Assembly: GCF_014856545.2 (NCBI RefSeq)
Contig: NZ_CP109811.1
Coordinates: 3,156,001 to 3,220,000 of the forward strand
From: Mesobacillus jeotgali
GTDB taxonomy: Bacteria > Bacillota > Bacilli > Bacillales > Cytobacillaceae
Length of the DNA: 64,000 nucleotides
Direction of reading: 5' to 3'
Each line of letters begins with the position of its first letter. The first letter of the stretch is position 1. This document shows, piece after piece, positions 1 through 64,000 of the stretch. Position numbers and translations under genes: made by a program. Under the pieces are notes generated by a model, which was not told the DNA's origin, searched no databases, and saw only the letters and a list, made by a program, of their open reading frames with translations.

Positions 1-692
1 TTGGGTTTAATCTTTTCCACAACTACCTCCAGATCGTTTTCGGCAATACTTGTGCCAAGGAAGATAACTTCAAAGCCTTTTCGCCTTAGGTAGAGCGTAT
101 AGATTAACAAACCGAGTTCATGCTTTTCACCGGGACCGCAAACTGCAATTGACTTTGGAAGGAATGAGCTGTGCGGAAAAGAATTTGATATCCCTTCTAT
201 TCGCGAACGTATAAATGACGAAGCAAAATGCTCATGTGCAGTCGTTATACTACCCTCTTCCCATAAATCACCCACTTTAATCAAAATGGGACCCAATAAA
301 TCAATAACAGTTTTATCAATTGTAAATAGACTAAACGCCTCATTGATTAATTCATGAGCTTTTGAACTGTCGAACTCAAGAAGTGCAGCCAATAGCTTGT
401 CTCCAATTTCATCGACCCTGTCCCTTTTAGGCAGTTCGGATTTCTCCACGGAAACAGAAGAAGAGTTTTCAAGCAAAGTCACAGCCTGACTGATGGTAAA
501 GCCTTGATTAATTTTTGAAATCAGCCACCGTAATATTTCTACATGCTCCTCGGTATATAATCGATGACCGGATTCATTTCTTACAGGGGCAAACATCTGA
601 TATCTTCTTTCCCAGGCCCTAAGGGTGCCAGGCTGGATGCCAAGCATTTGGGATACTGCCTTTATATTGTATTTACCTGCGCCACTGCCCAT
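1..692 (-). CDS. MerR-family regulator with cobalamin-binding domain (CarH/LitR-like), C-terminus cut by window edge
   Basis: About 230 residues are visible; the gene runs off the window start. The N-terminal 70 residues are a MerR winged helix (IQPGTLRAWERRY, then SGHRLYTEEHVEILRWL). The middle is a helical cap containing W-x9-EH (WEEGSITTAHEH), and a Rossmann-like segment follows with GEKHELG, matching the E-x-H-x-x-G lower-ligand motif of B12 proteins. In CarH-type proteins these two motifs bind adenosylcobalamin, which keeps a DNA-bound tetramer together in the dark. The start at 692 has GGAGG just upstream; an in-frame ATG at 734 has no ribosome site. No carotenoid or photolyase gene lies beside it here. 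Function as a light or B12 sensor is inferred from the motifs. Confidence 0.85.
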   Translation of the reverse strand, partial: MGSGAGKYNIKAVSQMLGIQPGTLRAWERRYQMFAPVRNESGHRLYTEEHVEILRWLISKINQGFTISQAVTLLENSSSVSVEKSELPKRDRVDEIGDKLLAALLEFDSSKAHELINEAFSLFTIDKTVIDLLGPILIKVGDLWEEGSITTAHEHFASSFIRSRIEGISNSFPHSSFLPKSIAVCGPGEKHELGLLIYTLYLRRKGFEVIFLGTSIAENDLEVVVEKIKP

Positions 693-768
693 GCCAAAAC
701 CTCCATCGTTACCTGTATTACCGATTATATCCATGTCTTAGCTTTGCTGTAAAACTTCAATCTGCTTT

Positions 769-1545
769 TCAGGAATCTGAAACCAATGTAATGAGATGCG
801 TCTCAGCCTTTGCCCCCAGTCTCAAAGGGACTCCCGTGGTTCCATAGCCATTGCTGGTCAGCACTGTGGCGCCATTTTTCTTTTTGATCCCGCCTAATTC
901 ATACGGACCAAACCCAAATATCCTGATTTGCCCCCCATGAGTATGACCGCTCAATACCAGGCGGATATTGTGTTCTGGCTTGAGGCTGTTAGCGATGGCA
1001 GGGTTATGGCTGATAAGGATCCTGAATCCTTCTTCCTCGGCATCACGGACGGCGAGATCCAGTCTGCTTTTACCAAGACTTAAATCATCAATCCCTAAAA
1101 CGTGCATTACGTCCCCAGATCCCGATTCAAATTTAACTGCGGTATTGTCCAGTACTTTAACACCCAAGTGGTATAAAAGTGAGTCAAGTTCATGGGAATT
1201 GAATTCATAATCATTGTTTCCCCAGACGAAAAAAACTGGGGCAATCGTTTTCAACTTTTCAATATTGGCAGAAACCCTCTCCAACGGAACACCTTTTTCA
1301 GCAAGGTCACCACCAATAATCACAAGGTCGGCCTTTCCTTTCACCGAGCTGATTATAGAATCCTGAATTATCCGCTTATGGATATCTGATATAAAAAAGA
1401 TTTTGACTGGCCCGAAGCTCTCCGGAAATCCCTTCAATTGTATTTCCTGCTCAAGCACTCTGTCAGCAAAGGCCTGGCGATACATATATAGTAAAAGGAA
1501 GCTGCCAATCAGCAGCATTCCAAGGATGATAAAAATAATCTCCAT
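769..1545 (-). CDS. ypbG: Membrane-anchored metallophosphoesterase, YpbG-like
   Basis: 258 residues. An N-terminal hydrophobic helix (residues about 3-22) anchors a calcineurin-like phosphoesterase domain. The metal-binding motifs appear in order: ISDIHKR (D-x-H), GGDLAEKG (GD), GNNDYE (GN-N/D), ISHNP and SGHTHGGQ. The usual start is the ATG at 1545, preceded by GGGAGG; an upstream in-frame TTG at 1560 has no ribosome site. The family hydrolyses phosphodiesters or phosphomonoesters, and the substrate is not evident. Its position near ypbF and ypbE agrees with the B. subtilis gene order, which supports the name. Confidence 0.8.
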   Translation of the reverse strand: MEIIFIILGMLLIGSFLLLYMYRQAFADRVLEQEIQLKGFPESFGPVKIFFISDIHKRIIQDSIISSVKGKADLVIIGGDLAEKGVPLERVSANIEKLKTIAPVFFVWGNNDYEFNSHELDSLLYHLGVKVLDNTAVKFESGSGDVMHVLGIDDLSLGKSRLDLAVRDAEEEGFRILISHNPAIANSLKPEHNIRLVLSGHTHGGQIRIFGFGPYELGGIKKKNGATVLTSNGYGTTGVPLRLGAKAETHLITLVSDS

Positions 1546-1568
1546 TTTTGCCTCCCGCAATACTTTAT

Positions 1569-1955
1569 CTAGCTTTCATTTCCGTCCTCTGGTGAGCTAA
1601 AAGACATCATACCATAAAGCAAACAGAAAACGAAAAAAATTGCTGTCTGCCAAACACCCAGGGGCAGCAGCAAAAAAAATGAGCCTAGACAGGTGATTGC
1701 CAGAATAATATCAGTTCCAGACTCCTTTTTCCCTTTATTTGCAGTTATGACACCAACACCCCCGTCCCTGATCAACCCACCCATTGCATACATCCCGAAT
1801 ACAAGAGCCACTATCCCGGCAAGATACTCAAAAGGATTCAGAATAAACTCTCCCAGGAAGTCCTCGGAGTGAAAGGAAAAGATTGTTGACAGCGAAAAGA
1901 TGAACAGGTAACCGCAAAGCAGTCCAATGACCAGCCTGAAAATTTTCCAAAGCAT
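1569..1955 (-). CDS. Small polytopic membrane protein, unknown function
   Basis: 128 residues with about four hydrophobic helices (near residues 4-24, 43-62, 83-97 and 100-115) and an acidic tail. No family recognised. The start at 1955 (MLWKIFRLV) is chosen because GGGAGG precedes it; an earlier ATG at 1976 has no such site. It lies 23 bp upstream of the phosphoesterase start on the same strand, so the two are probably co-transcribed. Confidence 0.65.
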   Translation of the reverse strand: MLWKIFRLVIGLLCGYLFIFSLSTIFSFHSEDFLGEFILNPFEYLAGIVALVFGMYAMGGLIRDGGVGVITANKGKKESGTDIILAITCLGSFFLLLPLGVWQTAIFFVFCLLYGMMSFSSPEDGNES

Positions 1956-2015
1956 ACAAAAACCTCCCATACACAATGTATGAAAGGCCCTTGTCTTTAT
2001 TTCCGTATAGAAAAA

Positions 2016-2648
2016 TCAAACTTCATGGATATCAAGGATGCGGAACCCAGACTCTTCCAGCTTCTTGACAAACTTATCAATGTTGTCTTTCTTTTCGATC
2101 TTCATGACAATCCTGCGTACAAGCTTATCTGTTTCATCAAAAGTAACCAATGAGATGATATGCTCATGGAACTGGTGGGCAATATCAGCCAGTCGTGCGA
2201 TACGTCCTTCTGTTTCCACAGAAGTAAACGCAATCCTGACGCCCTCCCTATGTACTCCAAAAGCACTCTGGAACTGGTCCAGGGCATCAGAGCGAGTTAC
2301 GGCTCCCTGGAATTTCCCCTTTTCATCGACTACCGCCATCAGCGGGATATCCTTTAATTTCACCAAGGTACTTTCGAAGATTTCAATGCCATGAAGGATT
2401 TGTTCCTGAAGGCAAAGTACATCACGAGCAACCTTATTTTGGAGGAAATCATCCTTCTCTCCTCCTGTCTTGAAGTACTCCTGGTAGATGCCATATCTTG
2501 TGACCACACCTGCATATTGATCGCCGTCCAGCACGGGTACGCCATCAATTTCATTTCCATCCAGCTTTTCAAGAACGCTTTGCAATGTTTCATCCATTTG
2601 TGCGGTTATACATTTATACTTCGGTATCATGATACTTTTAACAAACAT
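2016..2648 (-). CDS. CBS-domain pair protein with C-terminal ACT-like region
   Basis: 210 residues. Two CBS motifs occupy roughly residues 1-130 (ITAQMDETLQSVLEKLDGNEIDGVPVL and KDIPLMAVVDEKGKFQGAVTRSDAL, both abbreviated by position here). The last 75 residues resemble an ACT fold. This arrangement is that of AcuB-type proteins, which are thought to sense adenine nucleotides and regulate a partner. No acetoin genes are nearby, so the acuB name is not applied. The ATG at 2648 is preferred to a GTG at 2657 because AGGTG lies at normal spacing. Confidence 0.7.
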   Translation of the reverse strand: MFVKSIMIPKYKCITAQMDETLQSVLEKLDGNEIDGVPVLDGDQYAGVVTRYGIYQEYFKTGGEKDDFLQNKVARDVLCLQEQILHGIEIFESTLVKLKDIPLMAVVDEKGKFQGAVTRSDALDQFQSAFGVHREGVRIAFTSVETEGRIARLADIAHQFHEHIISLVTFDETDKLVRRIVMKIEKKDNIDKFVKKLEESGFRILDIHEV

Positions 2649-2755
2649 TCCACTCACCTCGAATTTTTAAGTACTGCCCTGTCTTATATATTTCTGCATT
2701 TATTGCAAAAATCCCTGCTTACATAGATAAATTTAACATGAAATAAAATTTTGCT

Positions 2756-2763
2756 CATAAAAT
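2756..2763 (+). promoter_or_regulatory. Possible sigma-E -10 element for cotJ
   Basis: CATAAAAT resembles the sigma-E -10 consensus CATACAnT and lies 32 bases before the cotJA start. The -35 region is not convincing. In B. subtilis the cotJ operon depends on sigma-E. Confidence 0.35.
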
Positions 2764-2794
2764 GAAATGAAGTTTATGTAGAGGAGGGCTTAGC

Positions 2795-3025
2795 TTGTCA
2801 ACATACAGAAGAGTTTGGTATCCGTACGCCAGTCCCTTCGACCCTTGTCCGCCGATCAAGGCGAAAACGTATTCCACGCCACCGAATTTATTCCTGGGCT
2901 TCCAGCCGCCCAATCTAGAACAATTTACGCCAATGCAGGCATTAAGAACAGGAACGCTGTGGAAGGTCTTCTATGACCCTTGGTATTCACCTTATGAGGC
3001 TCCAAGGGAGGAGGATCTTTCATGA
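2795..3025 (+). CDS. cotJA: Spore coat associated protein CotJA
   Basis: 76 residues, rich in Pro, Tyr and Trp, as in the CotJA family (YRRVWYPYASPFDPCPP at the N-terminus). It takes part in assembling CotJC into the inner coat during sporulation. The start is TTG, supported by GAGGAGGG eight bases before it. It overlaps cotJB by four bases (ATGA), so the two are translationally coupled. Confidence 0.93.
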   Translation: MSTYRRVWYPYASPFDPCPPIKAKTYSTPPNLFLGFQPPNLEQFTPMQALRTGTLWKVFYDPWYSPYEAPREEDLS

Positions 3026-3282
3026 AACAATTACCGAAAGAGTTCTATGCAGCCATGGAAGAACTCCAGGCTGTAGATTTTGTTCTTGTGGACCTAACAC
3101 TTTATTTAGATACCCATCCGGAGGATTATGAAGCTATTAACCAATTCAATCAGTTCGCTAAAGAAAGGCGACGGCTAAAAAAGGTCGTCGAAAGCATGTA
3201 TGGACCTCTCCAGCAATTCGGCAACAGCTATTCAGGATATCCGTGGAACTGGGATGACGGTCCTTGGCCATGGCAAATCTAA
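3022..3282 (+). CDS. cotJB: Spore coat protein CotJB
   Basis: 86 residues, the usual CotJB length, with the family pattern of an acidic helical core (AVDFVLVDLTLYLDTHP) and a Trp/Pro-rich C-terminus. It starts inside the end of cotJA and is followed after 26 bases by cotJC, with AGGAGGGGG between them. The three form one operon for spore-coat polypeptides. Confidence 0.93.
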   Translation: MKQLPKEFYAAMEELQAVDFVLVDLTLYLDTHPEDYEAINQFNQFAKERRRLKKVVESMYGPLQQFGNSYSGYPWNWDDGPWPWQI

Positions 3283-3308
3283 ATTCCAAATAGGAGGGGG
3301 TAAGGAAA

Positions 3309-3878
3309 ATGTGGCTTTATGAAAAGAAGTTGCAATATCCCGTAAAAGTAAGCACTTGTAACCCCACGCTCGCCAAATTCCTGGTTGAGCAATATGGCGG
3401 AGCTGACGGAGAATTGGCTGCGGCTCTCAGATACTTAAACCAGCGTTACACCATTCCTGATAAGGTAATTGGACTTTTAACTGATATTGGGACCGAAGAA
3501 TTCGCTCATTTGGAAATGATTGCTACAATGATTTACAAGCTGACTAAGGATGCCACACCTGAACAAATGAAGCAAGCTGGACTTGATGCCCATTATGCTA
3601 ACCATGATAGTGCTCTATTTTATCATAATGCTGCAGGTGTTCCATGGACTGCTTCCTATATAGCTGCTAAAGGCGACCCGATAGCAGATTTATATGAGGA
3701 TATTGCTGCGGAAGAAAAAGCAAGAGCCACTTATCAATGGATCATAAATATGAGCGATGACCCTGACCTGAACGATGGCTTACGATACCTTAGAGAACGC
3801 GAAATCATCCATTCCCAGCGCTTCCGTGAAGCAGTGGAGATTCTAAAGGATGAACAAGGGAAAAAGAGAATATTTTAA
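3309..3878 (+). CDS. cotJC: Spore coat protein CotJC, manganese-catalase family
   Basis: 189 residues, matching CotJC. It carries the ferritin-like di-manganese helices: EFAHLEMI (E-x2-H) in the middle and the EEKARATYQ and EIIHSQRF segments later. The family dismutates hydrogen peroxide and is incorporated in the spore coat. It is the last gene of cotJABC. Its stop codon sits at the base of the terminator arm that the insertion sequence has separated from its partner. Confidence 0.93.
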   Translation: MWLYEKKLQYPVKVSTCNPTLAKFLVEQYGGADGELAAALRYLNQRYTIPDKVIGLLTDIGTEEFAHLEMIATMIYKLTKDATPEQMKQAGLDAHYANHDSALFYHNAAGVPWTASYIAAKGDPIADLYEDIAAEEKARATYQWIINMSDDPDLNDGLRYLREREIIHSQRFREAVEILKDEQGKKRIF

Positions 3879-3895
3879 AATAAATAGAAGCGTCC
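3877..3895 (+). terminator. Left arm of a hairpin terminator split by the insertion sequence
   Basis: These 19 bases are complementary at 18 positions to 5574-5592. Without the insertion they would form a long hairpin with an 18-base loop between the convergent genes cotJC and ypbF. The arm begins within the cotJC stop codon. Confidence 0.75.
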
Positions 3896-3906
3896 CTTTT
3901 GATATG

Positions 3907-3960
3907 CTCCCCTTTAGGTAGACAGATTAAAAAATAAAAATCTGTTTACTTAAAGGGGAG
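3907..3960 (+). promoter_or_regulatory. Left-end hairpin covering the orfA ribosome-binding site
   Basis: Positions 3907-3928 and 3939-3960 are inverted copies of each other (about 20 of 22 pairs) with a 10-base A-rich loop. The right arm ends in GGGGAG, the ribosome site for the orfA ATG at 3969. A transcript entering from cotJ would fold and mask it, whereas one starting inside the element would not. Such protection is known for IS10 and IS50; here it is inferred. Confidence 0.7.
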
Positions 3961-3968
3961 TATTTATT

Positions 3969-4646
3969 ATGTCAAAAAGGACATATTCATTCCAAGATAA
4001 AATCAAGATCGTAGAGGCGTTAAAAAAGGGTAGCCATTCTATTTCAGAGCTGAAGTTTATATACAAAGTAAATGATCATGCAATTTATGACTGGGTCTAC
4101 AGGTATGAAAAATACGGAGCAGAAGGATTAAAGAAGTCTTCTACCTGGAAGAGGTATTCTAAGGAACTTAAGCTGGCGGCTGTACAGGACTACCTTAGTG
4201 GGGACTACTCTCAAAATGATGTTATCAGAAAGTATGAAATCTCATGTAGACGCGTCCTGCAGAAATGGATTAACAAGTATAATAGTCATAGAGAATTAAA
4301 GGACACTTCCAAAGGAAGGACAAACACTATGACTAGAAGAAACACTACCATAAATGAACGAAAAGAGATTGTGCTCTATTGCCTTGAGAACGGCAAGGAT
4401 TATCAGAAGGCAGCTGAGACCTTTAAGGTCTCTTACCAACAAGTATATCAATGGGTTAAAAAGTATGAGGATGGCGGCGAAGAAGCCCTTCGGGATAAGC
4501 GAGGGAGGAAAAAGGAAGAAGTTGAACTCTCCCCAGAACAGAAGATGAAATTGGAGATGAAGAGGCTTGCGAGCGAAAATGAGCGATTACGCGCAGAGAA
4601 CTTATTCCTAAAAAAGTTAGAGGAGATCGAAAGGAGGCGAAGATAA
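3969..4646 (+). CDS. IS150-type transposase OrfA
   Basis: 225 residues. Two helix-turn-helix units (residues about 1-60 and 120-175; KIVEALKKGSHSISELKF and KEIVLYCLENGKDYQKAAE) are followed by a leucine-rich coiled coil (KMKLEMKRLASENERLRAEN). It binds the terminal repeats. Near its 3' end lies A-AAA-AAG at 4610-4616, where ribosomes can shift -1 into orfB to give the full OrfAB transposase. Confidence 0.93.
   Translation: MSKRTYSFQDKIKIVEALKKGSHSISELKFIYKVNDHAIYDWVYRYEKYGAEGLKKSSTWKRYSKELKLAAVQDYLSGDYSQNDVIRKYEISCRRVLQKWINKYNSHRELKDTSKGRTNTMTRRNTTINERKEIVLYCLENGKDYQKAAETFKVSYQQVYQWVKKYEDGGEEALRDKRGRKKEEVELSPEQKMKLEMKRLASENERLRAENLFLKKLEEIERRRR
4610..4616 (+). other. Programmed -1 ribosomal frameshift site (A-AAA-AAG)
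   Basis: The heptamer is in the orfA zero frame as CTA-AAA-AAG. After a -1 slip the reading frame from 4616 stays open through orfB to 5524. A purine-rich GGAGG-like sequence follows within about 20 bases. This is the classic IS3-family arrangement. Confidence 0.85.
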
Positions 4647-4717
4647 GCCAGATACGCCTTGAGGAGAAATATATCGCTATCAAGGAACTTCACGAAGAAG
4701 AAGGATTCTCTTTCGTT

Positions 4718-5524
4718 ATGCTTTGTGAAATTGCGGGGTTGGCCAGGTCTGCATATTATAAATGGCTGAAGCGAACACCTTCCAAGCGTGAATGTCAGAA
4801 TGTGATGCTTGTAGAAGAAATGAAGGCTCTCCATGAGGAGGTTAAAGGAATCTACGGCTACCGCAGGATTACGATGACTTTGAATAGAAGGTTGAGCAAG
4901 AGCTTCAATGAAAAGCGAATCTATAGGCTGATGAAGATTGTCGGCATTCAAAGCGTTATTCGGAAAAAGAAAAATCGCTATAAAAAGTCAACCCCTCAAC
5001 ACGTCGCAGAAAACGTGTTAGACCGTAATTTCCAAGCCGAAAGTCCAAATGAGAAATGGGTAACAGATGTGACTGAGTTCAAGTATGGAGAAGCAAGAAA
5101 GGCTTATTTGAGTGCAATTAAAGACTTACATGATGGAGCCATCGTTAGTTACGTATTTGGACATTCCAACAACAATAAACTGGTGTTTGATACGCTGGAT
5201 CAGGCCACAGCCCTACTGAATGGTGACCGCCCACTTATACATAGCGACAGGGGCTTTCAGTATACCCATTTTGGATTTAAACAAAGAATAGATCAAGCAC
5301 AGATGACTCAAAGTATGTCCCGAGTCGGAAGATGTATTGACAATGGTCCAATGGAATCCTTTTGGGGATCACTGAAAAGCGAGAAATATTACATGGAGAA
5401 ATATAAGACCTTTGAAGAGCTTTCTGCGGCGATTGATGAGTACATATACTTTTATAATCATGAACGTTACCAAAAAAGATTAAACGGCCTTAGCCCCCTA
5501 GAATTCAGGGCTAAAGCCGCCTAG
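4718..5524 (+). CDS. IS150-type transposase OrfB, DDE integrase core
   Basis: 268 residues from the first ATG; the open frame extends back to the slippage site at 4616, so the natural product is probably the OrfAB fusion. An HTH_21 region (KGIYGYRRITMTLNRR) precedes the rve integrase core. The DDE residues appear as WVTDVTEFKY (D), IHSDRGFQYT (D) and, 35 residues on, MESFWGSLKSE (E). A typical C-terminal YNHERYQKRLNGLSPLEFR completes it. No truncation. Confidence 0.95.
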   Translation: MLCEIAGLARSAYYKWLKRTPSKRECQNVMLVEEMKALHEEVKGIYGYRRITMTLNRRLSKSFNEKRIYRLMKIVGIQSVIRKKKNRYKKSTPQHVAENVLDRNFQAESPNEKWVTDVTEFKYGEARKAYLSAIKDLHDGAIVSYVFGHSNNNKLVFDTLDQATALLNGDRPLIHSDRGFQYTHFGFKQRIDQAQMTQSMSRVGRCIDNGPMESFWGSLKSEKYYMEKYKTFEELSAAIDEYIYFYNHERYQKRLNGLSPLEFRAKAA

Positions 5525-5573
5525 ATTGTTTTTATTATTTCCACTGTCTACTTGACGGGGAGCAGTTCATTTT

Positions 5574-5592
5574 GGATGCTTCTATTTATTTT
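5574..5592 (-). terminator. Right arm of the hairpin terminator split by the insertion sequence
   Basis: The partner of 3877-3895 (18 of 19 bases complementary). It overlaps the stop codon of ypbF, which ends at 5582. The pre-insertion hairpin would have served both convergent genes. Confidence 0.75.
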
Positions 5593-6040
5593 CATGAAAC
5601 AGATTAATATCAAACTTCTTCTTCATCATGTCAAATACAATATGGCGATTTTTCCATTCCTCTTCTTTTTTCCATAAATCCTTGCTTCTGTCCACTATTT
5701 CACACCTTAGTGCCTGGTATTCTTTCTCTGCCTTTTCGCGCTTCTCTTTTAACAGAATCATCAATCCATAGGTCCCTACCGTTAAAATGAGGAAATATAA
5801 ATTTGCAGAATTCTGAACATACACGGAAAAAATCTCAGCGAAAGAATACGAATAAGGCTGCAGCACCGTTACATAGAGATAATAGAAATAGATTGAAATA
5901 AATCCGATCGTCACCCATACTGACAAAAGATGTCTGGATTTAAACCGGTCAAACTTTCTCTTTCGCTCAATTAAATTCTGCAGCATCCTTTTAGTCGCAG
6001 GGTCCGTACGATTATCAAGATTCTCGATTTCCTGTTCCAT
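5582..6040 (-). CDS. ypbF: YpbF-like membrane protein
   Basis: 152 residues. A charged N-terminus (TDPATKRMLQNLIERKRKFD), two transmembrane helices (about 43-65 and 80-100), then a charged coiled-coil tail (EKAEKEYQALRCEIVDRS). Length, topology and the AEKE-ALRCEI segment agree with B. subtilis YpbF, of unknown function. GGGAGGG precedes the ATG. The B. subtilis neighbour gudB is not between this gene and ypbE here. Confidence 0.8.
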   Translation of the reverse strand: MEQEIENLDNRTDPATKRMLQNLIERKRKFDRFKSRHLLSVWVTIGFISIYFYYLYVTVLQPYSYSFAEIFSVYVQNSANLYFLILTVGTYGLMILLKEKREKAEKEYQALRCEIVDRSKDLWKKEEEWKNRHIVFDMMKKKFDINLFHENK

Positions 6041-6202
6041 GCCAAGCCCTCCCCTTTATATCATTTTTATGAACTTGTCCATGGAGTTATGATATTGCCT
6101 TACAAAAAAGAAACAGAATCTAGTTCGACTCCCATACTTCTCATAGGGAGCAAGGGCGTCAATTTAAGTGACTAAGATGCACGCCCCATTAAAGGTAAAT
6201 AA

Positions 6203-6234
6203 TAAAAAAAGCCAGGAGTTTTTCACTCCGGCTA
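6203..6234 (-). terminator. Rho-independent terminator after ypbE
   Basis: On the minus strand AGCCGGAG and CTCCTGGCT pair around a short A-rich loop and are followed by a run of seven T. It overlaps the ypbE stop and separates ypbE from ypbF. Confidence 0.85.
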
Positions 6235-6957
6235 ATTTTTAATAGGTATCTTCAATACTTGTCCTGCTTGAATCTCATTCCCCTGGATATTGTTTGCTTT
6301 TTTAATGATTGGGATTCCATCCTGGGATTTATAGTAGGTCATTGCTACTCGGAACAATGTTTCATTTGGTTTTACAGTATGATAGATGACCTTTTCATTG
6401 TTTTCTGATACTTTTTCCTCTGCTGTTGCGTCTTCTGAAGCTGCAGATTCATTTATGGGCTCCGCTGAGGCTGGAGCGGTTATATTCCCGCCTTCTTTTT
6501 CTTCACCATCACCCGGTTCTTCCGCAGTATTTTTATCCCCGCTGCTTGATGGAGCAGGACCAGCTGTCACAACATCGATTCCATCTGGATCGGCAATTTC
6601 TTCATAGGATGGCGCTTCCTGATCTGCTTCTTTCTGGTCCTTACTGTTTCGTTCATCTTGGCCTTTAACATTGATCATCTCCACCCCGGCACGTTCCTGC
6701 GGCTTATACAAAGGTGTTTTAACGCCATCAAGGTAAGAGATAATGCTGAAAAAAGAAATAGGCAGCAGGATGAAAAACAGTGCCATCAGCCTGATGACAG
6801 GGTATTTTACTTTAACTTTCGTTTTTTTCTGTTTTTGCCTGTGCATCTCACTTCTTGGCGGGAGGGATTCCTTTTTTTCAGTAGTAGGCTCAGTTTTGCG
6901 CTCCACTCGTTTTCGCAGCCGCTCTGCCTGGTCCCTAATAGGTTTTTCCTTATTCAC
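6232..6957 (-). CDS. ypbE: LysM-domain membrane protein YpbE
   Basis: About 241 residues. A basic, Lys/Arg/Glu-rich cytoplasmic head (1-55), one transmembrane helix (PVIRLMALFFILLPISFFSI), a long acidic low-complexity spacer, and a single C-terminal LysM domain (HTVKPNETLFRVAMTYYK to QAGQVLKIPI). The LysM should bind peptidoglycan outside the membrane. The GTG at 6957 has GGGGGT upstream; a TTG at 6972 is possible. It overlaps the 3' end of ypbD by eight bases and belongs to the ypbB-recQ-ypbD-ypbE operon. Confidence 0.85.
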   Translation of the reverse strand: MNKEKPIRDQAERLRKRVERKTEPTTEKKESLPPRSEMHRQKQKKTKVKVKYPVIRLMALFFILLPISFFSIISYLDGVKTPLYKPQERAGVEMINVKGQDERNSKDQKEADQEAPSYEEIADPDGIDVVTAGPAPSSSGDKNTAEEPGDGEEKEGGNITAPASAEPINESAASEDATAEEKVSENNEKVIYHTVKPNETLFRVAMTYYKSQDGIPIIKKANNIQGNEIQAGQVLKIPIKN

Positions 6958-7552
6958 TGCCTGTACCCCCAATTGTTGCTTGAGTCCTGAATTTAATGAT
7001 TATACCTAAGATAAAATCAATGAAAAAATGCATCACGATTGTCACAACAAGATTATTTGTCACCATATAAATATAGCCAATCAAGAAACTCAATAAAATA
7101 ATATTAATAAACAAAAACCAATTGAACAGATAGCGATAATGGACGACTGCGAAAATTATGCTCGATATGATTAAGCCGGTATTTGTCTGGATGACACCTC
7201 TAAAAAGAATTTCCTCACTAATTGCTACCATAGCCGCAATCAGCATAATCTGGACTACACTTCTATTCTTGAATATCCTTTCGTTCAAGCCCCCATCGTC
7301 ATAATAGGACTTTGGCAGATATCTCATGAAGATAAAGTCCATAACTACGACTGCAGCTCCCGCAGTGAGCCCAACCAACAAAATATTCCAGTCTTTCCAA
7401 ATAAATAATCCTTCGAACTCATTGAAGCTATCAAACAATATCATACCTAATATTCCCGATATCGTTAATAGTAAAATTTGCGTAGCGATTAAATGGAACA
7501 GCAGTTCTTTTTCAGTAAGACCTGCCACGGTTTCCTTATATCGATCTTTCAT
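6950..7552 (-). CDS. ypbD: CPBP-family intramembrane protease YpbD
   Basis: 200 residues with five or six hydrophobic helices. The CPBP (CAAX protease and bacteriocin-processing) motifs are present: SEEILFRG (EExxxR), FAVVH (FxxxH) and MHFFIDF (H-x3-D) in the last third. The glutamates and histidines bind the catalytic metal. Its start ATG shares one base with the recQ stop codon, so translation is coupled. Confidence 0.88.
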   Translation of the reverse strand: MKDRYKETVAGLTEKELLFHLIATQILLLTISGILGMILFDSFNEFEGLFIWKDWNILLVGLTAGAAVVVMDFIFMRYLPKSYYDDGGLNERIFKNRSVVQIMLIAAMVAISEEILFRGVIQTNTGLIISSIIFAVVHYRYLFNWFLFINIILLSFLIGYIYMVTNNLVVTIVMHFFIDFILGIIIKFRTQATIGGTGSE

Positions 7553-9051
7553 TATATCCGCTCTCTCATCAATAGAATTGAAGCCAATTCCTGCTTCCAG
7601 TCCAACGCAACGTCACTTTGTCCACCGGCTGGTTCGGTTTCTTCAAAATGATCTATATTTATACCACAATTACTGCAGCAATTCCGGGGCCTTTCCTGGA
7701 TTTCCTCGCCGAACATATCCAAAATAAAAGCCCTCTTGCATTCCTTTGTATGAATCCAATCAAGCATCTTCTTAATTTGCCTATTTTTTACCTGCAGACG
7801 ATTTTCAATTAATTGCCCCAGGCTCCTTTTATCCTTGTTATAATCCATCGTTTCTATACTAGAGAGGTAATCCTCAACAATCCTCCATTGGATCTCGGTG
7901 AAGCCGCATATCATTGACAGCTCTTCCGCACGTCCGGCAAGATCATGATAATGGAGCTGGTTATCAATTATAAAGGCAAACAGCCTCTCAATCTGGTATT
8001 GATCAGGGAGCTCACCTTCAGCGAGCTGGTACGCCAGCTGTTCGTCTCCTGGAGTGTAAATCAAGACGGCAATTGAATCGCGGCCATCTCTTGCCGCCCT
8101 TCCTATTTCCTGAAGGTATGATTCGATCTGCATTGGCATATGGAAATGAATCACATAACGGACATTTTCTTTATTAATCCCCATTCCAAAAGCGCTTGTA
8201 GCACAAACCACATCAAGCTGGCCATTGATGAATTGCTGCTGGATAAGGATCCGGCTTTCCGGATCAAGGCCCCCATGATAGGCCATGGCATTCATGATTC
8301 CTTTTTCCCTCATATGCGCGGCTGTTTGCTCAGCGACTTTCTTGCTGGAAAAATAAATGATCCCGGGTCCTTTAAAAAATTTCACCAACTCGACTGTCCG
8401 GTCCAGCTTATCCTGAAAAGCAGATGCGAATTCCAAGGCAAGAGAAATAGCGGGCCTGTCCACAGAATAAACCACTTCATTCCAATCTCCTAAATGGAGC
8501 TTTTCAGCTATATCTCTTCGGACTTCCTCTGAGGCCGTGGCTGTCAGCGCAAGCGTTAAAGGATGGCCAAGCTTCTCTCTGAACTCTCCAAGCTTGAGAT
8601 AGTCCGGCCTAAAATCATATCCCCATTGAGAAATACAATGAGCCTCATCTACAACGAACAGTGAGACAGACAATTTTTTAATCCGCTTTAATACAGAATC
8701 AATTCCCAGCATCTCTGGAGAAATGAAGATAAAACGAAACCATTCGAGTTCTTCCATCGCTTTTGCTTTTTGCGGTGGTGACAAAAAGGAATTCAAGGCA
8801 ATCACTCTCTTTTCACCCATCGCCATCATTTGCTCAACCTGATCCTGCATAAGGGACAGCAGGGGTGAAACAATCAAGACCGGCCCGTCCACAAGGTAAC
8901 CCGGAAGCTGGTAGCACAGGGACTTACCCGTTCCAGTTGGCAGCATGGAAATCGTATGTTTTTTTCCTACAACCGATTGGATTGTTTCTTCCTGCCCTGG
9001 ACGGAAATCCTCGAACCCAAAATACCTTTTTAAATAGTTTTTTAATTCCAT
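7552..9051 (-). CDS. recS: ATP-dependent DNA helicase RecQ/RecS
   Basis: 499 residues, a short RecQ without an HRDC domain. Helicase motifs: LPTGTGKSLCYQLP (I), VVDEAHCISQWGYDFRPDY (II, DEAH plus the RecQ aromatic loop), ALTATAS (III), TSAFGMGINKENVRYVIH (V) and QEIGRAARDG (VI). The C-terminal RQC zinc site is CKRA and CCSNC. It unwinds DNA 3' to 5' in recombination repair. It overlaps the end of ypbB by ten bases; in B. subtilis this gene is recS (ypbC). Confidence 0.95.
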   Translation of the reverse strand: MELKNYLKRYFGFEDFRPGQEETIQSVVGKKHTISMLPTGTGKSLCYQLPGYLVDGPVLIVSPLLSLMQDQVEQMMAMGEKRVIALNSFLSPPQKAKAMEELEWFRFIFISPEMLGIDSVLKRIKKLSVSLFVVDEAHCISQWGYDFRPDYLKLGEFREKLGHPLTLALTATASEEVRRDIAEKLHLGDWNEVVYSVDRPAISLALEFASAFQDKLDRTVELVKFFKGPGIIYFSSKKVAEQTAAHMREKGIMNAMAYHGGLDPESRILIQQQFINGQLDVVCATSAFGMGINKENVRYVIHFHMPMQIESYLQEIGRAARDGRDSIAVLIYTPGDEQLAYQLAEGELPDQYQIERLFAFIIDNQLHYHDLAGRAEELSMICGFTEIQWRIVEDYLSSIETMDYNKDKRSLGQLIENRLQVKNRQIKKMLDWIHTKECKRAFILDMFGEEIQERPRNCCSNCGINIDHFEETEPAGGQSDVALDWKQELASILLMRERI

Positions 9052-10103
9052 TCCATATCACCATATTTAGCCATAACAAGCCTAATTTCAAAATAGGAGG
9101 CATCAGCCACCTGTTCCTTGATTTGCTTTAGTTTTTTCGCAGAATTCTGCTGAGCTGCGAGAAGGATTCTTTCCCTTTTGTCATGAAGAACATAGTGATC
9201 TATATTAAAATCCTTGATGGAAAACGTAATTTCCACAACATGATCTTCTATTGTGCTTTGCTTAAGGTTTCGTACAGCTGCAATCTCTTCAAGGGTATAA
9301 CCCCTCTGAATTAATCTATAGGTCTTGTCAGTCGAAATCGTCAAGGGAACGCTGCGCTCCGCCTTTTTGATTAATCCACTAAGCAATGGATAGGCATGCT
9401 CGTTCTCTATCACCCTGTCAAACATTGCATGTAAGCAATTTAAGAATTCGTAATGATAATGAGCCGGTTCTAGACCGGTCTTTTCAGCAGCCTGCAGAGT
9501 GGTTAAACCAATTTTCCTGAAGCCAGTCAGTCTAAAAACAACCAAATCGGGTCTTGTCTTTTCATTATCAAGCGCAGAGATCAGCTCATTATAAAGCCTT
9601 TCCGCAAGCTTGTAACGATCTTCATTTTGCTGCTTGATGTAATGTTTAACCCAAATAAGAGTTTCCCTCTTATTTCTTACCGGGATAAAGGAACGCTCAT
9701 GATTGATAAGATTAGAACTCACCTGGATCAGCAACGTCACCCTTTCCCAAAATGAATCCGTAACCTGGTGATATTTCCAGCCATTCAGATAATCAGGAAG
9801 CTTGTATTCAGCTAACTGTTTTTCCAGCGCTTCTTCTCCCTTGCCCGTTAATATTACCCTCGTTTCTGCAATTTCCTCTGCCAGTCCCCTTTGCTTCAGG
9901 CTATCAATCATGTTTTCGAGTCCTGCACGGGTAACTGAAGGGTATGTATGAAAAAAAGGGGTGATTTTATACAAATGCGCATCTTGTATCGTCTGGGAGG
10001 AACGTTTGCCCTGTAGAAGATGAAATAACGAATAAATGGTTCTATCGCCATTGATTTTTTTCAATATAGACAAAACAACTGTTTCCAAATATGTTATCTC
10101 CAT
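9042..10103 (-). CDS. ypbB: YpbB, RecQ-associated helix-turn-helix protein
   Basis: 353 residues. The C-terminal third contains an HTH_40 domain (RLIQRGYTLEEIAAVRNLK, then QSTIEDHVVEI), a fold related to the wing region found fused to RecQ-like helicases elsewhere. Its overlap with recS points to a shared DNA-repair role, though its function is unproved. The ATG at 10103 has AGGGTGAT upstream; an earlier TTG at 10133 does not. Confidence 0.85.
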   Translation of the reverse strand: MEITYLETVVLSILKKINGDRTIYSLFHLLQGKRSSQTIQDAHLYKITPFFHTYPSVTRAGLENMIDSLKQRGLAEEIAETRVILTGKGEEALEKQLAEYKLPDYLNGWKYHQVTDSFWERVTLLIQVSSNLINHERSFIPVRNKRETLIWVKHYIKQQNEDRYKLAERLYNELISALDNEKTRPDLVVFRLTGFRKIGLTTLQAAEKTGLEPAHYHYEFLNCLHAMFDRVIENEHAYPLLSGLIKKAERSVPLTISTDKTYRLIQRGYTLEEIAAVRNLKQSTIEDHVVEITFSIKDFNIDHYVLHDKRERILLAAQQNSAKKLKQIKEQVADASYFEIRLVMAKYGDMEWN

Positions 10104-10277
10104 AAAATCACCCTGGAATGAAAAATTAAGCAAAGGGCACGATAATATTCGGCGCCCACTATAGCAGAAAAATAATCTAACATTATTTTAACATGAAAAT
10201 ATCTAGTAAAATGTTTTATTTTCAACGGAAAAACCATTCAACGCCTTGTGTGATAAGCATTCTCAATACTTTTTTTA

Positions 10278-10306
10278 TTGAAATGTTGGCGATACAGTTT
10301 TACAAT
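10278..10306 (+). promoter_or_regulatory. Sigma-A promoter of fer
   Basis: TTGAAA (10278-10283) and TACAAT (10301-10306) are separated by 17 bases and lie about 75 bases before the ferredoxin start. The intergenic region to the divergent ypbB holds nothing else I recognise. Confidence 0.65.
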
Positions 10307-10360
10307 AGGTATGAGGAATACGTTTTCACTGTTTCAGTGAAAACAGCATATTATTGTTAA

Positions 10361-10630
<270 letters not shown>

Positions 10631-10640
10631 GAGTATACAT

Positions 10641-10672
10641 AATTCCCGCTTACAGGCGGGAATTTTTTTTTG
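10641..10672 (+). terminator. Rho-independent terminator of fer
   Basis: AATTCCCGC and GCGGGAATT pair around TTACAG, followed by a run of T. Confidence 0.92.
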
Positions 10673-10716
10673 GGAGTTATTACGGATGATGACACTGTAC
10701 ATCCCATTTAAAAATC

Positions 10717-10745
10717 AAAAAGCAACGGTGCAGACCGTTGCTTTT
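10717..10745 (-). terminator. Terminator of ribU (potentially bidirectional)
   Basis: AAAAGCAACGGT and ACCGTTGCTTTT form a hairpin with a short loop; the minus-strand copy ends in a T-rich stretch just after ribU. Confidence 0.85.
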
Positions 10746-10765
10746 GTATTAGAAATCATATGAAT

Positions 10766-11347
10766 TTAAGCACTTTTGAAAGCTTGCTGTCTCTCGATCC
10801 ATGTTTTCATCCTTGTGAAGATCAGCATGAATATGACAGACATCAGTAAGCCTTTAACGAAATTAAATGGTAAAATCCCTGCGACTATCATGGCCCGCGT
10901 TTCCGGTCCGGACATTGCCGGCATATTCAAGAACAAAGTGTAGGCAGGAAGGAACACGTAATAGTTCAGGACACTCATCAGGATGGCCATACTTGTTGTA
11001 CCAGCCACCAATGCGAACGTCATTCCCTTATTGGACTTCATCCGCTGATAGATATAATAAGTTGGAAGGATGAATAAAACACCTGCAACAAAGTTGGCAA
11101 CATGCCCAACAGGAACACCCGTATCACTGCCTGTCATAAAATAATCAAGGGTATTCTTCAAGAATTCTACTAAAATACCGGCAGCCGGACCAAAAATCAA
11201 CGCAGCAATCAATGCAGGTATATCGCTGAAATCGACCATTAAGAATTTTGGAAACGGCGGCAGCGGAAAATTCAGCAGCATCAACACATACGAGATACTG
11301 CTCAGCATACCAATTGAGACCATTGCTTTGACACTAAATTTTTTCAT
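10766..11347 (-). CDS. ribU: Riboflavin ECF transporter S component RibU
   Basis: 193 residues with about six hydrophobic helices (NFPLPPFPKFLMVDFSDIPA at the start of the substrate region). It matches the ECF S-component RibU (YpaA in B. subtilis), which binds riboflavin and works with the shared EcfA/EcfA'/EcfT module. The FMN riboswitch and its terminator hairpin directly upstream show that flavin represses it. Confidence 0.95.
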   Translation of the reverse strand: MKKFSVKAMVSIGMLSSISYVLMLLNFPLPPFPKFLMVDFSDIPALIAALIFGPAAGILVEFLKNTLDYFMTGSDTGVPVGHVANFVAGVLFILPTYYIYQRMKSNKGMTFALVAGTTSMAILMSVLNYYVFLPAYTLFLNMPAMSGPETRAMIVAGILPFNFVKGLLMSVIFMLIFTRMKTWIERQQAFKSA

Positions 11348-11417
11348 TTTCCTCTCTCCTTATAGAGATCCATCTCACATAAAGAAGAAAGATTCGGCAA
11401 TCACATACCCATAACAA

Positions 11418-11448
11418 ATAAAACCCTCAAGTTTTCTGAACTTGAGGG
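11418..11448 (-). terminator. Riboswitch-controlled terminator before ribU
   Basis: CCCTCAAGTT and AACTTGAGGG form a perfect ten-pair hairpin, followed on the minus strand by TTTTATTTGTT. It lies between the FMN aptamer and the ribU start, as expected for the OFF state. Confidence 0.9.
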
Positions 11449-11509
11449 AGACTGTTGAAGGGTATGCCAAATAACCGTTCGAAACCTGCATTTTTCGAAC
11501 GTCTGCAGA

Positions 11510-11641
11510 ACCTCCATCTTCTCCCATCCAGACTATACTGTCGGCTTTGGAATCGCACCAAATCCTGCCCTTACAGGCTCGCGGGCTTAGAGAATTCTTC
11601 TCATTACCGCCGATCGGGAATTTCACCCTGCCCCGAAGATA
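11510..11641 (-). ncRNA. FMN riboswitch (RFN element)
   Basis: On the minus strand the conserved RFN blocks occur in order: TTCGGGGCAGGGTGAAATTC, CCCGATCGGCGGTAATG, AGCCCGCGAGC, GCAGGATTTGGTG, AATTCC-like, then GCCGACAGTATAGTCTGGAT and GGGAGAAGATGGAGG. This is a complete FMN aptamer of about 130 bases, with the ribU terminator after it. Confidence 0.97.
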
Positions 11642-11865
11642 GACCATATTTATTTAACAAGTTTATTATACTGAAAAAAAGATATTTTGTGAAGGTGTAT
11701 GCTTGTGACGATTTTATGTCTGAAATGGCCTAAAATGCATTTTGGTCAATAAGAGGATCGTGATTAGCAAAAATTTCTGCTAAATTCGGAATAACAGAAT
11801 ATAATTAGATTAAATCAATTGATTTTGGTCAGCGCTTGCATTGTATTCATGAACAATTCGGGAGT

Positions 11866-11895
11866 TTGACAAAAGAATATTCGTTTTGTAAAATA
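11866..11895 (+). promoter_or_regulatory. Sigma-A promoter of serA
   Basis: TTGACA (11866-11871) and TAAAAT (11890-11895), spacer 18, about 50 bases before the start. No T-box or other leader motif is visible, so the transcript leader is short. Confidence 0.65.
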
Positions 11896-11943
11896 ATCAG
11901 AAAATTACCACTTTATTTTTCAAAAGAAGGAGTGAAACAAAAA

Positions 11944-13518
11944 ATGTTTCAGGTTCTGGCGGCAGATTCAATAAAGGAAGAAGGCTTACAGCCATTATTA
12001 GAACACGAAGGAATCCAGGTACATATCGGGGGTGTTGGCTCAGGGGTAATCGATTTACAAGAAGTTGATGCCCTAATAGTCAGAAGCGCTACGAAAGTCA
12101 CCAAAGAGCTGCTCGATCGAATGCCACAACTAAAAATCGTTGGCCGGGCAGGTGTCGGTGTAGACAATATCGATATCACCGAGGCGACAAAGAGAGGAAT
12201 TATCGTCGTAAACGCTCCAGATGGGAACACCATTTCTACCGCGGAACATACTTTTGCAATGATGTCTGCTTTAATGCGGAACATCCCACAGGCACACTCC
12301 ACCGTAAAAAATGGAGAATGGAAGAGAAATAAGTTTATTGGAAATGAACTTTACGGAAAGATACTAGGCATTATCGGTTTGGGAAGGATTGGTTCTGAGC
12401 TTGCAAAAAGAGCCAGAGCTTTTGGAATGTCTGTAAAGGTATTTGACCCATTCCTGACGAAAGAGCGGGCAGACGTTTTGGGTGTTCAACTGTCCTCCTT
12501 TGACGAGGTCCTCGCCGAAACCGATATCATCTCGGTCCACACTCCTTTGACGAAAGAAACAAAAGGACTTCTCAATGAAAAGACATTGAGCCAAACTAAA
12601 AAAGGCGTCTATCTCCTCAACTGTGCGCGAGGAGGAATCATTGATGAGATGGCTCTCGCTCATTATATTGAGAATGGTCATGTTGCCGGCGCTGCATTGG
12701 ATGTATTTGAAGTTGAACCCCCAGAGAATCACCCTTTACTTAAGTTTGATTCAGTTATTGCCACCCCACACCTCGGAGCTTCTACAAAAGAAGCGCAGCT
12801 GAATGTTGCTACCCAGGTAGCCAGAGAAATCAGGACTTATTTTGAGAATAGACCTGTGGCCAACTCGATTAATCTCCCGGCAATGTCTAAAGAAATCTAT
12901 GAAAAAATCCAACCCTACCACCAGCTTGCGAAGGAAATGGGGAAGATTGTCTCAGAATGCCACAACAAAGGGATCAGCGAGCTGACAGCCACCTATTCAG
13001 GCACTGCAGCAGATCTCGAGACCTCTTTTTTAACAAAGGCGCTCCTTGCTGGATTTTTCGAAAACCGCATTGATGTGAAAGTAAATGAGGTAAATGCAAT
13101 CCACATTGCAAAAGAGCGTGGAATCATGGTTGGGGAAAAAGTGACAGGAAATTCCTTTGGCTACGCAAATACCATAACAGTAACTGCAAGCGGAGACGGA
13201 GAAACTTTTACAGCGAGAGGAACCTACATTGACCATTACGGGCCAAGGATTGTCAATCTGGACGGTTTTAACATTGATTTCCACCCAGCAGGGAACCTCC
13301 TGTATATCCAGCACATGGACCGTCCTGGGGTAATCGGGCATGTAGGAAAGGTCTTAGGTGACCATGGTGTGAACATTGCGACAATGCAGGTCGGAAGAAA
13401 AGAGGCCGGCGGCGAAGCCATCATGGTCCTCTCGTTTGACAAGCCCCTTTCAAATGAGATGATCGGCAAGCTTGAGTCTCTGCAGGACATTGTCACCATC
13501 AATAGCATATTGCTCTAA
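11944..13518 (+). CDS. serA: D-3-phosphoglycerate dehydrogenase
   Basis: 524 residues, the long SerA type. The NAD-binding Rossmann motif is GLGRIGSELAKRA; catalytic Arg, Glu and His lie in LLNCARGGIID, VFEVEPPE and TPHLGAST. An intervening ASB domain is followed by a C-terminal ACT domain (HMDRPGVIGHVGKVLGDHGV), which usually mediates serine inhibition. It commits 3-phosphoglycerate to serine synthesis. The ATG at 11944 follows AAGGAGTG; the frame is open further upstream but without a ribosome site. Confidence 0.97.
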   Translation: MFQVLAADSIKEEGLQPLLEHEGIQVHIGGVGSGVIDLQEVDALIVRSATKVTKELLDRMPQLKIVGRAGVGVDNIDITEATKRGIIVVNAPDGNTISTAEHTFAMMSALMRNIPQAHSTVKNGEWKRNKFIGNELYGKILGIIGLGRIGSELAKRARAFGMSVKVFDPFLTKERADVLGVQLSSFDEVLAETDIISVHTPLTKETKGLLNEKTLSQTKKGVYLLNCARGGIIDEMALAHYIENGHVAGAALDVFEVEPPENHPLLKFDSVIATPHLGASTKEAQLNVATQVAREIRTYFENRPVANSINLPAMSKEIYEKIQPYHQLAKEMGKIVSECHNKGISELTATYSGTAADLETSFLTKALLAGFFENRIDVKVNEVNAIHIAKERGIMVGEKVTGNSFGYANTITVTASGDGETFTARGTYIDHYGPRIVNLDGFNIDFHPAGNLLYIQHMDRPGVIGHVGKVLGDHGVNIATMQVGRKEAGGEAIMVLSFDKPLSNEMIGKLESLQDIVTINSILL

Positions 13519-13525
13519 GCACAGC

Positions 13526-13556
13526 AAACAGGCCTCCACTTAACGAGGCCTGTTTT
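13526..13556 (+). terminator. Terminator of serA
   Basis: AAACAGGCCTC and GAGGCCTGTTT pair around a short loop, followed by TTTATATAA. Confidence 0.92.
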
Positions 13557-13616
13557 ATATAATTTCGTGTTTAGTATGAGTTTATTCAGCTCGTCCCCAT
13601 TTGTCAGTTCCCCATA

Positions 13617-14429
13617 TTATCCCAACGGAAAAGATTTTCTTTCACCTTTGGAGAATGTCATGATTTCGTCATATCCAACCTCTCGCGCTAGTTCAAGAGC
13701 CTGGCCAAAATCAGCACCGACATGCTCAGGCACATGGGCATCGGAGGACAAAACAATCGGTATATTCTTATCAAAGCACATCTGCAATAGTCTTTTGTCT
13801 GGATACAATGTCTGAGTAGGCTTCCGCAATCCTGCAGTGCTTATTTCCACACAGGTCTTGGATTGTGCCAGCGCTGATGTCGCGCGATCATACTGCTCCA
13901 AAAGGAAGCTTTCATCTTCAGGGACATATTTAAAAATTTTCACAAGATCAATGTGCCCGATTATATCGAAAAGATTTGACTGCGCCAGTGTTACCACCTG
14001 GTCAAAATAACTTTTATACACTTCATAAACATCTCTTCTGTCCCATTCTTTACGATATTCGGCCAGGTCAATCCCGAAATCGCCAATCCAATGGATCGAC
14101 CCTATTACATAATCAAATTCATAGCTGTTGATGAACTGTTCCATTTCCCTATGCTTCCCAGGAGTGTAATCCATCTCGATTGACATTTTAACGTCAATTT
14201 CATTTTTCCAGGCTTCCTTAAAAAGATTAACGTAATCAGCCATATCATAGAATCTGCGTTCATCCACCCAGCTGTTGCGCAGGATATCTGCAGTTTGGTA
14301 GAAGTGATATGCATGCTCAGAAATCCCGAAATGCTGGATTCCCCTTTTATTGGCCATATCAGTAAACTGCTTTAAATAGTCCTGCGTCAATGTGCCTCTT
14401 TCCAGATGGTTGTGGTAATCCGTCAGCAT
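13617..14429 (-). CDS. PHP-family histidinol-phosphatase-like phosphoesterase
   Basis: 270 residues. PHP metal motifs: DYHNHLERG near the start, GISEHAYHF, SIEMDYTPG, IGSIHWIG, IIGHIDLVK and SSDAHVPEHVG. This length and motif set match HisK/YtvP-type histidinol phosphatases, but no his genes are near, so the substrate remains uncertain. The ATG at 14429 is chosen because AAGGGG lies nine bases upstream; other ATGs at 14438 and 14462 are less well placed. Confidence 0.8.
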   Translation of the reverse strand: MLTDYHNHLERGTLTQDYLKQFTDMANKRGIQHFGISEHAYHFYQTADILRNSWVDERRFYDMADYVNLFKEAWKNEIDVKMSIEMDYTPGKHREMEQFINSYEFDYVIGSIHWIGDFGIDLAEYRKEWDRRDVYEVYKSYFDQVVTLAQSNLFDIIGHIDLVKIFKYVPEDESFLLEQYDRATSALAQSKTCVEISTAGLRKPTQTLYPDKRLLQMCFDKNIPIVLSSDAHVPEHVGADFGQALELAREVGYDEIMTFSKGERKSFPLG

Positions 14430-14497
14430 AGTACCCATCCCCTTTGTGACCGTTTTACTCATTATACTTTCAGATAACAGCAGGGGACAAGGATTGA

Positions 14498-15460
14498 TTA
14501 TCGGGTAATTAATATTTGCTGCGGCTGGATTGTATCAGATGTCAGATTGTTCAAAGCTTTTAATTTTTCAACGGACGTGTTTGTCTTTCTTGCAATAGAG
14601 ATTAGTGTATCCCCACTGGAAACCACATAACTCTCTTCAGCTGAACTCTCGATTATTAAAACGTCTCCTGGAGAGATCTGGTTGCTGTTCATATTATTTT
14701 CTTTCTTGATTTTTTCTACAGAAGTGTCATAATATCCAGCGATTGACCAAAGCGTCTCGCCTCTTTGCACGGTATGCTTTGCTATAGGCTGATGCTCAGC
14801 AGCTGCTAGTTTTTCTGAATTTTCGTTTGCAATGTCAATATGGTAGCTCTCGCCTTGGCTGCCAATATCGATATTATCCATCAGTCGAAGCTTGGCAATT
14901 GTTTCTACCGTCACTCCACTTCCTTTTTTCTCCATAGCTAAAATAGGCTGTCCTACAGCTGCTTCACCTAAAGCCAATACAGGATCTACAGCATTTTCTT
15001 TTTCGTATGTCCAATTATCCTTATGAATTTCAAAATGAAGGTGAACTCCAGAGGAATCCCCTGTGTTCCCCATCAGACCAATCACATCGCCCTGCTTAAC
15101 AACCTGCCCTTCTTTCACATTCCTTTTATTCAAATGGGCGTATACAGTTTCCAGGTTGTTCTCATGCTTAATGAACACTACATGTCCATATGAGCCTGAA
15201 TAATATGATTTTGTTACTACCCCTTTATCAACGCTATGTATTGGTGTTTTGAATTCACCTGCAATATCAATTCCCTTATGATGGCCATGTCGCGTTCCAT
15301 ATAAGTCCGTAACGACACCATCGGCTGGCCAAACCCAATCTAAAGTCAATTCTGTTATATCGAGCATTTCTGCCTGAGAGTGCTTTCCGCCAAGAAATAA
15401 CAAACTAATACAGAGTGCCATGATTCCGGCAATGAGTAAACGCTTTATGTAATCCTGCAT
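14498..15460 (-). CDS. Secreted M23 metallopeptidase with two C-terminal LysM domains
   Basis: 320 residues. A signal peptide (1-31, ending SQAEM) precedes an M23 peptidase: RHGHHKGIDIAG holds the first His and Asp ligands, and HLHFEIH is the C-terminal HxH motif. Two LysM repeats follow (HTVQRGETLWSIAGYYDTS and VVSSGDTLISIARKTNTS), each ending with a GDVLII or QQILIT strand. It should cleave peptidoglycan peptide crosslinks at the wall. AAGGAGGAAG precedes the ATG. Confidence 0.88.
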   Translation of the reverse strand: MQDYIKRLLIAGIMALCISLLFLGGKHSQAEMLDITELTLDWVWPADGVVTDLYGTRHGHHKGIDIAGEFKTPIHSVDKGVVTKSYYSGSYGHVVFIKHENNLETVYAHLNKRNVKEGQVVKQGDVIGLMGNTGDSSGVHLHFEIHKDNWTYEKENAVDPVLALGEAAVGQPILAMEKKGSGVTVETIAKLRLMDNIDIGSQGESYHIDIANENSEKLAAAEHQPIAKHTVQRGETLWSIAGYYDTSVEKIKKENNMNSNQISPGDVLIIESSAEESYVVSSGDTLISIARKTNTSVEKLKALNNLTSDTIQPQQILITR

Positions 15461-15641
15461 TTTCTTCCTCCTTAACTTTTTACTCCCTTTCCATCCCTAT
15501 GACAGCCTGTACAAAAATAGAACTGTATTGTGGAAAAGCAGCAGCTAAAAAAGCACATTCGTTATAATTGGTGGGAAGCTGCTTTTTTATGCAAAAGAAG
15601 GAAAATTTGTTATTGGGGTGGTTTTAAGCTCCCCCTCCCAT

Positions 15642-15677
15642 CCAAAAAAAAAAGAAAGACCTGATGGCCTTTCTTTT
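15642..15677 (-). terminator. Terminator of sigX-rsiX
   Basis: AAAGAAAGGCC and GGTCTTTCTTT pair around ATCA, followed by a long T run on the minus strand. It overlaps the rsiX stop. Confidence 0.88.
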
Positions 15678-16917
15678 AGTTGATATTTTTCTTGTTCGGT
15701 GCGAGTGGCAACGGGAGGACCTCGTTCAGATTGAAAGGTCCAAGCTGATCAATGTTCGCATTTGTGAACCTGACTCCGGAGTAATCAAACTCGCTTGCAG
15801 TCATTAGGATTGCCTCAAGATTCGGCAGAAACCCTTCATCAAGAGTCGTATCATCCGTTAAGGTGATTTCTAACACTTTATCTTTTGATTCAGTTTTTGC
15901 AAGCTTGAAATCATCCGGAAGGGAAGGTGAAAGGTAGCCTATTTCATCACCTTTTATCATCTGCAGAAATGCTTCACCAATTGTTTTGTGCTGTTCTTTA
16001 GTCGGCACAAGGTATGGGTTAGCCATGCCTTGTACTGGCAAGAACAAGTACGCTCTTCCCACTGTTGTTTCGGCACTGATTGGCAACTCATTAATTACGC
16101 CAAAGTTACCTAAATCAATCCCCGGTTTACCCTCAGTTGTGAAGATGATTTTATCGATTCCTACACCTGAGAAATCCTGTTTCATTGAGTCAACAAAGTT
16201 AGTGTTTGAAGTGCTTCCTTCTCGGTATGGATTATTTTGTTTAACATCCATTGTCAATGTCTTAGTTGCCTCATCGAAGTTCCAGGTAGCATCTATTGGG
16301 TAGTAATCTGTCAATCCCCATTCCTTTTCCTTAAGCAGCGGCATTGTTTCCGTATAGCTATCTATCAGGGACTTCCCTTCTTTTTTCGGTGCTGTGACCG
16401 TAACTGGAACAATTGCCATCGCCTGGTCGTCAGGAATTGCATAGGTGAAGATGTCTGATGTCTCGATGTCAGCCTCTTCTGGATATAAAGAAATCAGGCC
16501 GTCATAAGGATTTACCTGGTCCATTGCAGCGAAATCCGCCTTTTCTTCTTGCTCACCATCTGCTGACTCCGCCATGAAGGTATTTTCCTGCTCTCCAGTG
16601 CTTTTTTGACTTGCTGAATCATCCCTGACAGCAGTATCCATATCCATTGTTGACTTTTCTTCAGTGGCGGAGTTGCGATCCATGCTCTCCTGGGACGAGT
16701 TGTTGACACCCAGCAGACTTGGAGAAAGAATAAAGGCGAGGAAGAGCACTGCGGCAAGAGCTGCGCCTGGAACAACCCAGACTGGCATCTTCTTTCTTTT
16801 TTCAACACGATGGGCGATATTCTGATAAATGTCACGAGAGTCGCGATGATCTTTTATCTTAGGCATTTGGCCGAGGATTTCTTCTAGCTGCTTATCGCTT
16901 AGCTGTGACTTTTTCAC
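15676..16917 (-). CDS. rsiX: Anti-sigma factor RsiX-like
   Basis: 413 residues. A cytoplasmic N-terminus of about 45 residues (LSDKQLEEILGQMPKIKDHR), a single transmembrane helix (VWVVPGAALAAVLFLAFIL), an acidic low-complexity spacer and an extracytoplasmic domain with repeats of GerMN type. It starts at a GTG inside sigX (26-base overlap), so it is made with SigX. It should hold SigX at the membrane until envelope stress. Slightly longer than B. subtilis RsiX. Confidence 0.88.
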   Translation of the reverse strand: MKKSQLSDKQLEEILGQMPKIKDHRDSRDIYQNIAHRVEKRKKMPVWVVPGAALAAVLFLAFILSPSLLGVNNSSQESMDRNSATEEKSTMDMDTAVRDDSASQKSTGEQENTFMAESADGEQEEKADFAAMDQVNPYDGLISLYPEEADIETSDIFTYAIPDDQAMAIVPVTVTAPKKEGKSLIDSYTETMPLLKEKEWGLTDYYPIDATWNFDEATKTLTMDVKQNNPYREGSTSNTNFVDSMKQDFSGVGIDKIIFTTEGKPGIDLGNFGVINELPISAETTVGRAYLFLPVQGMANPYLVPTKEQHKTIGEAFLQMIKGDEIGYLSPSLPDDFKLAKTESKDKVLEITLTDDTTLDEGFLPNLEAILMTASEFDYSGVRFTNANIDQLGPFNLNEVLPLPLAPNKKNIN

Positions 16918-17443
16918 TAGTCATCCCTTCCTTTTCAATCATTTCTTCCATCAGCTTTTTCAATGTTTTTAAAGCACGGTGCTGAGTCGTCTTTACCTTG
17001 CTTTCCGTCCATGATAAAGCTTCTGCTGTTTCGCTTATCGTTAATTCATGTATATAGCGCATGATGATGACCATTCTCTGGTCAACCGTGCATTGGTCAA
17101 GGCACTTGTACATCAGTTGGATCTCTTCACTTTGAAGTGCCATTTCTTCAGGAAGGGGCTGATCGTCCCTTACCTGGCGTGCAGACATATCAAAGGATTC
17201 AAGCAATCGCTGCTTCCAGCCCTTCTGTTTGCGGAAATGATCAATCGCGACATTTTTGGCAATCGAAAACAGCCATGTCTTTTCACTGCTCTTTCCCTCA
17301 AACCGATCATACGCCTTTAAAACGCGGATGTAGACTTCCTGAACAAGGTCTTCAGCCAGCTCCCTGCTTTTTACCATATAAAATAAAAATTGAAAAACGT
17401 CATGATGATATTTTTGATACAATTCATCAAAAACGGAGTTCAT
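16892..17443 (-). CDS. sigX: ECF sigma factor SigX
   Basis: 183 residues from the chosen start. Sigma-70 region 2 (HHDVFQFLFYMVKSRELAED, then LVQEVYIRVLKAYDRFEG) and region 4 (RYIHELTISETAEALSWTES) are clear. Directs envelope modification and cationic-peptide resistance genes in B. subtilis. The ATG at 17443 begins right where B. subtilis SigX begins and has GGAGG upstream; an in-frame ATG at 17467 does not. Position next to resE matches B. subtilis. Confidence 0.93.
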   Translation of the reverse strand: MNSVFDELYQKYHHDVFQFLFYMVKSRELAEDLVQEVYIRVLKAYDRFEGKSSEKTWLFSIAKNVAIDHFRKQKGWKQRLLESFDMSARQVRDDQPLPEEMALQSEEIQLMYKCLDQCTVDQRMVIIMRYIHELTISETAEALSWTESKVKTTQHRALKTLKKLMEEMIEKEGMTSEKVTAKR

Positions 17444-17474
17444 AGCTCTATTCGCCTCCGTATTCATTAGATTA

Positions 17475-17500
17475 GTCGTAAAGTATTAATAAAAGTTTCA
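17475..17500 (-). promoter_or_regulatory. Autoregulatory ECF (SigX-type) promoter of sigX
   Basis: On the minus strand TGAAAC is followed after 16 bases by CGAC, 31 bases before the sigX start. The AAC motif and CGAC -10 match the SigX preference known in B. subtilis. Confidence 0.75.
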
Positions 17501-17635
17501 TATTAACTATATTATTTTTAGAATGGAAATGGAAGGAATTTTCGTGGACAAAATATTCGAAGAAATTACGTAAAATTAAAATTCTTTTCCAAAATGAGGC
17601 AGGCTATGGAATAAACAAATCAAATGGAAAGGTGC

Positions 17636-17783
17636 TAACGGACACTTTTCTCCTGATTTCCTTGGGGTTTGTCCGATATAGGAGTTCTTAAGGACACTTT
17701 TTCCTTAATTCCACTTCGGTTTGTCCGATAGACGTGCTCTAACGGACACTTTTTCCTTAATACCACTTCTGTTTGTCCGATAG
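17636..17783. repeat. Array of three 52-bp tandem repeats (family 1)
   Basis: Units begin at 17636, 17688 and 17740, exactly 52 bp apart. Each has GGACACTTTT near one end and TTTGTCCGATA at the other, giving inverted arms (CGGACA/TGTCCG) around a pyrimidine-rich centre. The same family forms a seven-unit array at 56155. The rest of the 440-bp gap holds only the sigX promoter and the resE terminator. Confidence 0.9.
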
Positions 17784-17814
17784 AGCCATATAAACGATCA
17801 TTTCCTCTTCAAAA

Positions 17815-17847
17815 TACAAAAAAGTCCACCCATAAACGGGATGGACT
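17815..17847 (-). terminator. Terminator of resDE
   Basis: AGTCCATCCCG and CGGGTGGACT-like arms pair around TTTAT, followed on the minus strand by a run of six T. Confidence 0.85.
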
Positions 17848-17885
17848 CGTAAATTGTTCCTTGTGAATCAAGAATAGTCGGCAAG

Positions 17886-19673
17886 TTATTCAATAATTCG
17901 AGGGATGAAAAAGGAAAATGTCGTACCTTGTCCGAGTTTGCTTTTTACCGAGATATTCCCTCGATGTGCGTCGATAATATTCTTGGCGATGGCTAGTCCA
18001 AGACCCGTGCCGGATACGCCTCTAGTTCTTGACTTATCGCCTTTATAGAATCTCTCGAACAAGAATGGCAAGTCTTCCTCAGGAATACCAGGCCCCTGGT
18101 CGCTCACCTCAAAATACAAGCCGCGTTCATCGGTTTTACCGCTGATTATAACAGATGCAGAATCCGGGACATGCCTGATGGCATTATCAATCAGATTGGT
18201 AAGGACCTGTTCGATGCGGTCTGGATCAAATCGAAAATCAATTTCTTCTGAATCGAAGTGGACAGATAACTCAATCCCCTTCTCCTTCGCAAGGCCATGG
18301 AATTTACGGATGATCCGATTGACATAAGGACTAATCTCGACGGTTTCTACGTTAAGAAGAATATGACCTGCTTCCATACGAGCTAAATCGAGCAGTTCAT
18401 TAACAAGTCGGCCCATTCTAAGGGATTCATCGTAAATGACTTTGGCCATTTCCTTCTTTTCTTCATCTGTTTGGGCGATGTCATCGACGATTGCTTCACT
18501 ATATCCTTGCATCATCGAAATCGGCGTCCTTAATTCATGTGAAACATTGGCGATGAAGTCTTCTCTCATTTTGTCGAGCTTTCGTTCCTCTGTCATATCG
18601 CGGACGACAGCTACAGCTCCCCGGATGAATCTCTTATTATACAGCGGGCTGACGATGATTACCCAGGTTCTTCCCTGAGCCGTAATCTCCCCAACCTGCT
18701 CTTTCTCCGTATTGACTGCAAGCTGGAATAACTCCATGACTTCAGATGGCACGGCATCTGTATTCTCGGAAGCCAGCCCCTGCTCATAATACCAATATCT
18801 CAGAAAGATTTCGGCAGGCGGATTGGTAATCAAAATTGTACCATCACGATTGAATGTGATCACGCCATCTGCCATGCTGCTGAGGATGCTTGTCAGCTGT
18901 TCTTTTTCCTGACTCAATGCGTTCATATTGAATTTCAGCTGTCTGCCCATCTGGTTGAAGGCAGTCGCTAATTCCCCTATTTCATCATGGGTGAGGATTG
19001 GCACCTTTGTATCAAACTTACCTCTGGCAACTTCAAAAGCTGCCTCCCTCATTTTTCGCAATGGAGCAGTAATCCTTGTGGAAAGGAAAAATGCAAAAAT
19101 TGTCGTCAGGACTATTGCAACACCGGCAGCCAGCAAGATGAACTTAGTGGTCAGCCTGGTCGTCTCTTCCATTACCTCTAGTGACTGATAGATGAAGACT
19201 GCTCCATTTTCATTCTCAAACTGGTGAAGCGGAACACCGATCATTAGGTATTGGGTATCATCAACATCGTTTGAAATACCTGGCATGGAGGTAATCATGT
19301 CTACAGTCTGGTCGTTCTCAAAAACGGCAGCAAGATCCTTATCATTCATAAAAAATGAAATGGGTACATGTGTGGAGTCCTCTACACTGGGTGAATAAAA
19401 ATAAGTATTTCTATCTTTAATGATCGTTACCCTGGAGTCATCGTCGACCATTTCCCATGCAATCTCAATGCCTAATTGTTCCTCCTGCCCAGGATGATCT
19501 TCCAGCACCCTGGCTATTTTTTCGGCAGTATTGGTCATTCCTCTCCTGGTTTCATTAATGTGATAATTTTCAAAGAATTCCATCAACATTACTGTCAGGA
19601 TGAACAATACAAATGAAACCAGCAAAAGGATGGTAATCCAAAGCTTACCTACTACACTGCGCCAAAACATCAT
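17886..19673 (-). CDS. resE: Sensor histidine kinase ResE
   Basis: 595 residues. Two transmembrane helices (about 10-31 and 176-198) flank an extracytoplasmic sensor loop. Then come HAMP (199-250), PAS (about 260-370), HisKA with ANVSHELRTPISMMQG and HATPase_c with NLIDNAIRHVPD, DQGPGIPEE and GTGLGLAIAKNI. It phosphorylates ResD in response to low oxygen or nitric oxide in B. subtilis. Its ATGATG start overlaps the resD stop by four bases. Confidence 0.96.
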   Translation of the reverse strand: MMFWRSVVGKLWITILLLVSFVLFILTVMLMEFFENYHINETRRGMTNTAEKIARVLEDHPGQEEQLGIEIAWEMVDDDSRVTIIKDRNTYFYSPSVEDSTHVPISFFMNDKDLAAVFENDQTVDMITSMPGISNDVDDTQYLMIGVPLHQFENENGAVFIYQSLEVMEETTRLTTKFILLAAGVAIVLTTIFAFFLSTRITAPLRKMREAAFEVARGKFDTKVPILTHDEIGELATAFNQMGRQLKFNMNALSQEKEQLTSILSSMADGVITFNRDGTILITNPPAEIFLRYWYYEQGLASENTDAVPSEVMELFQLAVNTEKEQVGEITAQGRTWVIIVSPLYNKRFIRGAVAVVRDMTEERKLDKMREDFIANVSHELRTPISMMQGYSEAIVDDIAQTDEEKKEMAKVIYDESLRMGRLVNELLDLARMEAGHILLNVETVEISPYVNRIIRKFHGLAKEKGIELSVHFDSEEIDFRFDPDRIEQVLTNLIDNAIRHVPDSASVIISGKTDERGLYFEVSDQGPGIPEEDLPFLFERFYKGDKSRTRGVSGTGLGLAIAKNIIDAHRGNISVKSKLGQGTTFSFFIPRIIE

Positions 19674-20386
19674 TCATTGACTACCTCGAACTTGTAGCCA
19701 ACACCCCAGACCGTCACAATCATCTTTGCAGCCTGTTCAGATACTTTGTTCAGCTTTTCGCGCAATCTTTTAACATGAGTATCTACTGTACGTAAATCGC
19801 CGAAAAATTCATAATGCCAAACTTCCTTCAATAATTGCTCGCGATCAAAAACTTTATCAGGAGCTTTTGCAAGGAAGTAGAGCAATTCATATTCCTTAGG
19901 CGTCAGGCTGACTTCTTTGCCATCAGCCAAAACCCTATGAGCATCATTATCAATGGTTAAATGAGGGAAAACAATCACATCTTTTGCAGTCGTCTCTGTC
20001 TGCAGGTAACTTGTGCTCGATGAGCGTCGAAGCATTGCTTTTACGCGCAGCACAACTTCACGAGGGCTGAATGGTTTAACGATGTAATCATCAGTCCCTA
20101 CCTCGAAGCCTTGTACTCTGTTCACTTCCTCACCTTTTGCGGTAAGCATGATAACAGGTGTTGACTTCTTTTCACGAAGGTCACGGCAAACCTCGATTCC
20201 GTCTTTCCCAGGCATCATCAAATCTAGAAGGATTACGTCATAATCATTGGCAAGAGATTTTGCCAGCGCTTCATTTCCATCTTCTGCTTCATCAATTATA
20301 TAGTTCTCTCTTTCAAGATACATCTTCAATAATCGTCTTATTCTTTCTTCATCATCCACTACTAAAATCTTCACGTCTTTTTCCAT
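19670..20386 (-). CDS. resD: Response regulator ResD
   Basis: 238 residues, OmpR/PhoB type. The receiver has the acidic pair in VVDDEE, phosphoacceptor Asp55 (VILLDLMMPG) and the conserved Lys in KPFSPREVVLRV; the C-terminal winged helix has LTPKEYELLYFLAKAPDKVF and RTVDTHVKRLREKL. It activates anaerobic respiration and cytochrome genes with ResE. A terminator separates it from resABC, so it must also have its own promoter. Confidence 0.96.
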   Translation of the reverse strand: MEKDVKILVVDDEERIRRLLKMYLERENYIIDEAEDGNEALAKSLANDYDVILLDLMMPGKDGIEVCRDLREKKSTPVIMLTAKGEEVNRVQGFEVGTDDYIVKPFSPREVVLRVKAMLRRSSSTSYLQTETTAKDVIVFPHLTIDNDAHRVLADGKEVSLTPKEYELLYFLAKAPDKVFDREQLLKEVWHYEFFGDLRTVDTHVKRLREKLNKVSEQAAKMIVTVWGVGYKFEVVNE

Positions 20387-20444
20387 AAGGTATATCCCTC
20401 CCTGCGATTATTTTACATAAACATGCGTCTACTTGCCACGATTT

Positions 20445-20478
20445 TTTAAAAAAGGCCTTCACTTAAGACAGTGAAGGC
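20445..20478 (-). terminator. Terminator between resC and resD
   Basis: GCCTTCACT and AGTGAAGGC form a perfect nine-pair hairpin, followed on the minus strand by TTTTTT. Confidence 0.9.
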
Positions 20479-20498
20479 AGTCATAAAATTGACACAAA

Positions 20499-21686
20499 TT
20501 AGGAACCTGCATAAGAATGCAGACCTGCAATTACAAGGTTAACTGCTACCAGGTTAAACATGATAATGATAAAACCAATGACCGCGAGCCATGCGGATTT
20601 CTCTCCATGCCATCCTTTTGAAAGGCGCAGATGCAGGAAGGCCGCATAGAAAAGCCAGGTTATCAATGCCCATACTTCCTTTGGATCCCAGCCCCAGAAG
20701 CGAGTCCAGGCAATCTGAGCCCAGATCATCGCAAAAATCAATCCGCCAAGCGTGAATACCGGGAAGCCAATCAATACGGAACGATAGCCAATTTCATCAA
20801 CGAGATCCATATTGATGTTCTTCGTCCATGGCTGCAATGCCGCAGCAATTCGCTTCCGCAGAATGAGTCTTAATAAAACATATAATACTATACCCGCTGC
20901 GAGCGACCAAATAACAGTGTTCAGCTTCTTTGCACTGATGATTGCAGGTGTCTCGAATAATGGTTCAAAACGGTCTTTATCAGTCAGCTCATATTGGTGC
21001 GGTCCTACTATAGCAGGAATTGTATATTCCTCTGTGGCAGGCTGTCCATCCTTGTTAATATAGTTAAAATTCGCTGTATAATCTGTTGCTGCGAAGAAAC
21101 TGGAAACAAATACGAATCCAAGCGTGCTGATCAAGCCAAACAAGACAACTTCAAGCCATAATGTACTTTTTGTTTTCTTCGTCTGATCAACGCTTCTAAC
21201 GAGATAAATCAGACCAGCAGCAAAACTGATTGCCAGGATTGCTTGTCCGATCGCTGTCGTAGTTACGTGAATATGGAGCCAGTAGCTCTGAAGCGCCGGA
21301 ATCAATGGTGTTACTTCCCTTGGGAACATGCTTCCATAGGCGATGATCAAAGCAGCCACAGGCAATGTGAACAGCCCCAGTAATGGAGTTTTATACATGA
21401 AATAAATGACGATAAATGCTCCTACCAATGACATGCCGAAGAATGTCGTAAATTCAAACAGGTTGCTGACCGGAGCGTGACCGGAAGCAATCCATCTTAA
21501 AATAAAAAATGTCATTTGCGAAAGGAAACCCGCAATTGTTACAATGACTCCAATATTCGCCCATTTATTTGGGGCATTTTTTTTATCAGCATGCCTTTTA
21601 TCCTTAATAGCTCCCCCGAAAAACAAGATACCAACTAGATAGAGGATAAACGCTGCAAATAGAAAGTTAGAACTCAACTCAACCAT
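20499..21686 (-). CDS. resC: Cytochrome c biogenesis protein ResC (CcsA family)
   Basis: 395 residues with about eight transmembrane helices. The CcsA heme-handling Trp-rich motif appears as [20 protein letters not shown], with conserved histidines elsewhere (LHIHVT, FLHLR). With ResB it moves heme across the membrane and attaches it to apocytochrome c (system II). ResB ends 12 bases upstream. Confidence 0.95.
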
Positions 21687-21698
21687 TATTTTCCCTCC

Positions 21699-23324
21699 TT
21701 ACTCCTTCTTTTCTTCTGCCACCTGGTCCTCAGGAGCATCTATCCCGGAATCGGAAAAGACTTCTTCTAGCTCTCTTTTTAAACCATGCCAGTTTTTATT
21801 TGTATGTGCCGCAGTCCATACCTGGTTATTTATTCTTCTTAACCATACACGTCGGTGGTTCCAATATGCCCCCTGGATGACACCAATCATGAATATCAAT
21901 CCACCAAGACCAATGATCCAAAGTGTAAGGTCTTTTCTGACTGTCAGAGCTGTAACGTTCTTCGTTTCGATCCCTGCGAATGTCATCTTGTAGTCATTTT
22001 CACCCAAGGGCTCAAGATTCTGCCTGATGGCTACGAAACTGACTTCACCTTCTGTATTCTCAGGAGAGAACATCTTGAAAATAAAAGCAGGGTTATTGGG
22101 AATTCGTGACTTCGTTGCTGGTTCCCCATCTTCGTTAAACTCAAAATCCGGGAAATAGCTCATCACTTCTACTTTGTACCCATTTCCTAGATCGTATTTC
22201 ATCTCAGGGTCATATAAGTCTACCACTACATCACCAAATTGTTGCTCTGTTTCTTTATTCTCAAGTTTAAAGGCCATCTTGCTCATTTCATCAAGCTTAT
22301 AGTCGACCTGATACAAGGCAAAGCCATCAATTTTCAGAGGCTTGTTAACCTGGATCGCCTGATCACGTATTTTCTCAAGCTCAGGCTTTTCACCCGGGAC
22401 AATTTCTCCCTGCCTTTGGTATAAAGTAGCATCGGTCTGATAGTTTTTCACTACCGTCCCTGCCTTGTTGATTGCGTCTTGGAAGACTTCCTCATCTTTA
22501 TCTTTATCATAGACTTCGAAGATAAATTGATTGTTTTCAAGATAATAGCGGCCTTCGGTACCAGGAATCGCTTTTGTTTCCCCTTCCCTGAGCCACAGGA
22601 TTTCATCCACGTACATTCCAGGAACGAATCTGAGCATGCCGCCAATCAAAAAGATGATCAGGCCAAGGTGGTTTACATATGGGCCCCACCGTGAAAATCG
22701 GTTTTTTTCGGCGAGGATATCGCCATTTTCCTCACGAAGTTTATAGCGTTTTTTCGTCAGATTTTCTTTGATTTTCCCTACTGCTTCATCCGTTAGAACA
22801 GCATCTGAGGTACTGAACATTCTCTGGCGCTTCAAAAAGCTTTCATGTCTTGAAACCCTTTGGTTTTTCAATGACCTGTATAAAGGAACCACCCTGTCAA
22901 GGCTTGCGATTACAAGTGATATACCTAAGGCTGCAATCAAAAGCAGGTACCACCAGGAACTGTAGAGGTTATGGAAGCCAAGATCATAGTAAAGCTTTCC
23001 CATCCACCCGTATTGCTCTTCATAATATTCCCATGGAGGCATCACTGGCGGAATGTACATTTCCTGTGGAAAAATCGTTCCTAAAGATGATGCAACCAAG
23101 AGGATGACGATCAGCCAGACCCCAACTTTTACCGACGAAAAGAAATTCCAGATTTTATCAATAAATGTCTTGTTATAAGTTTGTGACCGGCGCGCACTGC
23201 CTTCATAGCGCATATCCACGAGCTGCTTCTCTTTCTCTTTTTCTTCCAGCACTCTTCCGCAAGATTCACATAGGATCGTTCCCTGCGGATTTATATGGCC
23301 GCACTCACATTTTACTTCGTTCAT
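21699..23324 (-). CDS. resB: Cytochrome c biogenesis protein ResB
   Basis: 541 residues. An N-terminal zinc-ribbon-like segment (CECGHINPQGTILCESCG) precedes the ResB domain, with transmembrane helices at about 66-85, 120-140, 215-235 and 455-475 and a large external loop. It forms the system II heme lyase complex with ResC. It is the middle gene of resABC. Confidence 0.95.
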   Translation of the reverse strand: MNEVKCECGHINPQGTILCESCGRVLEEKEKEKQLVDMRYEGSARRSQTYNKTFIDKIWNFFSSVKVGVWLIVILLVASSLGTIFPQEMYIPPVMPPWEYYEEQYGWMGKLYYDLGFHNLYSSWWYLLLIAALGISLVIASLDRVVPLYRSLKNQRVSRHESFLKRQRMFSTSDAVLTDEAVGKIKENLTKKRYKLREENGDILAEKNRFSRWGPYVNHLGLIIFLIGGMLRFVPGMYVDEILWLREGETKAIPGTEGRYYLENNQFIFEVYDKDKDEEVFQDAINKAGTVVKNYQTDATLYQRQGEIVPGEKPELEKIRDQAIQVNKPLKIDGFALYQVDYKLDEMSKMAFKLENKETEQQFGDVVVDLYDPEMKYDLGNGYKVEVMSYFPDFEFNEDGEPATKSRIPNNPAFIFKMFSPENTEGEVSFVAIRQNLEPLGENDYKMTFAGIETKNVTALTVRKDLTLWIIGLGGLIFMIGVIQGAYWNHRRVWLRRINNQVWTAAHTNKNWHGLKRELEEVFSDSGIDAPEDQVAEEKKE

Positions 23325-23351
23325 AGTAAAAACTCCCTGTTCCCCTTACTT

Positions 23352-23873
23352 TTAAGGTTTTATCTGCTCCATGAAATCACGGACTGTTTTTTCATCTAAT
23401 TCCCCAGTATGACTCCTTACAACAATTCCTTCTTTATCAATCAAAAAGGTTATTGGCAACGGGTTGATTCCATATGCTGCCTGTACTGGTCCCTCGTCGA
23501 TCAGAACTGGAAAAGTCATGCCTTTTCGCTCAATAAACCTATTAACAGCAAGTTCTGATTCACCGGAGTCAATTGCCAGCACCTGGACACCCTGATCCTT
23601 GTACTGCTGGTACTGATTTTCGATATAAGGCATTTCCCGCTCGCATGGCTTGCACCATGTTGCCCAAAAATTAAGGAAAACTCCTTGCCCTTTATAATCA
23701 GAAAGCCTGTGTTTATTGCCTTCCATATCAACAAGGACAAAATCAGGAGCAGGTTTTCCAATCACAATCTTTTGGTTTTTATCCTTATTCATGTTAGCGT
23801 ACAAAGTATAGCCAACAGCCAGAGCCATAACCGCGAGAATAATTGTTCGAGTGATTAGACGTCTCTTTTTCAT
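23352..23873 (-). CDS. resA: Thiol-disulfide oxidoreductase ResA
   Basis: 173 residues. A signal-anchor helix (7-27) and a thioredoxin-like TlpA domain with active-site Cys74 and Cys77 in ATWCKPCERE, the same numbering as in B. subtilis ResA. It reduces the CxxCH cysteines of apocytochrome c before heme attachment. The ATG at 23873 has GGGAGG upstream; a TTG at 23888 is less likely. Confidence 0.96.
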   Translation of the reverse strand: MKKRRLITRTIILAVMALAVGYTLYANMNKDKNQKIVIGKPAPDFVLVDMEGNKHRLSDYKGQGVFLNFWATWCKPCEREMPYIENQYQQYKDQGVQVLAIDSGESELAVNRFIERKGMTFPVLIDEGPVQAAYGINPLPITFLIDKEGIVVRSHTGELDEKTVRDFMEQIKP

Positions 23874-23937
23874 TCCTAAACCTCCCACCGTATTTCTCCC
23901 TCATTATAACATTCTAACTACACCCATGTTAGTAACT

Positions 23938-24663
23938 CTAAGACTTTTTCATAGCCAGGACACGGAGCTGCTTCACCTCATGATGTGTAAGCTCCCTGAT
24001 TTCGCCAGTTCTTAAGCCATTCAGCGTCAGGAATCCATACTTTTCCCTTTTCAGCTTTAATACCGGGTGCCCGATTGCGTCGAACATCCTTCTGACCTGT
24101 CTATTCCGTCCCTCATGGATCGTGATTTCGACAATTGCTGTATCCTTCTTTTTATCAACACTCAGCAATTTGGTCCTAGCCGGCGCTGTTTTTCCATCTT
24201 CGAGCATGACTCCTCGAGCCAGGCTAGTCAGCTTTTCCTTTGAAGGAATACCTTTTACCTTTGCCACATACATCTTATCTATTTCATTGCTTGGATGCAT
24301 GAGCAGATTCGCGAATTCCCCATCATTCGTCAACAACAGCAGTCCTGATGTATCATAATCCAGCCGTCCTACAGGATAGATGCGCTGTTCGATTGTCTGA
24401 AAAAAATCCGTAACCACTTTGCGCCCCTTATCATCCTGTACACTCGAAATAACCCCGCGGGGTTTATAAAACAGGAAATATACCGGTTCTTCACCTTCGA
24501 TCTGGACTCCATCGACTTCAACTCTGTCAGATGAGGTTACTTTTCGGCCAAGTTCTTTGACAACACTGCCATTTACCTTGACTCTTCCTTCGAGGATCAT
24601 TTCCTCGGCTTTTCTTCTCGATGCTATTCCTGCATGAGCAATAACTTTTTGCAGTCTTTCCAT
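23938..24663 (-). CDS. rluB: 23S rRNA pseudouridine synthase RluB
   Basis: 241 residues. S4 RNA-binding domain (1-60, LQKVIAHAGIASRRKAEEMI) followed by an RsuA-family synthase domain with the catalytic Asp in YPVGRLDYDTSGLLLLTND. It modifies U2605-equivalent positions in 23S rRNA. The ATG at 24663 has AGGAGTG upstream. It precedes resA by 64 bases, so it may be co-transcribed with resABC as in B. subtilis. Confidence 0.94.
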   Translation of the reverse strand: MERLQKVIAHAGIASRRKAEEMILEGRVKVNGSVVKELGRKVTSSDRVEVDGVQIEGEEPVYFLFYKPRGVISSVQDDKGRKVVTDFFQTIEQRIYPVGRLDYDTSGLLLLTNDGEFANLLMHPSNEIDKMYVAKVKGIPSKEKLTSLARGVMLEDGKTAPARTKLLSVDKKKDTAIVEITIHEGRNRQVRRMFDAIGHPVLKLKREKYGFLTLNGLRTGEIRELTHHEVKQLRVLAMKKS

Positions 24664-24986
24664 AAGGTCACTCCTAATTAATATCAATTAACTATGGTAA
24701 ATATTAATATCTAATCCATCCTTATGAATTATGACATAACTCTCGCTGTTTTCAAAGTAAGCAATGGTGTAAAAAGTGAAAAATAAGTATGGAATATTAA
24801 TAGTTCTTTAACAAATGTTCGTTCTGTAAACGTGTTTCAATATTATTTTATACTAATATTAGCATCATTTGTGATTCCTTTGTCAGTAGGTTTTTTGAGA
24901 GTATTTTTAAAAGTGTGCGATCTAATATGACTGTTTCCGTACCTGTCGCTTCAAATTTCACTTCGTTTAGCTAAACACTAGGACCC
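24664..24986. other. Intergenic region with no recognised gene
   Basis: About 320 A+T-rich bases upstream of rluB and downstream of spmB. It must contain the rluB/res promoter, but I cannot pick one with confidence, and no ORF with a ribosome site is visible. Confidence 0.5.
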
Positions 24987-25021
24987 CAAAAAATAAGAAG
25001 ATACCTTTAGAAGGTATCTTC
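24987..25021 (-). terminator. Terminator after spmB
   Basis: GAAGATACCTT and AAGGTATCTTC pair around three bases, followed by TTATTTTTT on the minus strand. Confidence 0.9.
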
Positions 25022-25022
25022 T

Positions 25023-25556
25023 CTATTTTGAGAACATGAACGTGACTACGATAATAGCTGTTATGATGGCTACTGCGTCAGCAAGTAGACCGACTTTGAG
25101 TGCATCTCCCATTTTTTTGATCCCGACAGCTCCGAAATAAACGGTGAGGACATAGAACGTAGTGTCCGTACTTCCTTGAAGGGTGGCTGCAAGAGTACCG
25201 ATAAAAGAGTCAGGCCCATGGACACCAATCAGGTCGCTGGTAATTCCGAGTGCCGCTGTACCTGAGATTGGCCTGATCAGCGCGAGCGGAACTATTTCTG
25301 CCGGTATCCCCACCATCTCAAGCCCTGGCCGGATCCAATTCACCATGACATCAAGTGCGCCTGACGCCCTGAAAACCGCTATGGCGACCATCATGCCGAC
25401 CAGGAAAGGCATGATGGATACAGCCATTTTGATCCCTTCCTTGCCGCCTTCTACAAAGCTTTCATATGTGGGAACTTTTTTATAGGTGCCATAAATCAAG
25501 ATAAAAGCGATCAAAACAGGGATGAACCATAGTGATATCGCAGATACAATTTCCAT
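25023..25556 (-). CDS. spmB: Spore maturation protein SpmB
   Basis: 177 residues, a nucleoside-recognition (Gate) domain membrane protein with about five helices (FLVGMMVAIAVFRASGALDV; PLALIRPISGTAALGI). Acts with SpmA in the mother cell, where both are needed for full spore core dehydration. It starts six bases after spmA. Confidence 0.95.
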   Translation of the reverse strand: MEIVSAISLWFIPVLIAFILIYGTYKKVPTYESFVEGGKEGIKMAVSIMPFLVGMMVAIAVFRASGALDVMVNWIRPGLEMVGIPAEIVPLALIRPISGTAALGITSDLIGVHGPDSFIGTLAATLQGSTDTTFYVLTVYFGAVGIKKMGDALKVGLLADAVAIITAIIVVTFMFSK

Positions 25557-25562
25557 TTTGAT

Positions 25563-26150
25563 TTACCCCTTCTTGCTTCTTCTATAGTAAAAGAAACGGT
25601 CTATTAATATCGCTGCAAAAGCAGAGACAGCAGTTGCCACAAGAGTCGGCCCAACTATATCTGTCGGGTTGGCGGAATCATAATTCATCCTTATCGCGAT
25701 AACAGTGGTTGGAATGAGAGTGATGCTAGCTGTGTTGATCGCAAGAAAAGTGATCATCGACCTGCTTGCTTCGTTTTTCCCATCATTCAACTCTTTTAGT
25801 TCTTCCATCGCCTTGATTCCCAGAGGTGTAGCGGCATTCCCAAGCCCAAACATATTCGCAATCATATTCGAAAGTATGTAGCCCATCGCCGGGTGGCTGG
25901 CCGGGACTTCGGGAAACAGCTTTGAAATCAAAGGCTTAAATAAAGATGAAAGCTTCGATAAAAGTCCTGAATCCTCCGCAATCCTCATCATCCCGAGCCA
26001 AAAAACAAGGATGCTGATCAATCCGATACTAAGTGTGATTGCTTCCTTTGCACCTGTAAAAACAGCCTCGTTCACCTCAGCCATTGTGCCATTCACCATC
26101 GCAAAGCCAAGACCAATTAAAATCATAACCACCCAGATATAGTTAACCAT
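25563..26150 (-). CDS. spmA: Spore maturation protein SpmA
   Basis: 195 residues with about five hydrophobic helices and the Gate-domain pattern [20 protein letters not shown] and [17 protein letters not shown]. Partner of SpmB. Its start lies within the last codons of dacB (eight-base overlap), forming the dacB-spmA-spmB sporulation operon. Confidence 0.95.
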
Positions 26151-27279
26151 GATCCTGTACCCCTGCTATTGAGGTAAAGATATTTTTAAAAAGGTCGAAG
26201 AAGGAGTTTTTCTCTTTTTCCTCCACTTGGTAATAAACAGGTAAACTTGCAATCTGTTTATCATCCATATAGACATTTGCCCGGCCTGCGATAGGAGTTC
26301 GCATTTCCTCCTCATTTGGAGGGACCTTTTTCAATCTATATTCTACTTTGACCAGGTCCTCTTCTTCTGTAGTGAGCGGGTATACAAATGAATGGTTCAG
26401 ATAAACTTTATTTTTATAATCCGATTCCTTTATCCCTTTCACTTTACCTTTAGATAGAATTTCGACGATGTCGTAATTCGAAAAGGCCGTTTCAAACATC
26501 TGGATGTGATCATTCCAATCATCAGGCGCATTGAGAGTGACTGCGATTAACTCAAAATCATCTTTTTGCGCAGTTGAGACCAAAGTTCTTTTCGCCCGTT
26601 TTGTATAACCGGTCTTTCCACCGGTGCTATATTTATACTTTTCTGTCAGAAGCCTATTTTTATTTTTCCAAACCCTGTCCCAGGTTTCAGTAGGATTGGG
26701 AGCCCTGTGTATTTTTGTTCCGGATATCTTCTCGTAAACTTCATTTTCCATCGCATAGCGGGTCAAAAGAGCCATGTCATACGCTGTGGAAACATGGTCT
26801 TCATGATCATCCAATCCGTGGGGGTTGGCAAAGTGCGTATTTTCCATGCCTATTTGCTGTGCTTTTTCGTTCATCAAGTATACAAATCCATCCAGACTGC
26901 CTCCAACATGTTCCGCGATGGCTACGGCAGCATCATTTCCCGATCTCAGCATCAAACCATACACCAAGTCCTCTAACCTAATCTTTTCTCCCGGCTTTAA
27001 GTAAATGGAAGATCCTTCGGCCCGGACTGCCTTCTCACTCACCTTCACCTTTTCATCCAATTTACCAGATTCTATCGCAAGGATGGCCGTCATGATTTTA
27101 GTGATACTGGCAATCCTGCTTACTCTGTGCGCATCTTTCTCGTATAACACCCTGCCAGATTCCTGTTCTATCAAAATAGCGCTTCGGGCACTTACCGACA
27201 CAGAAGCCTGCGCTGTTTGAGGAATGCTGTAGATCAACAGAGTGGCAATTAACAATAATTTCATCCAAATCCTTTTCAT
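26143..27279 (-). CDS. dacB: D-alanyl-D-alanine carboxypeptidase DacB (spore cortex)
   Basis: 378 residues. Signal peptide (1-25), penicillin-binding S11 peptidase domain with catalytic Ser58 and Lys61 (ASITKIM), SxN as RSGNDAA and KTG as GGKTGYTK, then a C-terminal PBP5-like beta domain. It trims cortex peptidoglycan peptides in the mother cell. The ATG at 27279 starts the signal peptide; the frame is open upstream without coding character. Confidence 0.95.
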
Positions 27280-27313
27280 TGACAGACCCTCGTCTCCTTT
27301 GGCAGTTTGTACA

Positions 27314-27342
27314 AGTTTATGCAGGACAAGGAGTGTTATGAC
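27314..27342 (-). promoter_or_regulatory. Probable sigma-E promoter of dacB-spmAB
   Basis: On the minus strand GTCATAACA and, 12 bases on, CATAAACT resemble the sigma-E -35 and -10. It lies 35 bases before dacB, an operon that is sigma-E controlled in B. subtilis. Confidence 0.55.
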
Positions 27343-27415
27343 ACAAATTGGAGGACGAGAACAGCGGCGGTTCGAATATTTTTCCTGAATGGAGCAAGCC
27401 GGACAGCCAATTTTC

Positions 27416-27452
27416 AAATAAAAAGGGAACAGCCAGTTAAATAGCTGTTCCC
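27416..27452 (-). terminator. Terminator of ypuI
   Basis: GGGAACAGCT and AGCTGTTCCC-like arms form a hairpin followed on the minus strand by TTTTTATTT; it separates ypuI from dacB. Confidence 0.9.
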
Positions 27453-27461
27453 GGGTAATCA

Positions 27462-27950
27462 TTATCTTGATTGAAGCATTTTTGTCCGATAATCTGTTTC
27501 GTAATATTCAAGCTCTTCGCGGGCTCTCTGAAAACCACTTTCAAGACTGACCATCAGTTCGTTCAGCTCAGCCGGCACTTGCTGCCTGAACTTTATTGCA
27601 TTTTTTCCAGTATAAGCGGCTCTGCTGTCCTCATACCATGCATCGTTTTTAGGAGAGAAGAACTCTTCGATGCACTGATAGTAGATTCGGTAGAGCGTCT
27701 TCTCAGCTGCCGGCTTTGAGAAGACTTCTGCCTGCAGAATCACCCTGCACGCATCCAGGCCTTCATCACAGTATACAGCCAACTTTCGAAGGCTTGAAAG
27801 AATCGTTTTAAAGTATTCTTCATCTGATGGCTGCCCTTGTTTTAGTTTTTCAAGGGTTGTTTCATTCAGGTAGTTCTCCAGCTTCTCTACGGTATCCGCC
27901 AGAAATCCCCTTACTTCCTCGATTTGTGTTTTTACGATTGTATTTCCCAA
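27462..27950 (-). CDS. ypuI: DUF3907 protein YpuI
   Basis: 162 residues, mainly helical and charged, without a signal or membrane segment. Length and position between scpB and dacB match B. subtilis YpuI (DUF3907), of unknown function. The TTG at 27950 is preferred because GTGGGGGTG precedes it; the frame is open to 28016. Confidence 0.8.
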
Positions 27951-28111
27951 ATTGACACCCCCACTGGATTTTAACCATTTCACCTTCGACGTTGCTTCTT
28001 TGCGACGGACTCTCATGATCGATTCAATTATGGAATCGGGTATCTTTAAAGTGAATTCCCGCGACCGCGAATCTTAAGAGTCTGAAGGTAAAGATAACAA
28101 AGTTTACGAAA

Positions 28112-28531
28112 CTATACCGGCTGGATAATATAATCCAAGGGAGAGCGCACTTCAAAGCTGCCTTTTTGCTCGATGCCTTCGTATATCCCAGGTATCTTGC
28201 TGTAATCCAGTCCTTTGAAAATATCCGCGAACTCTCTCTGTTCATTTATATATACCCTTTTACGATGGCGATATCCCGGATTTTTCAATAAGGCAGCTAA
28301 AGCCACCAAATCCCTCATATATACTTCCTTGCTTCCGGTGTTGAAGATTGGATCCTGTTCAAATGGAGTAACACTTCCAGCCAACTCATCAAAATACCTC
28401 ACATAAAGGACATGCAGGGTTTTCTCCTTGCCATCTTCCACAAATGTCACTTCGCTTCGGTTGAAAAAATCCTCCGAGGTGTTTGATTTTTCTTTTTCAA
28501 GTTCATAACCAATACATTGCTTTATAAGCAT
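28112..28531 (-). CDS. Uncharacterised protein
   Basis: 139 residues, soluble, no family recognised. It contains basic and aromatic stretches (YRHRKRVYINEQREFADIFK) and no signal or metal motif. GGGAGGAATACC precedes the ATG at 28531. It stands alone between scpB and ypuI on the same strand; I do not recall a counterpart at this site in B. subtilis. Confidence 0.7.
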   Translation of the reverse strand: MLIKQCIGYELEKEKSNTSEDFFNRSEVTFVEDGKEKTLHVLYVRYFDELAGSVTPFEQDPIFNTGSKEVYMRDLVALAALLKNPGYRHRKRVYINEQREFADIFKGLDYSKIPGIYEGIEQKGSFEVRSPLDYIIQPV

Positions 28532-28685
28532 GGTATTCCTCCCGTTGGACATTCATTCTTAAAAACCTTATGTAGAAAGAAATGCTTTGCAGATGAAGCC
28601 AGAAGCCCAGCATTCGTCTATTAAGCATTTCCAGAATAATTATTTAGATTTTATCATAAATTCTAAACTTTGTGCACAAAAGCTA

Positions 28686-29276
28686 TTAATCTGCTTCCAT
28701 TGTTTCCTGGAATTTCTCAAAGAATAAATCCGCGTCATCCTGCAATTCGTCATCCTCAATATGATCAGGAAGCGGAGGCAGTTCACTTATATTTTTCAAT
28801 CCGAAATAATCGAGAAATTCTTTAGTTGTTCCATATAAAATGGCTCGTCCCGTTCCTTCTGCTCTTCCAACTTCTTTAATCAAAGCCCTTGAAGATAGAG
28901 TATGGAGAGGTCTTTCCGTTTTTACCCCGCGGATTTCCTCAATTTCAGCCCTTGTAATTGGCTGCTTATAAGCTACAATCGCCAATGTTTCAAGTGCTGC
29001 TTGTGACAAGTGCGCGGTTCCTGGAGATTCCACAAGCTTTTTTAAGTAATCGGCATGATCTTTTTTCGTGGCCAGCTGGTATACTCCAGCCAGCTGGACG
29101 ATTGTTATTCCGCGGTTTTCGTCTTTTTCGTAATCCTGCTGAAGTTCGGTAACAATTTCATTGGCTTGGATTTCATCCACTTCGAGCACAGCTGTAATTT
29201 GCTTCAGGCTCAATCCTTCATCACCTGCGGCAAACAGGAGGCTCTCCAATATTCCTTTCCACTTCACTATTCCCAC
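28686..29276 (-). CDS. scpB: Segregation and condensation protein B
   Basis: 196 residues with tandem winged-helix domains ([40 protein letters not shown]) and an acidic tail. It dimerises and joins ScpA and SMC in the condensin complex that organises newly replicated chromosomes. The start is GTG with AAGGAG upstream, four bases after scpA. Confidence 0.96.
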
Positions 29277-29280
29277 GCCC

Positions 29281-30024
29281 CTACTCCTTTCTGGCTGTCA
29301 TATAAATATCTGCAAAGTTCTGCTCTTGTTCTATGTCGATTTCTTTCCGTTTAATCAATTCTAAAATCGCCAGAAAGGTAACGACAATATGCTCTCGGTC
29401 AGATTCGGGAAACAAGTCATAGAACTTTTTCCTTTCACCGCTTTCTTTCAGGAAACTGAGAACCTCGTCCATCCTTTTTTCGATGGAAATTTCCTGACGG
29501 GCAATTTTGGTTGAGATTGGCCTTTGCAGCTTTTTCCTTCTCAGAAGCTTTTGAAATGCACCAAGCATGTCATACAACGAGACATTCAGGTCGTTATTTT
29601 CACCCTTGATTTCATGGGCATATTCTGACAGGTCACTTGGAGGTTTGGTGTACATAAGACCCCGTTCCTCCTCAAGAGATTTAAGATCACTTGCCGCCTC
29701 TTTGAATTTTTTATATTCAATCAATCTCTCCACGAGTTCATTTCGCGGATCCCCGTCATCATCAAATTCGAATTCATCTTCCAATTCTTCCTCATGCTTA
29801 GGGAGGAGCATCTTGCTTTTAATTGCTAACAGCGTCGCTGCCATCACGAGATATTCACTTGCGACATCAAGCTGCAATTCCTTCATCGCATGGATGTACA
29901 TTAAGTATTGTTCCGTTATTTCTGCTACGGGTATATCGTAAATATCAATCTCCAGACGATTGATCAAGTGCAGAAGTAAATCCAACGGACCTTCAAAGGC
30001 CTCGATTTTCACATTATATTGCAT
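29281..30024 (-). CDS. scpA: Segregation and condensation protein A (kleisin)
   Basis: 247 residues. N-terminal helical domain with [20 protein letters not shown], an acidic linker and a C-terminal winged helix ([20 protein letters not shown]). It bridges the SMC heads. The second of two adjacent ATGs (30024) is chosen for spacing from GGTGG and because it aligns with B. subtilis ScpA (MQY...). Confidence 0.96.
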
Positions 30025-30223
30025 CATTTCCCACCAAAATTCCTTTAATGAACTACATCATTATATAAGTATAGTAGATTAACTTCATGTTATCCATTAC
30101 TAATTTACATGGTGAAACTGAAGTCTTTATGCAAAATAGGCGCTGCGCCCAAACCTTTTTGTTTGTTCCTGCATAAGCTGAGATTGAATACTAGGCTATT
30201 TCATTATTAGGAGGTAATGCTAA

Positions 30224-30331
30224 ATGTCAGATAAAAAAGGGCATGGACATGGTTACGGATACGGTGCAGGATTTGCTTTAATTGTCGTGCTTTTCATCTT
30301 GCTCATCATCGTTGGTGCAGCCTGGTTATAA
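30224..30331 (+). CDS. YjcZ-family sporulation small protein
   Basis: 35 residues: a Gly/His-rich head ([14 protein letters not shown]) and one hydrophobic helix ([18 protein letters not shown]). This is the pattern of the YjcZ family of small spore proteins. AGGAGG lies nine bases before the ATG, and a terminator follows. Found from the sequence directly because it is so short. Confidence 0.88.
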
Positions 30332-30363
30332 GCTAAAGCTAAAGCCAAATCAAAGACGAAGAT

Positions 30364-30386
30364 GCCCGGCACTAGCCGGGCGTTTT
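30364..30386 (+). terminator. Terminator of the YjcZ-family gene
   Basis: GCCCGGC and GCCGGGC pair around ACTA, followed by TTTTT. Confidence 0.9.
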
Positions 30387-30470
30387 TATATTTAGCTGAT
30401 TGGACCGGCTTCTTTTTATCATTTAATTAAATATATGCTAAGCTAGTAGTACTTGATAGGGGGTTATTTC

Positions 30471-30998
30471 ATGACAAAATATCCAATATCCTATATACAA
30501 TATCTCGCTCATTTCCACGGAGACAGGGATTACTTTGAATGTCACGAAATTCTGGAAGAATATTGGAAAGCGACAGATGCCGGCAATAAAAAATCCATCT
30601 GGGTTGCACTGATACTGTTGGCGGTATCAAATTACCATTATCGCCGCAAAAATTTCCCCGGAGCAATAAGGACTTTAATTAAAGCGATGGAGATCTTTGC
30701 TGATGACAAGGAAGCGACTAGCCGTTTGGGGATCGATCCTGAAATTTTATCAGGCACACTGAGTAAAAGAAAAGAAGACTTGTTAAACAGACTTCCATAC
30801 ACAAGCTTTAACCTGCCTGTATGTGATAGCGAGCTTAAAAAGCTTTGCCTTGAAGAGTGCAGGAAAAATGGTTTTACATGGGGAGCAGGCAGCGACCTGC
30901 AAAATCCCGATTTAATCCATCGACACTCAACACGTGACCGAACAGATGTCATTTCAGACCGGCGGATGGCTCTAGAAGAAAGGAAAAACAGAGAATAA
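30471..30998 (+). CDS. ypuF: DUF309 protein YpuF
   Basis: 175 residues. The DUF309 signature HGDRDYFECHEILEEYWK is near the start, followed by helical segments; the C-terminal 50 residues are an extension (LIHRHSTRDRTD). Function unknown. The ATG at 30471 has AGGGGGT upstream. It is adjacent to scpA, as in B. subtilis, but on the opposite strand to scpA here. Confidence 0.85.
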   Translation: MTKYPISYIQYLAHFHGDRDYFECHEILEEYWKATDAGNKKSIWVALILLAVSNYHYRRKNFPGAIRTLIKAMEIFADDKEATSRLGIDPEILSGTLSKRKEDLLNRLPYTSFNLPVCDSELKKLCLEECRKNGFTWGAGSDLQNPDLIHRHSTRDRTDVISDRRMALEERKNRE

Positions 30999-31001
30999 TA
31001 A

Positions 31002-31400
<399 letters not shown>

Positions 31401-31617
31401 TCATTGTGGTTTGACAATAATAATGGAATGAAAACAGCACTATTTTTCCCATATCCCATTTAATTTAAACCTTATCTTCCCTTAAAATGGAATCGACTTA
31501 AAATGCAAAAACACCATTTTGATACTATATGTTTTTCCTCAATTTATGGTTCTTCTTTTAATTGAATTGATAATATCATACATAATCTCTAACGATACTT
31601 CAAATTTTTTCAGAAAT

Positions 31618-31713
31618 CTATTGACCTGGTACGATAAAAAACCAGTAATAAGCTCCCCAGCCAATAGACATTAAAAGTAATAATGCGAATAACAGCCAGT
31701 TGTTCTTTTTCAA
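31618..31713 (-). CDS. Small single-pass membrane peptide
   Basis: 31 residues: MKKNNWLLFALLLLMSIGWG, then AYYWFFIVPGQ. A basic N-terminus and one hydrophobic helix. Starts at TTG with GGGAGGG eight bases upstream, a strong site for so short a frame. No family recognised. It lies alone between ribT and the lysA terminator. Confidence 0.6.
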   Translation of the reverse strand: MKKNNWLLFALLLLMSIGWGAYYWFFIVPGQ

Positions 31714-31793
31714 ACGGAATCCCTCCCAATCTGTAATTTTACAACAAGACCGGGTTTTTAGCCAACGAAGTAAATTTTCGTTTTTTATCCTGT

Positions 31794-31825
31794 AAAAAAA
31801 GCTGCGGGAGAGCAGCTTTAATTTT
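31794..31825 (-). terminator. Terminator of lysA
   Basis: AAAGCTGC and GCAGCTTT pair around six bases, followed by a T run on the minus strand; overlaps the lysA stop. Confidence 0.9.
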
Positions 31826-33137
31826 TCACCTTTTCTTTAAAAGGAAGATCTAATTTTAACATATCTTCAAATGTTTCACGGCGAACGACGAGGGTATCCT
31901 CTGAATCCTCCAGGAAAACCACCGCTGGCCTTGGAAGGCGATTATAATTATTCGCCATAGAATACCCATAGGCACCTGTGCAAAAAACAGCCAGAAGGTC
32001 ATGGTCTCCAGCCTTTGGCAGCGGGAGGTCCCAAATCAGCATATCTCCAGATTCACAGCATTTCCCGGCAATCGATACAGTCTCTTCAGGTTTGTCCATG
32101 ACTCTGTTTGCAAGCACTGCTTCATATTTAGCCTGGTACAAGGCTGGGCGAATATTATCGCTCATCCCTCCATCGACAGCTACGTACTGACGAATATTCG
32201 GTACATCCTTTCTCGAACCAACGCGGTAAAGGGTCGTACCAGCATCCCCAACAAGAGAACGACCTGGCTCTATCCAGATTTCCGGCATATTCATTGAATA
32301 GTGAGAAGCTTGCTTTTTCACTTCCGCAATGATTTCTTCAACATATTGAGCTGCCGGTATTGGGTCATCTTCGTCTGTATAGCGAATTCCAAATCCACCG
32401 CCAAGGTTGAGGACTGTGGATTCGAAAGACAGATCCGTTTTCCACTGATTAAGCTTTTCGAAAATTTTCTGTGCCGCCAGGATGAATCCTGTCGTTTCGA
32501 AAATTTGTGAACCAATATGGCAGTGCAGTCCGAGAACTTCAAGATTCTGGTTATCAAGACAAAGTTTCAAAGCCGCTTCAGCCTGTCCATTCTGTAAATC
32601 AAATCCAAACTTCGAATCTTCCTGTCCTGTTAAAATATAGTCATGTGTATGGGCTTCAATGCCAGGTGTCACTCGTAATAAAACTTTGATCACTGCGTTC
32701 TTTTCTTTGCAAATATCCTTAAGCATGTCCAATTCATAAAAGTTATCGACAACGATACAGCCAATATTGTGTTCTATGGCCATGATCAGTTCATCCCGGC
32801 TTTTGTTGTTGCCATGGAAATGAATTTTTTCTGTCGGGAAGCCAGCCGCAAGTGCCGTATAAAGCTCTCCGCCAGAAACGACGTCTAGTGAGAGATTTTC
32901 CTCAGCGGCCAATTGCACCATTGCCACTGTTGAGAAAGCTTTACTCGCATACGCTACTTGAGCAGTTATACCAGCATTCTCGAATGTTTTTTTAAACGCT
33001 CTTGCCCGTTCCCTGATCAAGGCAACGTCATAAACATATAGCGGGGTTCCATACTTTCCAGCCAATTGGATTGTATCAACACCGCCAATTTCCAAGTGCC
33101 CCAGTCGATTAACTTTTGCAGTTCCATGAAATTCCAT
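31818..33137 (-). CDS. lysA: Diaminopimelate decarboxylase
   Basis: 439 residues, the LysA size. The PLP-binding Lys lies in AYASKAFS, with HFHGNNKS, LHCHIGSQ, NLGGGFGI and EPGRSLVG as further PLP and substrate motifs, and CCESGDML near the C-terminus. It decarboxylates meso-diaminopimelate to lysine. It lies after spoVAF as in B. subtilis, but a terminator separates them. Confidence 0.97.
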   Translation of the reverse strand: MEFHGTAKVNRLGHLEIGGVDTIQLAGKYGTPLYVYDVALIRERARAFKKTFENAGITAQVAYASKAFSTVAMVQLAAEENLSLDVVSGGELYTALAAGFPTEKIHFHGNNKSRDELIMAIEHNIGCIVVDNFYELDMLKDICKEKNAVIKVLLRVTPGIEAHTHDYILTGQEDSKFGFDLQNGQAEAALKLCLDNQNLEVLGLHCHIGSQIFETTGFILAAQKIFEKLNQWKTDLSFESTVLNLGGGFGIRYTDEDDPIPAAQYVEEIIAEVKKQASHYSMNMPEIWIEPGRSLVGDAGTTLYRVGSRKDVPNIRQYVAVDGGMSDNIRPALYQAKYEAVLANRVMDKPEETVSIAGKCCESGDMLIWDLPLPKAGDHDLLAVFCTGAYGYSMANNYNRLPRPAVVFLEDSEDTLVVRRETFEDMLKLDLPFKEKVKN

Positions 33138-33251
33138 GTTGTCCCCTCATCCCTTGCCATTTAAAATCATTGTTCAAATATAATTTTTCATTGTTCAGTT
33201 AATTTAGCCATAATTTGTCCTATGGCTGCGTGAAACCTGTCCCGAAAAGAT

Positions 33252-33294
33252 AAATAAATAGACAGTTCATCTGATGAACTGTCTATTTATTTTT
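33252..33294 (-). terminator. Terminator of the spoVA operon
   Basis: A perfect hairpin of 19 pairs (AAATAAATAGACAGTTCAT and its complement) around CTG. The A/T-rich outer stem makes it usable from either strand. Confidence 0.88.
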
Positions 33295-33362
33295 CGCTTT
33301 AAGTCTTTAGTAAATTAAAAACACTTTACCATAATTTGAGGGAACGTGCAATTGCAACCTTG

Positions 33363-34841
33363 TCACGATTTTGATGGCTGCTTGTAGCGGTTCCGTGCAT
33401 GGACAATGCTTGGCCTGATTTTCGAACCTGGCACAGCCCTCCTGATCAATATCTGCATAAACGCAACAGGGTGAAAAGGAATGAATGGCCACAGATAAGG
33501 AGTGTTCAAGGACTTAATACTGGCAAGGAGCAGCAGCCAGGCCGTGGTTCCTGCCACAAATCCCGGAACATGGAATATAGCAGTCGAAATTAACAGAAAT
33601 ACCCTTCCTATTTTGTTCGCTATACTAAGTTCATAACTTGGTGTCGCATAAGTTCCGATTGCCGCCACAGCGACATAAAGAATGACTTCTGGCACGAACA
33701 TTCCTACATCGATGGCGATTTGCCCGATCAGGACTGCAGCGATTAAACCCATTGCAGTGGAAAGCGGTGTCGGCGTATGGATGGCCGCCATCCTCAGGAA
33801 CTCAATCCCTCCATCTGCAAGCATGATTTGCAAGAAAATCGGGATGTTGGAGTCTTCATTAGGCCCGATAAATGAAATTTTATCAGGCAGAAGATCCGGA
33901 TTCTGAACAAATAAATACCATAACGGCAAAAGCAATAGTGACGCGAGCACCCCAAGGAATCGTATCCAGCGTACCATTGTCCCGACACCTGGTGATTGCC
34001 TGTACTCTTCAGCATGCTGAAGATGGTGGAAATAGGTCGTCGGTGTAATGATAACGCTTGGAGATGTATCAACATAAATAAGGACATGTCCTTCAAGCAG
34101 ATGGGTCGCCGCTACATCGGCACGTTCCGTATACCTTACCAGTGGGTATGGGTTATAGCCTTGTTTCACCAGAAATTCTTCAATTGTTTTATCTGCCATC
34201 GTGATTCCATCGATTTTAATTGACTGCAGCTCTTTTTTAATGACTTTGATCAGATCAGGGTTAGCGATATCTTTTATATAGCCAATCGCAACGTCTGATT
34301 TCGACCTTTCGCCTACCTTCATCATTTCAAAGCGGAGATTCTCATCCCTGATCCGCCTTCTTGTCAACGCGGTATTGACGATGATATTTTCAACAAAGCC
34401 GTCGCGGGATCCTCGCACCACCTTTTCTGTATCAGGCTCCTGTGGCTGTCTCCCCGGGTAGCTTCTGACATCAACCACTAATCCTATTTGTTCACCCTCG
34501 ACCAATATAACAATGAGTCCTGAAAGAACCTGATCGACAAGCTCATCCATCGTTTTGATTTTTTCTACAGACTGGTGGGTAATCCGGTTCTCCACAATCT
34601 CTTGTAGATGTGTAGAAAGTTTCTCGTTATCATTGATGTCCACCAGTTCTTCAACAATATGTACGATGAAGCTTGTATCGCACAGACCATTCACATAATA
34701 AAAATGGACATTCTTTTTAAGGATTTTCAGCTTCCTGACTCCAAGGTCAAAACTGGCTTCCAGGCCAACATGGTCTTTCATATATTTTTCAGCTTCGTCC
34801 AATGATTTCGGGATGGGCAGCTTGTCATTGTTCTTTGGCAT
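33363..34841 (-). CDS. spoVAF: Stage V sporulation protein AF (GerA family)
   Basis: 492 residues. N-terminal soluble GerA-like domain, then several membrane helices ([40 protein letters not shown]). It is homologous to germinant-receptor A subunits and influences dipicolinate release in germination. The ATG at 34841 follows AAAGGAG; the gene overlaps the end of spoVAEa by 17 bases. Confidence 0.94.
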
Positions 34842-35403
34842 AGAATCCGCTCCTTTCAAGGATGATTTCCACTGCTTTCTTCGTTATTGGCGAACCGATT
34901 TTATAGTGATCACGGCGTGCCATTTTACCGATATCCCCTATTCCGATTATTAACGGGACATCAAGCGTATCCAAACAGTACACTGTATCTCCGTTAATTC
35001 TCCCCATTTCAAGTTCTGGAATTCCATGTTTGTCCACTCCATAGGGGGTGAGTTCACCTTCCCGGTCTATGCAAAAATCCACGCGGCTCCATTCCGCCAT
35101 ATGAGTTTTCGAAGCGACAGCAATCGCTCCGAGCACCTCAATATCTTCATGCTCAGCCACGTATTTAAGAGCTTTCTCTCCTGCTCCCTCTCCCAGAAAC
35201 CCACTATCGTCGAACATAACTAAAACAGGATCCTTTGCAGCTTTTTTGATTAATTTAACAAGGTGCGGCCCCGAAAGGACAGAAGGATTGCCATGTGAAA
35301 GAGAGATGCACCGCCCGCCTACTTCTGCAGCCACATGCTCAACTGCACGCCGGGCATAATCATCACCATCTGTAATTAAGATTACCTTCCTTTTTTCGGC
35401 CAT
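34825..35403 (-). CDS. spoVAEa: Stage V sporulation protein AEa
   Basis: 192 residues, soluble. [20 protein letters not shown] at the start and [20 protein letters not shown] near the end match SpoVAEa. In other bacilli it follows spoVAEb; here spoVAB is directly upstream with 103 bases between. AAAGGACGG precedes the ATG. Confidence 0.93.
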
Positions 35404-35506
35404 TCTCTGCCGTCCTTTCTGCCATTCATTTTTACTGGATTATTTTCGCTGCAGGTGTGGGCAGGGCACTTACTCCAGTCAAACTACCTATAGCGGCATT
35501 CAATCA

Positions 35507-35929
35507 TCAACGTCCTACGAAATAAATCCAATGGAATAATGAGCCGAAAATTTTACCCAGCACGATCGCCATCAACAATGTCTCCAGCTTGTCATCCACC
35601 CTGACTCTTCTAGCGAGAATTGGGAGTACATTCAGGACCTCTGTCAAAGCAGCAGCCAGCATACCGACAAATATGCCCCCCGCCAACCCAAGCGGGATTG
35701 TCACGTAAGGAGAGAAATTCATCACTGGATCTCTCAGGCTTCCTGCAGTTCCAAGCAGAGCTCCGAGTACCACTGCCCACTCATACCAGGAAATCAGTTT
35801 CATTGTCTTCGTCAGCTGTGTTAGTCTGGGAATCACTCCGAGAACCGATAAGAAAGCAACAAAACCAGACCCAACAGCAAGCCCGCTTGCCAGCCCAATA
35901 AGGACAATGAACAAGACACTAATCGTCAT
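35507..35929 (-). CDS. spoVAB: Stage V sporulation protein AB
   Basis: 140 residues with four hydrophobic helices (VLFIVLIGLASGLAVGSGFV; WAVVLGALLGTAG; IPLGLAGGIFVGMLAAAL; LLMAIVLGKIFG). Length and sequence match SpoVAB. It belongs to the membrane complex handling Ca-dipicolinate in the forespore. It overlaps spoVAA by 11 bases. Confidence 0.93.
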   Translation of the reverse strand: MTISVLFIVLIGLASGLAVGSGFVAFLSVLGVIPRLTQLTKTMKLISWYEWAVVLGALLGTAGSLRDPVMNFSPYVTIPLGLAGGIFVGMLAAALTEVLNVLPILARRVRVDDKLETLLMAIVLGKIFGSLFHWIYFVGR

Positions 35930-36536
35930 TTAGATGTTTCACGCTTTCCTTGTTTTCATGCAGGATGACATATTGATCAAGAGATTGCTGATAATTGAAC
36001 ATTTCTACTTCAAGCGGGCTCGGCTCTTCATTTAGCCTCTTTTTGAATACATGGTTAAAGAACAGGATCATACCCAAACCAATACCGATTGAGTAGGGAA
36101 TCTGGAATAACAGCGGCTTCGCGACTTCCTTTCCTGTCATGATAAAATAAAGCCGCTGATGCACCGACTGCATGCTGACATCTTCATGGAAGTTCATGAT
36201 GGTCAACGCTGCACCGAAAAATAACAGGAACCATACAAGGATAAAGAAGGGGATCGACATCCCTTTTTTCTTGTAAATTACCTCGATGATCGTTTGAGGA
36301 GGCCCCACAGTCTGGATTTCATGATCAGGATATATCCCAGCAATGAAACGAATGATCTTCATGACATCGATAATGTGAATATGGTCCTTCGGCATAATCT
36401 TTTTAACTTGAAGAGAGGCCAGTTCCTGAAATATATCTTCGCTGGCAATGATCTGCGCAATATCCTTCAACAAAAGTGATTGCTCAGGTTTGACCTGGAC
36501 GCGATTTCGCATACGGATATAAATCGTTTTTTCCAT
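35919..36536 (-). CDS. spoVAA: Stage V sporulation protein AA
   Basis: 205 residues. A soluble N-terminal domain (KTIYIRMRNRVQVKPEQSLL) followed by two membrane helices (IPFFILVWFLLFFGAALTIM; ILFFNHVF region). First gene of the spoVA operon. The ATG at 36536 has GGAAGTGA upstream; an earlier TTG at 36554 is less likely. Confidence 0.93.
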   Translation of the reverse strand: MEKTIYIRMRNRVQVKPEQSLLLKDIAQIIASEDIFQELASLQVKKIMPKDHIHIIDVMKIIRFIAGIYPDHEIQTVGPPQTIIEVIYKKKGMSIPFFILVWFLLFFGAALTIMNFHEDVSMQSVHQRLYFIMTGKEVAKPLLFQIPYSIGIGLGMILFFNHVFKKRLNEEPSPLEVEMFNYQQSLDQYVILHENKESVKHLNDD

Positions 36537-36573
36537 CAGATTCACTTCCAACACAGTGTTTTCCTCGTATATT

Positions 36574-36602
36574 TAGTATGGATTCCTGCAGTTATTTCAT
36601 GA
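36574..36602 (-). promoter_or_regulatory. Probable sigma-G promoter of spoVA
   Basis: On the minus strand TCATG (matching the sigma-G -35 HATR) and CATACTA (-10) are separated by 17 bases, about 40 bases before spoVAA. The operon is sigma-G controlled in B. subtilis. Confidence 0.6.
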
Positions 36603-36683
36603 AGTCCAATAATTGGTTAAGATGGGATGTTCATTAAGGAAGAAAGAAGATGAAAAGGTTATTGTGGAATGACTAGTTGGGTT

Positions 36684-36787
36684 TATTGGCGACCTGTTTT
36701 TCCAGATTCTTGATTTTTTGGTCACCAATACACCTTATTGGTAACCTATTTTTCCAGATTCTTGATATTTATCACGCCAATCTGGTT
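36684..36787. repeat. Two 52-bp tandem repeats (family 2)
   Basis: Units start at 36684 and 36736, 52 bp apart. Both contain TTTTTCCAGATTCTTGAT at the centre; unit 1 has inverted arms TATTGGCGACC and GGTCACCAATA, while unit 2 has a decayed right arm. The period and layout equal those of family 1, but the stems differ. Apart from the spoVA promoter and sigF terminator, nothing else is visible in this 320-bp gap. Confidence 0.85.
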
Positions 36788-36838
36788 AATCGTTGTTAAA
36801 CTCTTTTCCTAAGTATTATCGTGCACCAATAAGTGCAG

Positions 36839-36876
36839 AAAAAAAAAAGCCATATGGATTCAAAGATCCATACGGC
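36839..36876 (-). terminator. Terminator of spoIIA-sigF
   Basis: GCCGTATGGATC and GATCCATATGGC-like arms pair around a short loop, followed by ten T on the minus strand. It includes the sigF stop region. Confidence 0.9.
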
Positions 36877-37618
36877 CTTTCATTTGCTGCAATATTTTCT
36901 TTTCGAGACGTGAAACCTGGACTTGGGATATTCCCAGGCGGACTGCGACCTCGGATTGAGTCTGATCCTTATAGTATCTCAGATACACGATCAGTCTTTC
37001 CCGTTCGTCAAGCTCGTTAATTGCCTCTTTTAATGCAATTTTATCAAACCAGCGGCCTTCTTCCCCGTTGTCGATCTGGTCTAGCAGGGTAATTGGGTCG
37101 CCGTCGTTTTCGTACACGGTTTCATGGATGGATGCCGGACTGCGGCTAGCTTCCTGTGCCATGATCACATCTTCAGGTGAGAGTTCCAGAAACTCGGCTA
37201 TTTCATTGACAGTTGGTACCCTGCCCAATGTTTTGGAAAGCTCATCCTTCGCTTTCCGTATCTTATTACCGGTTTCTTTTAATGACCTGCTCACCTTCAC
37301 GGTGCCGTCATCCCTGATGAAACGCTGGATTTCACCAATGATCATGGGAACGGCATACGTCGAAAACTTTACATCATACGAGAGGTCAAATTTATCAACT
37401 GATTTCAAGAGGCCGATGCTGCCAATCTGGAACAGGTCGTCAGGTTCATACCCCCTGTTGAGGAAGCGCTGGACGACAGACCATACAAGTCGCATATTTT
37501 TCTGGACGATTAAGTCCCTGGCCCCCTGGTCACCCTGCTGGCTTCTCAAAATCAGTTCTTTGACTTCATGGTCCTTAAGATACGTTTGGCTATTATCCTT
37601 TTTTACCTCCACATCCAT
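36860..37618 (-). CDS. sigF: RNA polymerase sigma-F, first forespore sigma factor
   Basis: 252 residues. Region 2 (GYEPDDLFQIGSIGLLKSVDKF), region 3 and region 4 (RYYKDQTQSEVAVRLGISQVQVSRLE) are intact. It directs forespore transcription after the asymmetric septum and is held by SpoIIAB. Last gene of spoIIAA-spoIIAB-sigF. Confidence 0.97.
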   Translation of the reverse strand: MDVEVKKDNSQTYLKDHEVKELILRSQQGDQGARDLIVQKNMRLVWSVVQRFLNRGYEPDDLFQIGSIGLLKSVDKFDLSYDVKFSTYAVPMIIGEIQRFIRDDGTVKVSRSLKETGNKIRKAKDELSKTLGRVPTVNEIAEFLELSPEDVIMAQEASRSPASIHETVYENDGDPITLLDQIDNGEEGRWFDKIALKEAINELDERERLIVYLRYYKDQTQSEVAVRLGISQVQVSRLEKKILQQMKGRMDL

Positions 37619-37631
37619 AGGCAGAACTCCC

Positions 37632-38072
37632 TTAATTGCACAGCGCTTTGCTCTTTGACAGGTGCTTTTTCAAACGAATCTCTGTCCCAAAGCCGGGCTC
37701 TGATCTCACTTGTACTTCGTCCATGAAATTTTCCATAATCGTAAAGCCCATACCGGACCTTTCAAGTTCAGGCTTGGATGTATACAGAGGCTGCATGGCT
37801 TCATCGATATCTGGAATCCCTATTCCTTCGTCCTTAATCAGCATTTCCACGGTTCCATCCTGAATCATCACAGAAATAAACACTTTCCCATCTGGATTAC
37901 TTTCATATCCATGAATAATCGCGTTCGTTACCGCTTCCGATACTACCGTCTTTATTTCGGTGAGTTCATCCATCGTTGGGTCCAGCTGGGCGATGAATGC
38001 AGCAACCGTCACACGGGCAAAAGATTCATTTTGGCTTAGCGCGCTAAAATGAAGATTCATTTCATTCTTCAT
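37632..38072 (-). CDS. spoIIAB: Anti-sigma-F factor and kinase SpoIIAB
   Basis: 146 residues, a GHKL-fold protein kinase: N box [13 protein letters not shown]1 box DEGIGIPD and G2 box [14 protein letters not shown]. It binds SigF and phosphorylates SpoIIAA. It starts three bases after spoIIAA. Confidence 0.97.
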
Positions 38073-38075
38073 GTA

Positions 38076-38426
38076 TCAAGCAACCCCCAATCTCTCTAAT
38101 GCATATTCTTCTGACGGTTCAAGACGGATAATCTTGAATAAACCCGACATGTCAAATAACCTCTTGATTGGCGGAGAAATTGCGCAAACAACCATCTCTC
38201 CATGAAGCTGCTTGATTTGTTTATACCTTCCTAAAACTACCCCCAGACCTGAACTATCCATAAATGTGAGGTGTTCAAGGTTCAAGACAATGTGGCGGAC
38301 TTCTTCGTTTTCAAGGGCTTTTGTTGCCTGCTCGCGAAGCTGGTCTGCAGTATGATGATCTAATTCACCGCTAACTCGAATCAATAAGACGTCATGCTTC
38401 ACTTCAATATCAATGTTAAGACTCAC
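38076..38426 (-). CDS. spoIIAA: Anti-anti-sigma factor SpoIIAA
   Basis: 116 residues, STAS domain. Ser58 in FMDSSGLGV is the residue phosphorylated by SpoIIAB; dephosphorylated by SpoIIE it frees SigF. It starts at GTG with AAGGAGG upstream. Confidence 0.97.
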
Positions 38427-38459
38427 TATCCAAAGCCTCCTTATCTGGTATAGTGAGTC

Positions 38460-38490
38460 AAATTCTCCATTAATTGAGACAAATCCTTCT
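38460..38490 (-). promoter_or_regulatory. Sigma-H promoter of spoIIA
   Basis: On the minus strand GAAGGATTT (-35, RnAGGAWWW) and GGAGAATTT (-10, RnnGAATWW) are separated by 12 bases, about 35 bases before spoIIAA. The spoIIA operon is sigma-H and Spo0A controlled. Confidence 0.75.
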
Positions 38491-38541
38491 TAGGAACAAA
38501 ACTAGTGCCTATTCGCTAAAACTAGATGGAATGGCAGAGTT

Positions 38542-38548
38542 TTCGACA
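38542..38548 (-). promoter_or_regulatory. Spo0A box upstream of spoIIA
   Basis: On the minus strand TGTCGAA, an exact Spo0A box, lies about 50 bases before the sigma-H -35. A weaker TAGCGAA site lies between them. Confidence 0.65.
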
Positions 38549-38568
38549 ATTCTGGTTGGAAATTTGGA

Positions 38569-39753
38569 TTATTGCTGGCTTCCAGCTCTTGTAAACATTC
38601 CAAATGAGCGTTTATACAGGATCCACCAGCTGGCTTTCTCCACCTTTGCATCGGCAACCAGTGGTGTTTCAGCAAGGGTTTTTCCATCTTTGACCAGCTT
38701 CAAGGTACCTACTCTGTCACCCTTTTCGACAGGGGCTTTAAGACTTTTATTCAAAGTGATCTTCTGCTTTACATCCTTTACGTCTGCTCCCTTTTTGGTC
38801 AATAGAGATACACTTTCAGATGTAACTGCGTTTATTGTCTTCTGGTCTCCTTTGCTGATGGCTGCTTTTCCAAGTGCATGTCCTTTCTTGAACATAGGAT
38901 GCGTCTGGTACTGGCTGAATGCATAATCCAGCATTTTCGTTACCTGTGCATTCCTGGCCTTGGAAGTAGGCGCCCCAAACACGACTGCAATCGCACGCAT
39001 GCCATCCTTTTGAGCTGTAGCCGTCAGGCAATATTTCGCTTCATTTGTGAAACCTGTTTTCAGCCCATCCACTCCTGGATAAAAACGAACGAGCTTATTT
39101 GTATTGACCAACCAGAATTTTTTATCAGAGTCCTCTCGGAGATAATCTTCATACGTTCCTGTGAATTTGGTGATCTTTTCGTATTTCAGCAATTCTTTCG
39201 CCATCATGGCCATGTCATAAGCCGAGCTGTAATGCCCGTCGACAGGCAATCCAGTTGTGTTCTTGAATACTGTATTCTTGAGGCCAAGCTCATTTACTTT
39301 CGCATTCATCATTTTGACGAAAGCTTCTTCAGAGCCGCCAATTCGCTCAGCCATCGCCACTGACGCATCATTGCCTGAGCCGATTGCAATTCCTTTCAGC
39401 AATTGCTCAACTGTCATTTCTTCTCCTGGCTCAAGGAAGATTTGGGAACCTCCCATTGAAGCAGCATATTCACTGGCACGGACTTTTTCGTCCATTTTCA
39501 GCCTTCCTTCATCGAGCGCTTCCATGATCAAAAGCATTGTCATGATTTTGGTCATACTCGCTGGCGGCAGCTTTTCATGGCTGTTCTTATCAAATAGAAC
39601 CTGACCAGTATCACGTTCAATTAAAATAGCTGAACTGGCGTCGTCGGCCAGTCCCGAGTCTCCTTCATTTGCGTATCCTTTTGGGGAGATCATTGCAGCG
39701 CCCATCATAAAAACAAGCAGTAAACTCGTCAACTTCTTCAGATTCAGATTCAT
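38569..39753 (-). CDS. dacF: D-alanyl-D-alanine carboxypeptidase DacF (forespore)
   Basis: 394 residues. Signal peptide (1-28), S11 peptidase domain with Ser66 and Lys69 (ASMTKIM), GSGNDAS and LKTGFTNEA, then a C-terminal PBP5 domain. With DacB it regulates the crosslinking of the spore cortex. The ATG at 39753 is nine bases after AGGAGG; an ATG at 39759 is too close. It sits upstream of spoIIA as in B. subtilis. Confidence 0.95.
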   Translation of the reverse strand: MNLNLKKLTSLLLVFMMGAAMISPKGYANEGDSGLADDASSAILIERDTGQVLFDKNSHEKLPPASMTKIMTMLLIMEALDEGRLKMDEKVRASEYAASMGGSQIFLEPGEEMTVEQLLKGIAIGSGNDASVAMAERIGGSEEAFVKMMNAKVNELGLKNTVFKNTTGLPVDGHYSSAYDMAMMAKELLKYEKITKFTGTYEDYLREDSDKKFWLVNTNKLVRFYPGVDGLKTGFTNEAKYCLTATAQKDGMRAIAVVFGAPTSKARNAQVTKMLDYAFSQYQTHPMFKKGHALGKAAISKGDQKTINAVTSESVSLLTKKGADVKDVKQKITLNKSLKAPVEKGDRVGTLKLVKDGKTLAETPLVADAKVEKASWWILYKRSFGMFTRAGSQQ

Positions 39754-39845
39754 GGCCATAACCCTCCTATCTTTATAGGGTCTATTTTTTCCAACGAATC
39801 CATTTTTATACAATGAAGGTATATAAAACCGATATTTTCGCACAC

Positions 39846-39873
39846 AAAAAAGCGAAGAGCTGCCTCTTCGCTT
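39846..39873 (-). terminator. Terminator of the drm-pupG-pdp operon
   Basis: AAGCGAAGAG and CTCTTCGCTT pair around a short loop, followed by TTTTTTG on the minus strand. Confidence 0.9.
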
Positions 39874-39886
39874 CCTTTAATCTTAT

Positions 39887-41191
39887 TTACTCTGTGATTT
39901 CTTCGTGGATCAAAATCGGTGCATCAACATGTTCGCTTGTAACCTTAATATTTTCATACAGCATTTCTTTCACTTCATTTACATCCTCAAAGTTGCTGTA
40001 AATGGTTAGGAGTGATTCCCCTTTTTCTACCTTGTCACCAATTTTCTTGCGAAGCATTAGGCCGACTGCCAGGTCGATTACGGATTCCTTCGTAGCTCTT
40101 CCTGCACCTAGCAGCATAGCAGCTGTTCCTACTTCATCAGCGACGATTTCAGATACATAGCCTGCTTCTTTGGCTTCAAGCTCAAACGTGTATTTTGCCT
40201 GAGGAAGCCTGCTTGGATCATCGACAACGAATGCATCACCGCCCTGGGATGCCAGGAATACTTTGAATGTTTCAAGTGCAGTTCCGTTCTTGATCACTTC
40301 TTCCAGCTTGCTGCGTGCTTCTCCAAGGGACTCAGCTTTCCCAGCGAGGAATACCATATGGCTGCCAAGCGTCAAACAAAGTTCAGTCAGGTCTTCTGGA
40401 CCTTCACCCTTCAGTGTATCAATCGCTTCCTTAACCTCTAACGCATTTCCGATCGCATATCCGAGCGGCTGGCTCATATCGGAAATGACAGCCATAGTCC
40501 TGCGGCCGACATTATTACCGATGCGCACCATTGCCTTAGCCAGTTCACGGGAATCGTCGAGGGTCTTCATGAATGCTCCAGCACCTGTTTTAACATCCAG
40601 GACGATTGCATCCGCGCCTGCGGCAATCTTCTTGCTCATGATGGAGCTTGCAATCAAGGGGATGCTGTCCACCGTTGCCGTTACATCACGTAACGAATAA
40701 AGCTTTTTATCAGCCGGAGTCAGGTTTCCACTCTGGCCGATGACCGCGATTTTATTTTTATTTACAAGATTGATGAATTCCTCATTGTCGATTTCAACAT
40801 GGAATCCTTCAACAGCCTCCAGCTTGTCGATTGTTCCTCCTGTGTGGCCAAGTCCGCGCCCGGACATTTTTGCAACCGGGACACCTAAAGCTGCCACTAA
40901 AGGTCCTAGAACTAGAGTCGTTGTATCACCTACACCGCCTGTAGAGTGCTTATCAACTTTCACGCCTTCAATCGCAGATAGGTCAATCTGGTCACCAGAC
41001 TTCACCATTGCCATTGTAAGGTCTGCACGTTCTTTTTCCGTCATACCCTGGAAGAAAATCGCCATCGTCAGCGCACTTACCTGGTAGTCAGGAATGGAGC
41101 CTTCTGTGTATCCATCCACAAAAAACTGGATTTCTTCAGTTGATAATTCATGTCCGTCTCGCTTTTTTTCGATAACGTCAACCATTCTCAT
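39887..41191 (-). CDS. pdp: Pyrimidine-nucleoside phosphorylase
   Basis: 434 residues. The thymidine/pyrimidine phosphorylase signature [18 protein letters not shown] is present, with KHSTGGVGD and [12 protein letters not shown] for phosphate and nucleoside binding. It phosphorolyses uridine, thymidine and deoxyuridine. The ATG at 41191 aligns with the B. subtilis start (MRMVD). Last gene of the salvage operon. Confidence 0.97.
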
Positions 41192-41232
41192 CATTATCAC
41201 CACTTATTATTATTTAGCCGGTAAGCTATTAA

Positions 41233-42057
41233 TTATTTCTGTCCCAACGTTTTTACGATTTCATTTACAAGCAAAAGGAAGCTTGACTTCACCTTTTCAG
41301 TTGTTTCGATAACCTCATCATGGCTTAATGGCTGGTCAAGAATTCCCGCAGCCATATTAGAAATGCAAGAAATGCCCAGTACTTCCAAACCAGAATGTCT
41401 TGCTACCATGACTTCAGGAACGGTCGACATACCAACTGCGTCTCCGCCCATTGTACGAATCATCCGTACTTCAGCAGGTGTTTCGTAAACTGGACCGGGG
41501 TTGCCAAAATATACTCCCTCTTTCACTTGAAGGTTGTTCTTGTCAGCAACCTCTTTAGCGACTGCTCTTAATTTCTTTGAGTATGCTTCGCTCATATCAG
41601 GGAAACGCACACCGAAACGTGAATCATTTGGTCCAATCAGCGGATTTGTTCCCATATTGTTGATATGGTCTGTAATGATCACCAAATCGCCTGGCTCAAA
41701 GCTCTCGTTGACGCCTCCAGCTGCGTTCGTAACGATTAGTTTTTCAATTCCGAGTTCTTTCATGACGCGCACCGGAAAAGTAACCTTATCCATGCTATAG
41801 CCTTCGTAAAAATGGAAACGCCCCTGCATGGCGATTACTTCCACACCGCTAAGCTGTCCGCAAACAAGCTGGCCTGCGTGGCCTTCTACAGTCGAAACCG
41901 GGAAACCCGGGATCTCGTTGTAAGGAATCTTAACCGGGTTTTCAATATCATCAGCAAGAACACCAAGTCCAGAACCGAGAATCAACCCGATTTTCGGCTG
42001 CTGCTTAAGCTTATCATTTATAAAAGATGCTGCATTTTGAATTTGATTGTAATCCAT
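41233..42057 (-). CDS. pupG: Purine-nucleoside phosphorylase
   Basis: 274 residues, trimeric PNP type. [40 protein letters not shown] and VTNAAGGVN are the phosphate and purine-site motifs. Cleaves inosine and guanosine to the base and ribose-1-phosphate. The ATG at 42057 has AAGGAG upstream. Middle gene of drm-pupG-pdp. Confidence 0.96.
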
Positions 42058-42069
42058 GTAATCCACTCC

Positions 42070-43251
42070 TTATTTCAATTCATTTAGGAAGCTTGTTCCG
42101 TGGTCTGGCATTTTCACACTAAAGTTTTCTGCAACAGTTGCACCGATATCTGCAAATGTTTTACGGATAGGCAGTTCTTTTCCTTCATTCATTCCTTTTG
42201 AATAGACAAGGAGCGGCACATATTCACGTGTATGGTCTGTTCCGTAATGGACCGGATCATTTCCGTGGTCCGCAGTAATGATAAGAAGGTCATCTTCTTT
42301 CAATTTTTCGAATACCTCAGGAAGGCGGGCATCGTATTCCTCTAGTGCCTTGCCATACCCTTCAGGATCTCGGCGGTGTCCGAACAAAGCATCAAAATCT
42401 ACAAGATTCAGGAAGCTCAAGCCTGTAAAATCCTGATCGAGGGTTTGCAGCAGCTTATCCATTCCATCCATATTGGACACCGTGCGAAGTGATTCAGTTA
42501 CGCCTTCTCCGTCATAAATATCTGAGATTTTACCGATAGCCAACACGTCCAGACCTGAATCCTTCAGTTCATTCATCACTGTTCTGCCAAATGGCTTAAG
42601 CGCATAGTCATGGCGATTGGATGTACGTTTGAAGTCCCCTGGTTCACCGAGAAATGGTCTTGCGATGACCCTTCCGACCATGTATTTTTCATCTAGCGTC
42701 AATTCCCTGGCAATTTTACAAATATCATAAAGCTCTTCTATAGGAATGATTTCTTCGTGAGCAGCGATCTGCAGTACTGAATCAGCAGATGTATAGACGA
42801 TCAGCGCCCCCGTCTTCATATGCTCTTCACCAAGCTCTACAAGGATTTCCGTGCCGCTCGCCGGCTTGTTTCCGATGACCTTTCTGCCGGTACGCGTTTC
42901 GAGCTCGGAAATCAATTCATCCGGGAATCCATCAGGGAATACCTGGAATGGGGTCTGGATATTCAGACCCATGATCTCCCAGTGGCCTGTCATTGTATCC
43001 TTGCCATTAGAGGCTTCTTCCATCTTTGTGTAGTAGGCCAGCGGCTTTTCAGCAGGTGCGATGCCTTGGATTTCCTCGATGTTGCTGAGGCCGAGTTTGC
43101 CCATGTTCGGCATTTTCAAGCCATTCATTCTTTCTCCGATATGGCCAAGTGTATGGGATCCTTTATCACCAAATTTTTCGGCATCTGGAGCTTCTCCGAT
43201 TCCGACTGAATCCATGACGATTAAAAACACTCTTTTATATGTATTCGACAT
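42070..43251 (-). CDS. drm: Phosphopentomutase
   Basis: 393 residues, alkaline phosphatase superfamily (DeoB). The metal-site motifs are [13 protein letters not shown], the phosphorylated-Thr region KDTMTGHWE, and [19 protein letters not shown]. It converts (deoxy)ribose-1-phosphate from the two phosphorylases to the 5-phosphate. First gene of the operon, with AGGAGGAGAAGG before the ATG. Confidence 0.97.
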
Positions 43252-43399
43252 TCCTTCTCCTCCTTAAAAGTGTGAATGCGTTACTAACCTTTTTACTATT
43301 TTATGTTACCCTTTTTTGTTTCAGTTAATCGAATGCTTGCGTTTTCATTTGTCAGAAGTCTGACATCTCCATTGTACTAAATTAAATTAAAAACACAAG

Positions 43400-43423
43400 A
43401 AAAAAAGCCGGCTTTTGGCCGGT
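43400..43423 (-). terminator. Terminator after xerD
   Basis: AGACCGGCC and AGCCGGCT-like arms pair around four bases, followed by seven T on the minus strand. Confidence 0.85.
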
Positions 43424-43511
43424 CTTTTATGACAATTCTATGAAACTATTATCCTGCGGAGTATAAATGGTGCTTCTAACATCCTTGCTGAATACATAAA
43501 CCCAACCGCTC

Positions 43512-44405
43512 CTAGGCGCGTGGGTGAAATTTTGTGTAAACGTCCTTTAACCTTGTCTTTGTCACGTGTGTATATATTTGTGTTGTCGAGATGTCCGCAT
43601 GGCCAAGCATTTCTTGCACGGCGCGAAGGTCGGCTCCATTTTCAAGCAGATGGGTGGCAAATGAATGGCGCATCGTGTGCGGAGTCAACTCTTTTTCAAT
43701 CCCCGCTTCTGTCGCAAGCCGTTTGAGAATTTTCCAAAAACCCTGCCGTGACAAGCCTTTCCCATGGTGATTCAAGAATAAAGAGTCATCCTTATGTTTT
43801 TTCGATACAAGCTTTGGACGGCCCTTTTCAAGATATTGTTCAATGGCGTCAGAAGCCGTTTTGCCAATCGGTATGATTCTTTCCTTGCTCCCTTTCCCCA
43901 TACAGCGGACAAATCCCATTGTCAGGTGGACATCAGATAATGTCAGTCCGATCAGCTCGCTCACACGGATTCCGGTTGCATACATCATTTCAAGCATCGC
44001 CTTATCACGATAGCCAAAATGGTCCGTCAGCTTTGGACTGTCGAGAAGTGTCTCTACCTCTTCCATACTCAAAACCTTAGGCAGGGATCGTTCATGCTGA
44101 GGACTCTCGATGTGGACAGTCGGATCATGGTCAACCGCCTTTTCCCGCAGCAGGAAATGGTGAAAAGCCCTAATTGAGGCAATATGTCTTGCCAGTGTTT
44201 TTGAAGATTTCCCTGTGTCTTTCAAATGCCCTAAAAAATGGACAATCTGCGGTCGCTGCACACCATTTAAGTCCCCAAGCAGTTCCACATTTTTAAGATA
44301 TGTGATATAACTGTTCAAGTCACGTTTATAAGATACGATTGTGTTTTTAGAAAGTCCCTTTTCAACTACTAAAAAGTGAATAAAGTCGTCGAGCCTGTCT
44401 TCCAT
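43512..44405 (-). CDS. xerD: Tyrosine recombinase XerD (RipX)
   Basis: 297 residues. SAM-like N-terminal DNA-binding domain and catalytic domain with Arg in [12 protein letters not shown], Lys in [18 protein letters not shown], the following His in LGHADIST and the Tyr nucleophile in TQIYTHV. It resolves chromosome dimers at dif with its partner recombinase. Preceded by yqzK with a five-base gap. Confidence 0.96.
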
Positions 44406-44410
44406 TTTTA

Positions 44411-44638
44411 TTACTCCCCATTCAGATAAAACAGTATCAGCCTTTCAAACATACTTCCCTTTTCTTCATCAAAGGTTCCTGATACCTTTATAGCCGCTCC
44501 CTCTGGTGCGTCATAACGATGATAGCTTTCATACTCTTCGTTAATCCACATGATACCATAATAAAATAAGATTGTGCATCCAGTGAATAATATAAAGACC
44601 TTTAATGTATGCAGGATCAATCCGAACCACGATTTCAT
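44411..44638 (-). CDS. yqzK: DUF4227 membrane protein YqzK
   Basis: 75 residues with one transmembrane helix ([20 protein letters not shown]) and a short charged tail. Matches YqzK between fur and ripX in B. subtilis. The ATG at 44638 has GGAGG upstream. Function unknown. Confidence 0.85.
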
Positions 44639-44786
44639 TTTTCTTGCCTCCAACTCGACACATAGAACAATCAGCGCAACTTTTGAATATTCGTCACATG
44701 TTCTATTCGACTTTACTTATTTACTAATCTGTATGCCAATTTGGACAAGAATTATACCTGAACCTAGTGCAATTTTAATAAAATAA

Positions 44787-44817
44787 AAAACCCTTTCTCC
44801 ATTGGAAAAAGGGTTTT
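44787..44817 (-). terminator. Terminator of fur
   Basis: AAAACCCTTT-TCC and GGA-AAAGGGTTTT pair around ATT, with T-rich sequence after it on the minus strand. Confidence 0.9.
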
Positions 44818-44820
44818 GGA

Positions 44821-45279
44821 TCATTCGGTTTCAGCCGACTCTTTATCCTGGCATCTATGGCAAATGCCATGGAAAGTCAGGCGGTGGTCTTTGATTTTAA
44901 ATTTCCAGTCTCTTTCAACGATTTCTTCCACATCTTCAAGAAGGTCGTCCTGGATTTCATCCACTGCTCCGCATTCGATGCAGACCAAATGGTGGTGGAA
45001 ATGGGCAGCGCCTTCCTGGCGGAGATCGTAACGGGATACACCGTCGCCGAAGTTGATTTTATCGACAATTTTCAGTTCAGTCAGCAGTTCAAGTGTCCGG
45101 TATACTGTTGCAAGGCCGATCTCAGGAGATTTTTCTTTGACAAGCAAATACACATCTTCCGCACTTAAGTGGTCTTCTTCATGTTCAAGCAATACGCGAA
45201 CGGTAGCTTCACGCTGCGGCGTTAATTTATAGCTGGACGAATGCAGCTGTTTCTTGATTCTCTCAATTCTGTTTTCCAT
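44821..45279 (-). CDS. fur: Ferric uptake regulator Fur
   Basis: 152 residues. N-terminal winged helix (PQREATVRVLLEHEEDHLSA), metal-sensing HFHHHLVC segment and two structural-zinc CxxC pairs (CIEC and CHRC). Represses iron uptake when Fe is present. The genomic order yqzK-fur-spoIIM and the sequence favour Fur over PerR or Zur. Confidence 0.95.
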   Translation of the reverse strand: MENRIERIKKQLHSSSYKLTPQREATVRVLLEHEEDHLSAEDVYLLVKEKSPEIGLATVYRTLELLTELKIVDKINFGDGVSRYDLRQEGAAHFHHHLVCIECGAVDEIQDDLLEDVEEIVERDWKFKIKDHRLTFHGICHRCQDKESAETE

Positions 45280-45365
45280 TTCGATACTCTCACTCCCCCG
45301 CCACTATTCTTATATTATATCAGAAGGGAATTGAGATTCAAAATAAAATTATTACAAATAAGAAA

Positions 45366-45380
45366 CAATAGTTATTATCA
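45366..45380 (-). promoter_or_regulatory. Possible Fur/PerR box upstream of fur
   Basis: On the minus strand TGATAATAACTATTG matches the 7-1-7 box TGATAATnATTATCA at 11 of 14 positions. It lies 87 bases before the fur start. In B. subtilis fur is repressed by PerR. Confidence 0.4.
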
Positions 45381-45393
45381 TTTAAAAATAAAT

Positions 45394-46037
45394 TTAATTT
45401 ATTGAGTTGATGACGGCTTTCAACAGTGCCGGAGATAAATACGCCTCCACCCCTGCGGCCACAGCCAGGAATACAAGCGCGGCGACAAAATGAAAAGATA
45501 TATACTAAAAAACTGCGGCATGATCGGCTGGTTGATTTTCTTCATGAACTGATTCCGAATCATTTTCAATGAAAAAGTCACCGCCATTGCCGCTGTGATA
45601 ATGAATACCGGTATAATGATGAAGTTTTGCGGCAGGATGGAAACAAAGGATAAGAGGAATCCGTCCCATTGCATTTGGTTAACGAGAAAGCCTACCGTGA
45701 AACCAACAACCATCCCCTTCATGAAAAGCAGGATCAGAATGACGGGAAGCCCTATGATTGAAACCCCGAGAATCCAGATGAGTCCAATGAACTTTCCATT
45801 GTGCAGAAAGCTCTGCAAAAATAAATCCTTTCCGTCCGCCACTTTCCCGGATGCTGCCTGGCCAAAAAATTGTGATAAGTAATAAAATAAATCCTCTTTT
45901 TGAGTGAAGCTTAGACTGTTTACTATTATTGCCCCAAAAATGACTCCCATCAAAAACAGGACAATGACAAAAAGATAGATTGAGGAATATTCTCTTAAAT
46001 GGGTTACTGCGACGTCCTGGTACCTTCGTTTCTTCAT
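45394..46037 (-). pseudogene. spoIIM: spoIIM, stage II sporulation protein M, with one-base frameshift near the 3' end
   Basis: The frame from 46037 reads a typical SpoIIM (KKRRYQDVAVTHLREYSSIY, several membrane helices, LPQNFIIIPVFII) and then stops early at 45420 after an unlikely Trp/Arg-rich tail. Adding one base in the A runs at 45487-45490 or 45493-45496 restores VAALVFLAVAAGVEAYLSPA and LLKAVINSIN, giving 214 residues, exactly the family length. SpoIIM drives septal peptidoglycan degradation in engulfment with SpoIID and SpoIIP. A sequencing error is the likeliest cause. AGGAGG precedes the ATG. Confidence 0.85.
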
Positions 46038-46129
46038 CTCTTTTCCTCCTGCATATTGGTTACTACCATCATATGCAAGGACAGAGAGTCTATGACTGCA
46101 AAGCTTCCAATTTGGTTTAATAGAGAACA

Positions 46130-46150
46130 AAAAGCGTAAGCGCCTTGATC
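46130..46150. repeat. Fragment of the G+C-rich intergenic repeat
   Basis: AAAAGCGTAAGCGCCTTG here matches the start of the larger repeat at 54841. Only the first 20 or so bases are present. Confidence 0.6.
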
Positions 46151-46182
46151 AAACCAAGTTAATAATAATACTAGACGATAGC

Positions 46183-46210
46183 AAAAATCCGGCCTGAAGA
46201 CCGGATTTTT
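46183..46210 (-). terminator. Terminator of nudF-yqxK
   Basis: AAAATCCGG and CCGGATTTT pair around seven bases. The outer A/T stem supplies the T run on the minus strand. Confidence 0.88.
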
Positions 46211-47374
46211 TTAATCTGTTATTTTCCCGTACTTGCCTCCTCCGCCTGCGTGGAAGGCGAGCTGGCCTTTTCTTGCCTTGTCTATTGTTACGGCTGTCCT
46301 TTCAGGAATAACTTGTTTTAAAGAATCGAGAGGCACTGAGTGAAGGACGGCCATTTCTGTACCAAAATGATCCATCAGCTTTTCTAGCATTTTCGGTCCA
46401 AGGCCTGGAATGAATTCGAGCGGCACTTGGTGGATATAGGGCGGCCTCACATTTTGATTTCCCTCTGATGTTCTTAATTCCTGAATTCTGTCGGCGACAC
46501 CTTTTATTTGTTTGACAGATCCGCATTCTGGACACGCTTCACCATATGCTGGATTGTAAGCCAGGCACTCTGCACAGACTGTCCGATGATACTTTCCAAG
46601 CTGCGGATCCAGACCATAATTCGCTCTGATACCCCGTCCTTCCGCTTGTTTTAACGCAAGTTCCAGTTCCCGGAAAGAAGGCTCAGCCATTTCTATTTTC
46701 TGATATTCTCTCGCGATTTTTGCCAGTGAATGGGCATCAGAATTCGTTACAAACGAATAGCGGTGAAGCTCAGCCAGCTGGTCAGCCATTTTCGTATCCG
46801 AGCTTAAGCCTAATTCAATCCCATCGATCAGGTCAGCATCAAAAACCTCCGAAAAAGAATTCTTGACTCCTTTGCCGTATAGGCTTTTGAAGGGTGTAAA
46901 TACATGAGCAGGAATGAAAATACCACCCAGTTCCTTAACCTTCTTCTGTAAAACAAGTCCAGCAATATAGACTCTTTGGGAGCTTAGATGAATATTTTTC
47001 ATGTGGTTTTCAAGCCATCTTGAAAAAGCTCTCATCGTCTGCAGGGTGGGCAGATAGCATAATACATGAATTGGCCCCTGGGTGCTTTCTTCATTGATCT
47101 CAAGCTCTGAACCAAGGATGATACTCATCCCGTCATAATGAAGTCCACCTTCTGGATGTTCCTGCAGCTCACCTGCTTCAAGCAAATCTTCCATTTCATC
47201 AAGCACTTCCGGTGAATGGCTGTCTATGACTCCGATCATATTCAAACCTTTATATTCCCTTGCGTGGCGGATGATGTTGCTGAACGTCAGCGATTTTGCT
47301 CCGGTTATTTTTACAGCTCGGCCCGATTTCGTCCTGCCAATATGAATGTGTAGATCAACGAAGTATTCCTGCAT
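46211..47374 (-). CDS. yqxK: Endonuclease Q family protein (YqxK)
   Basis: 387 residues. A PHP domain (YFVDLHIHIGRTKSGR; GVIDSHSPE; IPAHVFTP; TNSDAHSLA), a zinc-ribbon (CAECLAYN and CPECG), and a C-terminal helix-hairpin-helix (FIPGLGPKMLEKLMDHFG). This combination is that of EndoQ, which nicks DNA 5' of hypoxanthine, uracil and other deaminated bases in Archaea and some bacilli. It immediately follows nudF. Activity is inferred from domains. Confidence 0.9.
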   Translation of the reverse strand: MQEYFVDLHIHIGRTKSGRAVKITGAKSLTFSNIIRHAREYKGLNMIGVIDSHSPEVLDEMEDLLEAGELQEHPEGGLHYDGMSIILGSELEINEESTQGPIHVLCYLPTLQTMRAFSRWLENHMKNIHLSSQRVYIAGLVLQKKVKELGGIFIPAHVFTPFKSLYGKGVKNSFSEVFDADLIDGIELGLSSDTKMADQLAELHRYSFVTNSDAHSLAKIAREYQKIEMAEPSFRELELALKQAEGRGIRANYGLDPQLGKYHRTVCAECLAYNPAYGEACPECGSVKQIKGVADRIQELRTSEGNQNVRPPYIHQVPLEFIPGLGPKMLEKLMDHFGTEMAVLHSVPLDSLKQVIPERTAVTIDKARKGQLAFHAGGGGKYGKITD

Positions 47375-47926
47375 TTACTTTCTTAATGCCTCCTGCAATT
47401 GCAGATGCTGGACTGCAAATGCAGTTTTTGCGTCAAAGATTTTTTGTTCTTTCACAAGCTGGACCGCCTCTTCAAGAGTTATTTCCATCAAGTTGACAAA
47501 TTCATCTTCATCGGCTGCTGCCGGATTGTCTTTTTTACTCAGCCCTGTTGCTTTATATACATGGATGATTTCATCTGCGAACCCTGGAGATGTGTAGAAG
47601 GAAATGAGCCATTCCATATTCGCACATTCATATCCAGTCTCTTCCTCAAGCTCACGGGCAGCACAAATTTCCGGCTTCTCGCCTGCCTCAAGCTTGCCTG
47701 CCGGAATCTCGACGATTGTCCGCTCAAGAGCCTTCCTATATTGTTCCACCATAATGATTTTTTGATCATCTGTAACAGGAATGACCGCGACAGCACCTGG
47801 ATGCTTGACGATCTCCCTTTTTGAAGTTTTTCCATTCGGCAATTCTACATCGTCTACCTGCAGGCTAATGACCTTTCCTGTAAAGATCTGCTCTGTCTTC
47901 AATGTTTCTTCTTCGAGAGATTTCAT
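47375..47926 (-). CDS. nudF: ADP-ribose pyrophosphatase
   Basis: 183 residues. A complete Nudix box is present: GKLEAGEKPEICAAR, then ELEEETGY (G-x5-E-x7-REUxEExGU). ADPRase-type surroundings (VVEQYRKALERTIVEIPAGK) support hydrolysis of ADP-ribose to AMP and ribose-5-phosphate. It abuts yqxK with no gap. Confidence 0.94.
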   Translation of the reverse strand: MKSLEEETLKTEQIFTGKVISLQVDDVELPNGKTSKREIVKHPGAVAVIPVTDDQKIIMVEQYRKALERTIVEIPAGKLEAGEKPEICAARELEEETGYECANMEWLISFYTSPGFADEIIHVYKATGLSKKDNPAAADEDEFVNLMEITLEEAVQLVKEQKIFDAKTAFAVQHLQLQEALRK

Positions 47927-47963
47927 TCATGTCCACTCCTGTTCTAATCCGATATCAAATGCT

Positions 47964-47971
47964 CATACATT
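47964..47971 (+). promoter_or_regulatory. Probable sigma-E -10 element for mciZ
   Basis: CATACATT is a perfect sigma-E -10, 31 bases before the mciZ start; the -35 region is poor. MciZ is a sigma-E product in B. subtilis. Confidence 0.5.
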
Positions 47972-48001
47972 TTACCATACTTATCCGAAAGGAGTAGACG
48001 G

Positions 48002-48148
48002 ATGAAAATTTACGTCCATAGCCAGGGTATCACTTTAGCCGGTAAAGCTTGGGAAATCCAACGCACATTAAAAGAGTATGGCAAAAAGCATGAATTTGTA
48101 AAAGATTGGATTGAGACTGTCAATCAGCCGAATCGCCGTCCAGAATAG
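48002..48148 (+). CDS. mciZ: Mother-cell FtsZ inhibitor MciZ
   Basis: 48 residues. GKAWEIQRTLKEYG and FVKDWI match B. subtilis MciZ (GKAWEIRAKLKEYG, YVKDWI), which caps FtsZ filaments so that no further Z-ring forms in the sporulating mother cell. This version has about eight extra C-terminal residues. The position between nudF and yqkF is the same as in B. subtilis. GAAAGGAG precedes the ATG. Confidence 0.93.
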   Translation: MKIYVHSQGITLAGKAWEIQRTLKEYGKKHEFVKDWIETVNQPNRRPE

Positions 48149-48210
48149 TTGATTGCACTCCTTTCCTTTCGTTAAAATAAAACCAACATTGGATCGGAGT
48201 GATATTTCTT

Positions 48211-49122
48211 ATGAAGAGACGGAAACTGGGTTCATCTAATTTGTTTGTCAGTGAAATCGGCCTTGGCTGTATGTCGCTTGGAACGGATTACTCTAAGGCA
48301 CAGCCGGTGATTGAAGCTGCGTTGGAAGAAGGGATCAACTATTTTGATACCGCTGACTTGTATGATTTTGGGGAGAATGAAAAGATTGTCGGGCAAGCCT
48401 TAAAGAATGTCAGGGAGCAGGTCATCATCGCTACGAAAGCCGGCAATCGTTGGACCGATGCTAAAGACAGCTGGACCTGGGATCCATCGAAGGCATACAT
48501 TAAAGAAGCTGTGAAGCAGAGCCTGAAAAGACTCAATACCGATTATATCGACCTTTATCAACTGCACGGAGGGACTATCGAAGACAATATTAACGAAGCA
48601 ATTGAGGCTTTTGAAGAATTGAAAGATGAAGGATATATTAAGTATTACGGCATTTCGTCCATTAGGCCGAATGTCATTCGTGAATATGCAAAAAAATCAA
48701 ACATCATCTCCGTCATGATGCAGCTCAGCATACTTGACCGCCGGCCTGAAGAAGAAGCACTCCCGCTCCTTCATGACCACAACATCAGCGTCGTAACGAG
48801 AGGCACGGTCGCTAAAGGCATGCTGAGTGACAGAATGATCGAGAAGGCAGCTTCCAAAGGATATCTTGATTACAGCTATGAGGAATTGGAAGAAGTTCTT
48901 CCTTTATTGAAAGAGAAGCTGGCTTCAACCAGGTCCCTTGCCGAAGTCGCCATTCAGTATAACTTGTCACACCCGGCAGTAGCTTCTGTTGTCGCAGGAG
49001 CAAGCACCCCGGGACAAATTAAGGAAAATGCCAGGGCTGTGAGTTCTGCTTCGCTGTCTGCTGAAGAAATCAAGTTGATTAAGTCCATTACGAAGGCAAA
49101 TAAATACGAGCAGCACAGATAA
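48211..49122 (+). CDS. yqkF: Aldo/keto reductase YqkF
   Basis: 303 residues. Aldo/keto-reductase fold with FDTADLYDFGENEKIVG (Asp, Tyr), AGNR (catalytic Lys just before as ATKAGN), QLHGG and SVVAGASTP. Close in sequence to B. subtilis YqkF. NADPH-dependent reduction of a carbonyl is expected; the substrate is unknown. The ATG at 48211 has GGAGTG upstream; a GTG at 48199 is the alternative. Confidence 0.94.
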   Translation: MKRRKLGSSNLFVSEIGLGCMSLGTDYSKAQPVIEAALEEGINYFDTADLYDFGENEKIVGQALKNVREQVIIATKAGNRWTDAKDSWTWDPSKAYIKEAVKQSLKRLNTDYIDLYQLHGGTIEDNINEAIEAFEELKDEGYIKYYGISSIRPNVIREYAKKSNIISVMMQLSILDRRPEEEALPLLHDHNISVVTRGTVAKGMLSDRMIEKAASKGYLDYSYEELEEVLPLLKEKLASTRSLAEVAIQYNLSHPAVASVVAGASTPGQIKENARAVSSASLSAEEIKLIKSITKANKYEQHR

Positions 49123-49125
49123 GAG

Positions 49126-49173
49126 AAAAAGGAACACTTTCGCCTTTTATCATGCGAAAGTGTTTCCTTTTTT
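49126..49173 (+). terminator. Terminator between yqkF and the ZIP-like gene
   Basis: AAGGAACACTTTCGC and GCGAAAGTGTTTCCTT pair around ten bases, followed by six T; the outer A/T stem makes it bidirectional. Confidence 0.92.
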
Positions 49174-49197
49174 GCAAGTCGATTCCACTTTAAAACC

Positions 49198-49932
49198 TTA
49201 TCCCAGCATCAGTAAGAGTGTATAGCCGGCCAATCCAGCGGCAAAGGCCCAGAAGTTGCTCTCCCTTTCCTCCGGGAGCTCTTCTTTCATTACATTTAAG
49301 ATGACTCCGCCTGCAAGAATGGCAAATAGCAAGGCTATTATGTTTTCATTCACCTTCCAGGTGATGCCGATTGCCCACCCAGCCAATATCGCGGCAGCAA
49401 GCAACCACCTCCCTACTCGATCATACATTTCCTTATGCGCTTCCCTCAGGGCATGGTCACTGGTGATGAAATGGACGGCAAGTGCTATAAAGTAAAAGAC
49501 CAGTCCCGTTACCGTTTCCTGTTCTCCATGAAGCAATAAATATCCTATCAAACTATTATAAAGAAAAAACGAAACGATATGGATCCAAAATACACCTTTG
49601 GAAGCCCGGTCCAAATTGTTTTCCCTTTGCTGTTTTTTCTTTGAGGTCTTTACCATCCGTTCCAACCCATAAAAAATGGACAAACCAATCATAGCAACAA
49701 TATATGTATGGTTTTCGAAGAACTTCCAGGCACCTGATTGAATACTCCTGTCAAGAACCTGATTATGCTTATTCAACTCTGGGAGCAGGTGGATGAATAC
49801 ATAGGCTACAGAAATGCCTCCTGCAGCTGAAAGTAGTCTGCTCCGAGGGACGTTTTCGAGGAAAGGTAAATATCTAGAAAATAAATGGATAAATATGAAT
49901 CCGGCTGCGAGTAAAAATGTTATAAGTAACAA
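49198..49932 (-). CDS. ZIP-like polytopic membrane protein
   Basis: 244 residues, about eight hydrophobic helices. The ZIP-type pattern is suggested by SVAYVFIHLLPEL and by HFITSDHALREAHKEMYD, with metal-ligand histidines. A divalent cation transporter is possible but the family call is tentative. Starts at TTG with AGGAG upstream. Confidence 0.65.
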   Translation of the reverse strand: MLLITFLLAAGFIFIHLFSRYLPFLENVPRSRLLSAAGGISVAYVFIHLLPELNKHNQVLDRSIQSGAWKFFENHTYIVAMIGLSIFYGLERMVKTSKKKQQRENNLDRASKGVFWIHIVSFFLYNSLIGYLLLHGEQETVTGLVFYFIALAVHFITSDHALREAHKEMYDRVGRWLLAAAILAGWAIGITWKVNENIIALLFAILAGGVILNVMKEELPEERESNFWAFAAGLAGYTLLLMLG

Positions 49933-49989
49933 CGCTTTGCTCCTTTGCTTTTTTTACCTAATTGCCCTTAAGCAAAGAAAGCAAAACAT

Positions 49990-50517
49990 TTATTTCACTG
50001 GCCTCCATTGCATCGCCCTATGCTCCATTTCCTTCACGATCGGAGACTTTTCAGCAATGTAAGATTCAATGTCATATTCGTATTTTTGGGCAGCTGCTTC
50101 CTTTACTTCAGCATACCTGCTTGCTTCCGATGGATGAGCTCTTAAGTAATCGCGAAAAACAAGATGCCTGTATAATTGATGGCTCCCTTTTTCAAAAGAG
50201 TGCAAATGAACTTTACGGATTCCATTTTCGTCATGTTTTTGGAAATAGCGCCGCCCAGGAATCCCATTCTCCCCTTTCGCCTCATAGCCTGCCGCCTCTA
50301 TGGCCGGTGTTGCCTTTTCAACTCGTTCAAGACTATCCGCTGCTAACATAATGTCTATGATTGGCTTGGCGCTTAGTCCGGGGACAGATGTACTGCCGAT
50401 ATGGTGTATTTCAATCTTTGCCGGTTCAAAGATGGATTCAAGAACCTGCTTCTCTTTTTCAAAAAGAGTTTTCCACTCAGGATTGTATGGAACTACTTCC
50501 ACTCTTCTTCGGGTCAT
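49990..50517 (-). CDS. yqkA: GrpB family protein (UPF0157), YqkA-like
   Basis: 175 residues. GrpB/nucleotidyltransferase-fold signature EIHHIGSTSVPGLSAKPIID and FRDYLRAHP are present. Members are related to CoaE-fused domains; catalytic function is unproved. Starts at 50517, overlapping yqkE by four bases (ATGA). Confidence 0.88.
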   Translation of the reverse strand: MTRRRVEVVPYNPEWKTLFEKEKQVLESIFEPAKIEIHHIGSTSVPGLSAKPIIDIMLAADSLERVEKATPAIEAAGYEAKGENGIPGRRYFQKHDENGIRKVHLHSFEKGSHQLYRHLVFRDYLRAHPSEASRYAEVKEAAAQKYEYDIESYIAEKSPIVKEMEHRAMQWRPVK

Positions 50518-50762
50518 TTGAATTTCTTCCAATCCATGTCGCTTTCGGAAAGCAACTCTTCGAAAGATTTGTTCTTCTCCCTTAAACGCCTCTCTTCCTT
50601 TTTGCGCTCCAGCTCAGCCTGTTTTTTCTGTTCTTCCTCTGCCTTCATTTGCTGTTGCTGGTCTTTTAGCTTTTGCATGATATCCTGATTCAGGAGATCG
50701 CCCAGTGTTGCCGGCTTTTCCTCTTTCTTAACTTGCTGCTGGCGTTTTTGTTTCTTTTTCAT
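50514..50762 (-). CDS. yqkE: DUF3886 protein YqkE
   Basis: 82 residues, almost all Lys, Glu and Gln, forming a long coiled coil after TLGDLLNQDIMQKLK. Matches DUF3886/YqkE in length, tail (ESDMDWKKFK) and location. Function unknown. GAGGG precedes the ATG. Confidence 0.88.
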   Translation of the reverse strand: MKKKQKRQQQVKKEEKPATLGDLLNQDIMQKLKDQQQQMKAEEEQKKQAELERKKEERRLREKNKSFEELLSESDMDWKKFK

Positions 50763-50879
50763 TATTGATCCCTCATTTTTTTGTTCAGTTAAAACAGCTA
50801 TTTTTTACTTTATTAACAAAGCCATTTTTTAAAAGATTATATCATGAAATCTTTCAAGTTTAATAAGTGGAGTTTTAAA

Positions 50880-50908
50880 GAAAAGGAACGCCCTTTAACA
50901 GGCGTTCC
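50880..50908 (-). terminator. Terminator of the thiolase-scoAB operon
   Basis: GGAACGCC and GGCGTTCC pair around eight bases, followed by TTTTC on the minus strand. Confidence 0.9.
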
Positions 50909-50915
50909 CGATTTA

Positions 50916-51583
50916 TCAATATGCGTCTAAGACAACTGAGTCGTCTACCTGTAATTCAGGTTCTGTTGATTTGATAATATCGTCGACTGTGTAGCCAGAT
51001 GCTACTTCAACAAGCTTCAGCCCGAATGGCGTTACGTCAATGACCGCCATATCAGTGATAATCCGGTTGACGACACCTTTTCCTGTCAATGGCAGACTGC
51101 ATTCCTTAAGGATCTTCGGCTCTCCGTTCTTATTCACATGTTCCATGATGACGATGATTTTCTGGGCACCATGGACAAGGTCCATCGCTCCGCCCATTCC
51201 TTTGATCATCTTGCCTGGAATCATCCAGTTTGCGAGGTCACCAGATTCTGCGACCTCCATCCCGCCGAGGATTGCTATATTGATATGACCGCCGCGGATC
51301 ATGGCAAAAGACTCTGCAGAATCGAAATAAGCTGCTCCAGGAATGGCCGTGACGGTTTCCTTTCCTGCATTGATCAAGTCCGGATCGACACCTTCTTCCG
51401 TTGGATACGGACCGATACCGAGCAGGCCATTTTCAGATTGGAGGACTACCTGCTTGTCATCTGATATGAAGTTTGCCACAAGTGTCGCATGCCGATTCCA
51501 AGGTTTACGTAAAAACCATTCTCGATTTCTTTTTCAGCCCGGCGCGCGATTTTCTCCCGGACATTCCCTTTGTTTTTAATCAT
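50916..51583 (-). pseudogene. scoB: scoB, 3-oxoacid CoA-transferase subunit B, with one-base frameshift
   Basis: The gene opens at ATG 51583 (GGAGAAGG upstream) with [20 protein letters not shown] and would continue [13 protein letters not shown], but one C is missing near 51486, so the frame breaks. From there to 50916 the downstream frame reads a normal subunit B, including the catalytic Glu region [12 protein letters not shown] and [20 protein letters not shown]. Restored length is about 222 residues, as in the family. Either a recent mutation or a sequencing error. It transfers CoA between succinyl-CoA and acetoacetate with ScoA. Confidence 0.85.
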
Positions 51584-51612
51584 ATGCCTTCTCCTTTCAT
51601 GTTCAGCCAGAG

Positions 51613-52302
51613 TTAACTTCTCACCGTCAGCCTTTCAATCCGCTTCTCCTGATTTCCCTCAATCAATGTCTGGACATAGATGCTTGGGGTATGGATACTG
51701 TTCGGGTCTAATTCGCCCACTTCATATAGATTTTCAACTTCGGCAATCGTGACCCTGCCGGCTGCGGCAATCATCGGATTGAAGTTCCTTGCCGTTTTAT
51801 GATAGACAAGGTTGCCCATTTTATCGCCCTTCCACGCCCTGACAATGCTGAAATCCGCTGTCAGCGACTCTTCAAGGAGATACTCTTTGCCATTGAACAT
51901 ACGTGTTTCTTTGCCCTCTGCAATCGGCGTACCCACTCCTGCAGGTGTATAGAATGCCGGAATGCCAGCACCGCCTGCCCTGATTTTTTCCGCCAGCGTT
52001 CCTTGAGGTATCAATTCGACTTCGATTTCACCGGATAATACCTGTCTTTCGAACTCCTTGTTTTCCCCAACATAGGAACCTACCATTTTCTTGATTTGCT
52101 TATTTTTCAGCAACAGGCCAAGTCCCCAATCGTCAACACCGCAGTTATTTGAAATGACGGTCAGGTCTTTTACTCCTTTTTCGACAAGTGCGAGGATTAC
52201 GTTTTCAGGAATCCCGCAGAGGCCGAAGCCGCCAACCATCAGGGTTGCGCCATCATGGATTTCCGCTACGGCATCTTGGAAGGATGTGCAAATTGTTTTC
52301 AT
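51613..52302 (-). CDS. scoA: 3-oxoacid CoA-transferase subunit A
   Basis: 229 residues. Family I CoA-transferase alpha subunit: [14 protein letters not shown] (oxyanion loop), [11 protein letters not shown] and [14 protein letters not shown]. It activates acetoacetate. The ATG at 52302 follows GGGGGAATAACG; the frame is open to 52347. Followed by scoB after 29 bases. Confidence 0.93.
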
Positions 52303-52392
52303 CGTTATTCCCCCTTTGACTATGGATAGCACTGGCACAGCCGCCAAATGACAGCCTGCCAGAGTTATTAGAAGTTTTATAGATTAATAGCT

Positions 52393-53580
52393 TTATGCAA
52401 GTTCCACAACAGTGGCGACACCCTGTCCGCCTCCGATACAAAGTGTGGCGAGTCCTTTCTTCGCTTGCCTCCGCTTCATTTCATGGATCAGCGTAACAAG
52501 GATCCTCGCTCCGCTGGCTCCTATTGGATGGCCAAGCGCTATTGCCCCGCCATTCACATTCAAGATTTCCTTGTTGAATTTCAGCTCGCGGTCGACAGCC
52601 AGTGACTGTGCGGCAAAAGCTTCATTCGCCTCGATCAGCTCCATCTCTTCCATCGTCATTCCGGCTTTATTCAATGCTTTCTTAACTGCGTCAACTGGTC
52701 CTATGCCCATGATGCTCGGGTCTACACCAGCACTTGCGTTTGCCTTGATGACGACAAGTGGTTTCAGGCCAAGTTCCTCAGCCTTTTCCCGGCTCATGAC
52801 AACGAGAGCGGCTGCTCCGTCATTTATGCCTGACGCGTTGCCTGCTGTTACGCTGCCATCCTTTTTGAATGCAGGGCGCAGTCCGCCAAGCTTTTCTGCA
52901 GTTGTGCCTTTTTTCGGATATTCATCAGTATCAAAAACGACCGGTTCACCTTTTCGCTGCGGGATTTCAATCGGCACGATTTCATCCTTGAACTTGCCTT
53001 CTTCAATTGCTTTTACAGCCTTTTCCTGGCTAGATGCTGCAAATTCATCTTGTTCTCCGCGGCCGATGTCATATTTCGAACAGAGGTTTTCTGCCGTCAC
53101 ACCCATATGGTAGTCATTGAAAGCACATGTTAGTCCGTCGGAAGTCATGCTGTCGACGAGCTTCTGGTCACCCATTTTGAAACCATCACGCGCGTTTTTT
53201 AATATATAAGGTGCCTGGCTCATATTTTCCATTCCGCCGGCAACGACAACCTCAGCATCTCCTGCGATAATCGCCTGGGCAGCCAGATGGACGGCTTTCA
53301 AGCCTGAACCACATACTTTATTGATCGTCATAGAGGAAGCGCTTTCAGGAATACCCGCCTTAATCGCTGCCTGTCTTGCAGGGTTCTGCCCTAGGCCTGC
53401 CTGGAGGACATTTCCCATAATGATTTCATCCACCTGATCAGGCTGTACACCTGCCTGCTTCAGGGCATCTTTAATTACTGCGGCACCTAAATCTGGTGCG
53501 GAAATATTTTTCAAGCTTCCATTAAAGCTGCCAATAGCCGTTCTTACTGCAGCTACGATTACTGCTTCAGTCTTGCTCAA
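52393..53580 (-). CDS. Acetyl-CoA C-acetyltransferase (thiolase)
   Basis: 395 residues. The active-site Cys lies in [18 protein letters not shown], with [20 protein letters not shown] (His) and CIGGGQG (Cys, general base) at the C-terminus. It splits acetoacetyl-CoA to two acetyl-CoA or runs in reverse. Start TTG at 53580 with AAAGGGTGAG upstream. First gene before scoA and scoB. Confidence 0.95.
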
Positions 53581-53627
53581 ACTTCTCACCCTTTCTCTAG
53601 TTCTCACCTTTTTATTACTTCTATTGC

Positions 53628-53658
53628 TTTTGATAAAATCCTTTTTATTTTATCAAAA
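53628..53658. promoter_or_regulatory. Long inverted repeat between thiolase and mvaB, candidate operator
   Basis: TTTTGATAAAA (53628-53638) and TTTTATCAAAA (53648-53658) are perfect inverted copies with nine bases between, so the centres are two helical turns apart. It lies in the divergent promoter region. A repressor for the whole set is plausible; no regulator gene is adjacent. Confidence 0.55.
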
Positions 53659-53730
53659 TTTTATTTATTCTTGCATTTTTAAAAATATTCTATTTACAAT
53701 TAAGATATCTTAAGAGGAGGGGTATATCAA

Positions 53731-54633
53731 ATGCTGCAGCTTCCCGAGAAGGTTGAAATAATTGAAGTTGGCCCGAGAGACGGGCTGCAAAATGAAAAGA
53801 GTTTTGTGCCTACAGAAGTGAAAAAAGAATTTATCCATTCATTGAAGGATGCCGGAATCAAAGAGATGGAGCTTACTTCATTCGTCTCCCCTAAATGGGT
53901 TCCGCAGATGGGAGATGCTGCCGAAATCGTTGCTGACTGTCTAGACAGCGACACGAGGAATATCGTCCTCGCTCCTAATAAAAAGGGGATTGAACGTGTC
54001 TATATGACGGATTGCAAAGCGGTCGCTGTCTTCGTTGGTGTCAGCAATACGTTCAACCAGAAAAATATTAATAAAACGACGGCCGAAAGCCTTGCCGAGG
54101 TTCTGCCCTTGATTGCGGAGCTTAAGTCGAAGGATTACTTTGTCCGTGCGTGCATCTCAACTGCTTTTTATTGCCCATATGAAGGCAAGGTTGACGAGGA
54201 TGAAGTCCTTGCGCTATGTGGTGAATTCGTTGATGCCGGGGTCGATGAACTAAGTGTCGCCGATACAATTGGCATGGCTGCACCTCATGAGTCCTATTCC
54301 TTATTTTCGAAATTGAAGGATGCTTACCCGGATGTGCTGCTGACTGCGCATTTCCATGATACAAGAAAGTTGGCCCTGTCGAATATTTTGGCCTCACTAC
54401 AGGCTGGTGTCACCCGCTTTGATACGTCAGCCGGCGGTCTTGGCGGCTGCCCATTCGCCCCTGGTGCTGCAGGTAACGCTGCTACCGAGGATGTCGTTTA
54501 TATGCTTCACAGGATGGGAATTGACACTGGCGTCGATCTCGACAAGATGCTCATGGCCATTGAAGTGATCCAGCCTCATATCTCAAGGCAAATTGAAAGC
54601 ACTTATTTTAAGCTAAATTCTGTTACAGTTTAA
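53731..54633 (+). CDS. mvaB: Hydroxymethylglutaryl-CoA lyase
   Basis: 300 residues. TIM-barrel signature EVGPRDGLQNE (metal Asp, Arg), DTIGMAAP, HFHDTRKLALSN (metal His pair) and GGLGGCPFAPGAAGN with the catalytic Cys. It cleaves HMG-CoA to acetoacetate and acetyl-CoA, the last step of leucine breakdown. Its acetoacetate would feed the divergent CoA-transferase and thiolase. GAGGAGGGG precedes the ATG. Confidence 0.95.
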   Translation: MLQLPEKVEIIEVGPRDGLQNEKSFVPTEVKKEFIHSLKDAGIKEMELTSFVSPKWVPQMGDAAEIVADCLDSDTRNIVLAPNKKGIERVYMTDCKAVAVFVGVSNTFNQKNINKTTAESLAEVLPLIAELKSKDYFVRACISTAFYCPYEGKVDEDEVLALCGEFVDAGVDELSVADTIGMAAPHESYSLFSKLKDAYPDVLLTAHFHDTRKLALSNILASLQAGVTRFDTSAGGLGGCPFAPGAAGNAATEDVVYMLHRMGIDTGVDLDKMLMAIEVIQPHISRQIESTYFKLNSVTV

Positions 54634-54705
54634 CTTTTTGCATAAGCTCCTGAGTATAAATCCATCTTATTAGATGAGGTAATTTTGAAGAAGGGAGCAT
54701 GTTGC

Positions 54706-54837
54706 ATGAGCCAAAAACGTGACAAAGGCTACAGCCAGCAAGGCAAGCCAAACGCAGATACAGTAAAACAGCAGATTGCCGCCGAGGATCTTGAAAAAGC
54801 GCTTCACCCGACAAAGCGCCAAAACTCAGAGCAATAA
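54706..54837 (+). CDS. Small charged protein, unknown
   Basis: 43 residues, very hydrophilic (KRDKGYSQQGKPNADTVKQQ, then AAEDLEKALHP). AAGAAGGGAG precedes the ATG, and the composition is like small acid-soluble or spore-associated proteins. No family recognised. It lies 72 bases after mvaB and just before the repeat element. Confidence 0.6.
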   Translation: MSQKRDKGYSQQGKPNADTVKQQIAAEDLEKALHPTKRQNSEQ

Positions 54838-55080
54838 AGAAAAGCGTAAGCGCCTTGGTCAGCCCCGACAAGCGCTGGAGGGCCGACCGGTGAAGTCGTT
54901 CTTTGACTTCATTGGGCGGACCGAACTCGAAAAGCGGAGGCGACTGCTCAACTCCGAAAAGCGCTGGAGGGCCTGACCGTGAAGTCGTTCTTTGACTTCA
55001 TGGGCAGGACCGAAGCGTCTCGAGGAGTTAGGAGCCGCAGCTAGACAAGCGACTCGAGGGGCTAGGCGCTGGAGCTGGAC
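54838..55080. repeat. G+C-rich intergenic repeat element with two internal copies
   Basis: About 240 bases, richer in G+C than the surroundings. AGCGCTGGAGGGCC recurs at 54871 and 54960 (89 bp apart), each followed by a TGAAGTC/GACTTCA hairpin around GTTCTTT and by GGACCGAA. The 5' end AAAGCGTAAGCGCCTTG also occurs at 46130. It looks like a dispersed palindromic repeat. It is not coding. Confidence 0.75.
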
Positions 55081-55121
55081 ACTCCTCAAAGTAATATAAT
55101 TCCATCTCAAAATTTATGGTG

Positions 55122-55146
55122 GACCGCCTGATTCGGCGGTCTTTTT
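55122..55146 (+). terminator. Rho-independent terminator after the repeat element
   Basis: GACCGCC and GGCGGTC pair around TGATTC, followed by TTTTT. Probably terminates mvaB and the small gene before yqkD. Confidence 0.88.
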
Positions 55147-55207
55147 CATGTTTGTATTACTCAGACTAATGGTAAAATAAAGAAAACAGATTATCGGAGG
55201 GTTGAGC

Positions 55208-56146
55208 TTGAGAAGAGCGTTCCGCGTGCTATTTTCTTTTTTTGTTTGTCCTGACCTCGCTCGGGGTTTTTATATCCAATAAAGTCATGTTCTTAAAAAG
55301 GAAAGATGACGAAGAAATTTTCAACCGAGAAGCGAAAGCCGGCCACCTTGTGCCTGAAGAATATGATTCACTGCCAAAAACGGAAGTAACCATTCCTTCA
55401 TCCTTTGGCTACTCATTGAAGGCTGTCCTCGTTGAACCTCACGACACAAACCGTTACATCATCATTGCCCATGGAGTTACGCAGAGCAAGACCAATTCGG
55501 TAAAATATATGAACCTATTCTTGAACCGGGGCTTCAATGCGGTTATCTACGACCACCGCCGCCACGGGGAGTCCGGCGGAAAGACCACCAGCTATGGATA
55601 TTATGAGAAGTTTGACCTTAAATCAGTGGTAGACTGGCTAAGGAATGAAAAGGGTCCGGATTTGCTTCTTGGCATCCACGGAGAGTCAATGGGAGCCGCA
55701 ACTCTGCTCCTTTATGCAGGCATGCTTGAGGATGGTGCGGACTTCTATGTGGCAGATTGCCCTTTCTCTGACTTCAGTGAACAGCTCGCTTACCGCATCA
55801 AGGAAGAGGTCAAGTTTTGCCGCCAAAACTATTGCTGCCTGTCGCCAGCATGTTCGTCCGCATCCGTGATAAATATTCTTTGAGTCAGGTATCCCCGATT
55901 GCGGTTATCGAAAATATTAAAAACCCTATCCTGTTCATCCATAGCCGCAAGGACGACTTCATCCTGCCATCGATGACCGAGGCTTTGTTCGAACAGAAAC
56001 AAGGGCCAAAGAAGCTATACATGGCAGAAAATGGGTTACATGCTCAATCGTACAGCGAGAACCGGGAGCAATACGAGAAGGTGCTCGATGAATTCCTTGA
56101 GGAATATATCTTTGCCGATCATGGAATTACGGATGCGGACCATTAA
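55208..56146 (+). pseudogene. yqkD: yqkD, alpha/beta hydrolase with two homopolymer frameshifts
   Basis: Start TTG with GGAGG at normal spacing. The N-terminal signal anchor (RRAFRVLFSF then FVLTSLGVFISNK) is broken by one extra T in the run at 55237-55243. The central part reads intact (VIYDHRRHGESGGKTTSYGY; nucleophile Ser in GIHGESMGAA). A missing T at 55815-55818 shifts the frame again, and the rest continues as PPKLLLPVASMF with catalytic Asp (HSRKDDF) and His (NGLHAQSY). Restored length is about 313 residues, like B. subtilis YqkD. Sequencing error is likely. Confidence 0.85.
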
Positions 56147-56154
56147 GGCTTTTC

Positions 56155-56530
56155 TATCGGACACTTTTCTCTTGTTCCAGCTTCTGTTTGGCCGATAGGG
56201 ACCTTCTATTGGACACTTTTCTCTTCTTCCGGCTTCTGTTTGTCCGATAAACCCTTTCTATCGGACACTTTTCTCTCGTTGCAGATTCTGTTTGTCCGAT
56301 AGAGCCCTTCTATCGGACATTATTCTCTTCTTCCGGCTTCTGTTTGTCCGATAGACCCTTTCTATCGGACACTTTTCTCTCGTTGCAGATTCTTTTTGGC
56401 CGATAGAGCCCTTCTATTGGACACTTTTCTCTTGTTTCGGCTTCTGTTTGTCCGATAGACCCTTTCTATCGGACACTTTTCTCTCGTTGCAGATTCTTTT
56501 TGGCCGATAGAGCCCTTCTATCGGCTTCGT
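56155..56530. repeat. Seven-unit 52-bp tandem array (family 1)
   Basis: Units start at 56155, 56207, 56259, 56311, 56363, 56415 and 56467, all exactly 52 bp apart; a partial eighth begins at 56519. Each has TATCGGACA at the left and TGTCCGATA (or TGGCCGATA) at the right, about 26 bases apart, and a pyrimidine-rich centre. Units 3, 5 and 7 share CTCTCGTTGCAGATTCT; units 2, 4 and 6 share a different centre (GGCTTCT), showing a 104-bp higher-order repeat. The rest of the gap holds no gene. Confidence 0.95.
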
Positions 56531-56597
56531 ATCACGTATGGCCGTGAGGATTGAGCCTCTCAATAAAAAAAGATCGACTCATCCCTGAGCCAATCCT

Positions 56598-57143
56598 TTA
56601 CTGTTTTTCTCCCTGGCGATCGATTTCTTTGCCAGCGGCGTCCAGTGCCCTGACTTCCTTGTAATCGCCAATTGCGTAATAATAGCGCTCGTTTTCTTTT
56701 TCAAAGATTTCTATTTTGGTAAACTTGCCATCCGGTCCTGCAGCTTCTATTGTTTTGATGTCCGGATTCACGACTTTCCCGAAAATCACGGGAATTTTCG
56801 TATCCAATGTTCCGTCTTCTTTAAAGGTTGTGAAAGTGTCGGCATACAGGAGCATGAAATCATTCTTATAATAAGTCCAGTGGTTATGCCCCGCATTTTC
56901 CCAGCCTTCTTTTTCGCTGCCTTTGATATAGGCGACCGCCAGCGCGTCGAATGTGCCTGAGCCTTCTTTTTGCTCTGTTGTGTAAAAGATGAGATATCCA
57001 TCCTCCACCTTTTCCTTGTGGACGATTTGTTTGATGTTGAACGGAATATCGTTTTGGATTGCTTCTCCCGCAGTCTTATAAGCACATGCCGATAGCACAA
57101 GCACGCATAAAATGATTATGGCTGACCTCCACAATTTTCCCAT
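56598..57143 (-). CDS. Putative lipoprotein, unknown function
   Basis: 181 residues. Signal peptide with lipobox LSAC (Cys20). The mature part is beta-rich, with Trp/Tyr (NHWTYYKNDFMLLYADTF), and no domain is recognised. Likely anchored at the outer face of the membrane. GGGGGAGAAAG precedes the ATG. Confidence 0.8.
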   Translation of the reverse strand: MGKLWRSAIIILCVLVLSACAYKTAGEAIQNDIPFNIKQIVHKEKVEDGYLIFYTTEQKEGSGTFDALAVAYIKGSEKEGWENAGHNHWTYYKNDFMLLYADTFTTFKEDGTLDTKIPVIFGKVVNPDIKTIEAAGPDGKFTKIEIFEKENERYYYAIGDYKEVRALDAAGKEIDRQGEKQ

Positions 57144-57230
57144 CTTTCTCCCCCTGACTTCGCGTCAAACTTCTATGTATTTTCCACATTACTCTTTTTT
57201 ATTTAACTCTTTTTCCAGTTTTTTGTAAAC

Positions 57231-57560
57231 TCATAACCCTCTTTTGTCATAGAAGCTCATTCTTGGATTAAGATATTCATTCGGGCTCTTTAACTGGAAA
57301 CATCCATTGCTATCTTTATAATCCAGCGTCATTTCCTCATCAAAAAAGACCTCTTTGGCTTTTTCAATATAAATCGGAATTCCGCCTGTTTCCAGTTGAT
57401 GCTCTTCCACATTTTTTTCGCTTTCAAACCAGAGGGCTGCAACTCCATTTACTGCACAGCCGCAGCCATCTATATCGTATTTCAATTTTATATAGCCTTG
57501 CTTGCCTGATATTTTTTCGTTCAGTTTATTTGATGCTGCTTCGGTGATTTTCAACTTCAT
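57231..57560 (-). CDS. yqkB: HesB/IscA-like Fe-S cluster protein YqkB
   Basis: 109 residues. HesB-like core fold with DIDGCGCAVNG in place of the IscA cysteines (two Cys, C-x-C). Matches YqkB of B. subtilis. May carry an Fe-S cluster or iron. The ATG at 57560 has GGGGAGAG upstream; 57587 lacks one. Divergent from the CDGSH gene. Confidence 0.85.
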   Translation of the reverse strand: MKLKITEAASNKLNEKISGKQGYIKLKYDIDGCGCAVNGVAALWFESEKNVEEHQLETGGIPIYIEKAKEVFFDEEMTLDYKDSNGCFQLKSPNEYLNPRMSFYDKRGL

Positions 57561-57705
57561 GATCGCTCTCCCCTTCCGATGCTTCATTTTACCATACAGA
57601 GGAATTTTTTACGTTTTAGAACCCTTTGGCGAAATGTCTTGCAATTTTTCTGTTTAACTCTTACTATCAAAGATAATTCTGACAATTTGGAAAGGGGTGC
57701 TTTTT

Positions 57706-57921
57706 TTGTCAAAAGTAACGATTAAAGTGAATGATAATGGTTCATTAAGGATTACGGGTGATGTTGAATTGCTGGATGGTGCCGGCAATAAGTATGAGTC
57801 AAAGCCTGTTTTCTCGCTTTGCCGCTGTGGCATGAGCAAGAACATGCCGTTCTGCGATGCTTCCCATAAAGGGAACTTCGAATCGGTTGTCCGTGCTCCG
57901 CAAGCTGATGAAACGGAATAA
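57706..57921 (+). CDS. CDGSH iron-sulfur domain protein
   Basis: 71 residues. The CDGSH zinc-finger-like motif is CRCGMSKNMPFCDASH (three Cys and one His binding a 2Fe-2S cluster). Start TTG at 57706 with AAAGGGG upstream; an in-frame GTG at 57697 is the alternative. Electron or cluster transfer is assumed. Confidence 0.9.
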   Translation: MSKVTIKVNDNGSLRITGDVELLDGAGNKYESKPVFSLCRCGMSKNMPFCDASHKGNFESVVRAPQADETE

Positions 57922-57927
57922 CTATTG

Positions 57928-57958
57928 AGGGCAATGGGGAATCCATTGCTCTTTTTTT
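57928..57958 (+). terminator. Terminator of the CDGSH gene
   Basis: AGGGCAATGG and CCATTGCTCT pair around five bases, followed by seven T. Confidence 0.9.
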
Positions 57959-58020
57959 ACTTTCATCTTTCCAGTGACCTTCATTAAACAGGGTGGCTGG
58001 GATTTTTCCGGTGCATCAAA

Positions 58021-58359
58021 CTACCATTCATCCGTTAGCCTGACGTCAGCAATATGAGAAATCCCGATCCGATGGATTTCCTCGAATCTGTCAACGATAT
58101 GGAGCTTCTGCCCGAGTTCATTCCAATAATGGATTTTTCCAATCACCAATTCATATTTTCTTTGCCTGTAATAAGTGATGCTGAGCGGGCGGTTATACTC
58201 CATCGCTTCGAGGATCGTTTCATTCAGTTGTTCAAGCTGCTGTTCGTCCAGCTGCTTTTCCTTTTCATATTCGTCCTCCTGTGACCAGTCACGCAGCATC
58301 TTGACATGCTCAGGAAGCATCATTGATGTCCATTTAATTCTTCCGCGGTCGCGAATCAT
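58021..58359 (-). CDS. yqjX: YolD-like protein YqjX
   Basis: 112 residues. Begins DRGRIKWTSMMLPEHV, the YolD family signature, with a charged helical middle. YolD-like genes accompany Y-family polymerases (UvrX/YqjW) in bacilli and may regulate them. It follows yqjW by 21 bases, with GGAGGAGG before the ATG. Confidence 0.9.
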   Translation of the reverse strand: MIRDRGRIKWTSMMLPEHVKMLRDWSQEDEYEKEKQLDEQQLEQLNETILEAMEYNRPLSITYYRQRKYELVIGKIHYWNELGQKLHIVDRFEEIHRIGISHIADVRLTDEW

Positions 58360-58380
58360 CTTGCTCTCCTCCTCCTTTCA

Positions 58381-59640
58381 TCAACCCTTATGCCCGCCAA
58401 CGAGTGCGGCACGATGTCTTGCTGTTCCGGCTGCCGTATATGATACAGCTCTTAGGAGCGCTGTCGAGCCGTAACGGCTGCGGATCCGGTCCATTGCGTA
58501 GCCAAGCTCTTTCTTTTTCCAGCCGTTTTTTTCAAACAAATTCAATTGGAATTCACTGTCGGTGACGAGGTTCCCGAGCGAAATCGAGATGCTTCGCACC
58601 GTCTTTCCCATGTAGTTCTCAGCGAAAAGCTCGAGGCAGACGCGATACAGATCCATCGTGATATTGGTCGGCTCTTCAATTGTCCTTGAGCGATGGAAGC
58701 CTCCGCCGAATTCATCCTGGCTGTAGCCAACTCCGAAGCTGATGGTCCGGCCTGCCTTCCCATGGCTTCTTGCCCTGCGCGCGACTTCCTCACACATTTC
58801 GAGGATGACATGCTTGATTTCCTCTTCTTCTTTATAGTCGCGTAGCAGGATCTGGCTTTTTCCAAAGCTGACCTGCCCTTCCATGATTGGGGCGCCGATA
58901 TCCGAAAAGTCGATCCCCCATGCATGCCAGTACAGCTGATTCCCCATGATGCCGAATTTTTTCTCCAATTTCTCTAGGTCATAGCGGGCCAGCTGGCCGA
59001 CTGTAAAAATGCCCATGCTGTTCAGTGTTTTCTCGACGCGGCGGCCAATTCCCCACATTTCCCTTAGCGGTGAGACGTTCCACAGCTTCGTCTGAACATC
59101 ATCATAGGTCCATTCTGCAATACCCTTCTTTTTTGCATCGAGGTCAAGGCAAAGCTTCGACATCAGCATATTCGGCCCGATTCCGATTGCACAGGGGAGC
59201 TGGAATTCGCGCTCAATATCGTCTTTGATTTTTTTGGCGATGGAAGCAGCGTCTCCCCAAAGCTTTGAAGCTCCGTCAACCTTTATGAAGCTTTCGTCGA
59301 CGCTGTAGGTGTGAATCGCTTCCTTCGGGACATAGCGATTGAATACACGGGAGATTTCTGTGGAGATTCGCAGGTAGGTGGACATCTGCGGATCAACGAC
59401 CACAATCCGCGGATCATCGGGAATTTCAAATTTCCGTGATCCAGTCTTGATGCCAAACTCCTTTTTCAAACGCGGTGAGGCTGCGAGGACCACGCTTCCC
59501 GGGCGGTCAAGATTCCCGACGACGGCCAGGTAGCAGTCAAGAGGATCAAGGCCGAGCATCACGGCGGAACAACTCGCATAAAAGCTCTTCATATCCACAC
59601 ATAAAATTTTATTTTGCGGCATTTCGCTGTAATCGACCAT
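58381..59640 (-). CDS. yqjW: Y-family DNA polymerase YqjW (PolY2/UvrX type)
   Basis: 419 residues. UmuC-type catalytic motifs: CVDMKSFYASCSAVM (Asp and steric gate Tyr), YSVDESFIKVDG (SxDE), and a helix-hairpin-helix little finger (WGIGRRVEKTLNSMGI). It copies damaged DNA. The ATG at 59640 has AAAGGAGAG upstream. Two LexA boxes lie directly before it, so it belongs to the SOS response. Confidence 0.95.
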   Translation of the reverse strand: MVDYSEMPQNKILCVDMKSFYASCSAVMLGLDPLDCYLAVVGNLDRPGSVVLAASPRLKKEFGIKTGSRKFEIPDDPRIVVVDPQMSTYLRISTEISRVFNRYVPKEAIHTYSVDESFIKVDGASKLWGDAASIAKKIKDDIEREFQLPCAIGIGPNMLMSKLCLDLDAKKKGIAEWTYDDVQTKLWNVSPLREMWGIGRRVEKTLNSMGIFTVGQLARYDLEKLEKKFGIMGNQLYWHAWGIDFSDIGAPIMEGQVSFGKSQILLRDYKEEEEIKHVILEMCEEVARRARSHGKAGRTISFGVGYSQDEFGGGFHRSRTIEEPTNITMDLYRVCLELFAENYMGKTVRSISISLGNLVTDSEFQLNLFEKNGWKKKELGYAMDRIRSRYGSTALLRAVSYTAAGTARHRAALVGGHKG

Positions 59641-59678
59641 CTTTCTCTCTCCTTTCTGCATGATATCTGCCAACAACA

Positions 59679-59692
59679 AGAACATCTGTTCC
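59679..59692. promoter_or_regulatory. LexA (SOS) box 1 upstream of yqjW
   Basis: AGAACATCTGTTCC has the core GAAC-N4-GTTC of the Bacillus LexA box CGAACATATGTTCG, lacking only the outer C and G. Confidence 0.75.
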
Positions 59693-59717
59693 GTTTCATT
59701 ATACCCATTATATTAAG

Positions 59718-59731
59718 CGAATATGCGTTCG
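59718..59731. promoter_or_regulatory. LexA (SOS) box 2 upstream of yqjW
   Basis: CGAATATGCGTTCG matches CGAAC-N4-GTTCG at all but one of its fixed positions. The centre-to-centre distance to box 1 is 39 bases. Confidence 0.75.
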
Positions 59732-59867
59732 GTTTCAATGGTAATTTTCCGGGTGACTGACTTAATTAAGGTGTAAATGGTGAGTGATGCCAGGACTGGA
59801 GATTTTTACGGAAGGGTGTTTTCGAAGCGAGCTTCGGAGTATAATCAGCTGGAGAGGTGCTATCTAT

Positions 59868-60059
59868 ATGGATAAAGAACTGATTCGCAAAATGGTCCAG
59901 AAATGCTTCGTCCAGTACCGCCATGATGGTACACTGCCGTTCGGCGAGGCGGAATTCGATGAAATATACATAAAGATTGTGGAACAGAAAAATGCAGAGC
60001 CTGATGCTGATTTGCATGATCTTATCAATGACGCGGTTTATGAATTTTTGGCTACCTAA
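59868..60059 (+). CDS. yqzH: YqzH-like small protein
   Basis: 63 residues, acidic and helical (FGEAEFDEIYIKIVEQKNAE; DLINDAVYEFL). Resembles YqzH in length, tail and place next to yqjW; the family call is moderate. The ATG at 59868 has GGAGAGGTG upstream. Divergent from yqjW. Confidence 0.65.
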   Translation: MDKELIRKMVQKCFVQYRHDGTLPFGEAEFDEIYIKIVEQKNAEPDADLHDLINDAVYEFLAT

Positions 60060-60068
60060 AAATAATCG

Positions 60069-60096
60069 AAAAGGCTGCCCTGCAGGACAGCCTTTA
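60069..60096. terminator. Bidirectional terminator between yqzH and the DUF4179 gene
   Basis: AAAGGCTG and CAGCCTTT pair with a G+C-rich interior; T-rich on both sides. Confidence 0.85.
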
Positions 60097-60097
60097 A

Positions 60098-61444
60098 TTA
60101 TTTCAATCTGATATTTGCTTCGCCTTTGATTGTTGCGGGATAATCATTCAACTTTAAGGTAATCGGGCCAGGTGCTGCTCCTTCGCCGAAATAGGGGATT
60201 AAAATATCAACCGGCAGTGCATCCGTGCTCCATCTGAAAGAAGCAGAGCCGTCACCAATTTCATCTCCATTCGAATCGACTGCCTGATCAAATGAAATGT
60301 TTGTATGTCCTTCCTTCGAATCCCTTTGAAAAGTGAGCATCAATAGATTTTCCTCCCTGTCGATCTTTAGCAATCTGCCATCACTTGGAGCCTTCAGCAC
60401 TTTCATTTTCTCAGGATCGACAATGATTTCTACCTCGTTTTTATCAACGGCACGCAAGGAATTGAAGCGAAGATACAGTTCTTTTGGTTTTTTGAAATAA
60501 TTGCTTTGCAGAAAAAATTCCTTTGTTGACTCATCTTTATGGCTGGCGACGGTCCCATTGTTAATTGCCGCCCATTCTTCACCAGTTTCATCCACAATTC
60601 TCAAATCATTGAAACCGAAAATATGCCTGGTATTCTCCATATCAAAATGAGCAGTAATCCCGATTCTCGTCGGATAGATCGACACTTTTTCAACAGTGAT
60701 TTTCTGGCCTTCGAACTCAACTGTTTCGTTAACTTCGTATATTTCTTTTTTATCCTTAAAGGCATCCTTATCTATTGAGAACGGAAGCACCCAGGTATGA
60801 TCAAGCTTATTTGAAGGTTCACTATCATCTATTCTCCCTTCCGCCAGTTCAATGCTTAGCTCGAGATCTTCAGGGAGATTATCATTATAGAATTCATATG
60901 TGGCCGTAAACATCTGTTCCTGATTGTGTGCATCGAACGAGTCGTAATAAGAAAAAACAGTTTCTTCAATATTTTGCCCTTCACTGTCGGTCAGCAAAAA
61001 CTTTTCAATTGTAAGATCTTTTTTTGCTCCAGAAGATTCTAGCTTATAAAACAGCACCATCATCTGCTCATCGACAATCACCGAGTCAAGCGTGACCTTG
61101 ATGCCGTCATGTTCATCAGATACACCAATTTTTTGCGCAAAGTCATTTTCAACTGCTGCTGTCAGTCCTTTATCGAACCGGACAAGCTCAACAATTTTCT
61201 CCATGCCAGGTACCAACGTCACATATGAAGCAAAAGTTTCTGACGTCCTGAGCATCGCTGTAAAAGCAAAAATCAAGATTGCTGCTGACGCAAAGGTCCT
61301 CATATATAAAAGGTTCTTCTTCGCTTTCCTTTTTCCTTTGCTGATCCCCGCAGCAATCGCCTCGTCCAGCTGAAGTTCTGGAACTTCGATATTTTCAAGC
61401 GCGGCCTGTGCCTTGCTCAGCTTTTTCTCCTCGGCATTAAGCAT
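60098..61444 (-). CDS. DUF4179 membrane protein, putative anti-sigma factor
   Basis: 448 residues. A cytoplasmic N-terminus of about 45 residues, a single transmembrane helix (TFASAAILIFAFTAMLRTSE), and a large extracytoplasmic region starting with the DUF4179 domain (FAQKIGVSDEHDGIKVTLDS). It overlaps the ECF sigma gene by eight bases, the arrangement of sigma/anti-sigma pairs. The function is inferred from context and topology. Confidence 0.85.
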   Translation of the reverse strand: MLNAEEKKLSKAQAALENIEVPELQLDEAIAAGISKGKRKAKKNLLYMRTFASAAILIFAFTAMLRTSETFASYVTLVPGMEKIVELVRFDKGLTAAVENDFAQKIGVSDEHDGIKVTLDSVIVDEQMMVLFYKLESSGAKKDLTIEKFLLTDSEGQNIEETVFSYYDSFDAHNQEQMFTATYEFYNDNLPEDLELSIELAEGRIDDSEPSNKLDHTWVLPFSIDKDAFKDKKEIYEVNETVEFEGQKITVEKVSIYPTRIGITAHFDMENTRHIFGFNDLRIVDETGEEWAAINNGTVASHKDESTKEFFLQSNYFKKPKELYLRFNSLRAVDKNEVEIIVDPEKMKVLKAPSDGRLLKIDREENLLMLTFQRDSKEGHTNISFDQAVDSNGDEIGDGSASFRWSTDALPVDILIPYFGEGAAPGPITLKLNDYPATIKGEANIRLK

Positions 61445-61958
61445 AGCCCAATCCCCCCTTATCTTCGAGCTGTCCGCGAAGTTCCTTCAGGCCTTTATTC
61501 AGCCACGTCTTCACGGTACCTTCGGGACATTCGAGAATCTCGGCAATTTCCTTGATTTTAAAATCGTGCACGTATTTCAATTCAATAACCTGTCTTGTTT
61601 TAGAATCAAGCTTGCCGATGACCTCCTCAACCTCAAGCCAGCTGGTCTGGTGCTCAGCGCCCATCAAGCTGATGAGATCATCGCTGATGAGAATTCTCTT
61701 CCTCTTTTTTAATTCATCGTTGCAGTAGTTTATCAGAATCCTTGTCAGCCACGTCGTAAAATATTGCGGGTCCTTCACCTTCCGTATGGAACGGAACGCC
61801 CTGTAGGTTACCTCCTGCAGTGCTTCGACCGCATCCTCGCTATTTTTCAGATAGCTGAGGGCAATCCGGTACAGGCGCACCTTATGAAGCTGCATCAATT
61901 CGTAAAATGCTGCTTCGTCGCCTTTCTTAGCTTTCTGTACGAGTTCTTGAAGCTCCAA
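61437..61958 (-). CDS. ECF RNA polymerase sigma factor
   Basis: 173 residues. Region 2 (LHKVRLYRIALSYLKNSEDA; EALQEVTYRAFRSIRKVKDP) and region 4 (YVHDFKIKEIAEILECPEGT) are clear. Resembles the SigV/SigM-sized group but is not assigned. Start TTG with AGGGGGAG upstream. Coupled to the DUF4179 protein. Confidence 0.93.
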   Translation of the reverse strand: MELQELVQKAKKGDEAAFYELMQLHKVRLYRIALSYLKNSEDAVEALQEVTYRAFRSIRKVKDPQYFTTWLTRILINYCNDELKKRKRILISDDLISLMGAEHQTSWLEVEEVIGKLDSKTRQVIELKYVHDFKIKEIAEILECPEGTVKTWLNKGLKELRGQLEDKGGLGYA

Positions 61959-61991
61959 AATGTCTCCCCCTGACTTTGTCTCTATCTATTA

Positions 61992-62017
61992 GACATCGAA
62001 CACGGAAAAAAGTTTTA
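61992..62017 (-). promoter_or_regulatory. Possible ECF autoregulatory promoter
   Basis: On the minus strand TAAAAC is followed after 16 bases by TGTC, close to the ECF pattern TGAAAC-N16-CGTC. It lies about 35 bases before the sigma gene. Confidence 0.5.
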
Positions 62018-62024
62018 AAGAATT

Positions 62025-62054
62025 GAAAAAACCGCCATTTTTTTACAAGGCGGT
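62025..62054 (-). terminator. Terminator of yqjP-yqjQ
   Basis: ACCGCC and GGCGGT pair around a 12-base loop, followed by six T on the minus strand. Confidence 0.85.
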
Positions 62055-62091
62055 CATGAAAGGTATTCATTTTGAACAGATAATCGACGGC

Positions 62092-62884
62092 TTATTTCTG
62101 GTTGAAAACTCTTTTGCCAAAAAGTTCAAAGGTACGGGGGAACAGCGAGTAGACAATGCTGCCAGGACTCATCCAGCGCGGCAGGTTGATTTCACGTGTT
62201 CTCGTCATCATGCGGTTGACCACTTGTTTCGCCACGTATTCAGGCTGCAGCATAAAACGTTTTACATTTTTAACATAGGTTCCCTGTTTATCCGCGACGT
62301 CAAAAAAGTTCGTAGCAATTGGACCCGGATTGACTGAAGTGACATAGATATTATCATCAGCAACCTCCATCCGCAGGCTGTTCGTATACCCAAGCACGGC
62401 ATGCTTTGTTGCCGAATAAACACTTGACTTAGGTGTGGCAATCTTGCCAGCCTGGGAAGCAATATTGATAATATGGCCGCTTCGCCTCTGCTTCATGGCA
62501 GGCAGAACCATCGAAGTGCAGGCCATCAAGCCGACGACATTGACATCAAACATCGTTTTGATATCTTCAATTTTCGCTTCATGAGCATAATCAAAAATAC
62601 CGAAGCCGGCATTGTTGACCAATATATCAACGTAGCGGATATCCGTAAGCACTTCTGAGAAAACCCGCTTGATTGCTTCAGGGTCAGACACATCCAACTG
62701 CTGGGCATGGACATTGATGGCATACTTTGATTGTAGTTCTTTTTTTTAAACTCTCAAGTTTATCGATACTCCGGGCCAGAAGGACGAGATTCGCTCCGCG
62801 CGCAGCGCAAAGCCTGGCAATCTCAGCACCAATCCCCCCAGAGGCACCAGTAATAATAATATTTTTTCCTTTCAAGGATGACAT
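62092..62884 (-). pseudogene. yqjQ: yqjQ, short-chain dehydrogenase with one-base frameshift
   Basis: The N-terminus (ATG 62884) reads a Rossmann fold, IIITGASGGIGAEIARL, up to SLKKR. A run of eight A on the minus strand (62740-62747) has one base too many; removing one restores KKELQSKYAINVHAQQLDVS and joins the main part, which holds NNAGFG and the active site YSATKHAVLGYT (Y-x3-K). Restored length is about 263 residues. Reduces a carbonyl with NAD(P)H; substrate unknown. It follows yqjP by 11 bases. Sequencing error is likely. Confidence 0.87.
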
Positions 62885-62895
62885 CGTCTTTCACC

Positions 62896-63861
62896 TCATT
62901 TTGCTGTATAAACGAAGGATGTACCTTCTTCCCTGAATGAAATTGCGTCCAGGGCTTGTAAATAATCAAGCTGGCCGACTGTTTCCGAAATGGTCAGATT
63001 CAGTTCGCGCTCGTACACAGTCGGGAAGAGCAATTTGCAAATCCCAAAAACAGTGAGTTCCCTGCCTTCAAGCATCCCCCTTACTTGCAACGCCCTGTCA
63101 TGCTGGCGAGCCAGCCTTTTTTCGATCAGGCTATGTAATTCTGTTATCTCCGTCCCATGTCCGGTGTATACTAGCCCAATTGGGTACTCCTGCAGCTTTT
63201 TTAGTGTTGCATTATATTGGACCAGCGGCTTTGGTCTTTCACTTTCGCCTGGCAGCGGCGGCTCAAGCAATGGATTCGGCGAGATCCCTGCAAGGACCGT
63301 ATCCCCTGCAATCATTGTCCCATCTTTTTCACGCAAGAGCACAATATGGCTCTGGGCATGTCCCGGTGTCTCGATCACCCTCCATCCTGGCAGTGCCGGA
63401 GGAACATCATTTTCCTGGATAGTCCCTGTCAATGAACGATCGCAAGAAAATACTAATGTCTTTTTCATCACTTTCATCGAAGGCACAAAATATGGCTCTG
63501 GTATGGCTGATTGCAAAAAGAATTTCTCATAGAATTCTTTATGCTCCTTTTCAAATTCCGAAGTCCTGTTAATCCACCTTTCATTCAGGTGATGGCCATG
63601 TACAGCAAGATCTGGTGAAAAGTAATCCAGCATTCCCACATGATCTGGATGGTCATGAGTCAAGATAACCTGCTCGATATCGTCGGGCTTCAATTTTAAA
63701 TCGGACAGCTGGGACTTGAACGACTCCCAGGAATCCTCTGTTTTCGTTCCCGCGTCAACAAGTGTCAATCGGTCCCCTTTTATTAAATATGCGTTCACAT
63801 CACCAACCGGGAAAGGCGTCGGCAAAGTCAGTTTGGCAATTCCATCTTTCCATTCAGCCAT
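62896..63861 (-). CDS. yqjP: Metallo-beta-lactamase-fold hydrolase YqjP
   Basis: 321 residues. HxHxDH motif as LTHDHPDHVGML, then GHAQSHIVLL, AGDTVL and YTGHGTEI for the other metal ligands. A C-terminal winged-helix-like region (GKQ-type LACTB2) follows. Hydrolyses an ester or thioester; substrate unknown. The ATG at 63861 has GGGGTG upstream; a TTG at 63879 is possible. Pair yqjP-yqjQ as in B. subtilis. Confidence 0.9.
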   Translation of the reverse strand: MAEWKDGIAKLTLPTPFPVGDVNAYLIKGDRLTLVDAGTKTEDSWESFKSQLSDLKLKPDDIEQVILTHDHPDHVGMLDYFSPDLAVHGHHLNERWINRTSEFEKEHKEFYEKFFLQSAIPEPYFVPSMKVMKKTLVFSCDRSLTGTIQENDVPPALPGWRVIETPGHAQSHIVLLREKDGTMIAGDTVLAGISPNPLLEPPLPGESERPKPLVQYNATLKKLQEYPIGLVYTGHGTEITELHSLIEKRLARQHDRALQVRGMLEGRELTVFGICKLLFPTVYERELNLTISETVGQLDYLQALDAISFREEGTSFVYTAK

Positions 63862-64000
63862 ATTATCTATACACCCCAAAACATTATTTTTCTATAAGGT
63901 AAAGTGATTGTTTGTTCAATAAATCATTCAACTTTATTGGTCCTGGTATTTTTTCAATATAAAATTAAGTTTACCTTTAAAGCGGAAAAATGTCATTATT
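63862..64000. other. A+T-rich window end without a recognised gene
   Basis: About 140 bases upstream of yqjP. It should contain its promoter, but none can be picked out with confidence. Confidence 0.4.

Follow-up and report, generated by a model that had tools for sequence, protein, structure and literature searches.

The array behind yqkD

The window, that is, the whole 64-kb stretch of DNA analysed here, carries between yqkD and a lipoprotein gene a tandem array of seven units with an exact period of 52 bp, closed at 56524 by the truncated left arm of an eighth (Table 1). The left arms start at 56155, 56207, 56259, 56311, 56363, 56415 and 56467 and the seven right arms at 56189 to 56501, both in steps of exactly 52 bp, and TRF calls the array as 52 bp x 7.2 copies (82% matches) and as 104 bp x 3.6 copies (93%), which confirms the spacing of the seven units and the 104-bp higher-order period given in a preliminary description of this DNA. 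The arm pair is TATCGGACA/TGTCCGATA. Arms frame all seven units, as that description had it, but both are letter-perfect in only two of them (none would be expected in shuffled sequence); TATTGGACA stands in two of the left arms and TGGCCGATA in three of the right ones. Among units 3, 5 and 7 the 25-nt centres differ at 0-1 positions, and among units 2, 4 and 6 at 2-4, the range across the whole array being 0-8 of 25. An alternation of odd and even centres, and with it an expansion by two-unit steps, had been proposed; both fit units 2 to 7 but not unit 1, the centre of which is closer to the even units than to the odd ones.

The array begins 5-9 bp downstream of the yqkD stop at 56146, without room for a terminator between them, and overlaps no ORF of at least 60 aa, in agreement with the earlier statement that it lies in none. 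Its + strand is pyrimidine-rich and its - strand, the leading one, is purine-rich. Because the arms alternate along the array, two hairpin readings exist, of which the one across the unit junctions (right arm, 9 nt, left arm) is the tighter, with an 11-bp stem and a 5-nt loop in the better units. The compact unit is a dyad of 27 bp (arm, 9 bp, arm) with a spacer of 25 bp, which sets the dyads five helical turns apart.

Two further arrays lie in the window. The three-unit array belongs to the same family, hereafter F1, and stands behind what appears by eye to be the terminator of the minus-strand gene on its right. The two-unit array has other arms, and its dyad is no better than those of shuffled sequences, so its membership in the class described below is weak.

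Table 1. Positions of the arrays, dyads and neighbouring terminator hairpin in the window
Feature	Position	Strand
Array, seven 52-bp units and truncated eighth left arm	56151..56524	+
Dyad 1 (right arm, 9-bp linker, left arm; arms imperfect)	56189..56215	
Dyad 2	56241..56267	
Dyad 3	56293..56319	
Dyad 4	56345..56371	
Dyad 5 (arms imperfect)	56397..56423	
Dyad 6	56449..56475	
Dyad 7, left arm truncated	56501..56524	
Terminator hairpin of the lipoprotein gene, between gene and array; bidirectional-looking by eye	56568..56599	-
Second array, F1 family, 3 units x 52 bp, left arms degenerate	17632..17787	+
Two-unit 52-bp array, different arms ATTGG..CCAAT	36683..36781	+

Copy number and distribution of the F1 family

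The lipoprotein gene is present in 20 of the 21 genomes of the genus, our own included, and 19 of these loci (the own genome and 18 congeners) also reach yqkD. Counted by arm motifs, the gap between the two genes holds no copy in G002 and G008, one or two in G003 and G018, seven in the own genome, eight in G017 and about nine in G001. Arms of the F1 family occur in 16 of the 19 orthologous gaps, while in G010 a TTCGGACA-family array stands in place of F1. The active amplification suggested in the preliminary description is supported by this range, and its comparison between relatives gives one or two units in the two nearest ones against seven here. In the gaps of G006, G005 and G013 (L231, L229 and L235, respectively), the array is preceded by a distinct GTCACCAATA/TATTGGTGAC hairpin, which resembles the arms of the window array at 36683.

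Across the own genome (G000) the F1 inner-arm pattern yields 59 forward and 51 reverse matches, counts in which one dyad can score on both strands, against 0 and 0 for the reversed pattern, and those listed fall in at least 20 separate places. Nineteen of 20 congeners have at least one match, up to 61+69 in G017, and the family extends to other families of the order as 52-spaced series or many matches (29+33 in G035, 7+11 in G055). Among the matches listed from public genomes, F1 arms at a 52-bp step were found in Mesobacillus, Bacillus sp., Pseudoneobacillus, a Cytobacillus record and several Trichococcus species, and a Mesobacillus boroniphilus record contains a unit that matches one of G004 letter for letter. 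Most of the remaining taxa have one match per record among those listed, which probably represents chance. An array unique to this assembly had been named as grounds for rejecting the earlier account; homologous arrays elsewhere in the genome, in congeners and in Trichococcus show that it is not.

A phylum-wide arm pattern is found at 171 sites in the own genome and 209 in G006, the other 396 genomes having 0-2, near the control level of 0-3. Of 249 genomes of the order, 10 contain the exact F1 dyad: six of the seven from the own genus have 4-30 sites, and four further genomes a single site. The records L041, L045, L049, L064, L071, L081 and L084, which are titled Chryseobacterium sp. ISL-80, carry the Bacillaceae arrays and are probably mislabelled. 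Matches in Streptomyces (L046, L048, L057, L105 and L092) proved to be not F1 but a different, near-perfect 46-bp palindrome (TATCGGACAGCGACACGCCG..), which is repeated across records and is built unlike the 52-bp arrays.

One period with many arm sequences

The period is not confined to F1. TRF was run on 456 kb of the own genome, in 23 stretches at round coordinates away from F1 matches, and 12 of the 18 arrays with a period of 36-70 bp had one of 51-53 bp; their arms include TTCAGACA, TGACAG, TGACGGACA (as TGTCCGTCA), CATAAGG and CCGTGA. Stretches of other Bacillales taken blind (1.46 Mb) gave 14 of 21, and such arrays occur in eight of the 20 genomes of which at least 40 kb was sampled. 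The controls gave none, with 0 of 3 arrays in 313 kb of non-Bacilli (43 of the 80 titled loci of the public-genome arm scan, 40 further loci being untitled) and 0 of 2 in 77 kb of distant Bacillota; L128, one of the untitled loci outside that non-Bacilli control, holds a 51-bp array of 2.6 copies. When all arrays with a period of at least 12 bp outside long ORFs are considered, 52-53 bp accounts for 11 of 16 in the own genome and 12 of 40 in other Bacillales. Throughout, arrays and units are non-independent samples. The period of 52-53 bp thus recurs across at least six arm families, as helical phasing would have it. Before ctsR, about 840 bp away and at ~0.1 Mb on the chromosome, lies a 22-unit array of the TTCAGACA family (L186, 1214-2361).

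A second non-coding class, with a period of 20-22 bp, makes up 14 of the 40 arrays of other Bacillales outside long ORFs (L211 8142, L213 16108, L254 4559 and L284 1959, among others). Both period clusters lie near whole helical turns, about five for 52-53 bp and about two for 20-22 bp.

Constraint on spacing and on the dyad

Steps between F1 dyad centres are exactly 52 bp in 248 of 279 cases, the linker is 9 bp in 343 of 390 and the spacer 25 bp in 383 of 536 pairings; the loci behind these spacing counts and behind the variant counts given below overlap partly in species. For each substitution there are 0.057 indel events between adjacent units (284 pairs) and 0.369 between flanking segments of the yqkD locus (45 pairs), unit and flank pairs both being filtered on divergence and length.

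Whether the arms are held complementary depends on the level at which they are compared. Between families, we used 19 of 25 hand-picked representatives, chosen by the TGTC/GACA anchor; L267, L277, L195 and L341, where the axis had been chosen by pairing, were dropped, as were L276 and L223, in which the anchor (TGTC-N17-GACA) is two bases shorter. Arm cells were paired in 87.1% of cases as against 72.1% when shuffled, 23 cells were changed on both sides as against 9.5, and the covariation score was 0.356 as against 0.126 (sd 0.031), each with 0 of 500 shuffles as extreme; slid versions reached a covariation score of at most 0.115. Doubly changed pairs (5 against 4.3; 233 of 500 shuffles) and pair types (11 against 10.5; 253 of 500) were not above the shuffled level; three of the five measures therefore exceed all shuffles, and the two least sensitive to relatedness do not. 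At the foot of the arms the columns GTC and GACA are invariant in these anchor-chosen representatives. When each array consensus is scored by its best 9-pair dyad, 28 of 46 reach 8 or 9 pairs, and the remaining 18, with 6 or 7, fall inside the shuffled range. Within F1, in contrast, variants among 310 distinct dyads are mostly uncompensated (T-T 78, G-A 38, A-A 21), and arm mismatches show little G-U bias (G-T/T-G 57, A-C/C-A 43), which means that what F1 preserves is not a paired RNA. Selection on structure, as suggested in the preliminary description, has to be recast accordingly: complementarity of the arms is kept between families and hardly within this one.

Gene context and replication polarity

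Genes were taken from plain ORF calls, and terminators were located with a home-made scan. Eleven of the 37 own-genome arrays lie between ++ genes, 11 between -- genes, nine between convergent and three between divergent ones, with three at an edge, whereas 279 ordinary gaps divide into 88 ++, 88 --, 43 convergent and 60 divergent; convergent gaps are somewhat favoured and divergent ones avoided. Two of the 37 overlap an ORF call. Of 41 gene ends, 22 have a terminator ahead of the array and two have one beyond it; the array behind yqkD is an exception in having none ahead of it on that side.

The purine-rich strand is the leading one in 35 of the 37 arrays, as against 177 of 244 intergenic controls. 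Mean leading-strand purine content is 0.626 in arrays and 0.524 in controls, and it reaches at least 0.58 in 31 of 37 and 23 of 244, respectively. GC skew, read over 41 stretches, places the replichore boundary at 2.56 Mb. On the positive-skew replichore 20 of the 22 arrays have a purine-rich + strand, and on the other all 15 have a purine-rich - strand; the two reversed arrays lie at 571161 and 1589109, and some array values are near one half. Array orientation follows replication in three of three cases with head-on neighbours on both sides and in 17 of 19 with-fork cases; because only three arrays lie between head-on genes, the directions of replication and of the genes are poorly separated. 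Outside the genus, polarity matches the local GC skew in 12 of 14 arrays, four of the 14 coming from one stretch and two being near one half. Among grouped places in congeners, the oriented F1 motif lies as expected at 6 of 11 in G009, 7 of 8 in G011 and 13 of 17 in G019, and at 12 of 16 in G017 among the matches listed, polarity being read here by eye with the terminus assumed at mid-chromosome. Polarity in congeners is less tidy, and several of the exceptions look orthologous. The strand asymmetry of F1 resides mainly in the spacer.

Taken together, these arrays form a large non-coding class of the Bacillales, of which the usual unit is a 27-bp dyad, made of two inverted half-sites of ~9 bp with ~9 bp between them, and a spacer of about 25 bp, repeated at 52-53 bp whatever the arms; spacing varies less than the flanks do, copies turn over fast, and the purine strand is nearly always the leading one.

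What the arrays might do

An action at the level of DNA is favoured by the spacing, the location and the replication polarity. In particular, we tentatively propose that the arrays are helically phased, replication-oriented platforms for protein, a reading that we would give rather less than an even chance and in which protein binding is an inference. Acting as double-stranded DNA, each dyad would be a putative site for a dimeric DNA-binding protein, and the five-turn spacing would put the dimers on one face of the DNA in a co-operative row. For the replisome, a translocase or a nucleoid protein, such a row could serve as a mark on chromosome segments or as an insulator of them, and the row would have a direction, since the spacer strand is fixed relative to replication. 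The placement, often behind terminators, would mean that transcription disturbs the row less, and copy number would grow by unequal exchange or slippage in one- or two-unit steps. The differing arms would call for several proteins or a lax specificity, which counts against this proposal, as do the many half-site variants tolerated in F1. Further points against it are the two covariation measures and the 18 dyad scores that do not exceed shuffles, the start of the window array so close behind yqkD that no terminator fits, the scarcity of the SpoIIIE octamer in the arrays, the two reversed arrays, the poor separation of replication from gene direction, and the looser polarity in congeners. Pfam searches with 20 proteins encoded near large arrays turned up no neighbouring regulator that recurs as a candidate for the cognate protein, the families that recur being GNAT acetyltransferases (three places) and ABC ATPases (two). 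Rather unlikely, in our estimation, is the broader proposition that the arrays are a chromosome-organising code of the Bacillales, in which five-turn dyads and a leading-strand purine spacer would give segments direction through one or more candidate proteins, and arms would co-evolve with lineage-specific proteins while the period stays constant. Binding, if real, would place the arrays with the most numerous repeated sites on the chromosomes of these bacteria and would open a direct way to a factor of the nucleoid, of replication or of segregation; without it, a period and a polarity shared across unrelated sequences would offer a clean test of how replication shapes bacterial satellites.

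The latter case corresponds to the main rival, possible though on balance doubtful, according to which the arrays are functionless satellites driven by replication: hairpins would form on the lagging-strand template, template switching would keep the arms complementary, slippage would change the number of units, and the expansion or survival of only one orientation would produce the polarity. Repeats can be unstable in an orientation-dependent manner, and the leading-strand purine polarity would fit such instability, just as the fast turnover with local homogenisation fits a satellite. The correction of palindromes through template switching, discussed in an excerpt of PMC4060949, and the failure to find a cognate gene among the 20 neighbouring proteins also speak for it. 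Turnover and polarity are accounted for in this way, but the period common to families with unrelated arms in several genera is not, and neither are the indel rate, about 6-fold lower than in the flanks, nor the uncompensated variation within F1.

Known polar motifs and palindromic repeats were also considered. The KOPS of FtsK is a polar chromosome motif; bcr1 and other MITE-like repeats are non-coding, occur in Bacillaceae and have terminal inverted repeats. The 52-bp class likewise consists of non-coding Bacillaceae repeats, but of short tandem units at fixed spacing, with no single transposon-sized element. Such MITE-like repeats, bcr1 included, are named in an excerpt of PMC3733652, which also characterises REP/BIME sequences as palindromic repeats tagged by GTAG and CGTC. 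REP/BIME arrays are the closest known kind, the palindromes being extragenic, dispersed and tandemly grouped in both, and F1 is indeed a short, dispersed, many-copy extragenic palindrome. The 52-bp class differs from them in that several families with unrelated arms share one exact period of 52-53 bp, in its replication polarity, in a foot that is a paired TGTC/GACA in the 19 anchor-chosen representatives rather than a GTAG or CGTC tag, and in not requiring a Y1 (RAYT-type) transposase. The SRS of SpoIIIE, another polar motif (PMC5869595), resembles the arrays, together with KOPS, in an orientation set by replication and a purine-rich leading strand, and the F1 linker includes AGAAGGG, seven letters of SRS; those motifs are scattered octamers, unlike the tandem 52-bp arrays. 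An SRS/KOPS cluster can be rejected, as no strand-biased octamer enrichment was found in the 37 arrays: the SpoIIIE octamer GAGAAGGG occurs twice, both times in one array, GGGNAGGG does not occur, and AGAAGGG occurs 26 times on the leading and 13 on the lagging strand. We found no description of such 52-bp arrays among the open-access papers listed by our searches, and a search of open-access text for both arm strings returned, among the matches listed, unrelated papers only.

The likeness to REP bears on the view, which we consider decidedly unlikely, that the arrays are a non-autonomous mobile element moving via single-stranded DNA in the manner of IS200/IS605 or REP-RAYT, with hairpins recognised on the lagging template and hence oriented by replication. 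Dispersed copies at no fewer than 20 places with replication polarity would suit it, as would the common foot, bearing in mind that the representatives were chosen by that anchor. Mobility driven by RAYT or Y1 is nevertheless disfavoured: PF01797 (Y1 transposase) has no match in G006, G015 or G016, which contain 39, 38 and 27 F1 pattern matches, and its single match in the genome of the window lies more than 1 Mb away. At the one locus compared, moreover, the presence of F1 arms in 16 of the 19 yqkD gaps makes jumps look rare. An origin from a phage or plasmid was rejected, blastn of the array having returned no phage or plasmid copy and viral contigs three single-unit matches only.

It is very improbable that the arrays serve as RNA, as tandem 3' UTR stem-loops that stabilise or terminate transcripts, even though the whole array folds strongly (z -6.2 on the + strand and -7.0 on the -, with single pieces at -1.3 to -8.0), centroid folds retain several junction hairpins on both strands, five of the seven terminator-like calls of the region fall inside the array (1.4 in shuffles), and yqkD ends within 9 bp of it. 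The uncompensated F1 variants and the terminator found ahead of the array at about half of the gene ends make an RNA stem-loop an unlikely target; the small excess of G-U over A-C, an orientation that tracks replication in the three head-on contexts, and an exact spacing that has no evident reason in RNA point the same way.

A degenerate or CRISPR-like array, suggested by geometry alone (dyad repeats, 27 + 25 bp), has a negligible probability and is refuted by its defining feature, since spacers are not unique but near-copies of one another within an array (as in L100 and L108), arrays are dispersed over at least 20 loci, and no cas gene occurs among the 20 neighbours scanned, mostly of other-family arrays.

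Other features of the window

At the gathering score, the sole Rfam match in the window is an FMN riboswitch on the minus strand (11512-11644), away from the array; a nematode snoRNA match beside the array is sub-threshold. The yqkD-like hydrolase gene (55242-56146) is split into two ORFs by a frameshift in the assembly, and its 3' part aligns with one base fewer than that of most congeners, which would reflect a sequencing error or a recent pseudogene. Positions 54839-55081 are occupied by another repeat (GAAAAGCGGAAGCG...), roughly 83-89 bp long and containing a GAAGTC hairpin, and similar repeats were seen in L171 (470-625) and L205 (18518-18691).
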